Assembly (NCBI RefSeq): GCF_018127965.1
Contig: NZ_CP072350.1
Coordinates: 186,001 to 250,000 of the forward strand
DNA: 64,000 nucleotides
Direction: 5' to 3'
DNA from: Prevotella melaninogenica
GTDB taxonomy: Bacteria; Bacteroidota; Bacteroidia; Bacteroidales; Bacteroidaceae
Position numbers and translations under genes: made by a program. Below the pieces are notes generated by a model. That model did no database searches, was not told the origin of the DNA, and saw nothing but the letters and a program-made list of their open reading frames with translations. The stretch's first letter is position 1, and each line of letters begins with the position of its first letter. This document shows, in pieces, positions 1-64,000 of the stretch.

Positions 1-1370
1 ACAGGCATTGGACTGTACTGTGGCTGGATAAGTAACTGGTTGTTCTTACGTCCACGGTCGAGGGTCATCGCTGTAACCTTGTCCATATCTGATGAGAACT
101 TAGAGAATGCCTCCAACTCACGATACTGTGCCATATCAATCTTCAACGTACCAGCTACCTTCTTCATACTCTTAACCTGCGCTGAACCACCCACACGAGA
201 TACGGAGATACCTACGTTAATAGCTGGACGGAAGCCCTGATTGAAGAGGTCTGACTCAAGATAAATCTGACCGTCGGTAATGGAAATCACGTTAGTAGGG
301 ATGTAGGCTGACACGTCACCTGCCTGTGTCTCAATGATAGGCAACGCCGTAAGCGAACCACCACCCTTTACATGGCCCTTCATACACTCTGGGAGGTCGT
401 TCATCTTCTCTGCAATCTCCTGCTGGTTGTTGATACGTGCAGCACGCTCAAGCAGACGAGAGTGAAGATAGAAGACGTCACCAGGGTAAGCCTCACGACC
501 TGAAGGACGACGGAGAATCAATGATACCTCACGATAGGCAACAGCCTGCTTTGACAAGTCATCGTAGATAACGAGGGCTGAGTAGCCACGATCGCGGAAG
601 TACTCACCAATGGCAGCACCGGCAAATGGAGCATAATACTGCATCGCAGCAGGATCAGCCGCTGTAGCACTTACGATAATTGTATAAGGTAATGCGCCAC
701 GCTCCTTGAGGTTCTGCACCAATGTAGCAACGGTAGAAGCTTTCTGACCGATGGCAACATAGATACAATAAACAGGATTACCCTGCTCGTAGAAGCTCTT
801 CTGATTGATGATAGCATCAACGGCAATGGCTGTCTTACCTGTCTGGCGGTCACCAATGATAAGCTCACGCTGACCACGACCGATAGGAATCATTGAGTCA
901 ACAGCCTTCAGACCCGTCTGGAGTGGTTCCTTCACTGGCTGACGATAGATAACACCTGGCGCCTTACGGTCCAATGGCATTTCGAAAGAGTCAGTCAAGT
1001 CGATTTCACCCTTACCATCGATAGCCTCTCCAAGCGGATTGACTACACGTCCCAAGAAGTTGTCATTGACACGGATAGAGGCAATACGGTGTGTACGCTT
1101 CACGCTCTGTCCCTCCTTGATACCTTCAGTAGGACCAAGAAGGACACAACCTACATTGTCTTCCTCCAAGTTCATGACAATAGCCATGGTGCCATTCTCA
1201 AATTCAAGCAACTCGTTGGCTTCAGCATTGCGAAGACCATAGACACGTGCTACACCGTCGCTGACGGTCAGTACGCTACCGACTTCATCAAACTTCTCCT
1301 CAGAGTTGATGCCTTGAAGTTCTTTCAAAAGAATCTCAGACACCTCACTTGGTTTAATTTTATCTGACAT
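1..1370 (-). CDS. atpA: ATP synthase F1 subunit alpha, C-terminus outside the window
   Basis: This is the alpha subunit of the F1 headpiece, the non-catalytic nucleotide-binding partner of beta in the cytoplasmic hexamer. The minus-strand reading frame opens at an ATG at 1368-1370 ([14 protein letters not shown]) and stays open for about 456 codons to the window edge, where it reads PMPV. The P-loop GDRQTGKT and the alpha-type segments [20 protein letters not shown] and [20 protein letters not shown] are read directly. Full-length family members have 500-530 residues, so roughly 60-70 residues are missing. It follows atpH after 13 bp in the same operon, and atpG is expected next, beyond the window. 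Confidence 0.97.
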
Positions 1371-1383
1371 GTTATTAATCTAA

Positions 1384-1920
1384 TTACTTTTTTAATTGTG
1401 TGAGGATAGCATTCAGTTTGCTCTTCACGCTGGCGTCCATTCTGTAAGTATCGTACTCAAGAATAAAGCCACCTATGAGTGAAGGGTCAACCTCAGTGTT
1501 GAACTCAACGGTTCCCTGTGCTCTGGATTGTACCAGTGCTTTCATCTTGTCTTCCGTCTGGGAAGAGACAGGCGAGGCTGTGATGACCTTTCCGCGAATG
1601 ATGTTCTTCTGCTTACGATACAGAGCGACATAGTCATTCGCCATAAGCTGTAGCAACTCCTCTCTATCTCCCTTCAAGACAAGGGAAAGGAAGTTACCAA
1701 CAAGCTCCGGACAATCGTCGCCACAGGCTACTTCCAATAGCTTGCGCTTCTTGTCCTTCGGAAGCATCGGGCTTTCAATCGTCATGCGGAGTTCGGGCAC
1801 CTGAAGGTAATTCTGGGCAAGTGTTTGCATGATAGCATACACCTTGTCCTCGATACCTTGCTCACAGGCAGACTTCAACAGCGCACGAGCATAGCGAACC
1901 GATATTACACCTATATTCAT
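1384..1920 (-). CDS. atpH: ATP synthase F1 subunit delta
   Basis: Delta (OSCP) caps the F1 hexamer and binds the peripheral stalk. The 178-residue product has the usual family length. Its N-terminal helical part starts MNIGVISVRYARALLKSACEQG, and its C-terminal part contains GGFILEYDTYRMDASVKSKL, matching the conserved delta C-terminal segment (GG...ig..viD.Sv...L). It lies 6 bp after atpF and 13 bp before atpA, so it is certainly cotranscribed with them. Nothing unusual was seen. Confidence 0.96.
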   Translation of the reverse strand: MNIGVISVRYARALLKSACEQGIEDKVYAIMQTLAQNYLQVPELRMTIESPMLPKDKKRKLLEVACGDDCPELVGNFLSLVLKGDREELLQLMANDYVALYRKQKNIIRGKVITASPVSSQTEDKMKALVQSRAQGTVEFNTEVDPSLIGGFILEYDTYRMDASVKSKLNAILTQLKK

Positions 1921-1926
1921 AAGCGA

Positions 1927-2439
1927 TTATTTACTTTCTGTTCCGTTAGAAGAAGCAACTTCATCCAATAAGCTGTTGATAAGCTGAGTTTGCTCGGCAG
2001 AAGTAGCCAGTTCCTTATGCAGAATCTTCTCAGCAATCTGCACAGAAAGCTCTGCAACCTGCGAACGAATGTCGCGGATGGCAGCCTGCTTCTGACTTTC
2101 AATCTCTGCCTTGGCTTCAGAAAGGATGCGAGCACTCTCGTCGTGTGCTTTCTCCTGTGCCTGTCCGACTATGGTGTCACGTGTCTCAGACGCCTCTCTA
2201 AGGATTTGCGCCTGTTTCTCACGTGCCTCCATAAGCAGCTCCTCACCTTGTTTCTGAATGTTGGCAAGCCTCAAGTTGGCTTCTTCTGCCTTTGCAAGAC
2301 TCTCATCGATATACTCCTTGCGCTCGTTCACCATCTTGATGATAGAAGGGAATCCCCACTTCCATAAGATGAAGAAGACCACTAAGAAGACGAGGGTCAT
2401 CCAAAAGAGTAAGCCACTATCTGGCAATAATAATGACAT
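1927..2439 (-). CDS. atpF: ATP synthase F0 subunit b
   Basis: Subunit b forms the peripheral stator stalk joining the membrane a subunit to F1. The 170-residue protein has one N-terminal membrane helix (about residues 8-28, LLFWMTLVFLVVFFILWKWG) followed by a long charged coiled coil rich in Ala, Glu and Lys, as in the family. The end segment around LATSAEQTQLINSLLDEV is typical of Bacteroidetes b subunits. It lies between atpE and atpH in the operon. Confidence 0.96.
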   Translation of the reverse strand: MSLLLPDSGLLFWMTLVFLVVFFILWKWGFPSIIKMVNERKEYIDESLAKAEEANLRLANIQKQGEELLMEAREKQAQILREASETRDTIVGQAQEKAHDESARILSEAKAEIESQKQAAIRDIRSQVAELSVQIAEKILHKELATSAEQTQLINSLLDEVASSNGTESK

Positions 2440-2491
2440 AAGCTGCTAAATTACTTTTCTTACCAATTTGTTTAATAATTCTCTGAGTAGT

Positions 2492-2731
2492 TTAGAATAC
2501 ACAGAGGAGAGCGATAATTGCAGCGAAGAAGGCAACACCCTCAACCAATGCGGCTGCAATAATCATAGCAGAACGAAGCTCACCGATCTTCTCTGGCTGG
2601 CGAGCCATAGCGTCCATAGCCTGACCACCGATACGACCAATACCAAGACCTGCGCCTACGGCTGCGATACCTGCACCGATAGCGGCGCCTAACTTTGCAG
2701 TTTCTGCTGCTAATAACAATGATGTCAACAT
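2492..2731 (-). CDS. atpE: ATP synthase F0 subunit c
   Basis: Subunit c forms the rotating membrane ring. The 79-residue hairpin has a Gly/Ala-rich first helix (GAAIGAGIAAVGAGLGIG), the polar loop ARQPEK, and a second helix with the ion-binding glutamate in ALVEGVAFFAAII. The residues after that Glu are Gly-Val rather than the Ser/Thr pair known from sodium-binding rings, and there is no Gln at the partner position in helix 1. Proton coupling is therefore the likelier inference. It follows atpB after an 86 bp gap, where a differential-expression signal could sit. Confidence 0.96.
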   Translation of the reverse strand: MLTSLLLAAETAKLGAAIGAGIAAVGAGLGIGRIGGQAMDAMARQPEKIGELRSAMIIAAALVEGVAFFAAIIALLCVF

Positions 2732-2817
2732 AGTTTCTTTCTTTTAATTATTAATTATTTTTTTATTTCTTATCTATTAATAGGGAGATGAGAAGCGTTT
2801 AACTCCTTCACTCCTAC

Positions 2818-3915
2818 TTATCCTTCTGCCTCATGAACACGTGCCAAAGAGATAAACACAGCACTCAACATTGTGAATACTAAAGCTTGAATAAAGCTTA
2901 CTAAAATCTCCAAAAGCATCATGAAGATACTCATACCCACACTCACAATCGTCATGGAAGAACTTAGGACAACACCCATCGTTGCCATGATGAAGATGAT
3001 ACAGGTTAAAGCCAACGCAATAGCATGTCCTGCCATCATATTGGCAAAAAGACGTACCATCAATGCGAAAGGTTTTGTGAAGATACCAAAGATCTCTATC
3101 ACAGGCATCAAAGGCACTGGAACTTTCAACCATGCGGGTACGTCTGGCCAAAAGATATCTTTCCAATAGTGCTTTGTTCCTGAGAAGTTGGTCACTAAGA
3201 ACGTACAAATAGCCAAGAAGAAGGTGATGGTTATATTACCCGTAAGGTTACCACCTCCTGGTGGGAATGGCACAATACCCATGACATTAGCCACGAAGAT
3301 GAAGAAGAAACACGTCAAAAGATAAGGTGCATACTTCTCTGAGTCCTTACCTAATGTCGGTTTAATAACCTCATCATAGACATACATCACAAACATATGC
3401 ATCAAACCTGTGAAGCCTTTTGGTGCCTTATCGGTAACCTTATGGCGACGACACCAGCGTGCAGGAATCAAGATACACAGCAAGAGAATGATGGCATCAA
3501 TGAAGAGTACGCACACTGACTTCGTGATAGAGAGGTCAAGAGGGCGCACTTCTGTGCCGTCCTTCTGCAACTCAACGATACGACGTTCGTAGTTTCCCTT
3601 CGTTGCAATGAACAGGTCTGGGTTGTTTTTACAAGGACGATAGCCCGCATGTGGACCTTCTTCTAATGGCTCTTCAGCAAAGTCTTCAGCACAACCCGTG
3701 TACCAACCATTTGATGTCTTCACAATGACTGGCAGGTTGATGATAATAGGCTTATCCCCGATATTGGTTACATGCCACTCGTATGAGTCCTTGATATGTC
3801 CCCACAATATCTCCTGCAGGTTAACACCCTCCCCTTTACTCTCTGATGCAGCAGCACCAGGCAGAAGCAGGAAGAGCATCATCACCATACAAATCAGATG
3901 CTTGAGATATTTCAT
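2818..3915 (-). CDS. atpB: ATP synthase F0 subunit a with N-terminal extension
   Basis: Subunit a forms the proton half-channels next to the c ring. At 365 residues it is about 100 longer than the E. coli protein because of a signal-peptide-like start (MKYLKHLICMVMMLFLLLPG) and an extra periplasmic region of about 100 residues before the first conserved membrane helix. That extension is common in Bacteroidetes. The C-terminal half has the membrane helices and the conserved stretch KPFALMVRLFANMMAGHAIA, containing the essential arginine of the a/c interface. It is followed by atpE and preceded by the AtpI-like gene (3 bp gap). Confidence 0.96.
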   Translation of the reverse strand: MKYLKHLICMVMMLFLLLPGAAASESKGEGVNLQEILWGHIKDSYEWHVTNIGDKPIIINLPVIVKTSNGWYTGCAEDFAEEPLEEGPHAGYRPCKNNPDLFIATKGNYERRIVELQKDGTEVRPLDLSITKSVCVLFIDAIILLLCILIPARWCRRHKVTDKAPKGFTGLMHMFVMYVYDEVIKPTLGKDSEKYAPYLLTCFFFIFVANVMGIVPFPPGGGNLTGNITITFFLAICTFLVTNFSGTKHYWKDIFWPDVPAWLKVPVPLMPVIEIFGIFTKPFALMVRLFANMMAGHAIALALTCIIFIMATMGVVLSSSMTIVSVGMSIFMMLLEILVSFIQALVFTMLSAVFISLARVHEAEG

Positions 3916-3918
3916 TCG

Positions 3919-4329
3919 TTAATTATTAATTTTATTGTTCTTTTCCACTTTGTAAAAATAGACGGTATCGAATGCCAACAGCACAAGATAGAATATCATA
4001 AAGATAACGACAAAGCCGATTACCATTGCGCGTTCCTTCACAACCATTGCATAAACGACAACAGTCAAGAATGCCAACAGCATACGAAAACCAGAGCCCG
4101 CAAGATAGAAGTTATTCATAACCGTGGGCGACTGACTGGCTATCGCTTTCCATGCTCCTCCATAGATGGAAGAGATGATAAGTGAGTAAACAGCACTGAT
4201 AGTCAGCAAATTGATATAAGTCGTTTGCTGCGTTAGCTGCACAACGAGTAAGCCAATAAGATAAAGACCTGCGATAATCCACAAGTTATTCTTATAGTAC
4301 TTCTTATACACTTTGTTAACATCCATCAT
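3919..4329 (-). CDS. Small four-helix membrane protein in the ATP synthase operon (AtpI-like)
   Basis: This 136-residue protein has four predicted membrane helices (about 17-33, 42-58, 79-96, 103-123) and lies between atpC and atpB, where many bacteria carry atpI. AtpI/UncI proteins help assemble the c ring. The function here rests on position and topology. I could not see a diagnostic AtpI motif, so the family assignment is an inference. It ends 3 bp before atpB starts, so coexpression is secure. Confidence 0.75.
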   Translation of the reverse strand: MMDVNKVYKKYYKNNLWIIAGLYLIGLLVVQLTQQTTYINLLTISAVYSLIISSIYGGAWKAIASQSPTVMNNFYLAGSGFRMLLAFLTVVVYAMVVKERAMVIGFVVIFMIFYLVLLAFDTVYFYKVEKNNKINN

Positions 4330-4359
4330 CCGTATTCAGCTGTCTGTCGGTTATATCTT

Positions 4360-4605
4360 TTAGATTTCTACGCAAAGACTGACCAAGTTCTTCTTCACCT
4401 CAACGAATCCGCCAACGATATGAAGTTCCTTTGTATCACCTTTTACGCTGTAAGCTACCTTGCCTTCAACGAGTGTAGAGATGATAGGCGCATGATTATT
4501 GAGAATCTCAAATGGTCCCACTGTACCAGGAACCAGCACACTATCCACCTCGCCTGTAAAGACAATCCTTTCGGGAGAAACTATTCTAAGTGTCAACATA
4601 GACAA
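4360..4605 (-). CDS. atpC: ATP synthase F1 subunit epsilon, short form
   Basis: Epsilon joins the central stalk to the c ring. The product has 81 residues and contains only the N-terminal beta sandwich (LTLRIVSPERIVFTGEVDSV, GPFEILNNHAPIISTL, and a closing VGGFVEVKKNLVSLCVE). The C-terminal two-helix domain that inhibits ATP hydrolysis in E. coli is absent. Short epsilon subunits are usual in Bacteroidetes, so this is probably not a truncation. It lies 33 bp after atpD. Confidence 0.95.
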   Translation of the reverse strand: MSMLTLRIVSPERIVFTGEVDSVLVPGTVGPFEILNNHAPIISTLVEGKVAYSVKGDTKELHIVGGFVEVKKNLVSLCVEI

Positions 4606-4638
4606 TTCAATTATTATTCAGTTTGTGCAAGAAGATGA

Positions 4639-6180
<1,542 letters not shown>

Positions 6181-6225
6181 TTATTATTATTTCCTCTATA
6201 TATAAATAAGGTGGAAAGACCTTTC

Positions 6226-7203
6226 TTAGATGCTCAACTCGTCGAGAACCTTGATAAGTTTCTTGTCGAAAGGCTTATCTGAACGAATTGCCTCAGACAA
6301 TGGAACATAAACCACCTCATTGTTTCTAACACCAACCATGATGTTGCGCTGACCCTGAAGGATAGCCTCAATAGCACCAACACCCGTACTACTTGCAAGG
6401 ATTCGGTCACGTGCTGAAGGGCGACCACCACGCTGCAAGTGACCAAGAATTGACACACGTACGTCATAATCAGGGAACTCCTTGCGTACACGATCAGCGT
6501 AATACATAGCTCCACACTTAGGACTCTCAGAGACAATGACAATACAACTTCTCTTAGACTTACGAATACCACGTTCCATGAAGCGTGCCAACTGGTCTAC
6601 ACCAGTTGAATCCTCTGGGATAATCGCTGCCTCTGCACCACTGGCAATAGCCGAGTTCTGTGCAAGGAAACCAGCATCACGTCCCATCACCTCTACAAAG
6701 AAGATGCGCTCATGACTCTGGGCGGTATCACGAATACGGTCGACACACTCCATAATTGTGTTCATCGTCGTGTCATAACCAATGGTGCTGTCCGTACCAT
6801 AGAGGTCATTATCTATCGTACCAGGCAGACCGATGCAACAGAAATCAAACTCCTGCGCAAACATCATCGCACCCGTCAACGAACCATTACCACCAATGAC
6901 AACCAGCGCATCAATACCCTCCTTAACAAGGTTATCGTATGCCTGCTGGCGACCTTCCATCGTTTTAAAACCTTTTGAGCGTGCCGTCTTGAGAATCGTA
7001 CCGCCCTGACCTATAATACCACTAACATTCTCAGTGGTAAAAGGCTTAATGTCATCCGTAATCAATCCCTCATAACCACGATAGACACCTTTTATTTCAA
7101 AACCATTATAGATGCCTGCTCTGGTCACAGCACGTATTGCTGCATTCATTCCAGGGGCGTCACCGCCAGAGGTCAGAATACCTATTGTCTTTATTTTGCC
7201 CAT
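6226..7203 (-). CDS. pfkA: 6-phosphofructokinase (ATP-dependent type)
   Basis: This enzyme phosphorylates fructose 6-phosphate to fructose 1,6-bisphosphate, a committed step of glycolysis. The 325 residues match the short bacterial PFK length. Visible signatures are [13 protein letters not shown] at the N-terminus, the catalytic [19 protein letters not shown], and MGRDAGFLA. The nucleotide loop reads GGNGSLTGA. The Gly after Asn is the residue type of ATP users rather than pyrophosphate users. The Asn itself replaces the Asp seen in E. coli GGDGS. A promoter is visible just upstream. It lies ahead of the ATP synthase operon. Confidence 0.96.
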
Positions 7204-7241
7204 ATATAGTCTTAGAACTCTTTTTTATTTAAATCTAAGCG

Positions 7242-7273
7242 CAAAGATAACAAATAAATGGCACAAACGCAAA
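7242..7273 (-). promoter_or_regulatory. Bacteroidetes-type promoter for pfkA
   Basis: On the minus strand TTTG (7273-7270) is followed after 20 bp by TATCTTTG (7249-7242), an exact match to the Bacteroidetes TAnnTTTG -7 box with normal spacing. It lies about 40 bp upstream of the pfkA ATG. Confidence 0.75.
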
Positions 7274-7635
7274 GTACAATCGGAAAAGTTATCGACATCT
7301 TAAAAAAATATCTTATATCAGCGAACTTTCACTACTTATCTATGAACTTCTAAATATATACTAATCCAAAACTATCACAACAAATCCACACTACCATTTA
7401 CCTACCCACCTATAGTTTCTTTATTTTTCGGAAGAAGTTGGTCTGCTTACAAAATTCTCCTCGAAATAGAGCGTCAAAGGAAAAACATGACTTTATAAGA
7501 CACACAAAAGGTAAGTAAACACACGCTATGAATATAATAGATTTTACTTCTTTCTACTCGAAATAGTCCGACCACAAGCCTTCGCTTTGTAATAAAAAAT
7601 TCACCAGTCAAAAACAAACAGATGTCTAATAGCCT
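7274..7635. other. Gene-free stretch upstream of pfkA
   Basis: I see no credible coding frame, tRNA or strong hairpin here. The only long open frame overlapping it (7474-7728, minus) runs into a dispersed repeat and has no recognisable protein features. Confidence 0.5.
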
Positions 7636-7722
7636 TCTAAAAGACGCCCTATTGACTTGCAAAAGATGCCCTTTAAGCCTCTTACTAACGCCCTTTTGAA
7701 GTCCAATAAAGCACCTTTTGAA
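7636..7722 (-). repeat. Dispersed 'AAAAGGTGC' repeat, copy A
   Basis: This is a copy of a repeat found seven times in the window. In this orientation it contains GCACCTTTTG (7711-7720) and, on the other side, CTTGCAAAAGATGCC (7656-7670). The ends can pair across a loop of about 45 nt, with the central block around CTTACTAACGCCCTTTTG shared with the other copies. It is oriented opposite to copy B (12945-13045). Confidence 0.85.
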
Positions 7723-7850
7723 AAACACACCAGCAACATTCTGACATACAACTACTTACAAAGGCATTAAAAGAACTCCTTTTCTTGCCCTTTTTCAGAC
7801 TTCTCGCTGCTTTCTTTGTAACAATATTTCAACCCCCAAACAACATAATA

Positions 7851-8053
7851 TTAAAGCCCAATCAGTCATTAGACCACAATATGTATTATGCTTATTACTA
7901 TGGTATTGTTTCCTAACATCTTTTATTTTCTTATCGGCATCTTGTCTGCCTTTGTAACTTGACGTAGCCCGCTACGCCTGCGTTACAAAGGCAAACAATC
8001 TGCTCAATAATAAAACACAATATGTTTAGCCTCTAATGACCGATTGAGCTTAA
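7851..8053 (-). repeat. MITE-like repeat with terminal inverted repeats, copy 1
   Basis: This element of about 200 bp has near-perfect terminal inverted repeats: CAATCAGTCATTAGA at 7859-7873 faces TCTAATGACCGATTG at 8032-8046 (14 of 15 match), and a looser TTAA-GC extension adds several bases on each side. The interior contains a CGTAGCSSGCTACG-type palindrome and a stretch around GCATCTTGTCTGCCTTTGTA that recurs at 12641-12782 in the opposite orientation. It has no coding frame. No target-site duplication was identified. Confidence 0.7.
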
Positions 8054-8129
8054 ATCAGAAAAGGGGAAGAAGGAAAATCTCCCTTACCTCCTAACAACCA
8101 CACAAAGAGCCACCAGTAACCACCAAGCG

Positions 8130-8181
8130 GTCCCTTCCCTTGAGGATGTATCAAAGTTGACACATCCTCAAGAAAAGGGAC
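8130..8181. terminator. Long hairpin downstream of the DUF4374 gene
   Basis: GTCCCTT (8130-8136) pairs with AAGGGAC (8175-8181), and CTTGAGGATGT (8139-8149) pairs with ACATCCTCAAG (8162-8172). The result is an 18-bp interrupted stem with a short loop, 36 bp past the stop codon of the minus-strand gene. It has no strong U tract, so it may work as a transcript 3' stabiliser as much as a terminator. Confidence 0.6.
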
Positions 8182-8216
8182 TACAACTCTTCCTGTGGGT
8201 TCGATATGTACACAAA

Positions 8217-9407
8217 CTACCTCAACTCATGCACTGCATATGGTGCACCAGAGGTTTTTACCTTGAGAATCTCGTAGGTGGCAGTGGCTGGATGATAGAC
8301 AGAATAGCCCATGCCTTGATCGGTGGACATACCGAAGATGATGTCATTACCCGACTTACAGAGCGTAGCGGCCCACCCTGCTGTGGGTGAGAGGTCCAAC
8401 TTCTTGCAGGTCATATTGTAGAGATTAATCTCAAAAGGTTGGAAGCATTTATCGTGGACATAGTCTGGTGGGTTGCTTGCAGCACCTGGTATGTTGAGGT
8501 AAGCATACACCTTTCCGTTGCCGCCATAGACCTTCACGTACGCATACGACGTCTTATTACCTTTGACACCCACTAAGTTAACATCCGCAAGGGTGAAGCA
8601 GTAGGATTTATCAAAGTCTGTTTCTCCTTTCTTAATACGCAGGAATCCCTCCTTGACACCCGGTTGATAGCCGAACATCGCTACACAGTAAAAGTAGATA
8701 TCGCCCTTCTCATCGATGAAGGGGTCGCCAGCTGGCGACTCACCAGAAGCCATTGAGACACGAGGATCACTGACGACTTTGATTGGCTTATCGGTCTTTG
8801 TGTCAATCAAAGCCACGTAAGCACCCGCCTCACAGGTGTAGGTAGACTTCATCTGACTAAGTGCCACGTAGAGTATTCCGTCTCTTATGACAGATGCGGC
8901 AGGCTCAGGATTATTGTCACCAGCGGCTTTCCCCAAGGAATACTCCGCCAAGTCAATCTCTCCAACCTTCTCCATTGTGGTAGGGTCGATGATGATCACC
9001 TTTCCTAACCCATGACAAGAGACGTATGCCTTATGGTCGGAAGCGAAGGTTACGTACATTGCTGCAGCCCCACTTGGGAGTAGGATAGTATTCCCCTCCT
9101 GCACTAACTTTCCCTCTTTCTGGGCATATTTATAGATGTGTTCGGTGTCGGTTATATACACTTTCCCCTTATATACGAAGGAAAAAGCACCCTTCGGCAT
9201 CACCAGCGCATTATCGGTATTGAGTGAGCCAACGTTCATGTCTTTGAAAACACTTACGTATGTATTGTCTCCGATGTTAACACTATGGACGAAGCCCATC
9301 TCCGTCTTGGCCGGTGTAGGCGGCGTGTCAGGTGAGTCTTTGTCGCAAGATAGTAGTCCGACGGTCGTGAGCAGCATGATAGCTGCGGCTAAGAAATAAT
9401 GTTTCAT
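8217..9407 (-). CDS. DUF4374-like outer-membrane-associated lipoprotein
   Basis: The 396-residue protein starts with a lipoprotein signal (lipobox around LLSCDKDS, Cys near residue 21) followed by a Pro/Thr-rich linker. The rest reads as a beta-propeller-like repeat protein (segments such as KAYVSCHGLGKVIIIDPTTMEKVGEIDL and GAYVALIDTKTDKPIKVVSD). This pattern is known from DUF4374/YncE-like proteins coded beside TonB-dependent receptors. It lies 26 bp downstream of the receptor gene, so it probably captures substrate (an iron chelator or haem is a guess) for that receptor at the cell surface. A hairpin follows the stop codon. Confidence 0.8.
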   Translation of the reverse strand: MKHYFLAAAIMLLTTVGLLSCDKDSPDTPPTPAKTEMGFVHSVNIGDNTYVSVFKDMNVGSLNTDNALVMPKGAFSFVYKGKVYITDTEHIYKYAQKEGKLVQEGNTILLPSGAAAMYVTFASDHKAYVSCHGLGKVIIIDPTTMEKVGEIDLAEYSLGKAAGDNNPEPAASVIRDGILYVALSQMKSTYTCEAGAYVALIDTKTDKPIKVVSDPRVSMASGESPAGDPFIDEKGDIYFYCVAMFGYQPGVKEGFLRIKKGETDFDKSYCFTLADVNLVGVKGNKTSYAYVKVYGGNGKVYAYLNIPGAASNPPDYVHDKCFQPFEINLYNMTCKKLDLSPTAGWAATLCKSGNDIIFGMSTDQGMGYSVYHPATATYEILKVKTSGAPYAVHELR

Positions 9408-9433
9408 TGTGTTTTGATTAAAGAAATTAATAA

Positions 9434-11848
9434 TTATAAGCTCATTGCCCCACCTGCCAGTTTGTCTCTGAACAGGTTGAAGCGTAGTTTTGCCTTTAAT
9501 GTTCTTCCGGGCAGAGGCATCTTAAATTCCATGTAGTTCTCCTTGTTGAAGACGTTTTCTAACTCAAGGCTCAGCGACATGTTATTATGCCATAAAGACT
9601 GTTGGAGACCTATCGTGAAGACATCATTGGATGGGATACGCCATTTCCTACGCTCCTCTGCAAGCGAACTCATCTGCCATCCCCAGTCAAACTCGCCCAC
9701 ATGCGACACGTCGATATATACTCTCGACAGCTCTCGGCGCCCTATCAAGCCCTCTGCATGGTACTCCATGCCATAGTTATAGTAAAAGGCAGGGATGTTA
9801 GGGACGTGCTTATTATAGGTAGGGTTGCTCGTTCCTTGTTCGTCATTAAACCATCTTTGCCTGTCTCGGATATCCTGTAAAGTCAGATTAAAGTAGAGAT
9901 AGACATTGCGTGTGACGTCCACTTTCACGTCAGTGTCCATTCCGATGGTCCTTGTCTTCCCTAAGTTCGTATAGATAGAACGTGTGTCAGCAGGGAAGAG
10001 TCTTATCATGTTCTTCATCATCATATAGTAGAAATTCGTCTCCCACTGCACCCTCACGAGTCCGCACAGTCCTCTTCTATCGACGATAAAACCAAGGTTC
10101 AGATTATTCCCCACCTCAGGCTGCAGGTTCACCGACGGCTTGATGCTCACCCCATTACCGAAGAGTTCGCCCGTATCGGGTATCCTCACGTTATGCGAGA
10201 ACGACAGCTTCGCCCGCACATCCTTCCATAGTTCATAGCTGAAGCCCTCACTGAAGCCATAATACGACCGTTCCACATGGGTCTGCTTCGGTGCTAACTC
10301 GTCTGTTGCCTGCCCTTTCGCCAGCGCGTCACTGGTTCTGTAAATCCTCGAGTTAAGGTAGTAGATGCTGAGAGTCAATGCGTTTTGAAACCGATGATTA
10401 GCCGAGACAAACAGATGACTGAGGCCGATGTTGTTAGCAGTCATCCTACTTGGATAGGCACTGGGGTCAAAGCCAAGATAGTCTTTCATGCCTTCGTCCT
10501 TAGGAGTATAAGCCGAGTAGGCGTATTGGTCATTGAGATTAAGAGTGTGCCGACCCCGTGTATATTTCAAGTTAAACTTACTCCTCACCTCAAACTGCCG
10601 ATCATGCGACTCGTTGAACAGGTTGTCATCCGTCTCTCCTACGGCCTGCGTGACTGTTCCGTCCCATTGTCTCCTCGTCGTGGCGGTGTCTGTCATATTC
10701 GAGCGGATGATAGGTGTGACAATAGTGTACTTCATATCCAGTCCTTTAACAAGGAAGTCTTGTTTCTCCAACACGAGGTTTGGCATGATATTTATCCCTT
10801 TTGTATAGGCATGTCGAGCGTCGAAATTAAGCGACTGTATCCCCTTCTTGTTCTGATAAAAGGCACATTCTAAGTCGAACTTATCAAAGTAGAGCTTCCT
10901 AAACCCTATCCCCACATGATAGAAATTGGCTTCGTAATAGTCGTTCCGACGTCTCACCTTTCTATAGGCCGACGCTGGCAGATTGGTCTCGAACACTGGC
11001 CACGACATCATATAGTCGTTTTTCGACTTATTCTTAAAGAATGCCACGTTGAATAATATCCCTGGTCGGGTGAAGAGCTTTTGTCCACTTACGAGCGTCT
11101 TCACCGTCCCAAAGGATGCCAACTCCTGTGTGAAGCCCACCAAGTCGCACTCGTCTTCTCGTGTGACGATGTTGATGGCACCTCCTAAACCGTCTCCCCC
11201 ATACTCTGCAGGAACAATTCCTTTATACACCTCAATATACTTGATGACGTCTATCGGGATGTCGTTTATATCGAAGGAACCGTCGGGACTGTTCAGTGGG
11301 AACCCATCGATATATACCGCCACACGCTTCCCTTCTAAGCCATGTACCGAGATGCGCGATGCACTACCCAGTCCGCCTGCCTTCCGAACCTTAATTCCTG
11401 ATGTCCTCGTCAGTATCTCCTCTATGCTACTCGACCGTCCTCTCAGTTTTGCACCGTCCACAACTGTCACGGCCATAGGGCTTTGTCGTATCTGGTTTAT
11501 CTCTGCACTCTGTGCCGAACTCCGCACGACAACCTCACGCAACGAGGTCGATGAGGGTTCAAGATAGTAGTCTCTTGTCACATCACCACCCGCCACAACG
11601 ACCTCCCTCAGCCGTTTGTAGCCTACTGCCGACACCTCTATCGTGTAAGCACCTGCTGTGGGAACCGTCAGCTGATAGTCGCCAGCCTTGTCAGAGAGGG
11701 TCTTCTGCCTCGTTCCCTTGACTGCTATGCATGCTCCACAGATAGGACTCGACGTCTCTTTCTCCATTATCTTACCCCTTAACAGCCGTTGGGCCGCCAC
11801 GAGCAGAGGACACAGACACACGATCGTGATAAGGATTAATCTCTTCAT
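9434..11848 (-). CDS. TonB-dependent outer membrane receptor with carboxypeptidase-like N-terminal domain
   Basis: The 804-residue protein has a signal peptide ending near AAQRLLRG, a CarboxypepD_reg-like beta domain (about 22-100, containing KAGDYQLTV), a plug domain (about 110-230, with QSPMAVTVVDGAKLRGRSSS and GGDGLGGAINIVTR) and a 22-strand barrel to the end. It imports a substrate across the outer membrane using TonB energy. The substrate cannot be read from sequence, though iron chelates are common for receptors paired with DUF4374 proteins. It lies 6 bp downstream of a TetR gene and upstream of the DUF4374 lipoprotein, forming one operon. Confidence 0.92.
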   Translation of the reverse strand: MKRLILITIVCLCPLLVAAQRLLRGKIMEKETSSPICGACIAVKGTRQKTLSDKAGDYQLTVPTAGAYTIEVSAVGYKRLREVVVAGGDVTRDYYLEPSSTSLREVVVRSSAQSAEINQIRQSPMAVTVVDGAKLRGRSSSIEEILTRTSGIKVRKAGGLGSASRISVHGLEGKRVAVYIDGFPLNSPDGSFDINDIPIDVIKYIEVYKGIVPAEYGGDGLGGAINIVTREDECDLVGFTQELASFGTVKTLVSGQKLFTRPGILFNVAFFKNKSKNDYMMSWPVFETNLPASAYRKVRRRNDYYEANFYHVGIGFRKLYFDKFDLECAFYQNKKGIQSLNFDARHAYTKGINIMPNLVLEKQDFLVKGLDMKYTIVTPIIRSNMTDTATTRRQWDGTVTQAVGETDDNLFNESHDRQFEVRSKFNLKYTRGRHTLNLNDQYAYSAYTPKDEGMKDYLGFDPSAYPSRMTANNIGLSHLFVSANHRFQNALTLSIYYLNSRIYRTSDALAKGQATDELAPKQTHVERSYYGFSEGFSYELWKDVRAKLSFSHNVRIPDTGELFGNGVSIKPSVNLQPEVGNNLNLGFIVDRRGLCGLVRVQWETNFYYMMMKNMIRLFPADTRSIYTNLGKTRTIGMDTDVKVDVTRNVYLYFNLTLQDIRDRQRWFNDEQGTSNPTYNKHVPNIPAFYYNYGMEYHAEGLIGRRELSRVYIDVSHVGEFDWGWQMSSLAEERRKWRIPSNDVFTIGLQQSLWHNNMSLSLELENVFNKENYMEFKMPLPGRTLKAKLRFNLFRDKLAGGAMSL

Positions 11849-11854
11849 ACCTAC

Positions 11855-12448
11855 TTATTGTTTTATGAGTTCCTGCCACCCAGCCGTGTTGTAGCGTATA
11901 TATTCAGTCAGAGCCTGCCTCACCTCCTCTTGCTGAAGGTCGGGTCTTGACACAATCTCACCGATGATCGTCACCCATGTAGAGGCGCTAATACGGAAGA
12001 AGAGGGGCGACACACGCGTCTCCACCTGCTCCATGTAGGCCCTGCTTATCGCCACTTGTTCGTCGATAAAGGCCTCACGGAAATGCTCTAAGGAGGTGCC
12101 CTGCGACTCAAAGAGCAGTAGCCTCAACTCCTCCTTATATAAGAAAATAATGCGAAGCATACTCGATAGGAAATCCTTCTGTCGTTGTCGGGAGAAATCA
12201 AGACGCTTTTCTTCGTGCTCACCCTTGCTGTACATCGCCATACGCTCGCCTATCACAGAGAGCAGCGGACGAAGGACAGCACAGAAGATATCGTCCTTTG
12301 TCTTAAAATAGTTGTATATATTCCCCAGCACAACACCGGACTTAGCCGAGATTGTACGCATCGATGTCTTCCTATAACCACACTTAACAAACTCACTGCG
12401 GGCGGCCATGACAATCCTACTCCGCACGTCTTCTTTTAATGTTTTCAT
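11855..12448 (-). CDS. TetR/AcrR family transcriptional regulator
   Basis: The product has about 197 residues when started at MKTLKEDVRSRIVMAA. An in-frame ATG at 12505 would add 19 residues, but it lies inside a terminator hairpin. The N-terminal helix-turn-helix is typical of TetR (IVMAARSEFVKCGYRKTSMRTISAKSGVVLGNIYNYFKTKDD). The C-terminal part is an all-helical ligand and dimer domain with no recognisable specificity. It is the first gene of the operon with the TonB receptor and DUF4374 lipoprotein and probably represses it in response to an unknown ligand. A promoter and a leader terminator lie upstream. Confidence 0.9.
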   Translation of the reverse strand: MKTLKEDVRSRIVMAARSEFVKCGYRKTSMRTISAKSGVVLGNIYNYFKTKDDIFCAVLRPLLSVIGERMAMYSKGEHEEKRLDFSRQRQKDFLSSMLRIIFLYKEELRLLLFESQGTSLEHFREAFIDEQVAISRAYMEQVETRVSPLFFRISASTWVTIIGEIVSRPDLQQEEVRQALTEYIRYNTAGWQELIKQ

Positions 12449-12486
12449 AATAGCCTTATTAACGGACAATGTCTTGTTTTGTTCAT

Positions 12487-12524
12487 AAAAAAAAGCGTAT
12501 TGCATTCAACCTGCAATACGCTTT
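12487..12524 (-). terminator. Intrinsic terminator in the leader of the TetR/receptor operon (candidate attenuator)
   Basis: On the minus strand a perfect 13-bp stem (AAAGCGTATTGCA, 12512-12524, pairing with 12492-12504) with a 7-nt loop is followed directly by eight U residues (12494-12487). It lies between the operon promoter (12583-12613) and the chosen start codon (12448), so transcripts must read through it to express the operon. Confidence 0.8.
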
Positions 12525-12582
12525 CTTCCTTTTGACGTTCTATGGCATTCTAATCGTTTCTCCATTCTGTCTTCTTTTGCTG

Positions 12583-12613
12583 CAAAGATAGGCGAAGATT
12601 TCCGTCTTGTCAA
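12583..12613 (-). promoter_or_regulatory. Promoter of the TetR / TonB receptor operon
   Basis: On the minus strand TTG (12613-12611) is followed after 20 bp by TATCTTTG (12590-12583). This matches the Bacteroidetes consensus exactly. Transcription would start near 12576 and enter the leader hairpin at 12524. Confidence 0.75.
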
Positions 12614-12640
12614 TACTTACTAATAGGTATTTTAACCCAA

Positions 12641-12782
12641 ATCGATTATTAGAGCCTAAACATATTTTGTTTTATCATCGAGCAGATTGTTTGTCTTTTA
12701 GGCGCAGACGTAGCGGACTACGTCAAGTTACAAAGACAGACAAGATGCCGATAAGAAAATAAAATCTGTTAGGAAACAATAT
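12641..12782 (+). repeat. MITE-like repeat, copy 2
   Basis: This stretch matches the reverse complement of 7900-8050 over about 140 bp. It includes the ATTAGAGCCTAAACATATTTT-like end, the GTAGCGGACTACGTCAAGTT block, and CAGACAAGATGCCGATAAGA. Its right terminal repeat is not evident, so it may be partial. It faces copy 1 across the TetR/receptor/DUF4374 cluster. Confidence 0.75.
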
Positions 12783-12944
12783 CATATCATCGCAAATCTG
12801 TGCCCTCTGTGAGAAAATTCATCCGCACAACATTATGAAATATTGTTACAAAATAGCAAGAAAAAAGGTGGAGTAAAAGACTATAAACGAGCATTTTAAA
12901 GATCGTCATAACTCTCTTGTGTTCAACCAGTTGCAAAATCAGGT

Positions 12945-13045
12945 TTCAAAAGGTGCTTAATTAGCCTTCAAAAGGGCGTTAGTAAGGGGCTTAAAGGGCA
13001 CCTTTTGCAAGCCAAAAGGACGTCTTTTCAAAGCCAAAAGATGAT
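12945..13045 (+). repeat. Dispersed 'AAAAGGTGC' repeat, copy B
   Basis: This is the clearest copy. CAAAAGGTGC (12947-12956) can pair with GCACCTTTTG (12998-13007) around a loop that carries TTCAAAAGGGCGTTAGTAAG. Two further AAAAG-containing units follow. The 150 bp before it, including AATATTGTTACAAA near 12840, also resemble the flank of copy A. Confidence 0.85.
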
Positions 13046-13189
13046 GTCTTGAAATCGAAGATATGAAATATTTTTACAATGATGCAGAAATACAGAAGAC
13101 AGAAAGCATATCATTACTTTCTGTCCCCCATATTATTTCCTCTCCTCTCGATATTAAGAGAGGAAGGAATAAGTCTTTAATTCTTGCGA

Positions 13190-14830
13190 TTAGAACCAGA
13201 AGCCGGCATCGCTGTGCTTGCTATCTCCGTGGAAATTCCACCAGAAATCGAGGACAGCTGTCTTGATATCGGTTAGTCCAAAAGCATCCATCAGTGAACG
13301 AATTGACACCAAGTTGCTCTCGGAATAGTCCTTTGCATCGTTGCTTAAGTCGTTAAAATCAATATCATAAACCTTTGAATCAAGTTCACGTTCATCACTG
13401 TCCATATAAATATTCATCGGCACAACGATGGTTGGCAGCCATGCTTCCTCCTTCAACTGGCGGGCAGTTGGTGCGTAGAAAGGACTTGCCTTGCCATTGG
13501 TCAACTTAGAGTTATGAGCGCGCATCAGGCGAATTTCGAGGTTAAATTGCTTATGCGAACGCAAGAATTCGAAGTATCCTTTATGTCCGATAGGATTATT
13601 ATCTTCAAGGAATTTAGCACCATCATACTGGTAAGTCTTATTCCATGGGTCCGTATCACAGTAGACATACTTAAAGAATTCATTAGAGTTGACATCGGTA
13701 GCCTCCTTCTTTCCGCCATAAGAAGGGCGAATATCATCTACCATAAAGAAGTGCTGATAGTGGCTGCCTTCGCCATTCTCGGCAATTTGAGAGGTGATTT
13801 CTTTACCTGCCTTGTCGTAATAGTGAATAACAAAAGCTGACACATAATGCTCCTGACTGCTTCCCATAAGATTCACACTCTTACCATTCTGCGGATCAGC
13901 CACCCACTTTCCATTCTCCAAAGTATAGGTAAGTTTATAGTTACGTCCCATATACTTCAATTCTTTTGGTGTTGGATTCTGATGAAAACGCTTTGGTCCA
14001 TGCAGATGACCATTATAGATTTCAATCACAGCCTTTGCAGGATTGATAAGCGAAGGGTCGGTAGTACTCTCCTCGGTTGACTGCCCATCAATCACGATAG
14101 GCAGTTTAACGTTGATATCCCAAAGTCCAGTGCTGAGCAACTTTCTGGCTGGGTTGTAGAAAGGAGAAGGTTTTCCGTCGTCACCAAACTTACTTTCTGC
14201 AGCGTGAAGTAAGTCAACAGAGAGGGTGAACTCACGTCCTGGCTTCACGAATTTGATAAGACCTTGGAAGCCCATAGGGTTCGTGTCGCCAATGAAAGTG
14301 CCGTTCAACTCATCTACATAGCGGTAGTCATAAGGCAGTTCTGCTTTGTTTGTAACACGAACGGAACTCATTTTTCCCTCATACTTCACCTGCTTAAACA
14401 TAGAGAAGAAGTGCTGATGAATCTTGTCCTGACCGAGGTTATAGAACTGACTGTTCATCATTTCACCCTTTGCATTATAATACTCCATCTTCAAAAGATA
14501 GACAACAGAAGGGTTGTCTACGCTATTCTTTACGCTGAACGACTTTGTTTCGCTCGTCACATGCCAGCCCTGACCAGCCGTTGTCTCCCACTCTATCACT
14601 TGAGCAGGTACAGCAGCAGCTTTGAAGTTAGCCATCTTTGGCGTATTGTCGAAGGCAGAAGCATTGTTGAGTGTTCCTTCCTGCAGTGTAAAGACAGCAC
14701 GAACAGGGTCTTCATGGAGTTTATTTTCTTTCTCATTCTCTGGCTGTTCTGGGTTACAACCCACGAACAACATGGTCATTACTGCACTGAAAGCAAGTAC
14801 AAGACCATTTATAAATCTCTTTGTTTTCAT
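13190..14830 (-). CDS. Surface lipoprotein with two tandem related domains
   Basis: The 546-residue protein has a lipoprotein signal (lipobox LFVGCNP, Cys near residue 25). It contains an internal duplication: a first unit at about 42-270 and a second at about 275-515. Both contain QHFF, then NP(M/I)G..G...F, a run of beta-strand residues, and K.SPFY.P...L. I do not recognise the family with certainty. Histidines recur in both units (KIHQHFF, SHYQHFF), which would suit metal or haem binding, but this is inference. It starts 16 bp after the end of a TonB receptor gene, so it is probably that receptor's substrate-binding partner at the cell surface. Confidence 0.75.
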   Translation of the reverse strand: MKTKRFINGLVLAFSAVMTMLFVGCNPEQPENEKENKLHEDPVRAVFTLQEGTLNNASAFDNTPKMANFKAAAVPAQVIEWETTAGQGWHVTSETKSFSVKNSVDNPSVVYLLKMEYYNAKGEMMNSQFYNLGQDKIHQHFFSMFKQVKYEGKMSSVRVTNKAELPYDYRYVDELNGTFIGDTNPMGFQGLIKFVKPGREFTLSVDLLHAAESKFGDDGKPSPFYNPARKLLSTGLWDINVKLPIVIDGQSTEESTTDPSLINPAKAVIEIYNGHLHGPKRFHQNPTPKELKYMGRNYKLTYTLENGKWVADPQNGKSVNLMGSSQEHYVSAFVIHYYDKAGKEITSQIAENGEGSHYQHFFMVDDIRPSYGGKKEATDVNSNEFFKYVYCDTDPWNKTYQYDGAKFLEDNNPIGHKGYFEFLRSHKQFNLEIRLMRAHNSKLTNGKASPFYAPTARQLKEEAWLPTIVVPMNIYMDSDERELDSKVYDIDFNDLSNDAKDYSESNLVSIRSLMDAFGLTDIKTAVLDFWWNFHGDSKHSDAGFWF

Positions 14831-14846
14831 CGTTTTATGTTTTTTA

Positions 14847-16964
14847 TTAGAAGTTCCATGTAATCATACAGCGCACGTCACGACCCATATCATGGGCATA
14901 GTAGCGGCTGCGGTTAGTGTATTCCTTGTACTCACGGTTAAGGATATTGTCGCCCATCAGTCCTACACGGAGTGACTGACCTTCATGCATAGGCATCGAG
15001 AAACTAACTTCAAAGCCCATAAGATGATAGGCATCAGGACTGTTAGCGATGAGGTCTGTGGCAGGGTTGAAGCGTGTTTGCTTAGCCACAAAGCGATGAG
15101 TGAGTCCTAACTTAGGTGAGAATGCCTTGAAGAAAGGCAGCGACCACGTCAGTGAATGGGTCAGACGGAAGCTCGGAATATAAGGAAGATAAGCGTGAGA
15201 AGGCACCTCACGTGCCCAAATCATTGCCGTAACAAGATGATAATCGACCGATGATAGTGGTCGGACGTGGGCATCTAAGTCGACACCTTGGAAGAAAGCA
15301 CGCGTCTGTCTGTATTGGAATACAGGGTAAGCACCCGATATGACCGTGATATTTCGCCCTGTTGGCTGGTCGAAGATGTAGTTATTAATCCACTGAAGGT
15401 AGCCATCGAGCTGAACATCAAAGTACTTACTTGCATATTTCAATGAGGTAATCCACTTGTAACTCTGCTCTGAAAGCAAGGTTGAATCACCCTTCACAAA
15501 GATACCAGAACTAAGTTCATTGCCATTACTATACAGCTCATAGACATGTGGAGCACGCCAAGCTACACCGAAATGGGAGGTCAGTTTCAGTTGTTTATTG
15601 ATGTGGTAATGACCGCCAAGACTATAAGTAAAGTTCGTAAAGTCACGCTTTCCGCCATATCTTCGCCCTGTCCAATCATAGCCATCAGCCTTTGTTTGCT
15701 GTCCATCAAAGCGCACTCCAGCCTCCATTCCCCATCGATCAGCAGTATATTTCTGCAACGCATAGAGTCCGAAAGCTACCTCCGTATAATTCGGAATGAT
15801 AGGAACAACACCCGTTCCACGCTCGTTCGTGTTATCTGTTATCAGCAGTTGTGCTCCCGCTTCACTCTTCCAATGCTGATAACCCTTGTTCCATACGAGT
15901 GAGTTCTGCAACGAATTCAAGTGCAAACTGACCGTAGGAATGTCCGAATGGTTCAGACGTCGGATGCGGTTTTCGCGTCGATTGTCCTGCTGGAAGGTTG
16001 ATTGAAAGGCGAAATGTCCTATCTTTTCGTGATCAAAAAACGCCTTGAAATAGACATTATGATGAGTTATCTGCTGAAAAGGATAGTCTATGTGCCGACT
16101 GAAAGGGGTGAAATCGACAGGCTGACCGAGTCGAATACGCTCTTGCAACAGCTGTTCGTTACCCATCTGTGCACTCTGCATAACACCTAATTTCTGTGTA
16201 AAAAGACTATAACCTGCCTCCAATCGCCACGCTCCACGCCTATAACCTAAGGCGAGGGAGAGGTCGTTTTCACGCATTCCGGTATTGTTCAGCAAGTAAT
16301 GAGCCGTACTTCTGTCGCCTCCATTCTCGGTATTCAGATGTAAACGCCACGCCCAATTACCCAGCCACTTAAAGCTACTTTCAACATAACCTGAAGCTCC
16401 GAAGCGTCTGCCATTGGTGCCATAAAGTCCCGATACCATACCGTGAAGACCACTGACGTCATAAGGTAAGGGGGAAGGTTGCATAAGAACAATACCACCA
16501 AGTGCCTCAGAACCATATCTTACAGCATCTGCGCCTTTCACCACTTCGATGTTACTATAACTGTTTTTATCTACCTCCGGGGCATGATCTGCACCCCACT
16601 GCTGACCCGTCAGACGAGCACCATTGCTCACCAAGAGTATGCGATTGCCATACATTCCATGTATCACAGGCTTTGAAACGATTGTTCCCGTCTGGATAGA
16701 ACTTATACCGCTGACGCCCTCAAGCAGTGAACCCAAGGAGCGTCCCATAGCATTTGTTATGGCTGTTTGATTAATTTGACTGCCTATTTGATTTACACTC
16801 ATCATCTGTTGACGAGTAGAAACCACAACTTCACTTAGGCAAATAGAATCATGAGCAGGCTTAGTGCTTTTCTCATTCTGTGCAGCTGACGGCATACACC
16901 AACACTGCAACGCGAATAAAACACCAGCCCACTGATGCCTGTCTAATTTTAAATTAAGCATCAT
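14847..16964 (-). CDS. TonB-dependent outer membrane receptor
   Basis: The 705-residue receptor lacks the carboxypeptidase-like N-terminal domain of its neighbour at 9434. After the signal peptide (ending near MPSAAQ) comes the TonB box region and plug (about 45-160, with SLGSLLEGVSGISSIQTG and GADAVRYGSEALGGIVLM), then the barrel ending in the canonical aromatic residue (CMITWNF). It takes up an unknown substrate across the outer membrane. It is cotranscribed with the two-domain lipoprotein downstream and probably with the small Cys-containing protein upstream. Confidence 0.92.
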   Translation of the reverse strand: MMLNLKLDRHQWAGVLFALQCWCMPSAAQNEKSTKPAHDSICLSEVVVSTRQQMMSVNQIGSQINQTAITNAMGRSLGSLLEGVSGISSIQTGTIVSKPVIHGMYGNRILLVSNGARLTGQQWGADHAPEVDKNSYSNIEVVKGADAVRYGSEALGGIVLMQPSPLPYDVSGLHGMVSGLYGTNGRRFGASGYVESSFKWLGNWAWRLHLNTENGGDRSTAHYLLNNTGMRENDLSLALGYRRGAWRLEAGYSLFTQKLGVMQSAQMGNEQLLQERIRLGQPVDFTPFSRHIDYPFQQITHHNVYFKAFFDHEKIGHFAFQSTFQQDNRRENRIRRLNHSDIPTVSLHLNSLQNSLVWNKGYQHWKSEAGAQLLITDNTNERGTGVVPIIPNYTEVAFGLYALQKYTADRWGMEAGVRFDGQQTKADGYDWTGRRYGGKRDFTNFTYSLGGHYHINKQLKLTSHFGVAWRAPHVYELYSNGNELSSGIFVKGDSTLLSEQSYKWITSLKYASKYFDVQLDGYLQWINNYIFDQPTGRNITVISGAYPVFQYRQTRAFFQGVDLDAHVRPLSSVDYHLVTAMIWAREVPSHAYLPYIPSFRLTHSLTWSLPFFKAFSPKLGLTHRFVAKQTRFNPATDLIANSPDAYHLMGFEVSFSMPMHEGQSLRVGLMGDNILNREYKEYTNRSRYYAHDMGRDVRCMITWNF

Positions 16965-17096
16965 AGACTAATTTTAAAATGTCAATAGATGGCTCTTTCG
17001 CCCCCCTTAAATGGGTAAAGAACCTACGAAAAGTTTGTCATACGGACTTGCATGCACACCTCAGTGCACACCTATCCCATATAAATAAGGTGATGA

Positions 17097-17417
17097 TTAG
17101 CCCACTGTCGGAGGAGAATGGCTATTGATTGAGACAATAACCTGATAGACAGTTTGTTCTGTAAATATACGTTTTGGAACCCAACTTATCGCTACAACAG
17201 GTTGGAAAACTGTCGCTTTGGCTTCGATAGACTCGTGCATTGCGAAGTCACAAGTGCTACAAACCTGCTTCAACGAAGCATTGTGGCTTACAGAAGCCTT
17301 GTCTGAACAATGATAAGAAGTGTTATGATAGTGGAAATCTTTGAGCAAAAGCATAGAAGTGAACACAAAAAGAAGTGTCCACGCATAGATAAGTTTTATC
17401 GTTGTCTTTTGCTTCAT
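17097..17417 (-). CDS. Small Cys/His-containing secreted or membrane protein
   Basis: This 106-residue protein has one N-terminal hydrophobic segment (about 7-25, LIYAWTLLFVFTSMLLL) and a short exported domain with a CSTCDFAMHE motif plus further His and Cys (YHNTSYHC). It lies 132 bp upstream of the TonB receptor in the same direction. Such small proteins upstream of metal-related receptors sometimes bind copper or haem. The motif hints at metal binding, but I do not recognise the family. Function unknown. Confidence 0.6.
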   Translation of the reverse strand: MKQKTTIKLIYAWTLLFVFTSMLLLKDFHYHNTSYHCSDKASVSHNASLKQVCSTCDFAMHESIEAKATVFQPVVAISWVPKRIFTEQTVYQVIVSINSHSPPTVG

Positions 17418-17565
17418 CTATTTCCAAATAGGGCATGTAAATGACTTTATTAAACACGCCTTGATTAATTTCGGGCATAAAATTACGAAAAAAAATAGCA
17501 CATCTTTCTCCACTGCCTATTTATTTTTGTGATTTTAAATATCGTTAACAGCATAGCGTCCAGTC

Positions 17566-19156
17566 GTAACTATTCAGCGGTATTGTTCAGTCTGTATTCT
17601 CTCCTCTAAAATCTTCGTATAAAGGCTATAAAGATGTTTTTCTTGCGTATTTCAGTTTTTCTTTGTACCTTTATACCTATGAAAGAGCAGGTTACGGATA
17701 TATCAAAAGTATTACAAGGCATGACGGAAGAGATGCGATTATTGCGTGCAACTGTTAATCAGCAGTATGCCGAGATTATTAAATTGAACCGTAACATAAA
17801 TGCTCTGAACCTTGAAATTCGCAAGAAAGATACGGAACTTATAAACTTACAGGAACGCTTGGCTAAGTATGAAAATCCTGACAAAAACTCTAATAACAGT
17901 AGCACTCCGCCAAGCAAGGAGCGTATAAAGGATGAGGTTATCAGAAGAACGCGAAGCCTCCGTAAGCCAAGTGGTAAGAAGCCGGGAGGACAAAAGGGAC
18001 ATGATGGACACAAGCTGCCTTGCTCTTCCATACCTGACGAGATAATTGATGAGGTACCCAACTATTGTACTCGTTGCGGAGAATCTTTATCAGATACAGA
18101 ACGTGTGCTTGATTATGTGACGCAGGTTATTTCCATTCCAGAGTTGAAGCCCGTAATCAGGGAAATCCGACACTATGTGATGGTATGCAAGAACTGTGGT
18201 GAACGTATTCGGACAGCACCGAGACGGCGGTCAAACAACGTGGTATATGATTCAAGCGTAAAGACCTTAGTGGTTTATCTGAGTGTCGTGCAATTTCTTC
18301 CTTACGGTCGTATAGCAAGTTTTTTGCGTGAGGTATTTGGACTCACTCCAAGCGAAGGTTCACTGGTGAACTGGGTAAATGAGGCAAAGAGAAATGCGCA
18401 ACCTGTGATTGATAAAATTAAAGAATATATCAAGTCATCAGCAGTTGTTGGTTTCGATGAGAGCGGCTTGTACTGTAACAAAAGACTCGACTGGGCATGG
18501 ATTGCACAGACTGTTTATTACACATTGCTTTTCCGTGCTAATGGAAGAGGGTCGAAGGTATTAGCAGACAAGTTTGGCGATAGCCTGGAACGAATGACTG
18601 CCGTTACCGACCGCCATAGCGCATACTTTGCACTCCATTTTCTCAATCACCAGGTTTGTCTTGCACACTTACTCCGCGAACTGCAATATCTCTCAGAGTT
18701 GAACACTGAGCAAGAGTGGTCTGGGAAAGTAACCAATCTGTTCCGTGAAGCCATTCACGAGCGGAATACCAATCCGAACGACGTTATAGACAAGGTATCA
18801 TGGATTGAACGTTTAGACAATCTGATCAAACAGAATATAGAGGAGCTTGGTAAAAAGTTTATTACGTTCAGAAAAGGCTTGGTCAAATGCAGAGATTACA
18901 TTTTCAATTTCCTCGAAAATCCGATGATACCATTTGACAATAATGGAAGCGAAAGGGGAATACGCAAGCTAAAAATCAAACTGAAGAACTCCTGTGCTTT
19001 TCGTTCAGACTTCGGAGCAGACGCTTTCCTTGAACTTCATTCGATTGTAGAAACAGCTAAGAAGCACGACAAAACTCCATATAATGCGATTCAAGCCTTA
19101 TTTAAGGTTTGAGAAATTGATATGCACTTATATATCTATTATCGCTGAATAGTTAC
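17566..19156 (+). mobile_element. IS66-type insertion sequence (single-ORF type), copy 1
   Basis: The element is 1591 bp, bounded by inverted repeats GTAACTATTCAGCG (17566-17579) and its complement (19143-19156). It carries only a tnpC-type transposase, as in the ISBst12 subgroup of IS66, which lacks tnpA and tnpB. A same-length, nearly identical copy lies inverted at 52716-54306. The 8 bp on each side (GTCCAGTC and CAAATATA) do not form a target duplication. Confidence 0.9.
17679..19112 (+). CDS. IS66 family transposase (TnpC type)
   Basis: The 477-residue transposase starts at the ATG of MKEQVTDISKVL. A frame opening 45 bp earlier is less likely. An N-terminal coiled coil with leucine periodicity (about 5-70) is followed by a basic, Ser/Thr- and Pro-containing stretch (SSTPPSKERIKDEVIRR, KPGGQKGHDGH), a zinc-finger-like Cys motif (CTRCGESL and CKNCGERI), and the DDE catalytic core (GFDESGLY, TDRHSAYFAL, FDNNGSERGIRKLKIKLK). 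It moves the element by cut-and-paste or copy-paste transposition. Both copies in the window are intact and differ at only about two residues. Confidence 0.95.
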   Translation: MKEQVTDISKVLQGMTEEMRLLRATVNQQYAEIIKLNRNINALNLEIRKKDTELINLQERLAKYENPDKNSNNSSTPPSKERIKDEVIRRTRSLRKPSGKKPGGQKGHDGHKLPCSSIPDEIIDEVPNYCTRCGESLSDTERVLDYVTQVISIPELKPVIREIRHYVMVCKNCGERIRTAPRRRSNNVVYDSSVKTLVVYLSVVQFLPYGRIASFLREVFGLTPSEGSLVNWVNEAKRNAQPVIDKIKEYIKSSAVVGFDESGLYCNKRLDWAWIAQTVYYTLLFRANGRGSKVLADKFGDSLERMTAVTDRHSAYFALHFLNHQVCLAHLLRELQYLSELNTEQEWSGKVTNLFREAIHERNTNPNDVIDKVSWIERLDNLIKQNIEELGKKFITFRKGLVKCRDYIFNFLENPMIPFDNNGSERGIRKLKIKLKNSCAFRSDFGADAFLELHSIVETAKKHDKTPYNAIQALFKV

Positions 19157-19209
19157 CAAATATACTCAAAAGACTAATAAAGTATAAATTTTTATAAAAA
19201 CATTTTTTA

Positions 19210-19240
19210 TTGTTATAAATAATAATTATTTGTATATTTG
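19210..19240 (+). promoter_or_regulatory. Promoter of the RHS locus
   Basis: TTG (19210-19212) and TATATTTG (19233-19240) are separated by 20 bp, which fits the Bacteroidetes consensus. It lies about 70 bp upstream of the small T9SS-sorted protein and just outside the right end of the IS66 element. Confidence 0.75.
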
Positions 19241-19310
19241 TACCAAACATGCTACTATAACAAAATAATAATTTTGAAAGACAAATTTTGTTAACATAAT
19301 CAGAATAAAC

Positions 19311-19745
19311 ATGAGAAAATTTTACTTATCATTTTATTTGGCTTTGTTGCCAGTCGTATCTTCTGCACAAGACAGAATTGGATACAGTTATGATGCCTCA
19401 GGTAATCGTGTAAAACGGGAAATCGTTATGCCAGTTCCTAAAGCTATGGCAAAGCAGCAAAACTTTTCATCTGACAATCAGAGTTTCTCTGATATGCTAC
19501 ATGACCATTCTATAAAGATATATCCAAATCCTACAAAAGGGGCTTTGAGAGTATGTATTTCTGGGTTAAAAGGGACGGACAAGTGTTCTTTAGAGGTTTA
19601 CACGACTCTGGGAGTACAAATTCTGACGAAGAAAGTAGAGGCTGATAATATTGATATTAATATCAGCAATCAACCTAATGGAGTCTATCTTCTCCAAATT
19701 ACAATTAACGGAAGATCAACCACATGGAAAATCGTAAAACAATGA
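19311..19745 (+). CDS. Small secreted protein with T9SS type A sorting domain, RHS-associated
   Basis: The 144-residue protein has a signal peptide (MRKFYLSFYLALLPVVSSAQ), an RHS-like YD motif right after it (RIGYSYDASGNRVKR), and a C-terminal sorting domain (about 65-144) with IKIYPNPTKGALRV, a GVYLLQI segment and a basic end (TWKIVKQ). That domain directs cargo through the type IX secretion system to the cell surface. Its stop codon overlaps the start codon of the giant RHS gene (ATGA at 19742-19745), so the two are translationally coupled. It could be an anchor or escort for the RHS protein; this is inference. Confidence 0.85.
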   Translation: MRKFYLSFYLALLPVVSSAQDRIGYSYDASGNRVKREIVMPVPKAMAKQQNFSSDNQSFSDMLHDHSIKIYPNPTKGALRVCISGLKGTDKCSLEVYTTLGVQILTKKVEADNIDINISNQPNGVYLLQITINGRSTTWKIVKQ

Positions 19746-22700
19746 AAAAGAATTTACTTCAAGCACTACTTTTTTCTGTAGTAACAAGTTTGGCGAGTAC
19801 AATCTCTGCGAATGCTAGCAATGATTCAATTAAAACAGTGGTTAAGCAAAAAACAATTACTACTACAGCTAATAGATTTGATAAGCTCTATCCAAATCCT
19901 GTTAAGATATTTGCTCCGGAGGATCATCTTATTCCAACTCTTCCTATCGACCCAAAAGACCCGATATTACCTATTGAACCCGACAAACCTGATATACCTA
20001 TTTGTCCTGGTATTCCAGTGGTGCCAGCTCCACCAATGTCTACGTCCAGCACCTATGATGTCGGTAGTCCTAAGGGAACATTTAGTGTAAATAATTCAGG
20101 AGCTGCAATTTATAGTATTAATATATCTGCGCCTAATGGTGGTAGTCTTATCCCTTCTATCGGTGTAAGTTATAATAGTCAGTCGGGTAATGGCTTGGCC
20201 GGTTTTGGTTTTAACATTACTGGCTTATCATGCATTACACGTGGTTGTAAGGATTTGTATCATGATAAGCAAATTGCTGGAACTTCATACGATATAGGTG
20301 ATGCCCTATTTCTCAATGGACAACGCTTGATATTGAAAACAGGAGCTTATGGTTATAATGGCTCTACATATACTCCAGAAGGTGATCCTTATACAATAGT
20401 AACCCTCCATGATAATATCAATACGAGTGCATGTTGGTTTTCTGTTGTTTGCACTGATGGCAAAACTTATCAGTTAGGTAATACGAGCGAATCACGTTTG
20501 TCTTTTGTAAATAGAAAGAATGTGACATGTATTGCTGCATGGTATATCAATCAAACTACTGATGTACATTGTAATTTGGTAAAATACCATTATACGACAA
20601 CGAATTATAACCTTCGCCCTGTTAGTATTGAGTATGGTATTAATACAGCTAAGAGTCGCGGTATAACCAATCTAATTCTCTTTACGTACAGTTCTTTAGC
20701 AGGTTCATATGCTCGTCCGTTTGCTATTGGCGACAGACAAGGTAAAATGGATGTTTATTTGTCTAAGATAACAACGCAGACGAATGGCTCGGTTTTTCGC
20801 ACTTATACGTTTACCTATAATAGTAGGTCTGACGGAACCAAAGATAAGTACTATCGCCTTATTCAAGTAGATTTGGCTAATGGGGCAGGACGTAAGGTAG
20901 CTCCAATTAAAATTAATTGGGATCATTTGCCTTCATTGTATATTTCTAATACGAATCTAAACGTACAGACAAGTTCTCCTTCTAGCATGATTGAAGAAAG
21001 TGCCAAGACGTTTATTGCTGTAGATGTTAACAATGATGGTATAAGTGATATTATCCGTTTATCACCAGGTGCTTATGTACAGCGTTATAATGGTGGTGAG
21101 CACAAACAGTTGAATACATTTCTTTTTGTCAGTTTAAGCAAGAAAGATGTTAATGGTAATGTGACTTATCAGACTCCAAAACAATTTGATTTGAATGCGT
21201 CTTTTTCGATGCATGATTTGAATAATGTTATCGGTGGTATTCAAGCAATGGACTTTGATGGTGACGGTTACAATGACCTGATTATTCCATATTATTGTGG
21301 TTATAAGAGTAATTATATTGAAAGATACACTATCGTATGGGGTAAGAGTATTGTGAATGGTGGTGGTTTCAGTGAGATTACTGCTGGATTGGTTAATTGT
21401 GACCATACTCCACTGTTTACTACTTATGACTCAAATGGTGATGGTCGCGATGATTTATTCTATTTGGAGGATTGTGCTAAGGGTGGCTATTACAATGGTG
21501 CCATTCTTCGTTATAAAGATCGTAACAGTTTAGATTTTACAAATTTTCAGTTCAAAATAGAACGTACCCCAAAGAAGCTTTTTGTTGGTGATTACAACCA
21601 TGATGGTCTTACTGATATCATAGTCTTCTACGATGGAGGTTATAAGATTTACTACAATAATGGTGGTGAATTATCTTCTACGAAATATACTGAATATAAC
21701 TCAAAGAAAGGTACTAATCTTGGCGATAAGCATCGCATTGTACAGGGTGACTTCGATGGTGATGGCATGATGGATTTTGCCTTTAGCCAGGGTAACTGGA
21801 AATATGGGCTAGCCATCAATAATGGGGATGGTACGTTTATGGTCAATAATGAAGCAGTTACTCTAAGTGAAACCGATCAGAAAACGATTAAAGACAATAA
21901 TCGTTTCAACATGGTGGCCTACGATTTTGATCATGATGGCAAATGTGACTTTGTGATTACCAAGGCTAATTACGTATTCCATGGCGGATTCCGTTCTAAG
22001 TATTATTACGATTGGACCAAAACTCTTTTCGTTAAATCTACAGGTACTGGATTTGAACTACACAAAGAATATGTTACACATCAGGAAAAAGATGCTGAAC
22101 CTAATAATATATTCTTAGGCGACTTTACTGGTGATGGTGACATACAATATGCTTCATTCGGTAAAAATCTTCTTGAAGATAATGACAAGTCTGATGATAA
22201 GATTCATATTTATCGCAGTGGCTATAATTTAGTTAGTAAGGGCAAAATTTCTTCTATTACAGATGGTTTTGGCCTGCAGACCTATATTTATTATAAGAGT
22301 GCAACAGATCCATCTGTCTATACTCAGACTCATTCTTCTGATTATCCAGTAAATAGCTATACTATTCCTACACCTTTGGTTTTTAAAGTCATTAAGGATA
22401 ATGGTGCTGCCAGTCCACAAACCATACAATATCAATATAGCGATTTGAAGCTACATGTTGCTGGTAAAGGTACAATAGGTTTTTCTTCTGTGACTACAAA
22501 GAACCTTACCTTGGGCACTATGGAAACTACAACAGTAGATAAGTGGGATACAGACAAGTGGATACCTCTTCAGACAAACACTACGTCAATAGTTGGTGGC
22601 AATTCTTCAAAGATTGTTACGTATACAACTATTGCTAACAATATAAGTGGGCAAAATTATTATGCGTATATTTCCAGAAAGTCATTGAGAGATTTGGATG

Positions 22701-24967
22701 GAAATACATCAGAAACATATACTACTTATGATACAGCAAAGGGAGTACCTACGGTTGAAATCGTCAAAAATGATGGGGATAACATGTATAAGAAAGTAGC
22801 TTATAATAGCTATATACAGAAGAGAAGTCAGTGGATGCCTCTGAATATTGTTAAATCACAAAAGCATAAAGATGATTCAGAAGTAAAATCTTCTACAACT
22901 ACATATACTTATAATGATAAGGGTGAGGTAATTAAAGTAGTTGCTAATGATGGGTCAACATTACCTCTCACAGTAAATACGACGTATGACGTTTATGGTA
23001 ATGTCTTGACATCAACTCAGACTGGTAAGGGCATTGTTGCCAACACCGAGACGAATGTATACGATGCATCTGGTCGATTTGTCGTTAAGGCATATGATAG
23101 TGTTAGTCCTCGAGTAACTACCTATACCTATGACTTGTTTGGTAATGTTCTTACAGAGAATGATGAGACGAATAAGTCTCATATCCTGACATCTAAGCAT
23201 GTTTATGATGGATGGGGAACAGAAATTAGTGAGACGAATTCTCTTGGCATTACTACTACCAAAGAAATGGGATGGGGTACTTACTATGATAAGAAGTACT
23301 TCATCACAACTTCTTCTACCGGAAAGCCATGGGTTGCTGTATGGTTTGACAATGCGGGGCATGAAGTGCTCAGGGAGTCTGTTATGCAGAACGCTAATGC
23401 ATACTCTCTGGCTACTACCTACAATTCTAAGGGACAGAAGACTAGGATCGAAGAAAAGACAGGTAAACTTACTCTTTCAGAAACATTTAAATATGATGAA
23501 AGAGGCCGTGTTACCAGTGATGTTAAAAGCTCTGGAAAATCCTCTACGTTTAGCTATGGCAATCGTAGTGTAACTGAAACAACCGCTGGTAGAAGTTATA
23601 CTAAAGTTACCGATGCATGGGGTAATCTTGTCAAATCATCAGATCCTGTTACACAAGTTGACTATGTCTACTCTTCAATAGGCAAGCCTGCTAAGATTAC
23701 AGTCAATGGTACCACAACCCATTTCCAATATGATGAAGTAGGAAATAAAATCGCGGTTCAATCGCCAGATGCCGGCAATATCAACTATGAGTATGCTGCC
23801 GATGGTAAGGTGATGAAATTTACAGATGCTCGTAATATCACAACCATCTATACGTATGATGCTGAAGAACGACTTGCGTCAACTAAGGCTGGTAATACAT
23901 TAATTACGAACACCTATGGTACATCGGGTAATTCTATCAACCATCTAGTAAAAACTACAGTAAATGGTAATAGCGTAGAATATACCCATGACGAATTGGG
24001 CCGGATAATTACCGAAACGCGAACAGTCAGTGGTGATGGAACGTATCAATTTAAGTATGCATATAATGCAAACAATCAATTGGTACAGACTACTTATCCT
24101 GGTAACCTTATTGTAAAATATACATACGACAAGTACGGAAACAAGACTCAGACTACAGCAAATGATAAGATTGTATATCAAGTTGATGATTATGATGGAT
24201 TAGAGACAAGAACATCATTCTTAAACAAATATACGACAACGTTTACACTCGATTCTCGAGGCTTCAAGAACGATATTGTTCTGAAGAATGGCAGTACTGT
24301 TCTTGATCAGTTTAAAATGAATTATGATGGAGCAACAGGTAACTTGCTTTCACGTACTCGTAATTCACTTCCTGAGGAAACATTTGGCTATGATAATCTT
24401 GATCGATTGGTATCTGTTAAAGTTGCTGCCATAGAGACGATGTATATCAAATATGCCGATAATGGCAATATCACTTCCAAGACAGGTATAGGTCAGTACT
24501 ATTATAATGCAGAGCGTCCTCATGCGGTAGCATCGGTAGATAATACAGATAATCTTATTTCTACACAGGCTTGCATAACTCAATTTAATGACCTCAACAA
24601 GATTTCGTCACTTCAGGAAAATGATAAGGTTATGACCATTGATTATGGTCCAGATCTTGAACGTTGCTTTAGTATTTTGAAGCAAGGTAATACGATTCTG
24701 CGTAAAGTTACCTATATGGGCGATTACGAGAAGGTCGTTGCTAATGGTGTCACTCGCGAATTCTATTATCTGGATGGTGATGTCATTGTTGTCCGACAGA
24801 ATGGAACTTTCCATGCCTATCAGTCGTTTAAGGACAACTTAGGTAGTATCTTGTCTGTTGTTGATGAAAATGGCAGCAAGGTGTTCTCAGCAGAGTATGA
24901 TGCATGGGGCAAGCAAACTGTGTCTCTCAATACTATCCGGCCTTATCAGAGGTTATGGTGGGCATGA
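19742..24967 (+). CDS. Giant SpvB / FG-GAP / RHS-repeat protein, ends early by frameshift
   Basis: About 1741 residues when started at MKKNLLQALLFS (the ATG that overlaps the upstream stop codon). Order of domains: signal peptide (to about 27); Pro-rich linker (about 50-95); SpvB/TcaC-like N-terminal domain (about 100-330); a run of FG-GAP/VCBS-type calcium loops (VDVNNDGISD, MDFDGDGYND, YDSNGDGRDD, GDYNHDGLTD, GDFDGDGMMD, YDFDHDGKCD); and RHS/YD repeats to the end (for example YDELGRIITE-type units). RHS shells encapsulate and deliver a C-terminal toxin. The core should continue into [19 protein letters not shown], but a +1 shift near 24941 makes it stop at TGA 24965-24967. The rest lies in another frame (24945-26069). 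Confidence 0.9.
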   Translation: MKKNLLQALLFSVVTSLASTISANASNDSIKTVVKQKTITTTANRFDKLYPNPVKIFAPEDHLIPTLPIDPKDPILPIEPDKPDIPICPGIPVVPAPPMSTSSTYDVGSPKGTFSVNNSGAAIYSINISAPNGGSLIPSIGVSYNSQSGNGLAGFGFNITGLSCITRGCKDLYHDKQIAGTSYDIGDALFLNGQRLILKTGAYGYNGSTYTPEGDPYTIVTLHDNINTSACWFSVVCTDGKTYQLGNTSESRLSFVNRKNVTCIAAWYINQTTDVHCNLVKYHYTTTNYNLRPVSIEYGINTAKSRGITNLILFTYSSLAGSYARPFAIGDRQGKMDVYLSKITTQTNGSVFRTYTFTYNSRSDGTKDKYYRLIQVDLANGAGRKVAPIKINWDHLPSLYISNTNLNVQTSSPSSMIEESAKTFIAVDVNNDGISDIIRLSPGAYVQRYNGGEHKQLNTFLFVSLSKKDVNGNVTYQTPKQFDLNASFSMHDLNNVIGGIQAMDFDGDGYNDLIIPYYCGYKSNYIERYTIVWGKSIVNGGGFSEITAGLVNCDHTPLFTTYDSNGDGRDDLFYLEDCAKGGYYNGAILRYKDRNSLDFTNFQFKIERTPKKLFVGDYNHDGLTDIIVFYDGGYKIYYNNGGELSSTKYTEYNSKKGTNLGDKHRIVQGDFDGDGMMDFAFSQGNWKYGLAINNGDGTFMVNNEAVTLSETDQKTIKDNNRFNMVAYDFDHDGKCDFVITKANYVFHGGFRSKYYYDWTKTLFVKSTGTGFELHKEYVTHQEKDAEPNNIFLGDFTGDGDIQYASFGKNLLEDNDKSDDKIHIYRSGYNLVSKGKISSITDGFGLQTYIYYKSATDPSVYTQTHSSDYPVNSYTIPTPLVFKVIKDNGAASPQTIQYQYSDLKLHVAGKGTIGFSSVTTKNLTLGTMETTTVDKWDTDKWIPLQTNTTSIVGGNSSKIVTYTTIANNISGQNYYAYISRKSLRDLDGNTSETYTTYDTAKGVPTVEIVKNDGDNMYKKVAYNSYIQKRSQWMPLNIVKSQKHKDDSEVKSSTTTYTYNDKGEVIKVVANDGSTLPLTVNTTYDVYGNVLTSTQTGKGIVANTETNVYDASGRFVVKAYDSVSPRVTTYTYDLFGNVLTENDETNKSHILTSKHVYDGWGTEISETNSLGITTTKEMGWGTYYDKKYFITTSSTGKPWVAVWFDNAGHEVLRESVMQNANAYSLATTYNSKGQKTRIEEKTGKLTLSETFKYDERGRVTSDVKSSGKSSTFSYGNRSVTETTAGRSYTKVTDAWGNLVKSSDPVTQVDYVYSSIGKPAKITVNGTTTHFQYDEVGNKIAVQSPDAGNINYEYAADGKVMKFTDARNITTIYTYDAEERLASTKAGNTLITNTYGTSGNSINHLVKTTVNGNSVEYTHDELGRIITETRTVSGDGTYQFKYAYNANNQLVQTTYPGNLIVKYTYDKYGNKTQTTANDKIVYQVDDYDGLETRTSFLNKYTTTFTLDSRGFKNDIVLKNGSTVLDQFKMNYDGATGNLLSRTRNSLPEETFGYDNLDRLVSVKVAAIETMYIKYADNGNITSKTGIGQYYYNAERPHAVASVDNTDNLISTQACITQFNDLNKISSLQENDKVMTIDYGPDLERCFSILKQGNTILRKVTYMGDYEKVVANGVTREFYYLDGDVIVVRQNGTFHAYQSFKDNLGSILSVVDENGSKVFSAEYDAWGKQTVSLNTIRPYQRLWWA

Positions 24968-26069
24968 GATGCTGAATGAGTTCAACCTCATCAATATGAA
25001 CGGCCGTGTCTATGATCCTGTACTCGCCCGATTCCTAAGCCCTGATAAATACGTACAGGAAGGTGACAATAGCCAGAACTATAACAGCTATAGTTATTGT
25101 CTGAATAATCCTCTCAAATATGCCGATCCTAGTGGTGATGTATTTGTCCTTGACGATTTTATCGCAATAACTGCAATGGGTGCAATGATGGGTGCCATGA
25201 ATGCAGCTATGTCAGATAAGCCCATATGGAAAGGGGCTTTATTAGGTGCAGCTAGTGCTGCCGCTACTTATGGAATAGGTTCAATTTTTAATGGCGTTGG
25301 AACTTTTGGACATGAACTTTTGAGAGCTGGTGCACATGGTTTATCTAGTGGTGTCTTTAATGCTTTAAATGGAGATAATTTCTGGAATGGATTAATTTCA
25401 GGGGCAGCTTCTTCAGGAATAGGGGCTTATGCACAAAGCGTTAACTTGAACTCTGGACTTATGGTAGCTTCTACGACGGCCATGGGTGGTGTAGTAGCTT
25501 GGGCCACGGGAGGAGATTTCCTGCAGGGAGCAATGCAGGGGATGATGATAGGAGCGTTGAATCATGCGCAGCATGACCAGTATGATCCCATGTATAAACG
25601 AGAAGCAGAGAGAATAAGAATAAGAAAAAGAGATCGAATAAAAAAAGATCCTAAATATAAGCAAAAAATCATATCCGGAATTCAGAATGATGGAAAGCTG
25701 TCTTTTGAAGAAGCATATTACTGGTACGGATATGGCGATGGTAGCACTATACATGTAGATGCTTCAAAATTAGATTTAGGAAAGATTGACATTACTAACA
25801 GAAAAGTTGGTGAGCATTGGTCAATACAAACCTTGACTTCGTCTGGAAGCTATAGTGTAGGGCTCGTGTATGGAAGTATTACAGTAGAGTATCAGGGGAA
25901 TAATTCATTTCGTATATTGCCTGATACGTATGATTTTGATGTACATACCAACAATTTTTTCGACTGGCATACGATAAAGCGCAACATCGAAACCATAGGC
26001 GCTGGTATCCTGCATGGTAGGGGAACCCCATTTAAAATAATTTTTAACGGATTATACCATAACAAATAA
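24945..26069 (+). pseudogene. Out-of-frame end of the RHS core with toxin tip 1
   Basis: This frame continues the RHS protein after the shift: [20 protein letters not shown], the family hallmark [14 protein letters not shown] and NPLKYADPSGD, then a hydrophobic Gly/Ala-rich segment (AITAMGAMMGAMNAAM onward) shared with the second cassette. From about 25560 the sequence is specific. The last 165 residues are the variable toxin tip, with DPKYKQKIISGIQNDGK, RILPDTYDFDVHTN and HGRGTPFKIIFNGLY. The D-x-Y-D spacing recalls colicin M-type lipid II phosphodiesterases, but I cannot confirm this. No plausible independent start is seen, so expression needs frameshifting or repair. Confidence 0.8.
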
Positions 26070-26536
26070 TGTGTAGAAGAATATTAAATATCGTTGTCCT
26101 GCTCCTCTGTAACCTCCTAACTTCGTGTCTTGGTGTGTTCTATATAGACTTAGGCAATCATTATGCATGGTTGGAGGACAGAATAATAGTTAAGATAAAA
26201 GAAGAAACGGCAAACAGCCTTTCCTATGATCTTCTTATCCGCCCACAGGTCTTGAATTATGGCTATGACAATAAATTCATCATAGCCTATCAGATTTACG
26301 ATGGCAGTGAATGGTATAATTCTAACCAAATAGCAGAAGAAAAAGACAGTTTGTTTATCCAGTTCGCAAAGCTGAAAGAAATGAAACATTGCTATTGGAT
26401 TATAAATAAAGAGACAAATCAGGTCATAGGTCCTATGAGGAAGCCGGAATTTGACAGGAAATGTGAGGAACTTCATGTAAAGGCAAAAATGCGCCATTTC
26501 CATGAAAAGAAACTCTGGAAAAACAAGGGGCTATAA
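26069..26536 (+). CDS. Putative immunity lipoprotein for RHS tip 1
   Basis: The 155-residue protein starts in the TAATG overlap with the tip 1 stop codon, the normal position for an immunity gene. The N-terminus is a lipoprotein signal (RRILNIVVLLLCNLLTSCLG, lipobox Cys near residue 20), so the protein is expected in the periplasm. The rest is soluble, and the C-terminus is rich in Lys and His. A periplasmic immunity protein would imply a toxin acting in the periplasm. No family was recognised, and the role rests on position. Confidence 0.7.
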   Translation: MCRRILNIVVLLLCNLLTSCLGVFYIDLGNHYAWLEDRIIVKIKEETANSLSYDLLIRPQVLNYGYDNKFIIAYQIYDGSEWYNSNQIAEEKDSLFIQFAKLKEMKHCYWIINKETNQVIGPMRKPEFDRKCEELHVKAKMRHFHEKKLWKNKGL

Positions 26537-26574
26537 GGGCATTGGTTTCGTTAAATATTAAGTAGTACAAATTT

Positions 26575-26982
26575 ATGAAATATTTTATTTTAAAGTGGTC
26601 ATCAGAAAAAAAGCAGAACAATAAAACAAAACGAAGCTTATGGTGTCGTTTGCTGCATAAGATGATCGTTCCACTCAGTGCAAATCCTGATTTTGATGAT
26701 AAAATAGAGGATGTTACTCTATGGTTTATTGAATATGACGATGTGGTAAATCATATTGCAAACAGAGAAATTGGATTTGCTAAAGATGGTAGGATTATTG
26801 TAAAAATGCCAGACGATAGAAATTATGGTTATTGGCTGGATACAAATTGCGAATTGGAAGATTTCAAAAAGATGGGTATAAATATGATAACCGAAAAAGA
26901 ATTTAACGACTTATGGAATTCGGTCTATTACGATAGAGAAGCAAAAGAATTCAAGCAGACTGTTATCAAAAATGGAGACTAA
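26575..26982 (+). CDS. Small acidic protein, possible orphan immunity protein
   Basis: This 135-residue cytoplasmic protein has no signal peptide. It starts with a short basic stretch (KKQNNKTKRSLWCRLL) followed by an acidic domain (PDFDDKIEDVTLWFIEYDD, GYWLDTNCELEDFKK). It lies 38 bp after the lipoprotein immunity gene and directly before the degraded second RHS core copy. That is where the immunity gene of a displaced cassette would be left behind. I do not recognise its family. Confidence 0.55.
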   Translation: MKYFILKWSSEKKQNNKTKRSLWCRLLHKMIVPLSANPDFDDKIEDVTLWFIEYDDVVNHIANREIGFAKDGRIIVKMPDDRNYGYWLDTNCELEDFKKMGINMITEKEFNDLWNSVYYDREAKEFKQTVIKNGD

Positions 26983-27011
26983 AGAATGTATGCAATCTTG
27001 CCTTCACGGAC

Positions 27012-27277
27012 ATTTTGGGCAGCATCCTTTACGTTATGGATGAGAAGGGCACGAAAGTCTTCGATGCTTCATACGATGCGTGGGGGTAAGCAGACGGAAA
27101 CGCTCAACACCATTGGGCCTGCACTGTGGTTGCATGGGGCATGAGATGCTGAATGAGTTCAACCTCATCAATATGAACGGCCGTGTCTATGATCCTGTAC
27201 TCGGTCGATTCCTGAGCCCGGATAAATACGTACAGTAAGGTGACAATAGCCAGAACTATAACAGCTATAGTTATTGT
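27012..27277 (+). pseudogene. Degraded second copy of the RHS core end
   Basis: Homology to 24834-25120 of the main gene starts near [18 protein letters not shown] and runs on through YDAWG. The frame is broken three times: an extra G gives GCGTGGGGGTAA at 27079-27090; the same GGCC +1 shift seen in the main gene occurs near 27118, with TGA just after GGGGCA; and CAG TAA replaces CAG GAA at 27233-27238. The fragment has no start and cannot make a shell. It marks the left edge of a displaced tip cassette. Confidence 0.85.
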
Positions 27278-28255
27278 TTGAATAATCCTCTCAAATATGC
27301 TGATCCTAGTGGTAATGTATTTGTCCTTGACGATTTTATCGCAATAACTGCAATGGGAGCAATGATGGGTGCCATGAATGCAGCTATGTCAGACAAGCCC
27401 ATATGGAAAGGAGCTTTATTAGGTGCAGCTAGTGCAGCCGCTACTTATGGAATAGGATCAATTTTTAATGGCGTTGGGACTTTTGGACATGAACTGTTGA
27501 GAGCTGGTGCACATGGCTTGTCTAGTGGTGTATTCAATGCTTTAAATGGAGATAATTTCTGGAATGGATTAATTTCAGGAGCGGCTTCTTCAGGAATAGG
27601 GTCTTATGCACAAAGCATAAACTTAAACTCTGGACTTATGGTAGCTTCCACTACGGCAATGGGTGGAATCGTTGCATGGGCTACAGGAGGTGACTTCCTG
27701 CAAGGAGCAATGCAGGGGATGACCATAGGACTTTTTAATCATGCAATGCACAATGAGAATATAAATGGAGAAAATGATTATTCTGAGTACTCTGACTATT
27801 TGTCCGGTGGTCCTAAAAAACGTGTTGTAAAATTAAAAGAAGTAGTAGTTCTTGGAAAGAATAATGCCCCTCATGAAAAGCCTTTAGAACCAGTGTATCC
27901 AGAGTTTTATATTCTGTTCCCTGGAAGAGCAATAGCAAATGGCGTGGCAGGCATGATAAAAAGCGGATTGGGTTTATTCCACGAATTTAGCAAATTGCAA
28001 AATAGAACAGTTCAATTTGGTAATAACCCTAACCAAGTGCATCATACATTTAGACATGTGGATGATATGGGTCTTAACAGAAACATGGTGCGAAGTTCCG
28101 TTATAAATGATTTGAAACGTATAAGTAATATTCCTGTAGGTAAACCAGTGAATAGAATAATAAATGTGTCAGGTGACAAACTTCAATATACTGTATTCAA
28201 AAGGTTGGAGAATGGTGAATATATTTATAATATAGGTCGGATTCATGGAATATAA
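27278..28255 (+). CDS. Orphan RHS tip cassette 2 (candidate nuclease-like toxin)
   Basis: The 325-residue frame starts inside the conserved NNPLKYADPSGNVF motif and repeats the hydrophobic segment of tip 1 almost exactly up to about 27715. The last 165 residues differ: a K-rich stretch (KKRVVKLKEVVVLG), then HHTFRHVDDMGLNRNMVRSS, NDLKRISNIPVGKP and a beta-rich end (LQYTVFKRLENGEYIYNIGR). This layout, with His/Arg and a terminal G-Y-I-Y-N-I-G-R-I-H strand, resembles RNase-type CdiA/RHS tips (BECR fold). That is inference. Without a shell it is probably silent until recombined into an intact RHS gene. Confidence 0.75.
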   Translation: MNNPLKYADPSGNVFVLDDFIAITAMGAMMGAMNAAMSDKPIWKGALLGAASAAATYGIGSIFNGVGTFGHELLRAGAHGLSSGVFNALNGDNFWNGLISGAASSGIGSYAQSINLNSGLMVASTTAMGGIVAWATGGDFLQGAMQGMTIGLFNHAMHNENINGENDYSEYSDYLSGGPKKRVVKLKEVVVLGKNNAPHEKPLEPVYPEFYILFPGRAIANGVAGMIKSGLGLFHEFSKLQNRTVQFGNNPNQVHHTFRHVDDMGLNRNMVRSSVINDLKRISNIPVGKPVNRIINVSGDKLQYTVFKRLENGEYIYNIGRIHGI

Positions 28256-28598
28256 AAGAAAAATTTTTCCTGAGGAAGTAGCTCTTATTGCCTTTCTAGC
28301 GTCCAAAGCTCAATTCCAATTAGAAAGTAATTGGGAAAATAAATTTATCGCTTATCCTCTCACAAAAGAGAAAATAGGCAGTATTGGGCTTTTTAAAAAT
28401 AACCAGAAATATACTCGAAGACAAAGTAGAGTTCTTTCATGTTGCAAGTTTCATGATGTTGATAATGTTGAAGTAGCGGTTTATCTTTTAATAGATTCTA
28501 ATGATACGCTCTATGAATTAGATTTTTGGAAGGTAGATGATTCAGAAATTTGCCATATTCCTTCCGTAGACTCTATGGAGGATATCCCGCAGATATAA
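28245..28598 (+). CDS. DUF6984-like putative immunity protein for tip 2
   Basis: This 117-residue cytoplasmic protein overlaps the end of tip 2 by 11 bp. It begins KIFPEEVALIAFLASKA, similar to the LT..E..LI..LL pattern of DUF6984 proteins, which occur in toxin-immunity contexts, and ends in an acidic segment (DFWKVDDSEICHIPS). A cytoplasmic immunity protein suits a nuclease toxin. The family call is from memory of the pattern and was not searched. Confidence 0.65.
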   Translation: MEYKRKIFPEEVALIAFLASKAQFQLESNWENKFIAYPLTKEKIGSIGLFKNNQKYTRRQSRVLSCCKFHDVDNVEVAVYLLIDSNDTLYELDFWKVDDSEICHIPSVDSMEDIPQI

Positions 28599-28606
28599 TC
28601 AGAAAT

Positions 28607-28810
28607 GAACTTAACTTAACCAGTGTATTCGTATCTGGCGTATCTGGTTCGACATTGGGAGCAAAGGTTGATACGGCGATAGGAGCATGGTTTGGAGGTG
28701 TTGGTGCTATTCCTGGAGCAATCATAGGAGGTGCTGTAGGTGGTATTTGTGGATCTTTTGGTGCCAGTTGGCTAGGAGTAGGAACTGTTGATATGATTTA
28801 TGGAAGGTAA
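28607..28810 (+). pseudogene. Remnant of a third RHS tip
   Basis: The frame has about 67 residues ending in a Gly/Ala-rich stretch (GAKVDTAIGAWFGGVGAIPG, then IIGGAVGGICGSFGASWLG) and VDMIYGR. This composition and ending are typical of the last residues of some Bacteroidetes RHS proteins. No core motif precedes it, and the upstream part overlaps the immunity gene, so it is probably the tail of a further displaced cassette. The 200 bp that follow, up to the mobC gene, show no gene. Confidence 0.45.
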
Positions 28811-29011
28811 TATTTCACACATTCCAGTAAAACAAGATGGGCACAATTTCTTTATGGCTCACGTGCAAGTTAGTAGAAAAGGTTATAGTATTCTACATAA
28901 TATGACAGGAACAGCCTCTATATTAATTAACAATAAAACTATTTTACACTATATTATAAAGCTGTAAATAACTTTATTTAGTTTGATAAGCAGAATAAAA
29001 TCAATAGCTTT

Positions 29012-31015
29012 TTAAGTCTTAATTAGATGACATAGATTTGAATTATGTTTTATCCTCTCTATTTCTGAAGCCACCAAATTTAATATTTCCTGTTTCACAC
29101 ACTGATAGTTAATCTTGATGGTTTCTTTGAGATTATCGGAGCCATCTTTGTTTCGGAATGTGTTGATTTCTGGGATAGACTGGTATTGCATCATTTCGGC
29201 AGAGACTTTGGCGCTATCCACTACAATCTCCGCGTGGAAAATCTTTTGATCTATGCGCTCGTCGAAGTTGTCGGATACAGCTCCTACAAACATACCTTGT
29301 GTGAGGTTGCTGATTTTCGACGCAGGGATAAGGCTATCCATCTGTGTGGAGATAGAAGTGGATTTGTCATTGCGGTTGATGGTCATAGACTGCCGTTGTT
29401 GAAGCACCTTGCCAAAACGCTCAGAAAGCGTCTTGGCGGTTTCACCCACGACCTGCCCGGAAAAGACATTACCAACTGTATTCTGTATCACCTTGCTTTC
29501 CTTGTCTCCATAGTCACGGGTGAGCTGTGAAAAGTCCTGAAAGCCCAAACACACTGCTACCTTGTTGCTTCGGGCGGTAGCAATAAGGTTGTCCAGCCCA
29601 CGGAAATATATGGTGGGTAACTCATCTATGATTACCGAGCTTTTGAGTTGCTTTTTCTTGTTGATGAGCTTCACAATACGGCTGTTATACAGTCCGAGTG
29701 CCGCTGAATAGATATTCTGACGGTCGGGATTATTGCCCACGACAAGAACTTTCGGCTCATTGGGATTGTTGATGTCGAGCGAAAAATCATCGCCCGTCAT
29801 TACCCAATAAAGTGCTGGTGAAATCATGCGTGAAAGCGGTATCTTGGCACTGGCTATCTGTCCCTGCAACTGATCCTGCGCTCCACCCTCCCAAGCGTCC
29901 ATGAAAGGAGAAAGGTAGTTGGCAAACTCATCGTAGGAAGTGAGTATCGGAAATATCTGTGCGTAGGGACGGTTGAGAAATTCGATGGCATGAGGGAAGG
30001 TACAATACTTGCCATTCTCATATATCTTCAGAAACCAAATGATGGCAGCAAGCAAGATGATAGGCGACTCCACAAAGAAGTCTCCTTGTTTCTGTATCCA
30101 CGAGCGGTTGAGGTTAAGCATAATCGTGTAGGCACTCTCATAGGCATCCGATATATCCGTCATAAAGGATGGATTGATGGGATTGCAGCGGTGTGATTTG
30201 CGTGGGTCATCGAAGTTAATCACAAAGAACTGCGGCTTTACTTGGTAGGCATCAAGGTGATTAAGCAAATGGTTATAGGCAATCTCGGAAAGGTCGGGGA
30301 ACTTATAGTCGTAGATATACATTGCAAACCCCTTCTCAATCTGCTGTTTGATATAGTTGTTCACGATGGCATACGACTTACCCGAACCGGGAGTGCCGAG
30401 CACCATAGATGCACGGAAGGGATTGACCACGTTTATCCAGCCGTTGTTCCACTTCTTTTTATAGTAGAAACGTGTAGGCAGATTGACGGAGTATTCGTTC
30501 TCCATCAACCGAGTTTCCTGCATAAAACTCTCGTTCTCTGTATTGAATACATCATCCATCAGATTGTTTTTGAGCAGTCGACCCATCCATACACCAGCTA
30601 TCAGCAGACAGATATAGCCCACAGACAAGGTGAAGATATAGAGCGAAGCAGCACCCACCTTACCAATGGGCAATGCCAACAGCCACCAGTTCAGAAAAAA
30701 GAAGACGAAACCTGCGAAAAGCACCGTCCAAATCTTTGGCCATGTGATTTTCTCCTCTTTTACGCCCTTTGTCCCAAGGCAGGACAAAGCAAGGAACACC
30801 ACACAAAAGAGTTTTGTCCAGAGGATAGACGAGAATAATCCCGTTGTATGCTGGAAGTTTATCAATATCTTGTTGATGATACCGAGCGTAAAGTGCCACT
30901 CTTGAAATGCCTCGTAACAGAACCAATAACAGTTAACGAGGAGGAATATCACCGATATACCCCGCATAAAGTCCATGACTTTGCCTAATGCCCTTAAATC
31001 ATCTTCCTGTGCCAT
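29012..31015 (-). CDS. mobC: Conjugal transfer coupling protein (MobC/TraG-type, YWFCY domain)
   Basis: This 667-residue type IV coupling protein of CTnDOT-like elements carries the relaxase-DNA complex to the mating channel. Four N-terminal membrane helices include the hallmark NCYWFCYEAF near residue 30. The ATPase part follows with Walker A GTPGSGKSYAIV (near 208) and Walker B VIIDELPTI (near 465). It follows the relaxase gene by 71 bp on the minus strand. Length and motifs are complete, so this gene looks intact although the element's tra operon is not. Confidence 0.92.
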   Translation of the reverse strand: MAQEDDLRALGKVMDFMRGISVIFLLVNCYWFCYEAFQEWHFTLGIINKILINFQHTTGLFSSILWTKLFCVVFLALSCLGTKGVKEEKITWPKIWTVLFAGFVFFFLNWWLLALPIGKVGAASLYIFTLSVGYICLLIAGVWMGRLLKNNLMDDVFNTENESFMQETRLMENEYSVNLPTRFYYKKKWNNGWINVVNPFRASMVLGTPGSGKSYAIVNNYIKQQIEKGFAMYIYDYKFPDLSEIAYNHLLNHLDAYQVKPQFFVINFDDPRKSHRCNPINPSFMTDISDAYESAYTIMLNLNRSWIQKQGDFFVESPIILLAAIIWFLKIYENGKYCTFPHAIEFLNRPYAQIFPILTSYDEFANYLSPFMDAWEGGAQDQLQGQIASAKIPLSRMISPALYWVMTGDDFSLDINNPNEPKVLVVGNNPDRQNIYSAALGLYNSRIVKLINKKKQLKSSVIIDELPTIYFRGLDNLIATARSNKVAVCLGFQDFSQLTRDYGDKESKVIQNTVGNVFSGQVVGETAKTLSERFGKVLQQRQSMTINRNDKSTSISTQMDSLIPASKISNLTQGMFVGAVSDNFDERIDQKIFHAEIVVDSAKVSAEMMQYQSIPEINTFRNKDGSDNLKETIKINYQCVKQEILNLVASEIERIKHNSNLCHLIKT

Positions 31016-31086
31016 AATGCTGTTTTATTTAGAATATTGTTTGAATGCTATTTGAAAAGTTTTTGAATATTATTTGAACAGTGTAC

Positions 31087-32367
31087 TTAGCGCTTCCTAC
31101 GTTTAAGATTTACCTTACTTTGTCTACGGAGTTTACGTTGCCAAGCTGTTTCCTTCCAATCATCGTTGCACGTAGGTAGGAAAGAACCATCTGCCATATC
31201 CTCGATAAGTTCATCGACAAGGTTGTCGCTTTCCTCCGCATTTAGCTGCGAAGGGTGAACGGTTGCAGATTGATCCAAATGTACAGACGGACTGCCGTAC
31301 AGCGTTTCGTCCAAGAATGGGTTATTAGCAGGATTAGAGAAATAGCCATTGAATACATTGGCGGTATATCCCTTACCTAATCGAGAACCATTGAGCGCAA
31401 CGCCCTCCTTGTCGTCAATGAACGTGATGCCATAGATGCGCCCGCTTTCGTTCTTTCGGATAAACACTCGCAAGCCTTGTTCCTCCAATCGTTGCCGAAG
31501 TTCTTTCTCTGTCTTTGGAGAGGTACGCATAGTTTGTAACACTTTGTTCCTGATGGTTGGTATCAGTGGTTTGACGTTTTGTTTCGACTTCTGCATCCTG
31601 TTCTGTACGGCAGTATAGCCCACACCACGACCGATGTCCGAGGCATGGATGGGTGTGCCTACCTTGTCGCCCTTATCATCAGTTGGAACATAAACCAGTC
31701 CGTCATACTTCTTTCCCCGAAACTCCGTCTTCACTTCTTCTACTGCAAGATGGTATCGGGAAAGAATAGCATTCAGCTCTCCTAATGAACAGAACTTATA
31801 ATGTTTCAGCACCATGCGAAGGGCACTTGCCACCTGCTCCATAATATTTTCCTTACTTATGTCCACCTTGGGCGTTTCTACTTCCTCCTTATTGCTGACC
31901 TTTGAACTCGGAATAAGATTGTACTTCCTTTCCAAGGTATCAGTAATCTGCTTGCTCCTTCGCTTTTCAAATTTATCGTTGATTTTCTTTCCTTCACTAT
32001 CCACCCGAAGCGATACGATGTGTATATGCTCACGGGCGATGTCGTTGTGCTTGAACACGATGTAGGGTTGTTTTCCGTAGCCGAGAGTTTCCATATACTC
32101 TCTTTCAATCTGCGTAAGTGTTTCATTGGAGAGTTTCTCGTCTGGGTGAGGATTGAGGGAGCAATGGAACACCATCTTTTTTGTTCGGCATTTCTCTGGA
32201 ATAACTGCTTGCATATCGGTAAATACTTCAGCCATCGTATAAGTTCCCTCTTTGTTTTGATACAAGCCTTGGGCAAGGAGAATGCTTGCTTCCCCTTTCT
32301 CCACCTTTTTGAAGTTGTAGCCGATTGCCCCTCCAAGGTTTTCCGTTGCTGAAATCTTCGCTATCAT
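31087..32367 (-). CDS. mobB: Relaxase / mobilization nuclease (MobB type)
   Basis: The 426-residue protein nicks the element at oriT and leads the strand into the recipient. The N-terminal relaxase domain (about 1-150) shows MIAKISATENLGGAIGYN, the histidine-containing FKHNDIAREHIHIVSLRVD (the HxH metal-binding motif HIHIV) and a catalytic-tyrosine region near the N-terminus. The C-terminal part is basic and ends RQSKVNLKRRKR. Its start overlaps the mobA stop by 4 bp (ATGA). In this element it probably acts with mobA and mobC on an oriT just upstream of mobA. Confidence 0.9.
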   Translation of the reverse strand: MIAKISATENLGGAIGYNFKKVEKGEASILLAQGLYQNKEGTYTMAEVFTDMQAVIPEKCRTKKMVFHCSLNPHPDEKLSNETLTQIEREYMETLGYGKQPYIVFKHNDIAREHIHIVSLRVDSEGKKINDKFEKRRSKQITDTLERKYNLIPSSKVSNKEEVETPKVDISKENIMEQVASALRMVLKHYKFCSLGELNAILSRYHLAVEEVKTEFRGKKYDGLVYVPTDDKGDKVGTPIHASDIGRGVGYTAVQNRMQKSKQNVKPLIPTIRNKVLQTMRTSPKTEKELRQRLEEQGLRVFIRKNESGRIYGITFIDDKEGVALNGSRLGKGYTANVFNGYFSNPANNPFLDETLYGSPSVHLDQSATVHPSQLNAEESDNLVDELIEDMADGSFLPTCNDDWKETAWQRKLRRQSKVNLKRRKR

Positions 32368-32744
32368 CTTTTGCGGTAGTCTATAGTTAAACGGATAGCC
32401 TGCTCCTGCAAGGCAATGATTTGAGCCGACAAATTCTCCAACTTCTCAAGCATAATCTGTGCAGTCTTTATGCTGTGATAGCTGTTGATGGCACGCACGG
32501 CTTGGTTATACAGCACGCCAATCTTATGGATTTGTGCCGTCAGTTCTGAGAGCTTTCGGTAATATTCCACGGCAGATTTGTCTATCGTGATGACCTTGAA
32601 ACTCTCTCCAAGAATGCGACCACGCACGAAATCTGACTTGGTTTCTGCTCCCGAACGTTGAAACAAATCAATCGCTCGCTGCTGGTCTTTGGGGTTGGGA
32701 AGACGGGTGTCCCATCTGTCCCATCGTTCAATCTTATCATTCAT
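32364..32744 (-). CDS. mobA: Mobilization protein MobA (relaxosome accessory)
   Basis: The 126-residue protein resembles small ribbon-helix-helix-type mobilization proteins of CTnDOT-like elements: a basic N-terminus (NDKIERWDRWDTRLPNPKDQ), VRGRILGESFKV, then a helical region (LTAQIHKIGVLYNQAVRAIN). It binds near oriT and recruits the relaxase. It is translationally coupled to mobB and divergent from the tra operon across a 587 bp region. Confidence 0.88.
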   Translation of the reverse strand: MNDKIERWDRWDTRLPNPKDQQRAIDLFQRSGAETKSDFVRGRILGESFKVITIDKSAVEYYRKLSELTAQIHKIGVLYNQAVRAINSYHSIKTAQIMLEKLENLSAQIIALQEQAIRLTIDYRKR

Positions 32745-33331
32745 TGTCTTTCCTTTTTGTAATTACGACTTTGGAGTAATCCCCCCCTTCGGGGCAAGGG
32801 TCTTTGTCGGCAGAAACGGAGTTTGTCGGACAAAGACACACCTTGCCAATATTAAGAGTTGATACGATTGAAGTATCCACCCTTTTGGGGTGTCTGCTTC
32901 GGGACGTTACCTCCATGTGTTATTCTCGCCTGCAAAGTTACGGCAGATTTTCAAATATCTCATTATCAGCGATATTCACTCTTTTTACTCGTATTTCCCT
33001 GCACTTCATCGCTGTAATAAAATCAGTAGAAATATCATTTATTTTGCAATCAGAACGAGCGAACAATGGTATGATAACACAAGCAAAAGATATATCATAT
33101 TACCGTTGGCTTGCACCAAAGATGACAAGAAGGAACAATACATATTCATAACAATTTATTGTCATGACAAACTATTGTCAATACAACAAATTGTAAGAAC
33201 TTGAAATCGTCCTTTTGGACTATCGCCCGAACCATGCGCAGTCAGAGCAAACTGTCTGCTGATGACTCTTAATAATGAGAGAATATCCAAACATCAAATA
33301 GACAAATAATATGAACTAAGAAATTATCATT
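32745..33331. other. Intergenic region between mobA and traA, probable oriT and promoter region
   Basis: This stretch has no gene. It holds a C7 tract followed by TTCGGGG (about 32780-32793), a perfect palindrome TTGTCATGACAA at 33159-33170, and outer inverted arms ACAATTT (33151-33157) and AAATTGT (33188-33194). In CTnDOT-like elements oriT lies next to mobA, so it is expected here. The nic site cannot be read from sequence. The palindrome is a good candidate for a ParA-family or regulator binding site. Confidence 0.5.
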
Positions 33332-34135
33332 ATGGAGAACAAACAACAACGCCCCCTTTTTCTGGGCTTCTCTTCCCAAAAGGGAGGAGTGGGAAAAAGT
33401 ACTCTTGCCGAAATCGTAAGCAGCATATTATACTACGAGCAAGGCATCAACCTCTTCGTGATGGACTGCGACCTGTCGCAAGACTCTTTCTACAAACTGA
33501 GGGAACGTGAGAAAAGTATCGTTCAGGAGAGCGAAGAGCTTTCCAAATCTATGCAGGAGTACTTTCATCACCTCGGCAAAAAAGCATACAGAATTTACAA
33601 GTCTTCACCCAAGGAAGCCGTCAGGACTGCACGAAGTAAAATCGACGGTATCAGCAACGAGAAGTACCAGTTGGTTATATTTGATTTCCCGGGACATGCT
33701 GGAACAACCGAACTGATGGAACTGTCCCTTCAGATGTACTATATCCTTTCTCCGATTGAAGCCGATATTCAGTCGCTGGTTTCATGTCTGGCATACGCCA
33801 AGACTATCACGAAGATTGGAGTTTCGATGTCCGACTCCCGGATAAAGGACATTATCCTGTTCTGGAACAAGGTGGACAGAAGAGTAAGGAACATCATCAT
33901 CGATGAATATACAAAGCTCATCCATGAATACGAACTCACGCTCCTCCCCGGCTATGTATATGCCACGCACCGCTTCTCTCACGAACTTTCCACATACGGA
34001 CTGCGCGGAGTGTTCCGCTCTACCTATCAGCCTCCTGCAAGGGGATTACGAATGGGTACAGGGCTGGACGAACTCGTCAATGAGATAATTCTACGTCTCA
34101 ACCTAAAAACGAAAACAGAAAATGGCAACGATTGA
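33332..34135 (+). CDS. traA: ParA family ATPase (TraA)
   Basis: The 267-residue ParA/MinD-type ATPase has the deviant Walker A KGGVGKST at about residues 18-25 and Walker B-type VIFDFPGHAG. It is the first gene of the plus-strand tra operon, as in CTnDOT traA, and may help position or stabilise the circular form. Its last codons overlap the start of the DUF3408 gene (14 bp). Confidence 0.9.
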   Translation: MENKQQRPLFLGFSSQKGGVGKSTLAEIVSSILYYEQGINLFVMDCDLSQDSFYKLREREKSIVQESEELSKSMQEYFHHLGKKAYRIYKSSPKEAVRTARSKIDGISNEKYQLVIFDFPGHAGTTELMELSLQMYYILSPIEADIQSLVSCLAYAKTITKIGVSMSDSRIKDIILFWNKVDRRVRNIIIDEYTKLIHEYELTLLPGYVYATHRFSHELSTYGLRGVFRSTYQPPARGLRMGTGLDELVNEIILRLNLKTKTENGND

Positions 34136-34649
34136 GGAAAGAAAGCAACAGCTGGAAAACAAGCTGAAGAAAATGGCAGAGGACAATGTCGTGGTAAAAC
34201 CTGTCACGATACCAAACTCCTTCGACCCTTCCGAGGATACTGAGTCCTCCCCTGCAACATCAGGGGAGGAAGACAATAATTTAGAAGAGACGAAAGAAAT
34301 GAAAACAGCAAAAGAAAAACCGGTAGATGAAATAGAAAGAGAGGAAACGGGGAACACGGAACAGAAACGGGAAAGGAAACCGAGAATGGAAAAGCCCGGC
34401 GTGCCCTCCCTTTCCATAGAGGACTACCGTTCCCTGTACTTTCATCCCGTCCGCTCCCAAATGCGGACAGCCTTCTCCATTAATCTGGAAACGCTGCAGA
34501 ACCTGCGCAACGTGTTGCAGGACTTGGGGGAGCGTGTTTCCATAGCCGCATATATAGACAACATTCTTAGGGAACACCTGCGTGAACATTTGGAATTGCT
34601 CAACAGTGCGGCAGCAAAACAAAGACGCAAGACAACAATAACACTATGA
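34122..34649 (+). CDS. traB: DUF3408-type conjugation protein (TraB)
   Basis: The 175-residue product has an acidic and basic low-complexity N-terminal half (to about 85), followed by a conserved C-terminal domain: PSLSIEDYRSLYFHPVRSQM, then RTAFSINLETLQNLRNVLQD and YIDNILREHLREH. That C-terminal pattern fits DUF3408, often annotated TraB, and resembles ribbon-helix-helix DNA-binding proteins. It overlaps both neighbours (14 bp with traA, an ATGA overlap with the next gene). Confidence 0.82.
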   Translation: MATIEERKQQLENKLKKMAEDNVVVKPVTIPNSFDPSEDTESSPATSGEEDNNLEETKEMKTAKEKPVDEIEREETGNTEQKRERKPRMEKPGVPSLSIEDYRSLYFHPVRSQMRTAFSINLETLQNLRNVLQDLGERVSIAAYIDNILREHLREHLELLNSAAAKQRRKTTITL

Positions 34650-35416
34650 TGGAAACAATACTTTTCAGTTTTATACTGATACTCATCATCATTTGGATAA
34701 TGCTGGGTATCCTGTACTTCTATATGCGGTATGTATCTCCGTATGGCATCCTTATCAAGAAAAATAAAAAGGGCAATGAGCAGACTAAGGAGAATGAAGC
34801 GACGAAGGAAAAAGACGGACAAAAAGGAGAAGGAAAAGAAGATCAAGCCGAGTTTGTACTGATTGGCAAAAGCCGTTCCATTTCCCCTATTATCCCACAA
34901 GTTCCCTCTGCTTCTTCATCTGAAAATTCAGAGCAGAATAGTAATAATTTTGCACCTCAGAACTCCGAAAAGAAAGAGGACATGAAGGAAGAGAACAACG
35001 AGATGGACGTTGATTTCGAGATGGAGCGAGTTGATGAGGATGAGGTCGCCCGTGAGGAATTAATCCTGCCCATTGAGCCCACATCGGACGAAACCGAGAT
35101 GTCAGGGCTGTCCGTCCTCGCACGTGACTTAGTCCGCCTGCAAAAATGGGCAAAGAACTGTGAGGAGGCTGATGAGAAAGAAGTCAAAGAGACCATTCGG
35201 CAGCTTCAAGACTCAGATCTATTGGATAAGTACAAGGAGAACATCGCCAAGATGCAGGGTGAGCAAACTTCGCTATTGGAGAAAATCCGTAAAGCGGAAG
35301 AACAAAGCGAGCAACAAGCAATGTTGTTTTCTCAAAACTCAATACCGGCAGCTTCAAGCGCTGCTGACACTTCATCCGATAATGACGACGACAAGCCTCT
35401 TTCATATTATCTGTAA
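34646..35416 (+). CDS. Membrane-anchored acidic protein in the tra operon (TraC-like position)
   Basis: The 256-residue protein has one N-terminal membrane helix (about 5-25, FSFILILIIIWIMLGILYFY) followed by a highly charged region rich in Lys, then Glu, and a Gln/Glu coiled coil near the end. Its position between traB and traE matches the poorly conserved traC/traD slot of CTnDOT-like elements. No enzymatic motif is visible. It probably spans the inner membrane with its charged tail in the cytoplasm. Confidence 0.7.
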   Translation: MMETILFSFILILIIIWIMLGILYFYMRYVSPYGILIKKNKKGNEQTKENEATKEKDGQKGEGKEDQAEFVLIGKSRSISPIIPQVPSASSSENSEQNSNNFAPQNSEKKEDMKEENNEMDVDFEMERVDEDEVAREELILPIEPTSDETEMSGLSVLARDLVRLQKWAKNCEEADEKEVKETIRQLQDSDLLDKYKENIAKMQGEQTSLLEKIRKAEEQSEQQAMLFSQNSIPAASSAADTSSDNDDDKPLSYYL

Positions 35417-35549
35417 ACAATCAACGATGGAAGCGGGAAAAGAAAACGGCTCATTAACAGCTACAAGGTTTCCACATGAAAATGTGCCTTTCTTTCCCCT
35501 TCCTTTTAAGAACAAGCAATTTTATCACACTTAAAATTATAACATACAA

Positions 35550-35849
35550 ATGAACAAAAAAATTACACTGATGATGCTCCTGCTGATGACTGCCACCATA
35601 GGAGCATACGCACAAGGCAATGGTATTGCCGGTATCAATGAAGCTACAAAAATGGTAACCTCCTACTTCGATCCCGGCACGAAACTCATTTATGCCGTAG
35701 GGGCGGTAGTGGGGTTGATTGGAGGCATTAAAGTGTACAACAAGTTCTCAAGTGGTGATCCCGATACGAGTAAGACCGCAGCCTCTTGGTTTGGTGCGTG
35801 TATCTTCCTCATCGTGGCAGCCACAATTCTGAGAAGTTTCTTCCTGTAA
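35550..35849 (+). CDS. traE: Conjugative transposon protein TraE (DUF4134)
   Basis: The 99-residue protein has a cleavable signal peptide (MNKKITLMMLLLMTATIGAYAQG) and two membrane helices with GLIGGIKVYNKFSSGDPD between them, the hallmark of the DUF4134 (TraE) family. It resembles VirB2-type pilin subunits and probably forms the conjugative filament. It lies 4 bp before traF. Confidence 0.92.
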   Translation: MNKKITLMMLLLMTATIGAYAQGNGIAGINEATKMVTSYFDPGTKLIYAVGAVVGLIGGIKVYNKFSSGDPDTSKTAASWFGACIFLIVAATILRSFFL

Positions 35850-35853
35850 GGCG

Positions 35854-36189
35854 ATGGCAGCATTTGAAATCAACAAGGGTGTAGGTCGGACGGTGGAATT
35901 CACGGGCTTGAAGGCGCAGTACCTCTTCCTCTTTGCAGGAGGCTTGCTGGCAGTCTTTATTCTCGTGGTCATTCTCTATCTCTGTGGAGTCAGCCAAATT
36001 ACCTGTCTTGTCATAGGTGTAGTGGGTGCCAGCCTTGTGGTATGGCAAACGTTCACCATGAATAGAAAGTATGGGCAATACGGGCTGATGAAAAAAGGAA
36101 CAGTGCGTATGCACCCACGCTACCTTGTGAACCGCCGTACGGTCTTCCACCTTATCCGTAACCTTCAACCAAAGAAAGCGAAGAAATGA
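35854..36189 (+). CDS. traF: Conjugative transposon protein TraF (DUF4133)
   Basis: This 111-residue inner membrane protein has two adjacent membrane helices (about 25-45 and 50-67) and the conserved start FEINKGVGRTVEFTGLKAQY. It is the VirB3-like partner of the transfer channel. Its stop codon overlaps the ATG of traG (ATGA at 36186-36189), so the traG remnant that follows is in its native position. Confidence 0.92.
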   Translation: MAAFEINKGVGRTVEFTGLKAQYLFLFAGGLLAVFILVVILYLCGVSQITCLVIGVVGASLVVWQTFTMNRKYGQYGLMKKGTVRMHPRYLVNRRTVFHLIRNLQPKKAKK

Positions 36190-36269
36190 GACGTGCTGTT
36201 GAGGTCTTTAACCGAAAAAACAAGACAACCTCTTTAGAGTCGAAGTTTCTACTGCTCTCCGTAGCGTAG
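36186..36269 (+). pseudogene. traG: traG 5' remnant (VirB4-type ATPase gene, deleted)
   Basis: From the ATG overlapping the traF stop, 27 codons read MRRAVEVFNRKNKTTSLESK then FLLLSVA before a stop. N-KTTSLESKFPLLSV is the conserved N-terminus of TraG, the essential VirB4-like ATPase, which should be about 800 residues. The homology stops near 36262. The rest of traG and everything up to the middle of traM is missing and replaced by other DNA. Confidence 0.8.
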
Positions 36270-36367
36270 GAATGCTGACATTATGATGATTTCAGTGTGG
36301 AACAGCCTAGATTTGTAGTTATAATTGAGGTGATAATGTACCTAACCTCAAAACGCACAAACTTCAC

Positions 36368-38211
36368 TTATTGTTTTCGTTTTTCGAAACTATGTTGGAG
36401 TATTTTTAAGAATGTCGAATTCCTCGAATTTGCGTCTTCAACCATAGCAGAAAAATCAAGTATGTAAGCATTTTGAATAACACTTTCTGAACTTGTTAAA
36501 TTTAAAGACACTTGTTTTGAACGAAAATATATTTTCCCATTTGAAAATAAAGGCTTGAAATAATTATCCCTTAGATGCATTTCATATTGATCATCGAAAT
36601 CAACAACACCATAAAACCACATTCTCTGTATACGATTACCATAATATTCAGCTAGTCTGCGCGTTCGAGTATCCAATTGAAATTCAACAATAGAATTTTG
36701 TTCAGCACTTAAGCCTAAACGTTTTAATTCAACAACAACAACATCTACTTTCTTGTCTGATTCGTTTGGATTTCCCGAAAAGAAGAGCGTTATATCTGGA
36801 CGATCATTATCTTTATCTCTAACTTCCCCTTCAGTAAGGACATCTATTACTCGTGACATTTCTGCTTCACTAAGTACTGTGCTATAACTCATAAATTTAT
36901 CATCAAGGACCCAGACGTTATTTCTATACATATCTGTAACAACATCTTGTCCATGAAATTCTGCGTATTTAGGTGCTATAAGATTATGCAGTTCCTCTTC
37001 TTTATTATTTTTATCTAATCCTTTCATTCTCTTGATTACATTCTGTCTGAATAAAATATATTCAGTTAAAGCACGTGCAGAAAGGTCTAATGATTTGTTA
37101 AATTGTTCGTCATTTAACTCCTTGGCACCAAGAATTTCTTTCTGATCTCTGAAGAACTTATCTTGAGCTTTTCTCAGAATATCAGTTTGCGAAGAATATC
37201 CTATGTCATTATTATCAAAATAACCGCAAAGATGTGGAAAGGTTTGTTTTAAATAAGTAACTCTTTTCTCATTATTCTTATTTATTTGTGGGAACTGCTC
37301 TTTTATGACTTCTGATATTCCATTCTTAAAAATAGTCTTTATTATAGTCAATTCATTGTCTGAGATGGTAAGATTCTGACGAGTTCCATCTATATTTCCT
37401 TGAAATGATTCAGAAATGAGCAAAAATATCATTTCATAACCTTTAGGTAGATTTTCATCTGCAATTATTTCTACTCTATGACTACGGTCATCAATAGCTA
37501 ATGCTGTTATAACCTTTGTCTCTTTTATTTCTACTTCTCTGACATAGTAATAAAGGTCTATACTATTAAAAAAATCCATTTGTGTAGTTAATTCCTTAAC
37601 AGAGAAAGAAGGTATACTATCAGTGGTAATTGTTTCTTCTGAAACGATTTGCCCATCAACAAATAAGCGAATAAAGATATTGAGTTGTTTACCTGCCAAC
37701 TTCGCTTTATAGAACTTCATATAGAAATTTTCCAATAGTGCATTCTTTATATAAGATGGCTTTATATAATCATTTCTTCCAAGTTTTGTTCCTAAGAACT
37801 CCGTCATAGTCAATACCGTGCCATTGTCTTCATTACCCGTATGTATAGTTTGACTTGTTCCGCTGAAGGATTCATCAAAATCAAAAACTCTTCTGACAGA
37901 ATTGTTAAAACAGCTCTCAACATGTACCTTACCAAAATAGCACAAATAGACTAGGCGTCCTAGTCCCTTATGACTTGGCTCTTCTTCAACATCAAAAAGC
38001 TTTCCAAATTTTCGAAAACGTTCATCTGTGAAACCTATACCATTATCTGTTAGAACTAAGGATAACTCCTTTAGCTCATTCCCTTGTTTTATATCAATAT
38101 AAAATCAGTTGCACCCGCATCAAGAGCATTGGCAAATGCCTCAAAATAAATCATCTCAAATGATGATTTAGAAAAGAAAACTTTCAAAGCCTGTTTTATA
38201 TTTACTTCCAT
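36368..38211 (-). pseudogene. GHKL ATPase with C-terminal PD-(D/E)xK-like nuclease, frameshifted
   Basis: The full gene starts at an ATG at 38211 (MEVNIKQALKVFFSKSSFEM). The N-box EAFANALDAGATDF is followed by one missing T near 38100, which gives an in-frame TAA. In the shifted frame the gene continues with LVLTDNGIGF (G1 box) and SHKGLGRLVYL (G2 box), then 525 further residues from MCYFGKVHV. Near the C-terminus RPDITLFFSG and VVVVELKRLG form a PD...ExK nuclease signature. ATPase-nuclease fusions of this kind are typical of antiphage systems, but I do not recognise a named one. It has its own promoter, is AT-rich compared with the tra genes, and sits inside the tra deletion. About 614 residues if the shift is repaired. 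Confidence 0.75.
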
Positions 38212-38278
38212 GATGATTATGAGTTTATTTATATCTAAAAAAGATATTACTTCATTTCTCCTTTTGCTTATAACTACG

Positions 38279-38309
38279 CAAAGTTACATTTATAATTTTA
38301 TATTTCAAA
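38279..38309 (-). promoter_or_regulatory. Promoter of the GHKL-nuclease gene
   Basis: On the minus strand TTTG (38309-38306) and TAACTTTG (38286-38279) are separated by 19 bp, matching the Bacteroidetes consensus. It lies 68 bp upstream of the start codon, so the gene is transcribed independently of the tra operon. Confidence 0.7.
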
Positions 38310-38402
38310 CAAAAGAGACAACCTTTTATTATTACATGCTAACCTTTTCATAATAACTTAATAGAACATATTTCTCCAGTATATCATTACAAATAGTAAA
38401 AA

Positions 38403-38971
38403 GGTTCTTTCGTTAAATGCGTGGATACTTTTCGTATAGCTTTAACAGAAGAACCGAAGATTTATTAAAAAAGCATAGACAAGACTGTCAACTACCTACT
38501 TAATTATCACCCTCTAACACAGAAAACTTTGATGGCAAACAATGGATTAAGAATGATATTATTTCGGATAAAACATCTATCAATAAAGGCAAAATTTGTG
38601 TAAAGAGCGAGTTTGCAAACAACGGTAAATCAATTAGTTATAAAGCCTTGTAAGAAAAGGTGCTTGTTTGGATTTCAAAAGGGCGTTATTTAGACTTCAA
38701 AAGAGCATCTATTGCTCGATAAACAGGCGTCTTTATGAAACCAAAAGAGCATGTGTTAGCTTAGAACTGCATAAAAAGAGTTTATAAACGTTGGTTGGTA
38801 TGGGGATAAGTTGTTTGTAGAAGATGAAAGACGTGGTGTTAACTTGTCTTTTCTGCATCTTTATTTTGTGCTTTACTCTTTTTTGTGAGACCGCCTAACT
38901 TCGGATAATCATATCGTATAAGGATATAAGATTTTATTCTGTTTCCAACCTATGCTTTTAACGAAAGAACC
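38403..38971 (+). repeat. Block bounded by inverted GGTTCTTTCGTT ends at the tra deletion edge
   Basis: GGTTCTTTCGTTAAATGC (38403-38420) faces TTTTAACGAAAGAACC (38956-38971). A second inverted copy, AACAGAAGAACC (38444-38455), makes a hairpin with the left end. The 569 bp contain repeat copy C and no gene. The right end abuts the first surviving codon of traM. A related end (GGTTCTTCCGTTAAATGCAT, 57810-57829) lies beside repeat copy F. Confidence 0.6.
38653..38755 (+). repeat. Dispersed 'AAAAGGTGC' repeat, copy C (diverged)
   Basis: This copy has GAAAAGGTGCTTGTTTGGA and TTCAAAAGGGCGTT at the start and CCAAAAGAGCATGTGTT at the end. Its centre is altered: TTAGACTTCAAAAGAGCATC replaces the usual AGTAAG-GGCTTAAAGGGCACC block. 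It is the only copy embedded between conjugation genes. Confidence 0.75.
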
Positions 38972-39808
38972 CTTAAAAAAGAACTCTCTGCCAAAGACAG
39001 TAGGGAGGACAATAAAGAGAAACGGCAGCTTACCTTGATGGAGAAGAGCTATCAGATGGCAGCGAAGTATCTCCCTAAAGTATCAACTCCACCTACTTTC
39101 AATAATGGTCTGGCGGCAGGAAATGAAAAAACGGAAGATACAGCAGGTGGCTCTGACGCCGCTAAGGGCAAGACCATGCAGAATGAAAAGCCTGCAATGG
39201 AGGTGCTGCCGGAGCGTAGGCAGATCGTTTCTTCACTTGACCAGCCTATGAGCGATGTGTACTTTATGGAGGAATACGGCAAGAAGGCTCGTAATATGGG
39301 CTTTCATTCGCTCGCAAGCACGGCTGTACCTACAATGCGCAATACACTGAAAGTTGTAGTGGACAGGACTACTGTTCTTAAAGAGGGTGACAATGTCGTG
39401 CTTCGTCTGCAGGAAACTGCTAAGGTACAGGGACTGCACATTCCACGACAGAGCCGACTCATATCAGTCGCCAAGATAGAAGGCAACCGTATGCACCTGC
39501 TTATCAAAAGCATAGAAATGGACGACCACATCATAGCCGTCAAGCTCTCGACATACGACACAGACGGACAGGAAGGAGTGTATATGCCAGGTTCGGAGGA
39601 CATCAATGCGCTTAAGGAAGTCGGGGCGAACATCGGCGGTTCAATGGGAACCTCCTTTACCTTCGCTTCCTCTGCTAAGGACCAGATTATCTCCGAGGCT
39701 GCCCGTGGGGTAATGCAAGGTGCAAGTCAGCTGCTTCAGAAGAAAATGCGCACCATTAAGGTAACGCTCAAGGGTGGCTACCACCTTTTCTTGGTTCAGT
39801 CCAAATAA
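38972..39808 (+). pseudogene. traM: Conjugative transposon protein TraM, N-terminally truncated
   Basis: The frame is open from about 38970 and matches TraM from its central coiled coil (LKKELSAKDSREDNKEKRQL, MEKSYQMAAKYLP) to the C-terminal domain (SRLISVAKIEGNRMHLLIKS, DTDGQEGVYMPGSEDINALK, ending GGYHLFLVQSK). Family members have about 430-450 residues. Here about 280 remain, so the membrane anchor and periplasmic linker are lost. An ATG at 39035 could start a 257-residue fragment. TraM is VirB10-like, so transfer by this element should fail. Confidence 0.85.
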
Positions 39809-39856
39809 AACAATCGAAAATGATAAGTAAAAAATAACATCAAATCAATAGCAACA

Positions 39857-40807
39857 ATGAAGAAAATTATTTTATCAATGGCTATGCTTGCCATGGTGGG
39901 AGCGACAGCCACAGCACAGGAAAACAATGATGGTCTGACACCAAGACGTCGGCTTACTTCGGGAGAACTCTTTCAAGGTATGAGCCGTGCCATTCCTACA
40001 GGGCGTGTCGTACTGCCGTATGGTCTGGACGTTACCTTTGACAAGACCGTGCATCTTATCTTTCCTTCTGCCATTCGTTATGTAGACTTGGGTTCACAGA
40101 ACATCATCGCAGGGAAGGCGGAGGATGCAGAGAACGTACTGCGTGTAAAGGCTTCGGTGAAGGACTTTGAGACAGAAACCAATATGAGTGTCATCTGTGA
40201 GGACGGCTCTTTCTACGCTTTCAACGTAAAGTATGCCGATGAGCCGGAGAAGTTAAGTATCGAGATGAAAGACTTTCTCTCCACGACGGAAGGTAGACTG
40301 CCAAGCAATCGCTCTGACATCTATTTTAAGGAACTCGGTAACGAGTCGCCCATATTAGTAAAGCTGATGATGCAGACTATCTATCAGAACGACAAGCGTA
40401 CCATCAAGCATATCGGTGCACAGCAGTTCGGCATGAAGTTCCTGCTTCGTGGCTTGTATGCCCATAACGGCTTGCTGTATTTCCACACTCGTATGGAAAA
40501 TGGTACAAACATGCCGTACTCGGTGGATTTTATCATATTCAAGGTGGTGGATAAGAAGATGGCAAAGCGCACTGCCATACAGGAGCAGGTGTTGCAGTCG
40601 CTTCGTGCCTATCATCAGGTGATGCAGGTGCGTGGCATGGGTAGTGAACATGCTGTGTTTGCGCTCGAGCAGTCTTCTCTTGCAGAAGACAAGCAGCTTG
40701 AAGTGACACTCTATGAGAGAAATGGCAGTCGTACGCTGACTTTCCATGTAACGGCAGAAGACCTGCAGTTGGCAAAGAAGATTGATAACCTCAAACTGAA
40801 ATGGTAA
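39857..40807 (+). CDS. traN: Conjugative transposon protein TraN
   Basis: The 316-residue VirB9-like protein of the outer-membrane channel of CTnDOT-type elements has a signal peptide (ending TATAQEN) and a beta-rich body with the conserved start of the TraN domain (RVVLPYGLDVTFDKTVHLIF PS, around residues 50-70). It overlaps traO by 7 bp and follows the truncated traM by 48 bp. Confidence 0.92.
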   Translation: MKKIILSMAMLAMVGATATAQENNDGLTPRRRLTSGELFQGMSRAIPTGRVVLPYGLDVTFDKTVHLIFPSAIRYVDLGSQNIIAGKAEDAENVLRVKASVKDFETETNMSVICEDGSFYAFNVKYADEPEKLSIEMKDFLSTTEGRLPSNRSDIYFKELGNESPILVKLMMQTIYQNDKRTIKHIGAQQFGMKFLLRGLYAHNGLLYFHTRMENGTNMPYSVDFIIFKVVDKKMAKRTAIQEQVLQSLRAYHQVMQVRGMGSEHAVFALEQSSLAEDKQLEVTLYERNGSRTLTFHVTAEDLQLAKKIDNLKLKW

Positions 40808-41391
40808 TGAAGAAGAACAATATCATTATGACAGTATGCATTGCAGTGGCTATGCTTTTAAGCTTGCCATCGCAGGCACAGCGACTGATACCCAAGCAAA
40901 GGGGCGTAGAGGTCGTGGGCAGTGTTCCACTTATCAAGGGAGAAAAGTTTCTTGCTGCTGACAATTTCGGTATGGGAGCATCACTCACCCGTTATCTGGG
41001 GCGTGAGAACTATACTTTTGTTATGGCTGAGTATGAACAGCAGAATATGCCGTACAGAAGTTATAACGTAAAACTCAAGGATGCTCTCTTACAAGTGGGC
41101 TATATGCATCCGGTTCTCTCCGAAAGAGGTAAGAACGTGCTTCTTTATGGTGGCATATCCGCTTTGAGTGGCTATGAGCAACTGAACAAGGACAAGAAAC
41201 TGCTGCCCGATGGGGCGACGCTGCTCGATCGCTCCCGCTTTGTCTATGGCGGTGCCGTGCATGGTTCGGTGGAAGTGTTCCTAACAGACAGGGTTCTCTT
41301 TCTTGTAAAGATGCAGGGACGTTTCCTCTTTGGAACGGACGTGCATCGTTTCCGTCCTGCTGTTTCTGCAGGACTAAGGTTTAACTTTTAA
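40801..41391 (+). CDS. traO: Conjugative transposon protein TraO
   Basis: The 196-residue protein has a signal peptide (MVMKKNNIIMTVCIAVAMLL, cleaved near SQAQRL) and a beta-barrel-like body ending in FRPAVSAGLRFNF, with a terminal Phe typical of outer membrane barrels. The family is defined by its place between traN and traQ. It is probably an outer membrane component of the mating apparatus. Confidence 0.88.
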   Translation: MVMKKNNIIMTVCIAVAMLLSLPSQAQRLIPKQRGVEVVGSVPLIKGEKFLAADNFGMGASLTRYLGRENYTFVMAEYEQQNMPYRSYNVKLKDALLQVGYMHPVLSERGKNVLLYGGISALSGYEQLNKDKKLLPDGATLLDRSRFVYGGAVHGSVEVFLTDRVLFLVKMQGRFLFGTDVHRFRPAVSAGLRFNF

Positions 41392-41403
41392 GTAGAAGAA
41401 AAG

Positions 41404-41862
41404 ATGAAGAAGATATTGAATACGATTTGGGTAATGGGTGTGCTAACCCTTGCTGTGTTTTGCCTATCTGCTTGTGATAGGGATTTGGATGTTCAGCAGT
41501 CTTATCCGTTTACGGTGGAAACAATGCCCGTTCAAAAAGACATTATAAGAGGACAGACGGCTGAGATACGCTGCACGCTGAAGCGGGGCGGTGAATTTGC
41601 TGACACTCGCTATACGATACGTTATTTCCAGTCTGACGGCAAGGGCTTGCTAAAAAATGACAACGGCACTGTCTTTAAACCGAACGACCGCTATCCGCTA
41701 ACAAAAGATGTGTTTCGCTTGTACTATACTTCGCTGTCATCTGATCGCCAGACAATTGATGTATATGTGGAGGATAGTTTCGGAAAGGTGCAGCAGCTGA
41801 CCTTTAGTTTCAACAACGAGCGAGAAGAGGGCAAGGATAAGCCTGCATCTTCTCGTCACTAA
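41404..41862 (+). CDS. traQ: Conjugative transposon protein TraQ (DUF3872)
   Basis: The 152-residue lipoprotein (signal MKKILNTIWVMGVLTLAVFC, lipobox LSACDRD) has a single immunoglobulin-like beta domain, matching DUF3872/TraQ. The traP gene (primase) usually found between traO and traQ is absent here, another sign of a reduced element. It lies 11 bp before the lysozyme gene. Confidence 0.88.
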   Translation: MKKILNTIWVMGVLTLAVFCLSACDRDLDVQQSYPFTVETMPVQKDIIRGQTAEIRCTLKRGGEFADTRYTIRYFQSDGKGLLKNDNGTVFKPNDRYPLTKDVFRLYYTSLSSDRQTIDVYVEDSFGKVQQLTFSFNNEREEGKDKPASSRH

Positions 41863-41873
41863 AAGCGTAATGG

Positions 41874-42380
41874 ATGCGAACGATAAATTCTTTCATTTTA
41901 CTTTGTGTATTCTGCCTGTTCTGTCAGCCGATCCTTGCTCAGCGCAGGGTGCGGCTGGCAGACTTGCCACCTTTTGAGCGTGCGGTTGTTGTTGTGAAAT
42001 ACTTTGAGGGCATGCACGGCTGGAAGGATTATCCGTATGTTGGATATGGGCATCAGCTGCAACCAGGCGAATACTTCACTGCGAATATGACGGAACGGCA
42101 GGCAGACTCCCAGCTCCGTGCCGACCTTTGGAAATGTTTTGAACACTTCAAAGGCTATGGCAAGGATGCCCTGCTGCTGACCTTGCTTGCCTATAATGTG
42201 GGTGTGGGGAGATTGCTTGGATATGGCAAGTACCCTAAGAGTAGACTGTTGCGAAAGATAGAGTCGGGAGACAGGAACTTCTATCAGGAGTATGTTTCGT
42301 TCTGCCGATACAAGGGAAAGGTTTTGAATGGGTTAGTCAAACGCCGAAAGGTTGAGTTTGCGTTGTTCTTTATCATCTGA
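41874..42380 (+). CDS. Lysozyme-like glycoside hydrolase of the tra operon
   Basis: The 168-residue exported protein (signal MRTINSFILLCVFCLFCQPI) has a phage-lysozyme (GH24-like) layout: a catalytic glutamate in KYFEGMHGWKDYPYVGYGHQ and TLLAYNVGVGRLLGYGKYPK. Such enzymes open peptidoglycan for the transfer channel. It is the last gene of the plus-strand tra operon, and the next gene has its own promoter. Confidence 0.85.
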   Translation: MRTINSFILLCVFCLFCQPILAQRRVRLADLPPFERAVVVVKYFEGMHGWKDYPYVGYGHQLQPGEYFTANMTERQADSQLRADLWKCFEHFKGYGKDALLLTLLAYNVGVGRLLGYGKYPKSRLLRKIESGDRNFYQEYVSFCRYKGKVLNGLVKRRKVEFALFFII

Positions 42381-42436
42381 CTATATTAAACCAAGAATTA
42401 TTCCTATGATGTTGTTTCTATTTTGCTGAAAAATTG

Positions 42437-42444
42437 TAACTTTG
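42437..42444 (+). promoter_or_regulatory. -7 box upstream of the DJ-1/PfpI-like gene
   Basis: TAACTTTG matches the Bacteroidetes TAnnTTTG box 24 bp before the ATG. A TTGTTT at 42412-42417 lies at about the right distance (19-22 bp) for the upstream element. Confidence 0.6.
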
Positions 42445-42468
42445 TATTACGATTAAATAGGATAAGCA

Positions 42469-43074
42469 ATGAATAAAGAAACAAAAAAGGTACTCTTCGT
42501 CTTATTGAATGAGTACACAGATTGGGAAGGTGCTTTTCTCTCTACAGCCCTTCATGTTGGCGTAATACCAGGTAGTGAAATCAAGTACAGAGTGCATACA
42601 GTTGCTCCGACATTAGATGCAGTCTGTTCCATTGGTGGATTCAAAACATTGCCCGACTATTCTTTTGAGAACATGCCCAAAGAGTATGCAGCCTTAGTGC
42701 TTATCGGTGGCAATCAATGGGATTCTCCTGAAGCAGAACTTGTTGAACCATTGGTACAAGAAGCATTGGATAAGGGCAAACCCGTAGGAGCTATATGCAA
42801 CGGAGCATCATTTCTGTGTGCTCATGGCTTCTTGAACAACGTAAAACATACGGGTAATGGTCTCGACCAACTTAAACAATGGGGTGGTGAAAGATACACG
42901 AACGAAACAGGATATGTGAACGCACAGGCTGTAAGTGATAAAAACATCGTTACAGCAAATATTACTGGTCACTTGGAGTTCACTCGTGAAATGCTCTTAC
43001 TTCTGAAAGCCAATACTCCTAAAAAGATTGCAGATTGGTATGACTTTTATAAGAATGGATTTGTAAAACAGTAG
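42469..43074 (+). CDS. DJ-1/PfpI family glutamine-amidotransferase-like protein
   Basis: The 201-residue protein has the flavodoxin-like DJ-1/PfpI fold: KVLFVLLNEYTDWEGAFLST at the start, YAALVLIGGNQWDS, and the nucleophile elbow GAICNGASFLCA with the Cys near residue 106. Relatives act as amidotransferase-like hydrolases, chaperones or proteases. The substrate here is unknown. It is not a transfer gene but cargo at the right end of the element. A strong hairpin follows it. Confidence 0.85.
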   Translation: MNKETKKVLFVLLNEYTDWEGAFLSTALHVGVIPGSEIKYRVHTVAPTLDAVCSIGGFKTLPDYSFENMPKEYAALVLIGGNQWDSPEAELVEPLVQEALDKGKPVGAICNGASFLCAHGFLNNVKHTGNGLDQLKQWGGERYTNETGYVNAQAVSDKNIVTANITGHLEFTREMLLLLKANTPKKIADWYDFYKNGFVKQ

Positions 43075-43092
43075 TAATACTAACAAATAAAA

Positions 43093-43126
43093 TTGATGCG
43101 TGGAGACAATGTGCTCCACGCATCAA
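43093..43126. terminator. Bidirectional hairpin between DJ-1-like and HU-like genes
   Basis: TTGATGCGTGGAG (43093-43105) pairs perfectly with CTCCACGCATCAA (43114-43126) around an 8-nt loop. It lies between converging genes. There is no long U tract on either side, so termination efficiency is uncertain. Confidence 0.65.
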
Positions 43127-43162
43127 TGTAAATATTAGAAAGTCACGCTCGTTCGTCCCCCC

Positions 43163-43636
43163 TTATGGCTCTGCAATCTCTGGTCCCGATTGAGAGTGAT
43201 TCTTAGCTGGCTTCTTAGTTTCCTTTTCAGGCGCAGTAACACGTTCGTAGCTCACGCCAGTAAGTGTAAAATACTTCTTTGAGGGAGTGAGGTGTACCAC
43301 AGGTTTCGTAATATGAACCTTTGGGTTGAACTCCGCTTTTCCTTTCTCAACCAGTTTACTCTGGAAAGAAGGTGTAAGTGTCCCGATGTCTCCGAAGTCT
43401 ACAATGTCTCCGTTCTCAACGTGCTTTTTTGCTATTTCAGCTGCAAGTCTGAGAACAGCCTCAACCTCTGCACCTGTGAACGTTGTAGCGTGTGCTACTT
43501 CATCACAGAAACTACGATGATCAACTCTCTTTCGTCCTGTAGGATGTGCCTGCACAACGATTTTTCCTTTCAAATTTCCAACTGTTCCTTTACGCTCCTT
43601 TAGCGTATAAGCAATGGGTCTGTTCGCCATAGTCAT
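43163..43636 (-). CDS. HU-related DNA-binding protein (Bacteroidetes type)
   Basis: The 157-residue protein matches the HU_rel family common in Bacteroidetes mobile and host DNA: an N-terminal arm (PIAYTLKERKGTVGNLKG), an HU-like body (RSFCDEVAHATTFTGAEVEA, GDIVDFGDIGTLTPSFQSK) and a Lys/Pro-rich tail. A start two codons later (MANRPIAYT) is equally plausible. It bends or compacts DNA, perhaps for excision or repression. It lies beside the palindrome cluster at 43786-43913. Confidence 0.85.
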   Translation of the reverse strand: MTMANRPIAYTLKERKGTVGNLKGKIVVQAHPTGRKRVDHRSFCDEVAHATTFTGAEVEAVLRLAAEIAKKHVENGDIVDFGDIGTLTPSFQSKLVEKGKAEFNPKVHITKPVVHLTPSKKYFTLTGVSYERVTAPEKETKKPAKNHSQSGPEIAEP

Positions 43637-43785
43637 TAGTATTGCCCCCGATTGTTAAGCCTTTGGAGGCTGGGGCTTTATCCTCCTCAACTTGTTAGTA
43701 GATTTATATCACAAAGGTAAGAAAATTCTTGACTATCTCCAAGAAAAGCACATACTTTTTTTGACAATTATGAACCCTTTTGCGC

Positions 43786-43913
43786 AAAAGGGTTCACCTA
43801 AACGAGTAAAACTATCTACCTATTATCAGAAAAAGGTCTACCTTTTCCACCAAAAGGGTCTACCTTTTCAATTAAAAGGTCTACCTTTTTTGCCGAAAAG
43901 GTAGACCCTTTTT
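43786..43913. repeat. Cluster of short palindromic AAAAGGTCTACCTTTT units
   Basis: Near-identical units lie at 43831-43846, 43852-43868 and 43874-43890 (about 22-bp spacing), and a reversed unit (AAAAGGTAGACCCTTTTT) lies at 43895-43912. A looser CAAAAGGGTTCACC begins near 43788. Each unit is close to a perfect palindrome. No gene overlaps it. It could be a protein-binding array, for example an origin- or recombination-type site. Confidence 0.75.
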
Positions 43914-44087
43914 GAAGAAGCAGACAAACCACTTCTATAGATTTGGATATAGTTAATTAATAACCCTAATAAGAATATGCGGTATTTGGCTTTCACTTTG
44001 TCCGCTGATTTTCAATTCGTCCGTATAGTTATAGATGATATTTTCAATCTCTGTTTTCATATCTCTGATAATTTAATGGTTCATACT

Positions 44088-44783
44088 TTATGCTGTCGCT
44101 TTCATTCTTCGGCTTATAAGTCCTCGATTAGCGTTGACAAGGTTTACTATCTGCTCGTGGTATTCTGTGTTCTTGTTGCACACCCCACGACTTTGCACTA
44201 CTTCCAAAGTTCGTAATGATACTTCAATGGTTTCTATTCGCTTGCCTTCAATGGTAGCCGAAAGGATAAGGGAGTCCTCCTTGAGGTAATATGCATTAGA
44301 GAATACGCAATGGTGCATTAATAGACCTTCTTCCAAATGTTCCTGCACGCTCTCTAATACGTGGACTTGGATTATGCCGTCCGTGAAAGCAATACCGAAA
44401 AACTTGGATTTGAGTTCCTTGAAACGCTTTTCGTCTTCCATTGCCTTCTGCCGCTTCTGTTCTATCTCCTCCCTTTCACGCTGTCTGAGAAGTTCCTCGT
44501 GTCTGCGGTCGTGTTCGGCTTTAAGGTCAGTTGGACATAAATATTTTGGATTATGAATATCCTTTCCTAATATTCTAAGTGTATCTATATAATCACTCCA
44601 AAGAGAAATGTCTGCTATCTCATAGCCATTACGGACTGCAATCTTGTAGGACTGCCATAGTTCTTCAAAAGCACTCTTGTTGCCAAGAAAGTAACGTAAA
44701 TGGTCTGTGCTACCTGCCTTTAGCAATGTTTCCACACGACTGTCTGTAAGCAATGCAGGAATAAGTGTTGTTGCAACGTATTC
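44088..44783 (-). pseudogene. PcfJ-domain protein, 5' truncated
   Basis: The frame reads EYVATTLIPALLTDSRVETL and continues to a C-terminal PcfJ-type domain (LEEGLLMHHCVFSNAYYLKE with the conserved HHC, then IETIEVSLRTLEVVQSRG). PcfJ proteins usually have about 400 residues. Only about 230 remain, and an in-frame stop lies just before 44784. A TTG at 44753 or another weak start would be needed. The 5' part was removed where the PARIS-like gene region begins. Function of the family is unknown; it is common in conjugative elements. Confidence 0.75.
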
Positions 44784-44855
44784 TCATAATGTTATGAGAA
44801 GATATCTCAATATTGTTGTCTAATATTCTCTGATGAAAGTATATGTTAGAATTAG

Positions 44856-46763
44856 TTATGTTGTAGTAACAAAATCAGGGAATAATCTTTTGAATATTGT
44901 CTGAGTTTCGGTATCATGAGATAGAAAATCTAAAGCTTTTTGTCTATATTGATTTGAAGCATATCCAAAAACTTTTTCTACAACAGTATGAAGACCCTTA
45001 TTGTTGTACACTTTTATTATCTGCTCATAATTCTTATCTTTGATAAGATCCTCTAAAAGTTGTATCCTTTCATTATACCAATCGTCTATATGTACCTTTG
45101 ATATAAAATCATCAAAATGCTTTCTAATCTCCTCTATGTTTTTACCCTTACTTACATTTTCTTGTGAAAAGAAAAAATTAATTTTACCAGAAACATAAAG
45201 AGATGCTTGTAAAGCTAAAGAATTTTGAAGTAACTTTATTGCACCTTCTTTTATTTTACTCATATCAATTTGCTCATTCTTAGCTTTAGCGAATGCCCTA
45301 ATAAAACTTTCTGTCAAAAAGAAATTTTCTATTTCAGCAACATCTGTTACAAATATATTCTCACATTTTAATTTCTCAATTTGTTTCTCTTCACGGAAGT
45401 CTTTATCCACAATGCCAAAGGCTTTTGAATTTCGATTCTGAATTTTATTGAAAGCCCTTGTGTACGCTATTACATCTTTGCATGTATGGACTGGTATTAT
45501 GGTAAACTCGGAGAAAATTATTTCATATATCTTTGTGTCGAGACTATTAGTATTATCTCCCTCACAGAAAAGAATGTCTTTTCGACTTCCGAGAATTTCC
45601 ATTAACAGAGATTCCGGAATCTCATTTTCAGTAATAGTAACTATTTCCCAATTATCAGGATATGTAAAATTCTTCATCCAAAATTTATTTCCACGTCTAG
45701 ATGAGGCGAAGGTTAGATCATGAGTTAGGTATATGAATACGCAATCACTACGTAGTTTTTCTAGAATGTCCCATAATTTATTTATGATTGACTCATGAAG
45801 ATATCCCTCAGGTTCATCTACAATGATCAAGGCTTTTTCTGGAGCAAGCAATACTCTACCTGTAAAATATAACAAAATCCGTTCCCCATCACTCATTTTG
45901 TAAGCATCATAACTATTTCCATCACTAGTTCTGATAGTTAAAGTGTTGTTTTCATCAATTTCAAGGAATCTATGAGTAATTAATTTATTCCATATATCTA
46001 AAACACTATCAAGTTTTGAGTGTAAATCTTTAGGGTCAGCATTTACTTCGTTTTTAACTTTCTTCGCATAGGAGTTATTTTTATAAGTTTGTTCAGCTAT
46101 AAGCATTGATATTACAAGTCTAAGTTCATCACCATACTTCTGCATAACAGCATATGGCCAATCACTTCCTTTTGAAAAATCATATGTAATCTTATCATCA
46201 AGAATATGGTGCTGATAATTGTCGTATTCTTGATACGTTGCTTCAAAGTTAGGTATACTTGAGAAGGAAGGAATGATGAGAAATTTCTGGGCTGGTATTA
46301 CAATACCATCTTTGATATTCAAAGCCATAGCAAGATTATTTGCTAAACTAGTTTTTCCACATCCATTGGCACCCACTATGACAGAATTAGACCTGGCAAA
46401 ACCTAACTGTTTGTAAAAATGATAGCTATTTATTTGGTAGAAAGCCTCTTTTAATGAGAGATAGTGCTTATTTATGCCATCAAGTTCTCCAACTGGATTA
46501 TTTTTAATACAATCTATTATATCACTATCTGATAAGTCTCCATGATCAAATGTCATTGGAAGCAATCCTCTCTCTATAATTTCAGCGTATTTTTTAGGTA
46601 TACTATTTTTCTCTAAATCTTCTTTTATTTCTTTTATCCAATTTTTAGCCTTCTCTATATATGGTAACCATTCTCTATTTCCATCACATGATAGTACTAA
46701 TCTGTAGAGTCTCTCAATGTTACCAGAAGCTTTGTCTATAATTTCCTTTTGGATGTGAATCAT
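44856..46763 (-). CDS. AAA ATPase-DUF4435 fusion, candidate PARIS-like antiphage protein
   Basis: About 635 residues from MIHIQKEIIDKASGN (an ATG 12 codons earlier, at 46799, is also possible). The N-terminal part has an ABC-type ATPase: Walker A VGANGCGKTS, an ABC-signature-like MSDGERILLYFTGRVL, and Walker B ALIIVDEPEGYLHE. The C-terminal part reads ILFCEGDNTNSLDTKIYEII, FGIVDKDFR and VTDVAEIENFFLT, the TOPRIM-like pattern of DUF4435. In PARIS, AriA (ATPase) and AriB (DUF4435) sense phage anti-restriction proteins and abort infection, and fused forms are known. Assignment is by architecture. It is AT-rich cargo inserted in the element. Frame intact. Confidence 0.8.
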   Translation of the reverse strand: MIHIQKEIIDKASGNIERLYRLVLSCDGNREWLPYIEKAKNWIKEIKEDLEKNSIPKKYAEIIERGLLPMTFDHGDLSDSDIIDCIKNNPVGELDGINKHYLSLKEAFYQINSYHFYKQLGFARSNSVIVGANGCGKTSLANNLAMALNIKDGIVIPAQKFLIIPSFSSIPNFEATYQEYDNYQHHILDDKITYDFSKGSDWPYAVMQKYGDELRLVISMLIAEQTYKNNSYAKKVKNEVNADPKDLHSKLDSVLDIWNKLITHRFLEIDENNTLTIRTSDGNSYDAYKMSDGERILLYFTGRVLLAPEKALIIVDEPEGYLHESIINKLWDILEKLRSDCVFIYLTHDLTFASSRRGNKFWMKNFTYPDNWEIVTITENEIPESLLMEILGSRKDILFCEGDNTNSLDTKIYEIIFSEFTIIPVHTCKDVIAYTRAFNKIQNRNSKAFGIVDKDFREEKQIEKLKCENIFVTDVAEIENFFLTESFIRAFAKAKNEQIDMSKIKEGAIKLLQNSLALQASLYVSGKINFFFSQENVSKGKNIEEIRKHFDDFISKVHIDDWYNERIQLLEDLIKDKNYEQIIKVYNNKGLHTVVEKVFGYASNQYRQKALDFLSHDTETQTIFKRLFPDFVTTT

Positions 46764-46884
46764 ATTTTTTTTAATTAATTTGAGAATTTTGAGTAGCAAT
46801 ATGCTTTTAAAAGGTTTTCATACCAAATCTTTATCTTACTATGATAACTATGTAATCAAAGTAAATCATAAGCCATTGCACTTA

Positions 46885-46892
46885 CAAAGGTA
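46885..46892 (-). promoter_or_regulatory. -7 box upstream of the PARIS-like gene
   Basis: TACCTTTG on the minus strand fits TAnnTTTG, 120 bp before the chosen ATG. No upstream element at the right distance is seen. The ISL3 element begins 40 bp further upstream and may have displaced it. Confidence 0.45.
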
Positions 46893-46932
46893 TAAATAAT
46901 TTCAAAAACTAAATCACTTTCAAATAATTTTG

Positions 46933-48245
46933 GGTTCATCCGACATTTCGAGTGATACGGCAGTCATGCAGTGCATAAAGTCGTAGAGTAAAGTATTTCT
47001 CGTCCCTAAATCCATACGCATTTCGTTTCATAACCTTTATCTTGTTATTAATACCTTCAACTTTTCCCGTTGATAGATGGCAATCGTACCAGGCAAGGAT
47101 CCCTTTCTTATAGGTTTTCACGGTAACAGCCATTTTCTGTAATTGTGTTATCTTACTTTGTTCAGCCTGTCTTATCCAGTCATCAAGCACTTTTTCTGCC
47201 ATAGCCTTCATGGATTGCGACCATATCTGATGGAGTTGTTCCTTCAAATAGTATGCTTTTGACAATGGCTCATTCATAGCTAAGGCATTCTCAAGCCTTG
47301 TCTTGTGCTGTTTATCAAAGATGTCTACACCATTGCCGAGTAGCAGATACCTTGTTCCTTTGAGTACTTTACGCTTATTTATATCTTTCTCCATACTATA
47401 AACTTTACGTCTGATATCATCAAGTTTCTCGTTCATTAACTTCACTACATGGAAATGATCAAATACATGTACTGCATCGGGACAATTCTCCATAACAGAG
47501 GCTATGAAAGCCGCAGACAAGTCTGTTGCCACATGCTTTATCTTTATATTCTTACGTTTGACTTTCCGCCAGAATTTCTTCAGAGCTTCACTACCCTTGC
47601 CATCGCCAACATAGATTATCCTGCCACTGTCCAAATCAACGACGATTGTCTTATAGACATGTCCTTTCCTAACAGCAAACTCATCTATACCAATATTCTC
47701 TACATCCTCTAAAGATGGAGGACTATAATGACGCTTAAGGTAAGAGGAGTGTATTTCCTTTACAGTATCCCATGATACGCCCAAATGATTCGATACGTCC
47801 TGAAGCGTCATGCCACGAAGTAAATCTACTACATACTTAGCAAAACGGTGAGTATAGCCGCAACTGCCAGTGGCAAAAGGAATTTTCTCCTGCTGATCGA
47901 AGTCACATTCCTTACATTTATAGCGTTGTACCTTCATGCGTATAGTTACTCGCTTGCCACCTATGGGAAGTCCAACAAAGTCTCGTAAACGATACCCATT
48001 CTTTACTATGGAGCGGGCATCACAAGAAGGGCAACATCTTATTCGTTCTTTTGCTTGCACATGCAAAATAATTCTATTACCTTTGTACTCTTCACAAGTG
48101 CATTCGTGGGTATAAAGACCCCAAGCATGATATAGGAAACTGCTGTTCATATTTGTACATTTGTTGGTGCATATTCAAATATACAATATTTACAGCGGTT
48201 TCTTTTCGTATTTTATGTATTTATCACTCCAAATTCCGGAAGAAC
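46933..48245 (-). mobile_element. ISL3-family insertion sequence with intact 8-bp target duplication
   Basis: The element is 1313 bp. Left end GGTTCATCCGACATTTCGAG (46933) and right end, read inward, GGTTCTTCCGGAATTTGGAG share about 20 of 25 positions through GTGATA. The flanks TAATTTTG at 46925-46932 and TAATTTTG at 48246-48253 are a perfect 8-bp duplication, as expected of ISL3. The insertion is therefore recent and simple. Confidence 0.92.
46936..48150 (-). CDS. ISL3 family transposase
   Basis: The 404-residue protein has an N-terminal zinc-binding region (CCPSCDARSIVKNGYRLRDF and YKCKECDFDQQ), a helix-turn-helix (MTLQDVSNHLGVSWDTVKEI) and the DDE transposase core (NIGIDEFAVRKGH, VFDHFHVVKLMNEKLDDIRR, and the C-terminal STGKVEGINNKIKVMKRNAY with the catalytic Glu). 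The stop codon lies right at the element's left end. Intact. Confidence 0.95.
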   Translation of the reverse strand: MNSSFLYHAWGLYTHECTCEEYKGNRIILHVQAKERIRCCPSCDARSIVKNGYRLRDFVGLPIGGKRVTIRMKVQRYKCKECDFDQQEKIPFATGSCGYTHRFAKYVVDLLRGMTLQDVSNHLGVSWDTVKEIHSSYLKRHYSPPSLEDVENIGIDEFAVRKGHVYKTIVVDLDSGRIIYVGDGKGSEALKKFWRKVKRKNIKIKHVATDLSAAFIASVMENCPDAVHVFDHFHVVKLMNEKLDDIRRKVYSMEKDINKRKVLKGTRYLLLGNGVDIFDKQHKTRLENALAMNEPLSKAYYLKEQLHQIWSQSMKAMAEKVLDDWIRQAEQSKITQLQKMAVTVKTYKKGILAWYDCHLSTGKVEGINNKIKVMKRNAYGFRDEKYFTLRLYALHDCRITRNVG

Positions 48246-48319
48246 CTAATTTTGAACAGCTGTAAAAAAGAAAAGCTCAAAAACTCATTCTTTTTTTGAT
48301 AAGAAGACTTTTTTAGCTT

Positions 48320-48523
48320 TTATTTCAACACTTCGCTTGTCATTGTCTCCGCCTCTGGGTGAGAAAAGCCTTGTGTTATAGCATCGCAGTAAGAAGTTAG
48401 GGCTTCATCAGCTCTTGCCGTTATGAATGGTTTGTCACTCAGCATTTCGGGGAAATGCTCACTGAGATAATTCTCTAATTTCAATCGGAAGTAAGATAAT
48501 TCTTTCTTTGTTTCCATAATCAT
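48320..48523 (-). pseudogene. DUF1896 protein, C-terminally truncated
   Basis: This 67-residue fragment reads KKELSYFRLKLENYLSEHFP and RADEALTSYCDAITQGFSHP, ending EVLK. It matches the N-terminal half of DUF1896, a family of about 140 residues common in CTnDOT-like elements. The usual continuation after EVL (FKGLHFSKYD) is missing, so the gene is cut at its 3' end. It marks what is left of the element's accessory genes between the ISL3 and IS982 copies. Confidence 0.7.
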
Positions 48524-48550
48524 CTATTATTTTAGGGTTATACATTAATA

Positions 48551-49678
48551 ACCTGAACTCGGGATAAGAAATATCTGTAAAAAGTTGGTAATCTCATTAT
48601 ATTTTTGTAACTTTATAGTTGAAAATCAATTATTTACAATAAACATAACGATGATTACCAAGGACAAAATTACTGAAATTTTCTGTATTGCAGATGACTT
48701 TTGCAAAGAATTTGAGTTAGAAACTGATAAAATAGGTCTCTCAGAAAGGAATAAAGGATGTCATCGCCATCGCAGGTGGCGTATGAGTAAGTCTGAAATC
48801 ATAACGATATTAATTTGCTTCCACTTTAATTCCTATCGTAATTTTCGTCACTATTATACCTTTTTCGTAAAAGAGCATTTAGCAGATTTATTTCCAAATC
48901 AATTGTCTTATAATCGTTTTCTTGAATTAGAGGCAAGAGTCTCTGTAGAGATGATGATGTTCCTGCAGATATGTTGTTTTGGGAGGTGTACTGGTATTAG
49001 TTTTATTGACTCAACTTGTATTCCAGTTTGCCATAATAAACGTATTTGTCGCAATAAGGTTTTTAGAAATTATGCAACAAGGGGTAAGAGTACAATGGGA
49101 TGGTATTTTGGATTCAAACTACATCTTATTTGTAATGAAAGAGGTGAGATTCTAAACTTTATGCTCACTAAAGCAAATGTTGATGACCGAGACGAAAATG
49201 TATTTAACAGGTTGACAGACAATGTGTTTGGTAAATTGTTTGCAGACAAAGGGTACATTTCTCAAGGATTATTTGATCGATTGTTCAATGATGGAATAAA
49301 TTTAGTTACTGGCATTAGGAGTAACATGAAAAACAAACTAATGCCACTTTATGATAGACTTCTTCTAAGGAAAAGATCTGTAATAGAGACTATCAATGAT
49401 GAGCTAAAGAATGTAGCTCAATTAGTGCATTCAAGGCATAGAAGCATATTTAATTTCGCAATGAATGTTCTCTCTGCTATTGCAGCCTACAAGCTTCTTT
49501 GAGAAGAAGCCAGCAGAGAACATAGACTTTGCTATAGAGCAACATTCGGGACAGCTTACATTATTCTAAAGTAATCTGTTTTATTATTATCTTTAGACCC
49601 AATCAAAAGATTGAGTCTAAAGAGCCGTTGTACTAAACCAAACAGAAGAGTGGGATGATACTTAGCCCGAGTTCAGGT
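48551..49678 (+). mobile_element. IS982-family insertion sequence
   Basis: Inverted ends ACCTGAACTCGGGATAAG (48551-48568) and CTTAGCCCGAGTTCAGGT (49661-49678) match at 17 of 18 positions and bound 1128 bp. The flanks end TAATA and start TAATA, a possible 5-bp target duplication, although the sequence is simple. Confidence 0.88.
48651..49502 (+). CDS. IS982 family transposase
   Basis: The 283-residue protein starts at MITKDKITEIFCIADDF (the frame opens earlier, but this is the family start). The DDE residues are visible in SFIDSTCIPVCHNKR, KLFADKGYISQGLFDRLF and RKRSVIETINDELKN. The length and the final AYKLL ending are typical of IS982. Intact. Confidence 0.94.
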   Translation: MITKDKITEIFCIADDFCKEFELETDKIGLSERNKGCHRHRRWRMSKSEIITILICFHFNSYRNFRHYYTFFVKEHLADLFPNQLSYNRFLELEARVSVEMMMFLQICCFGRCTGISFIDSTCIPVCHNKRICRNKVFRNYATRGKSTMGWYFGFKLHLICNERGEILNFMLTKANVDDRDENVFNRLTDNVFGKLFADKGYISQGLFDRLFNDGINLVTGIRSNMKNKLMPLYDRLLLRKRSVIETINDELKNVAQLVHSRHRSIFNFAMNVLSAIAAYKLL

Positions 49679-49730
49679 TAATAACACCACGTTTACAACC
49701 ATCAGTAAATCAAACAGTTACAAAGAAGTA

Positions 49731-49838
49731 AAACAAGAGGTGCTTAATAGGACATCTAAAGGGCGTTAGTAAGAGTCTTAAAGGGCATCTTTTGCAAGCT
49801 AAAAGGGCGTCTTTAAGAAGCTAAAAGAGCATGTATTG
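49731..49838 (+). repeat. Dispersed 'AAAAGGTGC' repeat, copy D
   Basis: It reads CAAGAGGTGCTTAATAGGAC, then AAAGGGCGTTAGTAAGAGTC, CTTAAAGGGCATCTTTTGCA and AAAAGAGCATGTATTGCG at the end. It starts about 50 bp after the IS982 right end. Confidence 0.85.
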
Positions 49839-50412
49839 CGTTCGAGTCGTTAGAAAATAATTGACAAAACTCCCATCGCAAAAAAGCTATCAGATTGTAT
49901 CGAACGAAAGAAAACACTGAATGAACATAGTAACAAACCACTTTTTGAGGTCTTCTTAAATTGGGAATGATAAGGATGCCGTCCTAAATTTAGACCTTTG
50001 GCGATATATCACACAGAGATACGGAGGATATGGAGGATTATTGAAAACAAAGCAACGATAGTCACGGAGGGACTGGCGGTGCATGAAGCAACAGAGTTTG
50101 TTTGTCAGTTCTATTAGCAATTTACACACAGAACCTTTATCCCAAAAGAGTTATCAGGAATCTGTACGCTACAACTCCGTCGCTCTTTGTGCCATCGGCA
50201 CCTCTGTGACAGAGCCTTTAGCTCCGTTCCCTCCAAAACTCTGTGTGCCATAACACATAAGAGATTTAGAGCATTACTTCACATTTCAGAAGAACCTCTT
50301 TTCGCTCTACACACTAACATTAAGACGCAATAAATCTAAGATTTATGAATTAAGAAATACTAAAATCAACAGAATTATACTTTGTTCAGACTGCTATCTC
50401 AACTTAAAATGT
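49839..50412. other. Gene-free region upstream of the GH25 gene
   Basis: No gene was recognised. It contains low-complexity stretches about 'cacagag-tacggagg' and CCTCTGTGACAGAG (50210-50223), similar to 58250-58270, which suggests a further, weaker intergenic repeat. Confidence 0.4.
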
Positions 50413-50420
50413 TATCTTTG
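50413..50420 (+). promoter_or_regulatory. -7 box 5 bp before the GH25 start codon
   Basis: TATCTTTG fits TAnnTTTG exactly and ends only 5 bp before the ATG at 50426. If used, transcription would begin at or next to the start codon, giving a leaderless or near-leaderless mRNA. A TTTG lies 28 bp upstream, longer than normal spacing. Confidence 0.55.
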
Positions 50421-50425
50421 CATCT

Positions 50426-51133
50426 ATGAAGTTAAAAAAGATAATAATGCTCATCGCCTGCATATTCTCTTTTGCAGGTCTGAAGGCACAATATACTATC
50501 CAATGCGAAGACACCTGCAGCCATGTTCATGGGCTTGACATGAGCCATTACCAAGGCGATGTGTGGTGGGAGACAGTAGCTGAAAACAGCAATCATAAGC
50601 TCAATTACGTTTACTTAAAAGCTACTGAAGGCGGTACACGTATTGACCAACGCTATCTTGATAATATTGAGGCAGCACAACGCTATGGTATGAATGTCGG
50701 TTCTTACCACTTCTATCGACCTGCTATCCCACAAGAGGAGCAGTTGCGCAACTTCCGCATGCAGTGTCGTCCACAAGATCAAGATCTCATTCCAATGGTA
50801 GATATTGAGACCACCGGCGGACTGAGTACGGAGGCTTTACGCGATAGTTTACAGAGGTTCCTCGTACTTATGACACAGGAGTATGGTGTAAAACCATTGG
50901 TTTACACATATACAAACTTCTATAACAGATATCTCAGCGGTGCACTCGACGGCTATAAACTTTTCATTGCACAGTATAACGGACGCGAGCCAGAGCTGAA
51001 CGATGGAAGAGACATCTTTGCTTGGCAGTACACTGGCAAGGGACGTATCAACGGTGTGAGAGGATATGTTGATAAGTCTCGACTGATGGGCAACCACAGT
51101 ATGCGTGAACTGCGATTCCGACGAAAGCGTTAG
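50426..51133 (+). CDS. Glycoside hydrolase family 25 lysozyme
   Basis: The 235-residue exported muramidase (signal MKLKKIIMLIACIFSFAGLK) has the GH25 barrel: HGLDMSHYQGDVWWETVAEN with the N-terminal Asp, YLKATEGGTRIDQRY, and the catalytic DIE in IPMVDIETTGGLS. It cleaves peptidoglycan. A chromosomal copy of this size, far from conjugation genes, suggests a cell-wall role or prey-wall lysis. It precedes the zinc-ribbon protein by 64 bp. Confidence 0.93.
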   Translation: MKLKKIIMLIACIFSFAGLKAQYTIQCEDTCSHVHGLDMSHYQGDVWWETVAENSNHKLNYVYLKATEGGTRIDQRYLDNIEAAQRYGMNVGSYHFYRPAIPQEEQLRNFRMQCRPQDQDLIPMVDIETTGGLSTEALRDSLQRFLVLMTQEYGVKPLVYTYTNFYNRYLSGALDGYKLFIAQYNGREPELNDGRDIFAWQYTGKGRINGVRGYVDKSRLMGNHSMRELRFRRKR

Positions 51134-51197
51134 CTTCAACACCAAGAGAAAAGGAAACAGATAATTATCCACACTACTATAATCTTACGTTAGATAA

Positions 51198-52583
51198 ATG
51201 ATCATCAAATGCCCTGAATGTGGCCATCAAGTGAGCGACAAGGCTCCCGTATGCCCAAGCTGCGGTGTAGAGATTGCCGGACATATCATAAAATGTTCTC
51301 ATTGCGGTGAATTATACCTCAAAGAGGAGTCATCATGTCCGAACTGTCATCATACGGAACACCATATTGAGAGTTCTGTTACGGCTGCAGAGCATCACAC
51401 AAGTGAGGCTGCGAACGAAAGTAAGGTGCAAGAGCCTGTTGTTCTCATGTCAGTTGACAAGGAGGAAGCAACAGGAAACAATGATGTTATCATCCTGGTA
51501 GAGGAAACGGAAGAACACGAAACGGATAATTACGACGATAAGACACAAGACATTTTCAACAAGCCAAAGACGGAGGAAGAGGCTGTCGATGCCGACTTCA
51601 TCATGGATGATAATGCTGACGAGGAGGTGATTGCCAATGCCGAGGCAATAGCTGAGGACGAGGAGGAAAGCACTCCAGATAAGAATAATCATCTGTCATT
51701 GGCTGTGTCACTGCTCATCGCTGCAATCACTGCAGCCGTATTGCTCTTCCTCTACAACCAAGGGGTGGGCGCAAGCAAAGCTAACAATGAGCAGGAGGCT
51801 TTCGCACAAGCAATGAGCAGTAGCGAGCCAACCGTACTAAAGAATTATCTCAAGGAGAATCCATCAGCTTCTAAGGCACATCGTGATAGTATATCAGCTC
51901 GTTTGAAGGTGCTGACTACGACTACCCAAGATATGCAACAGGCTGATAATGATTTATCTGTGGCATTGACCAGCAACTCAAAGGAAGTGTTGCAGCAGTT
52001 TATTGCTAAGTACCCAGACTCAAAACATCGTGGTGAGTTGGAAGCAAAGATTGACGAGATAGATTGGGTGCAAGCTGTAGCTAAAAACAATGAGAGTGCT
52101 TATCTTGGCTACAAGGCGCAGCATCCAAATGGCATTCATAGCAAGGAAGCCGATGAGAAGTTGAAGAATATTCTGACACCAGAGAAGGCTGAAGAGCCTG
52201 CAGTTGCAAAGGTAACGGATGGTGAGAGAGCAAAGGCGGTTGCTGCGGTGCGCCAACTCTTACAAGGTATCAACAGTAAGAGCACGGATAAGATTTCTGG
52301 TGCTGTTGCGCCATCATTAAACTTCCTTGGCTCAGGTGGTGCTACGGTGAAAGATATTCGCCGTTATATGACCGACCGACTTTATCAAGCTGATGTCAAG
52401 ACAATCAACTGGCACCTTGGTTCGCCTGCTGAAGTAACTAAAAAGGGTGATGAAGCTGGTGCAGATATTCGCCTAAAGATACCAGCTACACTGGATATCG
52501 AGCGCAAGGGAGGTAAGTCAAAACGCAGTTATGTTATCTCTGCGACAATCAAGAACGGCAGAATAACCCATATTAATTGGTAA
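51198..52583 (+). CDS. Zinc-ribbon membrane protein
   Basis: The 461-residue protein has an N-terminal double zinc ribbon (CPECGHQVSDKAPVCPSCGV and CSHCGELYLKEESSCPNC), a long acidic linker, one membrane helix (about 165-187, LSLAVSLLIAAITAAVLLFL), and a periplasmic helical/repeat part (TPR-like spacing with Lys/Glu) ending in a beta domain (RRYMTDRLYQADVKTINW, DIRLKIPATLDIERKG). Similar proteins are widespread and poorly characterised. The layout suggests signal transfer across the membrane. Confidence 0.8.
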   Translation: MIIKCPECGHQVSDKAPVCPSCGVEIAGHIIKCSHCGELYLKEESSCPNCHHTEHHIESSVTAAEHHTSEAANESKVQEPVVLMSVDKEEATGNNDVIILVEETEEHETDNYDDKTQDIFNKPKTEEEAVDADFIMDDNADEEVIANAEAIAEDEEESTPDKNNHLSLAVSLLIAAITAAVLLFLYNQGVGASKANNEQEAFAQAMSSSEPTVLKNYLKENPSASKAHRDSISARLKVLTTTTQDMQQADNDLSVALTSNSKEVLQQFIAKYPDSKHRGELEAKIDEIDWVQAVAKNNESAYLGYKAQHPNGIHSKEADEKLKNILTPEKAEEPAVAKVTDGERAKAVAAVRQLLQGINSKSTDKISGAVAPSLNFLGSGGATVKDIRRYMTDRLYQADVKTINWHLGSPAEVTKKGDEAGADIRLKIPATLDIERKGGKSKRSYVISATIKNGRITHINW

Positions 52584-52596
52584 TAGGTTTATCCTT

Positions 52597-52715
52597 TTAA
52601 GATAAATAAGTTATTGGCACTTAAACAAGTTTTGTTTTGTTGTCGAATGAAACAATTGTCTTTATATTAGCGTTGTAGCAAATAACTGCAAGATAGAAAG
52701 ACTGACAAAATACCG
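52597..52715 (+). repeat. Diverged MITE-like repeat, copy 3, cut by IS66
   Basis: The segments TTAAACAAGTTTTGTTTTGT, AGCGTTGTAGCAAATAACTG and AGACTGACAAAATACCG align in order with 12655-12752 (TAAACATATTTTGTTTTATC, GTAGCGGACTACGTC, CAGACAAGATGCCG). The similarity stops exactly at the IS66 left end (52716), so the IS appears to have inserted in this repeat. The missing right half was not found on the other side. Confidence 0.55.
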
Positions 52716-54306
52716 GTAACTATTCAGCGATAATAGATATATAAGTGCATATCAATTTCTCAAACCTTAAATAAGGCTTGAATCGCATTATATGGAGTTT
52801 TGTCGTGCTTCTTAGCTGTTTCTACAATCGAATGAAGTTCAAGGAAAGCGTCTGCTCCGAAGTCTGAACGAAAAGCACAGGAGTTCTTCAGTTTGATTTT
52901 TAGCTTGCGTATTCCCCTTTCGCTTCCATTATTGTCAAATGGTATCATCGGATTTTCGAGGAAATTGAAAATGTAATCTCTGCATTTGACCAAGCCTTTT
53001 CTGAACGTAATAAACTTTTTACCAAGCCCCTCTATATTCTGTTTGAGCAGATTGTCTAAACGTTCAATCCATGATACCTTGTCTATAACGTCGTTCGGAT
53101 TGGTATTCCGCTCGTGAATGGCTTCACGGAACAGATTGGTTACTTTCCCAGACCACTCTTGCTCAGTGTTCAACTCTGAGAGATATTGCAGTTCGCGGAG
53201 TAAGTGTGCAAGACAAACCTGGTGATTGAGAAAATGGAGTGCAAAGTATGCGCTATGGCGGTCGGTAACGGCAGTCATTCGTTCCAGGCTATCGCCAAAC
53301 TTGTCTGCTAATACCTTCGACCCTCTTCCATTAGCACGGAAAAGCAATGTGTAATAAACAGTCTGTGCAATCCATGCCCAGTCGAGTCTTTTGTTACAGT
53401 ACAAGCCGCTCTCATCGAAACCAACAACTGCTGATGACTTGATATATTCTTTAATTTTATCAATCACAGGTTGCGCATTTCTCTTTGCCTCATTTACCCA
53501 GTTCACCAGTGAACCTTCGCTTGGAGTGAGTCCAAATACCTCACGCAAAAAACTTGCTATACGACCGTAAGGAAGAAATTGCACGACACTCAGATAAACC
53601 ACTAAGGTCTTTACGCTTGAATCATATACCACGTTGTTTGACCGCCGTCTCGGTGCTGTCCGAATACGTTCACCACAGTTCTTGCATACCATCACATAGT
53701 GTCGGATTTCCCTGATTACGGGCTTCAACTCTGGAATGGAAATAACCTGCGTCACATAATCAAGCACACGTTCTGTATCTGATAAAGATTCTCCGCAACG
53801 AGTACAATAGTTGGGTACCTCATCAATTATCTCGTCAGGTATGGAAGAGCAAGGCAGCTTGTGTCCATCATGTCCCTTTTGTCCTCCCGGCTTCTTACCA
53901 CTTGGCTTACGGAGGCTTCGCGTTCTTCTGATAACCTCATCCTTTATACGCTCCTTGCTTGGCGGAGTGCTACTGTTATTAGAGTTTTTGTCAGGATTTT
54001 CATACTTAGCCAAGCGTTCCTGTAAGTTTATAAGTTCCGTATCTTTCTTGCGAATTTCAAGGTTCAGAGCATTTATGTTACGGTTCAATTTAATAATCTC
54101 GGCATACTGCTGATTAACAGTTGCACGCAATAATCGCATCTCTTCCGTCATGCCTTGTAATACTTTTGATATATCCGTAACCTGCTCTTTCATAGGTATA
54201 AAGGTACAAAGAAAAACTGAAATACGCAAGAAAAACATCTTTATAGCCTTTATACGAAGATTTTAGAGGAGAGAATACAGACTGAACAATACCGCTGAAT
54301 AGTTAC
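52716..54306 (-). mobile_element. IS66-type insertion sequence, copy 2 (inverted)
   Basis: Same length (1591 bp) and ends as the copy at 17566-19156, opposite orientation. The flanking octamers (AAATACCG and CGCTATAT) are not duplicated. Confidence 0.9.
52760..54193 (-). CDS. IS66 family transposase, copy 2
   Basis: Nearly identical to the transposase at 17679-19112. The only clear differences are LLKQNIEGLG here against LIKQNIEELG there. The start codon, coiled coil, zinc-binding Cys pairs and DDE core are the same. Intact, so the element is potentially active, and the pair forms a 37-kb inverted repeat. Confidence 0.95.
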   Translation of the reverse strand: MKEQVTDISKVLQGMTEEMRLLRATVNQQYAEIIKLNRNINALNLEIRKKDTELINLQERLAKYENPDKNSNNSSTPPSKERIKDEVIRRTRSLRKPSGKKPGGQKGHDGHKLPCSSIPDEIIDEVPNYCTRCGESLSDTERVLDYVTQVISIPELKPVIREIRHYVMVCKNCGERIRTAPRRRSNNVVYDSSVKTLVVYLSVVQFLPYGRIASFLREVFGLTPSEGSLVNWVNEAKRNAQPVIDKIKEYIKSSAVVGFDESGLYCNKRLDWAWIAQTVYYTLLFRANGRGSKVLADKFGDSLERMTAVTDRHSAYFALHFLNHQVCLAHLLRELQYLSELNTEQEWSGKVTNLFREAIHERNTNPNDVIDKVSWIERLDNLLKQNIEGLGKKFITFRKGLVKCRDYIFNFLENPMIPFDNNGSERGIRKLKIKLKNSCAFRSDFGADAFLELHSIVETAKKHDKTPYNAIQALFKV

Positions 54307-54660
54307 CGCTATATATTCAATTGTTAAATTATTTTAATCGTGATAAAATTCTCTCTCTGAGCCAACCTCAGGGAGGTGAACACTATATATAGAAGTTTGA
54401 TGCATGGCATCATCTTATTGTCATGCTTTATGCCGTAATGATACGTTTAGACTATCTGCGTGAGATAAAGGTCTCTCTCTTTGCTAATGTTAATCGCTTT
54501 AATCATCTTGGTTTAACCCACATTCATATCCTATAAAACAAGTCACCGCTCTGAATTATCTTTACATTAACCATTGCTTTATTCACCAAAAACAGCCGAC
54601 AAAACGCTTTTCTTATCTCCCTTGTAACTCATTCGTTATGAAGAAGTTACAAAATCTTTT
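54307..54660. other. Gene-free region between IS66 copy 2 and repeat E
   Basis: No coding frame of interest. The stretch TTACAAAATC just before repeat E corresponds to the TTACAAA motif seen before most copies of that repeat. Confidence 0.4.
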
Positions 54661-54766
54661 TTCAAAAGGTGCTTAGTTGGACTTCAAAAGGGCGTTAGTA
54701 AGAGGCTTAAAGGGCACCTTTTGCAAGCAAAAAGGGCATTAATTCGAATGCTAAAGAGCATCTTTT
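54661..54766 (+). repeat. Dispersed 'AAAAGGTGC' repeat, copy E
   Basis: It shows TTCAAAAGGTGCTTAGTTGG, AAAAGGGCGTTAGTAAGAGG, CTTAAAGGGCACCTTTTGCA, and the ending ATTCGAATGCTAAAGAGCAT shared with copy G. CAAAAGGTGC and GCACCTTTTG can pair. It lies about 120 bp past the 3' end of the TOTE gene. Confidence 0.87.
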
Positions 54767-54882
54767 AAAAATGAAGACACGAAAAATAATTACATTCGTA
54801 GTTTGATTTGGCTTTGAAAAGGATAAAAGATACAGATATTTATTTATACTAAACTTATCCTAATTTGCATATATCATGTTAC

Positions 54883-57780
54883 TTAACTATGTTTATGTAC
54901 CATCTCTATCAATTCATTAGCAAGATAAATATCAGTCATCTTTATCATGTTATCATCCTTTGAAGCATAACCAAGCGTGTTTATTGAACCATACCAAACA
55001 ACTTCTTTATCAATGATGGTAGTATATAGTGATAGCTTTGGTTTCACTTTTACAGATAGCCCCTTTGATTGGATGAAAACTGTTTGCTCGTTCTCTGCAG
55101 CTGTTGTGATAAGAATTTCAATTCCCTGCTGAGCAAGTTCTTTCAACAAAGTGACTAAGGGATTTTGCTCCGTTCTATACAGTTTTGGTGAAGATATCAC
55201 AATGGAACGCTTTGCTTTTATCAAATCTGAAGTGTAGGGGGGGGGGTAGAAAGTTGAACCATTAAATATCTGATTCTCAGGTACGGAGGACGGTATGTCG
55301 TTTATGTTATCAAACAATGTTGGTTGGGCTGTATTGATTGTTTTGTATCCTATTGCAGCATAGCCTTTGAGTCGTTTTCTATACATACTATCGCAAATTG
55401 GCTCATGGATATCGATATAGTCATAGATACATACATCTTTCTTTCCCTCATATTCCCGATGAAGCCGACCTGCATACTGAGTTAAAAGACCTTTCCATGA
55501 GATTGGAAGTGCAAGGAATAGGGTGTCAAGACGCGGATAATCAAAACCTTCGCCAACATACTTCCCCGTTGCGACAATAACTAATTGTTCGCTGTCAGGA
55601 ATAGTTTGTAGCCGTTGCATTGCCTCTCGTTTTTCTTTTGTCGTACCTATTCCTGTCAATGAGACAACATTTTTGATGGTAGCTTTCAACTTCTCTGCTA
55701 ATACAGACACATGGGCAGTCCTATTAGTCAGAATGATTGGTGTTCTTCCTGTATTAACTGCTTTGCAAATATCTTCTACTATGAGATTGTTGCGTATCTC
55801 ATCTTCGGATAGATATTTATATAAGGTTGCAATTGATAGCCTGTCCTCTAAAATAGAGTTATATGATATAAATCTTGGAATAAGAAACCTATCGAAGGAT
55901 TGCTTAGCTATCTGACTTTTAGCATCAGTAGAAAATCGTATTGGACCACATTGCATGAAGATGATTGGTTGATGACCGTCTTTGCGAATGGGGGTAGCTG
56001 TTAACCCATATATAGTGTGAGCTTTTATAGACATCAATACTTGTTCAAAGGTTATAGAAGACACATGATGACATTCGTCGACAATTACCATTCCGTAGTC
56101 CTGTACAAATGGTTTTACACCATCTTCATCCAAGCATGACTGTATAAGGGCTATGTCAATAATACCGTGAAGTGTATTCCCTGATGAATCAAAGCAACCT
56201 ATAGGAGAAAACACCTTACGTCTACCACGTTTATTCTTTTCTTCATGTTGTGGGTAGTCGATATTAAGAAACTCTGTTAAGCGGTCATGCCATTGTTTAA
56301 GTAATGCTTTCGAATGAACAAGGATGAGTGTATTTACTTTCTTACGAGCGATAATAGCTGCTGCAGTAACGGTTTTCCCAAAAGCGGTAGTGGCATGTAG
56401 GATGCCATTCGTATATGGTAATAGGGCATTGATGGCTTCCAACTGTTCCTCTCTTTCTTCCCCTTGAAAAGAAACTGAAATCTTATTGCCATGATTTGTT
56501 TTATCAATAATAGTGTATGTTACAGCATTGTCGTTAAGGAAAGATCGAGTAGCATCCTCACAACCACGTGGCATAGCAAGGTATTCGTTAGTAATATCAA
56601 AACATGAGATTATGCGTGGAATGGCATATGTAGAAAGACGGAGCGCTTGCTTACTGTAAAATTCAGGATTCTTGAAGGCTGCAATTCTTTTCAAATGGTT
56701 TAGTACCTTTGCTGAAACAGCTTTCAATGGGATGTATAGTTTGTCTGCTTTGATTATCTCAACCTTAGCATGGAAGTCTTCTTGTGTGATGTTTTGCGGC
56801 AAAGGGGTAACCCATGGCTTGTTTTCGCTCGACATAGACAGTTTTCCAAGTTCTTCTTGATAATGCAGGCGTAGTAGCTGGTCGATAGTAGATTCTTGTA
56901 TCTTCTTAAGATTATAAAGAAAAGCCCATTGATCCTTATATACAAGGAAATCATTATCAACAAACACACTGTTCTGTTTCCTGCGTGCCTGACCTTGTAG
57001 TGGGAGTGCAACGAGGTTGCCAAAGCCTCCTTCTGGTAAATAATCTTGATTGGGAAAGAAACGGTCATAGGAGTTGAACGACATCTGTCCATTACGTGTC
57101 ATAGCTTCTGTTAGTATAGCATTTCCTAATCTCCTTGCCTTAGATGCTGGTAGAGGAGCTTCAAAGAAAATCCACACGTGGGCACCATTCCCCGATCTCG
57201 AGCGCTCTATGGCATAGGGAATCAGCCATTCTCTGCACACACCCACATAGGCAAGTACATCTTCTTTATAACCATACTTACAGTTCTTGTCATCAAAATC
57301 GGCACAAAGGAAAGCACAATTATTATCTTGCATGATAGCATAGAGTCCCACAACATCACAGCAATACTCATCTTTCCCTTCTAAATGGCGATACATATCT
57401 TGAGTCGTTAGTGGTGCAAAGTTTCTATTTGGACATATTGCACACCTATACTTCTTCTTATCACAGAGTCCTTGTTTCCACTCATTAATACAAACAGGTT
57501 GATATCCAGATTTACCAGTAGTCTTACTAAACCATCTCCGTGCAAAGACATCTTCTCTCCCTTTAAATAAGGATTGGAAAAGTCTTATGCGCTCATCAAT
57601 CGAAAGAGTAATAGTTGGAACTGAAACCAAAGAATATATAGGTTTATTCATATCTTCTTTCATCCTTGTTTCATATTCAATACCATGGATTTTTAGAAGT
57701 GATTTCAGAACCTCATTCTCTTTGTGCAAAACCTCATATTGCCTAAGAAGTTTATTATATCTTGTCAGTAAATCATCCAT
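54883..57780 (-). CDS. TOTE-type primase-helicase with C-terminal PLD-like domain
   Basis: The 965-residue protein is one large multi-domain frame. A short coiled coil (2-35) leads to an archaeo-eukaryotic primase-like domain (about 70-290) with a Cys cluster (CINEWKQGLCDKKKYRCAIC), the metal motif FLCADFDDKNC and SGNGAHVWIFF. A superfamily 2 helicase follows (about 440-820): HATTAFGKTVTAAAII, VDECHH, YGLTATPIRKDG, QYAGRLHREYEG. A phospholipase D-like domain closes the protein (about 845-960), but its active site reads LYTTIIDKEVVWYGSIN without the usual H-x-K. TOTE systems are thought to act in DNA conflicts. A ten-base G tract lies between helicase and PLD domains. Confidence 0.88.
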   Translation of the reverse strand: MDDLLTRYNKLLRQYEVLHKENEVLKSLLKIHGIEYETRMKEDMNKPIYSLVSVPTITLSIDERIRLFQSLFKGREDVFARRWFSKTTGKSGYQPVCINEWKQGLCDKKKYRCAICPNRNFAPLTTQDMYRHLEGKDEYCCDVVGLYAIMQDNNCAFLCADFDDKNCKYGYKEDVLAYVGVCREWLIPYAIERSRSGNGAHVWIFFEAPLPASKARRLGNAILTEAMTRNGQMSFNSYDRFFPNQDYLPEGGFGNLVALPLQGQARRKQNSVFVDNDFLVYKDQWAFLYNLKKIQESTIDQLLRLHYQEELGKLSMSSENKPWVTPLPQNITQEDFHAKVEIIKADKLYIPLKAVSAKVLNHLKRIAAFKNPEFYSKQALRLSTYAIPRIISCFDITNEYLAMPRGCEDATRSFLNDNAVTYTIIDKTNHGNKISVSFQGEEREEQLEAINALLPYTNGILHATTAFGKTVTAAAIIARKKVNTLILVHSKALLKQWHDRLTEFLNIDYPQHEEKNKRGRRKVFSPIGCFDSSGNTLHGIIDIALIQSCLDEDGVKPFVQDYGMVIVDECHHVSSITFEQVLMSIKAHTIYGLTATPIRKDGHQPIIFMQCGPIRFSTDAKSQIAKQSFDRFLIPRFISYNSILEDRLSIATLYKYLSEDEIRNNLIVEDICKAVNTGRTPIILTNRTAHVSVLAEKLKATIKNVVSLTGIGTTKEKREAMQRLQTIPDSEQLVIVATGKYVGEGFDYPRLDTLFLALPISWKGLLTQYAGRLHREYEGKKDVCIYDYIDIHEPICDSMYRKRLKGYAAIGYKTINTAQPTLFDNINDIPSSVPENQIFNGSTFYPPPYTSDLIKAKRSIVISSPKLYRTEQNPLVTLLKELAQQGIEILITTAAENEQTVFIQSKGLSVKVKPKLSLYTTIIDKEVVWYGSINTLGYASKDDNMIKMTDIYLANELIEMVHKHS
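55237..55246. repeat. G10 homopolymer tract inside the TOTE gene
   Basis: Ten G on the plus strand code for Tyr-Pro-Pro-Pro-Tyr on the minus strand (codons TAC CCC CCC CCC TAC). Losing one base gives a stop within about 3-4 codons, and gaining one gives a stop after about 20 codons. Either would remove the PLD-like domain. Confidence 0.9.
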
Positions 57781-57831
57781 ATCATCAGCTGTTTTGACTA
57801 CTTATCTTTGGTTCTTCCGTTAAATGCATAG

Positions 57832-58379
57832 ACTGGGAATAGAATAAAGACTTACATACTTGTGTGGTATGGGTATCCATAATTAGATAGTTATACAAAG
57901 GGAAATAAACTAAAAGAAAAAATGCAAATAATACTATACCTATACGCATTCCACCAACAACTTATCCCCAAATTATAGGCATTTGTAAACTATTTTATGT
58001 ATCTCAAAACCAATACATGCTCTTTTGGCTTCCAATAAACGCCCTTTTAACTTGCAAAAGGTGCCCTTTAAGCCCCTTACTAACGCCCTTTTGAAGTCCT
58101 ATCAAGCACCTTTTGAAAAATACCTTTGCAAGTGCTTGATAACAAAAGACTTACAAAGGTGTCAGATTTGCTTGTTTTTAGCTCAATTCTCAACCTCCTC
58201 CTCGCTTGTTTTGTAAATATATTTTTAACCTTTGTTACTTAATTTAAATCTCACACAGAGTCACAGAGCTAAGGGAGTTTATATTTAAAAATATGTTGAC
58301 CATAGAGGTACCGTTGGTGCAGGGAGCTCTAAGCATGGGTGAGAGGCTGTTTACAAACCTATATTAATATGCGTTGAGG
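57832..58379. other. Gene-free region between the TOTE gene and the two-component operon
   Basis: This stretch holds repeat copy F and a sequence resembling the downstream flank of copy C (GGGGATAAGTTGTT on the minus strand near 57960). The left edge carries the GGTTCTTCCGTTAAATGCAT end at 57810-57829. No gene was seen. Confidence 0.5.
58016..58116 (-). repeat. Dispersed 'AAAAGGTGC' repeat, copy F
   Basis: On the minus strand it reads TTTTTCAAAAGGTGCTTGAT, AAAAGGGCGTTAGTAAGGGG, CTTAAAGGGCACCTTTTGCA, and ends CCAAAAGAGCATGTATTGG. It is one of the most complete copies. Confidence 0.87.
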
Positions 58380-59024
58380 CTATAGGATAAACACATATAT
58401 GATTGACATATAGAGTTGAATGGCGATGACGTAGGTGGGAACGAACTTGGAGCCGACCTCTAAACCGCCTACAAGAATCTTGTGCATCTTTGCAACACTG
58501 TCAATCGTACCACTTGCCACACCATAGGTTAGTGACATGATGATGATAATCAGCGATAATGAGGGGATGAAACTGGAGGAGAAGGAACTGGGGAATAGCT
58601 GTCCTGTCACGCTCAGGAGAATTGCGTGGGGGACAGCTGTGAGGAGAATCATGACTATCACATAGACGATGAATTCGACCAACGCTATGCGTAGTCCTAC
58701 CGTCTCACGATAATGAAACTTGTAACGATTGTTTGAGGAGTTTGTTAGGCTGCTTCTCATGTTTGATAGCATCGCACGTAGCGCAGCATAAAGGCGACTG
58801 CGAACGCACGCACCTGCTGCCATCACTGCCATAATAAAGTAGATAAGCAGTGGTGAAAGTTGGTTGCTGACAAATGAGCCAAAGAACCAACGGATGCCCT
58901 CACTGCTCAGCATAGACCGCATCGGAAGCTCGGGAAAAGCTGCCGTAAGAAGCCATGAGAGCAGTATCAGTGCTAACTGGGCTATGAGAAGCACTAAGAC
59001 TATATAACCTAACTTATTCCTCAT
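58380..59024 (-). CDS. Six-helix membrane protein (possibly AbgT-related fragment)
   Basis: The 214-residue protein has about five or six hydrophobic segments and ends in a hydrophobic helix (YVIAIQLYMSIIYVFIL). The segment MRSMLSSEGIRWFFGSFVSN resembles the N-terminal loop of AbgT-type p-aminobenzoyl-glutamate transporters (LLS.EGIRW), but AbgT proteins have about 500 residues, so it may be a short relative. Its start overlaps the response regulator gene by 11 bp, so its output may be linked to that two-component system. Confidence 0.6.
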   Translation of the reverse strand: MRNKLGYIVLVLLIAQLALILLSWLLTAAFPELPMRSMLSSEGIRWFFGSFVSNQLSPLLIYFIMAVMAAGACVRSRLYAALRAMLSNMRSSLTNSSNNRYKFHYRETVGLRIALVEFIVYVIVMILLTAVPHAILLSVTGQLFPSSFSSSFIPSLSLIIIIMSLTYGVASGTIDSVAKMHKILVGGLEVGSKFVPTYVIAIQLYMSIIYVFIL

Positions 59025-59739
59025 CAGCGTGGAGGTTGTCGATGTCGATAATACGTAGTTCTAATGCACGTACAACAAGACGCGTCGCGTTGACGCTCAT
59101 ACCATTGTTACCATCAGGGAAGAACTTCTGTACGAGTTCGTTCTGTCGTTTCTCTAAACTCTTTACACCGAATGGCATACCACGTAGGTTGGTAATCTGT
59201 TCCTTGGTATAACCGAGTGCAAGGTGGCGTAGGAAGCGCTCATCATACTCGTCAATTTCGTAGCTAACCATTGCTTCTTGGTGCATCAGCTGACCGCTCA
59301 CGCTCATCTTGAATCTGCCTACAATCTTTTCGAGGATAGGCTGATTGAATACCATTCGCTTGCCCGACATGACACTTGCCACGTCGCCACGTGTCAATAG
59401 TTCGCCACTCTTAAGACAGATACCATCAGCACCAGCATCAAGGACGTCGACCCATAGCTTTTCATTCAATATCTCACCCGTAAAGATCAGCACCTTTACA
59501 TGTGGATAAGTCTGTTTTGTTTGGCGGCAGATTTCTACTCCCACCGTTGTTGAACCACCCAATCCAAGGTCGAGAAGCACGAGGTCGGGCAGGTTTTGTT
59601 TAATGAGTTTCCAGTAGGCAACTTCGCTTTCTGCTGTTCCAATAATCTCGGCTTCAGGTATTTCGTTTCGGAAGATACCCTCCGTTCCTTTTAACTCCAA
59701 GGGTACGTCTTCAACGATGATGACTCTAAAATTCTCCAT
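59014..59739 (-). CDS. Response regulator with receiver and helix-turn-helix domains
   Basis: The 241-residue protein has a receiver domain (about 3-130): acidic pocket VIIVEDVPLELKG, phosphoacceptor Asp in LPDLVLLDLGLGG, conserved Thr in VLIFTGE and Lys in ICLKSGE. The C-terminal part (about 165-230) is LuxR-like: FLRHLALGYTKEQITNLRGM and GVKSLEKRQNELVQKFFPDG. It lies 26 bp downstream of the kinase gene and is its probable partner. Confidence 0.88.
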   Translation of the reverse strand: MENFRVIIVEDVPLELKGTEGIFRNEIPEAEIIGTAESEVAYWKLIKQNLPDLVLLDLGLGGSTTVGVEICRQTKQTYPHVKVLIFTGEILNEKLWVDVLDAGADGICLKSGELLTRGDVASVMSGKRMVFNQPILEKIVGRFKMSVSGQLMHQEAMVSYEIDEYDERFLRHLALGYTKEQITNLRGMPFGVKSLEKRQNELVQKFFPDGNNGMSVNATRLVVRALELRIIDIDNLHADEE

Positions 59740-59765
59740 AGGTATATGTTGTTTAGTTATGTTTC

Positions 59766-62700
59766 TTAATTTGCTTTTGCCAAAACCACATCTATTCTCA
59801 CGCCATTTGGTGTCGCATTCGCTGAGATACCACAGCCACGCTTATTAGTCGATTCGCCATTGTCGCGGGCTATCTGTCGGCAGATAAAGAACATCAAACG
59901 GTCGGCAGAAGGCTGGAAAAGGTCGTGACAAATGTCATCAGAGAGTGTCAGTGTCGACATGATGACATGTAGGGTGACGTAACCAGGCTGATGCTCTTCG
60001 GCTGTGACCGTCAGTGGTTGGTTGTTATTGATAAGATATAGTATATCAAATAAATAAGCAAGGAAAACAGGGTCGCCACTGATGAGTGGTGACTCGAAGG
60101 TTGTTGTCAGCTTCGATGGACTCACCAATGTCGTGATATCCACTGGGCGCGACACGAGTTTCACGGATTCTACTTGGCTCATTGCCTGCTGACTAAGAAT
60201 CTGATAGAGTTCTTTATAATAGATAGCCAACTCGTCAATCGCCTCAAGTTGACCATCAGGTTCGTCTACAAGCTGGCGAATACGTGAAGGATAGTACATC
60301 GTCTCATGCTTGAGCGTTGAGAGACAGTTGTCAAGAATACTGTTACTAATGTGCAAACGCTCGTTCTCATATTCCACACAACGCACCTCATCTTCGAGCA
60401 TTTCTATGTCTGATTGGCTCTTTTGATTCTCCTCAACAGAGGCAATTAGTGCCTCCTTAATCTGGTTGACAATAGCAAGTAATCGCTCTGGGAATCTGTC
60501 GCTTACACCTTTCTCAACCTCTCTAAGCTTGTTTTCTTCGCTCACATCACTAAGAAGAATCGTGTTTATCTGCTTCACACGCTCCAAACAGAACTGATAA
60601 GAGAGACGATGACGATAATACATCACGTAATAAACAGGGAAGATTGAAAGCAGGAAAAGCACAAGAAGGGCAACAGCCACATTCTTATTCGTCTCCGACT
60701 TCATCATCATTCGACAGTATTCGCCCAATGAGTTGTCGGCATAACGCTCCTTAAAGAGGTGGGTATAAACAGAGTTATTGTATTTATAAACCTCCCATTC
60801 GTGCAGTGCCAATGCTGCCACAGCACTCTCATTACGTATGTCGAGGATGATACCATAGTTCATCGGCAGGCTATCATGATACCACTTAATCTCTGCAGGA
60901 ACGATAGAAAGGCTTCCAAGTTGCTTCATCAACTCCTTTCCTTTAGGACGAAGTTGGAGATAATGGAGATTCAGATAGTAACGACATGTGTCTGCATAAG
61001 CCAATGTCTTACTATAGGAACCATTGATATTTGAGAAGTAAGCCGAGTCTGCATAGATGCCAGCAAGGGTGTTATAGTCCTTCTTTGCAAGGGCAGTAGC
61101 CTTGTCGCTGGCTCTTGTAGGACGTGCCTGAGCCGTCAGGAGGGAGGCTGTAGCGAGGACGAAAGCCAACAAGACACGGCTGATACCCTTTGGCAAGCGG
61201 AAGAAGAAACGACTTCCCTTGTCCTTCTCGCTCTCTACACCCATCTCACAAACAGAGAATATCTGACTAATCTTCTTGTATTTATTGATGATACCATTAC
61301 AATTCATCAATCCAAAACCATGCGAAGCACTGTCTTTCTGGTCATGGATTGGCTTGTGATCGAAGATGTGTTGTTGCTGTTCCTCAGTGAGTCCGCAGCC
61401 CGTATCGGCAACAGATATCTCAACATAGTCCGACTCTTCAATGGATGAAATGGTCACCTTACCGCCTTTTTCAGTAAATTTACGTGCATTATCAGCCAAT
61501 GTATTCACCATGAAAAGCGTCAGAACACGGTCGGCTTTGACGACAGCTTTCGTGTCTTCTACACGTAGGTCGATACCCTTCATATGGAAGCCCATACGTC
61601 CTTTCTTCACAATATCGAATACCTGTTGTATAGGGAAACTTTCAATATGCAGCGACAGTTTACCTTGTCTAAGCTGAATCCACTCCGTGAGAACAGCGTT
61701 TAGTTCGTTAATCTTATCGGTCAACTCACGGATATAAGTGTAACGTTCTGCCTGCACAGCATCGCTTTCGCCACCCTTCTTGAGCTTCTCAATCTCGTGT
61801 AACATACGGTCAATGAGTGGGATAACACCATTGACAAGCGAAATCTTAGCCCGTTGTTCAAGGTGTTTTCGCTTATTATCCGTAAGATGTAACTTATTGA
61901 TAACAAGTTGTTCAGACACCTCTTCATACTTATCCGCCAGTTCAGCCATGTGCTTTTCATTGTTATGACGCCACTGTTCAAGCGGAAGGAGGAGGTCGTC
62001 TAACGAACCCTGTGTGTCTTTTCTTCGACGAAGATAATGGAAGAGGACAAGCGAAGCAAGCACAAAGAAAATAGAGAGTGCTACAGCTATAATTATAAGA
62101 TTCAACTGTTTTGACGTACGCTCTAACTGTTCAGCACGTGATGTAAGATATCTGTCTTGTCGAGTTTCGTCCTGAAGATCAAGGTAGATGTTACGGTTAT
62201 AATCACTCTGTTGCTTATTATTTATAGCCGAATACGTAACACTCAACTGTTCACGGATAGACGCAACAAGGTCGGGTGCCTGATTGATAGCTGGATTATC
62301 GTGCAAAGCCTTGTTCAGACAGATGATAGCCGAGCGGTAATCCTTTATCTGCCAATAGCATGAAGCCAAGGTACGATAGGAACCTGCCGTCTGATAAACA
62401 TCTCCATAACGTTGGAAGATATGCAGTGATCGCTGTGCTAAGTTGCCTGCAAGAAGTTGCTCAGGCATGTTATCAAGGTTGATATATTGGAACGACGGAA
62501 GGTTATCGTGCATCAGTGTTGCTCGACTCTTATCGTTCAGAATCAGCTCACTGATTGCCTGCAAGGAGTTTGCCTCCCAATAAGGGAAGTTGTGCTGGCG
62601 TGCAAGCATATAACAACGTATGAGATATTCAAACTCTTTCTGCTCTATGGCTTTCTGCGAATTGGTATTGATAATACCACCCGACCCGATGTTATAGTAA

Positions 62701-63305
62701 TAAGCCAAGAGCTGAGCCATGTCGGTTTGTATCTCTCCATCGGGATTAATCTGGCTGATTGCCTTGATAGAAGGCTGCTCCAAACCTACGTAATAATAAT
62801 ATGTCGAAGTGACAATGGCAAACTCTGAGCGCGCATAAACCATGCGACGACGTTGCCGAGGAGAGAGTAGTTTCTCATCTTCTTCAATACGATGAATTCG
62901 TTTCTGTGCTTTTTCATAGTAGTCATAAAACTCCTTATTGAGTGACTCACGCTGACAAAGACGCATAAACTGAATGTCAGCCACCAATAGTTCTACTTGG
63001 TTATCAGTGATTTTGAGGACAGAATCGAGTTTAGCATAGGCATCTGTAAAGCGCATCTTCATCAAGTCAACGAAAGCAAGATTGTTTAATGCCTCCGCCT
63101 TTCCTGCGTCATAGCTTCCTGCCAAACCGTAGGCTTTATCCGCATAGATTCTCACGGAGTCGAGATTACGATAGTGCAAGGCATATGCCTTGTCGTTTAA
63201 TTCATCAACTTCTTGTACGTGTGGAACATTACATGCAGCAAGCATCAGAAGGAGTAGACAAGCTACCCACCCCGTAATTATGCTGTATGTCTTTGTTCTT
63301 TTCAT
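59766..63305 (-). CDS. Giant sensor histidine kinase with two sensor halves (DUF5112/DUF5113 type)
   Basis: The 1179-residue lipoprotein-type kinase starts with a lipoprotein-like signal (lipobox around MLAACNVP). A TPR-like sensor (about 28-400) is followed by a membrane helix (about 405-427) and a coiled dimerisation region. The ATPase domain (about 590-700) has FMVNTLADNARKFTEKGG (N box) and VADTGCGLTEEQQ (G1 box). A second membrane helix (about 715-735), a second sensor part, a third helix (about 880-900), a coiled coil and a degenerate ATPase-like end (KRGCGISANATPNG) follow. This matches the DUF5112/DUF5113 arrangement of Prevotella kinases. It probably senses cell-envelope peptides or starvation, but the signal is unknown. 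Confidence 0.85.
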   Translation of the reverse strand: MKRTKTYSIITGWVACLLLLMLAACNVPHVQEVDELNDKAYALHYRNLDSVRIYADKAYGLAGSYDAGKAEALNNLAFVDLMKMRFTDAYAKLDSVLKITDNQVELLVADIQFMRLCQRESLNKEFYDYYEKAQKRIHRIEEDEKLLSPRQRRRMVYARSEFAIVTSTYYYYVGLEQPSIKAISQINPDGEIQTDMAQLLAYYYNIGSGGIINTNSQKAIEQKEFEYLIRCYMLARQHNFPYWEANSLQAISELILNDKSRATLMHDNLPSFQYINLDNMPEQLLAGNLAQRSLHIFQRYGDVYQTAGSYRTLASCYWQIKDYRSAIICLNKALHDNPAINQAPDLVASIREQLSVTYSAINNKQQSDYNRNIYLDLQDETRQDRYLTSRAEQLERTSKQLNLIIIAVALSIFFVLASLVLFHYLRRRKDTQGSLDDLLLPLEQWRHNNEKHMAELADKYEEVSEQLVINKLHLTDNKRKHLEQRAKISLVNGVIPLIDRMLHEIEKLKKGGESDAVQAERYTYIRELTDKINELNAVLTEWIQLRQGKLSLHIESFPIQQVFDIVKKGRMGFHMKGIDLRVEDTKAVVKADRVLTLFMVNTLADNARKFTEKGGKVTISSIEESDYVEISVADTGCGLTEEQQQHIFDHKPIHDQKDSASHGFGLMNCNGIINKYKKISQIFSVCEMGVESEKDKGSRFFFRLPKGISRVLLAFVLATASLLTAQARPTRASDKATALAKKDYNTLAGIYADSAYFSNINGSYSKTLAYADTCRYYLNLHYLQLRPKGKELMKQLGSLSIVPAEIKWYHDSLPMNYGIILDIRNESAVAALALHEWEVYKYNNSVYTHLFKERYADNSLGEYCRMMMKSETNKNVAVALLVLFLLSIFPVYYVMYYRHRLSYQFCLERVKQINTILLSDVSEENKLREVEKGVSDRFPERLLAIVNQIKEALIASVEENQKSQSDIEMLEDEVRCVEYENERLHISNSILDNCLSTLKHETMYYPSRIRQLVDEPDGQLEAIDELAIYYKELYQILSQQAMSQVESVKLVSRPVDITTLVSPSKLTTTFESPLISGDPVFLAYLFDILYLINNNQPLTVTAEEHQPGYVTLHVIMSTLTLSDDICHDLFQPSADRLMFFICRQIARDNGESTNKRGCGISANATPNGVRIDVVLAKAN

Positions 63306-63349
63306 CTGTTTTATGTAGACTTAACTACTACTCCTCTATAAATCAAAGG

Positions 63350-63357
63350 CAAATATA
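63350..63357 (-). promoter_or_regulatory. -7 box upstream of the sensor kinase
   Basis: TATATTTG on the minus strand lies 45 bp before the kinase ATG. No clear upstream element was found at 19-21 bp. Confidence 0.5.
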
Positions 63358-63380
63358 CAAAACTTTTTTTAATAATTTCA

Positions 63381-63532
63381 TAATTCATAATTCAGAATTC
63401 ATAATTATGATTACCATTGTTGGAAAAATATTCAACTGAAAAACTCAAGGGTTAAAGCACAAATCAAAAAGTTCAATGTTCAAAACTCAAAGTTCAAAGG
63501 ATAAAAAGTTCAAAGTACAAGAACGATTCGCG
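63381..63532. repeat. Short direct and inverted low-complexity repeats
   Basis: AATTCATAATTCAGAATTCA (about 63383-63402) is a run of AATTCATAATT units. It is followed by several AAAGTTCAAA-type units (63466-63520), in one orientation. No gene is seen. Such AT-rich arrays are common between Bacteroidetes operons. Confidence 0.55.
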
Positions 63533-63668
63533 AGATTAGGGAAATTCGTAGTCGGTGTTTGAATTTTCTTTACATTATTGTTAAAGAAATGGTAGGAGAA
63601 AGGGTTAAGAACGAGTGATTTTAGTGCCTCTATAAGTCTTTTGTAATCAAGTTGTTGCAAAGGCGGGT

Positions 63669-63771
63669 TTCGAAAGGTGCTTAATTGGACTTCAAAAGGG
63701 CGTTAGTAAGGGGCTTAAAGGGCACCTTTTGCAAGTCAAAAGGGCGTTAATTCGAAGGGTAAAGAGCATGT
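63669..63771 (+). repeat. Dispersed 'AAAAGGTGC' repeat, copy G
   Basis: It has CGAAAGGTGCTTAATTGGAC, AAAAGGGCGTTAGTAAGGGG, CTTAAAGGGCACCTTTTGCA and GTAAAGAGCATGTATAAAA. Upstream are the TTGTTAAAGA and TCTTTTGTAATCAAGTTG elements also seen before copy F. Confidence 0.87.
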
Positions 63772-63883
63772 ATAAAAAACGAGGCGTGACTTTATTCTTA
63801 CAAAATGGATTGTTAGGACGAAAGAGGAGGCTATGTTTCACCTACCAAGAAATGGGGATTATGCAAATTCACTAAAAGTAAGT

Positions 63884-63915
63884 ATTGTGCGATGTATATA
63901 TTTTTTCTACTTTTG
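63884..63915 (+). promoter_or_regulatory. Promoter reading off the right edge of the window
   Basis: ATTG (63884-63887) and TACTTTTG (63908-63915) are separated by 20 bp, a perfect Bacteroidetes promoter. Transcription would start near 63922 into a leader of at least 80 nt with a five-codon ATG...TGA frame (63936-63953). The gene it serves lies outside the window. Confidence 0.65.
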
Positions 63916-64000
63916 CAGCCGTAAATCGTAACAAATGAAAATACAAGGCTGACTTCATTTGCAGACACCTGCGACTTGATCTGAAGCCTGAGTAAACCCT

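Follow-up and report, generated by a model that had tools for sequence, protein, structure and literature searches.

A probably recent, slippage-prone C tract may add or remove the last domain of a primase-helicase between strains of one species of the Prevotella melaninogenica group

The window analysed here, a stretch of 64,000 nucleotides from Prevotella melaninogenica, carries on its minus strand a gene of 965 codons (54883..57780) for a primase-helicase with a C-terminal PLD-like domain. The AEP (primase-polymerase) domain occupies residues 63–301 (56878..57594, minus strand) and is matched by the AEP-TOTE family of Pfam (PF22548, 322.8 bits, E 1.6e-96). By both profile and fold, its nearest solved structures are those of CAPP PrimPol (7nqd–7nqf, the domain assignment being made on 7nqd/7nqe), and the PADLOC PrimPol profile scores 274.8 bits on the window protein. 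The SF2 helicase core, residues 441–775 (55456..56460, minus strand), comprises a ResIII match (441–599, 77.4 bits) and a Helicase_C match (670–775) and resembles XPB by profile and fold; Foldseek accordingly returned XPB for the helicase part of the protein and CAPP PrimPol for the primase part. A low-confidence linker at about residues 811–836 (55273..55350, minus strand), in which the AlphaFold pLDDT falls below 50 at 818–833, leads into the PLD-like domain at residues 836–965 (54886..55275, minus strand). The AlphaFold model of the whole protein has a mean pLDDT of 75.9 and a pTM of 0.46. The gene product is probably a defence helicase, a putative anti-phage role being suggested by family names alone. 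Downstream of the gene lie transposase genes of the IS66 (52760-54238), DDE_Tnp_1_3 (48585-49502) and ISL3 (46936-48150) types.

The catalytic motif of phospholipase D is HxKxxxxD. For the C-terminal domain of the window protein, which was assigned from the Pfam match, the structural model and a residue table, the best Pfam match is PLDc_2 at 19.5 bits, below the cut-off of 27; the same family is matched above the cut-off in relatives at loci L012 (40.2 bits), L052 (35.1) and L031 (28.5), and below it in L004 (22.9). Across the 23 sequences of the residue table the Asp of the motif and the Trp-Tyr-Gly that follows it are invariant. The His is present in four and the Lys in one, and the two are never found together, such that the catalytic His/Lys pair is absent from all 23. 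The domain is thus conserved, yet on its residues it is not predicted to be a canonical HKD nuclease in this protein family; a putative binding or regulatory role is what we infer for it.

Near the start of this last domain the coding strand carries a run of ten cytosines. Read directly from the letters, it is a G10 on the plus strand at 55237-55246, exactly where the first-pass annotation had placed it, and thus a C10 on the minus strand (55237..55246) made up of the third base of codon 845 and codons 846–848, at 88% of the gene. The same annotation had put the run precisely in the linker between helicase and PLD-like domain, which is nearly right: it falls just after the linker, in the loop that joins strand 1 to helix 1 of the modelled C-terminal domain (residues 10–13 of a C-terminal-domain model beginning at 836; mean pLDDT 93). 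Because the tract lies in a loop at the domain's edge, a slip takes away the whole domain except one strand. As a pure homopolymer within a coding region it breaks the frame on loss or gain of a single base, the computed products being 852 residues for C9, 867 for C8, 868 for C11 and 853 for C12. In each case 4 or 20 codons are read in the new frame before a stop is reached, in agreement with the earlier estimate of stops within 4 or about 20 codons for changes of one base.

Relatives were gathered as 203 listed proteins nearest to two queries, which do not constitute a population sample. One search, over 8000 scored proteins, gave a best 120 that all lack the tract and read YRPY (114), YRSY (3) or YCPY (3) at the site; in the other, which used the slipped-form tail as query, 778 of 956 candidate proteins matched at E up to 0.001, the best 120 being used. 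A protein named as from P. melaninogenica (P0052) is 98% identical to the window protein. The tract was found in a shifted frame in 12 of the 203 listed proteins, 11 in the C8 frame and one in the C9 frame, these run lengths being deduced from protein frames and not from DNA. Ten of the C8-frame proteins have 867 residues and one, with a late start, has 718; their 11 tails are identical to each other and equal to the computed slip product. The C9-frame protein (P0132) has 852 residues and a single contig behind it. The linker is identical in all 12, three of which (P0121, P0123 and P0125) are listed with no source. Tract length therefore varies between strains at the protein level, as the first-pass annotation had proposed checking, and its prediction that a slip would cost the protein its last domain is borne out by these relatives, which retain primase and helicase and have lost the PLD-like domain. 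With the window's own included there are 13 tract sequences, 12 of them off; the on form is seen in the window only. No other full-length tract protein is among the matches listed, where it would rank near the C9 form, in a database that is clustered and may hide members.

As a control for false slips we took a G8 run in an outer membrane protein, for which a shifted form would rank first. None appeared among the best 120 of 545 matches; the control is a weak one, because just 24 of those 120 end in the tract-like VGG form. A search of viral contigs with the tract and its flank gave no match, and the protein has a single relative there, 64% identical. A shorter flank matched seven viral contigs, which were set aside because the surrounding sequence is unrelated. 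Plasmids and annotated phages yielded nothing beyond distant helicase matches.

The shifted and in-frame forms share their upstream sequence closely. P0125 (C8 frame, 867 residues, three contigs) matches the window protein at every one of the 844 residues that precede the tract, and P0123 differs from it by one residue and the C9-frame P0132 by seven. Since a C8-frame protein equals the window before the tract, the C8, C9 and C10 frames are all represented on one linker haplotype, to which the tract is confined among the sequences found; this haplotype occurs in several N-terminal backgrounds. A tree was built by a quick method from the pre-tract sequence of the 173 rows in which it is exactly 844 residues long (P0121 was among those left out). 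It places 9 of the 12 tract rows, including that of the window, in a supported set of 11 (SH-aLRT 97) whose two other members are the non-tract rows P0001 and P0002; the remaining three fall among non-tract alleles. We read the tract as having probably arisen once and then changed in length, with spread by recombination, on the strength of these protein sequences. The three outlying rows may possibly reflect separate origins or chimeric assembly.

Both forms might also come from a single allele if the frame were leaky, ribosomal or polymerase slippage letting C8 or C9 alleles yield some full-length protein. The run in the mRNA is pure C, and CCC-C sites are prone to shifting if tRNA-Pro is without m1G37. 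However, the 121 nt around the tract hold no stimulatory RNA structure (z -0.10, with 88 of 200 shuffles folding at least as well), which leaves programmed frameshifting by RNA structure unsupported, and we consider a leaky frame highly improbable.

A 601-base query over 398 same-genus genomes (E up to 1e-60) found the site in five, the window's own genome counted, and the tract is absent from the other four (G145, G426, G388 and G030). The two nearest same-genus species, G426 and G145, whose gene is about 97% identical to the window gene and which have upstream neighbours in common with it, carry CGCCCC at the site (plus strand GGGGCGG); G388 and G030 have other, interrupted codons. Nor does the tract occur in any other of the locus rows listed, several of which overlap one another and one of which (L019) lies outside the tract region. 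Conservation of the tract in relatives was not found; the first-pass annotation had named the pairing of a constant length with non-conservation as telling against a switch, of which the second half holds, whereas length does vary. G426 and G145 have the same surroundings as the window upstream of the gene but not on its transposase-bearing downstream side, and in G426 a small ORF that by eye resembles a piece of a transposase (L062, 3682-4104) separates the primase-helicase gene from its neighbour upstream.

A long run alone proves nothing. In the window's genome (3.22 Mb in two contigs) the C10 is the sole G/C run of at least 9, four runs being exactly 8 long and 11 exactly 7; but a run of at least 10 is ordinary per genome, being present in 209 of the 398 same-genus genomes, a count that includes the window's own, and rarity was accordingly dropped as an argument. 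Of the five runs of at least 8 in the window's genome, one gave no match in the sister-species search and in sister species all four comparable ones are either interrupted or of lesser length, a pattern that picking the longest runs could explain and that miscalls could explain too. This bears on whether the window strain might truly be C8, or of some other length, with C10 a sequencing or assembly error. The C10 rests on one assembly, and P0125, with the same 844 upstream residues in the C8 frame, could come from a second assembly of the window strain. Against this, a miscall would need two bases and would have to happen to restore the frame, and, with the C8 frame found in 11 distinct proteins, an artefactual origin of the pure run is unlikely; we regard a miscalled C10 as improbable. 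At a second run in the same genome, a G8 at C2:973985-973992 (L069, L070), the reading frame of a gene of some 467 codons is broken into two, of 235 and 248 codons, where all three sister species examined (L071-L073) have a single open frame. Its first piece has no family by Pfam and is putatively GDSL/SGNH-like.

A more serious competitor is ordinary gene decay, under which C8 is one loss allele of an often-broken gene, the break is one-way and C10 is a chance return to frame. Such a one-way loss allele is a strong rival because unrelated lesions break the gene in relatives: G030 (L003) and G054 (L005) each have a single in-frame TGA directly beyond the helicase, and the frame of the primase-helicase gene is broken in G388 (L064). 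Decay would also fit the off state of 12 of the 13 tract sequences and the start at a later Met in 21 of the 203 listed proteins, 9 of them at Met129, although some late starts may be contig edges. The off alleles nevertheless span several backgrounds, 11 of the 12 being open throughout the 844 residues upstream, and the finding of C10 and C8 forms with the same upstream sequence is a pointer to further length change. We hold decay to be possible, if on the unlikely side. We also sought it in a surplus of changes at conserved positions, an approach that was abandoned; for private changes at family-conserved sites the counts are two of six in tract-off rows, 12 of 103 in full rows and one of six in late-start rows, too few to separate the groups. 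The nine proteins that start at Met129 (P0134, P0135, P0136, P0164, P0177, P0178, P0196, P0197 and P0200) have 836 residues, and eight of them lie on contigs of at least 6.9 kb, a pattern suggestive of a break that has recurred within codons 1–128.

The reading that we favour, and to which we give a probability of roughly 60%, is that the tract is a recent slippage hot spot in one species of the P. melaninogenica group, which adds or removes the last domain between strains. A G-to-C change (Arg to Pro) would have turned an ancestral CGCCCC into a pure C run, which would then have changed length by strand slippage, both the mechanism and this order of events being our inference. In frame, C10 gives the protein of 965 residues; out of frame, C8 and C9 give proteins of 867 and 852 residues in which primase and helicase are retained and the PLD-like domain, degenerate in its catalytic residues, is missing. 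It is because C10 is in frame and C8 and C9 are shifted that the tract would add or remove that domain between strains. The short form would presumably be a stable protein with altered function and not a null. What is new here, and supported at the protein level, is the apparent variation in length of the tract between strains.

In effect the tract toggles the last domain; selection for such switching is unproven. An evolved, reversible contingency locus, in which selection keeps the tract and both the long and the short forms, for example to balance phage defence against self-damage, would account for the presence of on and off states as three frame classes on one haplotype. The position of the tract, judged from the model, would allow clean removal of one domain, and its length is close to the G9-G10 given as typical of C. 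jejuni in the excerpt of PMC8355987. Against such a locus stand the absence of the tract from four same-genus species, the lack of a second run of at least 9 in the genome, a position at 88% of the gene and not near its start, and the dominance of off forms among the sequences found, and we think it doubtful.

Surface structures and restriction-modification systems are known to be subject to homopolymer switching. We offer only tentatively, and as an unlikely case, a homopolymer switch in which C8 and C9 encode a 'bare' primase-helicase and C10 adds a non-catalytic PLD-like module, as a population hedge against phage or self-damage. To our knowledge, a homopolymer switch for one accessory domain of a primase-helicase defence protein would be the first of its kind, and a search of the open-licence literature by title or abstract opening found no phase-variable TOTE or PrimPol-helicase protein among the papers listed. 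If true, the tract would extend homopolymer switching to another protein class and offer a natural experiment on the function of the degenerate PLD-like domain. Should it prove no more than a loss allele prone to slippage, the tract would still suggest a way in which phase-variable sites are born, one substitution joining two short runs and length variants following.

Four known systems invite comparison. The first-pass annotation had called the protein a TOTE helicase, and TOTE is expanded as TPR, OB, TBP, Effector in the excerpt of PMC12458937. The likeness to TOTE conflict systems with an AEP domain lies in the AEP-TOTE Pfam domain, and to that extent the name holds. Unlike them, however, the window gene has no TBP (PF00352) in its genome at E up to 0.001, in a search where 4 of 14 control genomes, all archaea, were positive, and no TPR-OB gene nearby: the eight neighbouring ORFs scanned between 46.9 and 63.3 kb include no OB domain, and their sole TPR match is within a histidine kinase. 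Given the lack of TBP in the genome and of an adjacent TPR-OB gene, we call the product an AEP-TOTE-domain protein and not a TOTE system; it appears to stand alone. CAPP PrimPol, the closest in structure to the primase domain, differs in that the window primase is fused to an XPB-like helicase and a PLD-like domain, and no Cas family match was found among the same eight ORFs.

As regards the tract, contingency loci of the Campylobacter type likewise have a coding G/C run of 8–10 whose strain-variable length sets the frame. The excerpt of PMC8355987 describes G9-G10 as typical of C. jejuni switches, with G8 tending to gain bases and G11 or longer to lose them. C. jejuni has a set of such tracts, whereas the window genome has a single run of at least 9, late in the gene and absent from the same-genus species examined. 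In Listeria inlA, as far as the excerpt of PMC2831843 goes, a homopolymer frameshift likewise truncates the protein and frame-restoring insertions occur; there the run is poly(A) at the 5′ end, in contrast to the poly(C) near the 3′ end of the window gene, a slip in which would remove one domain.
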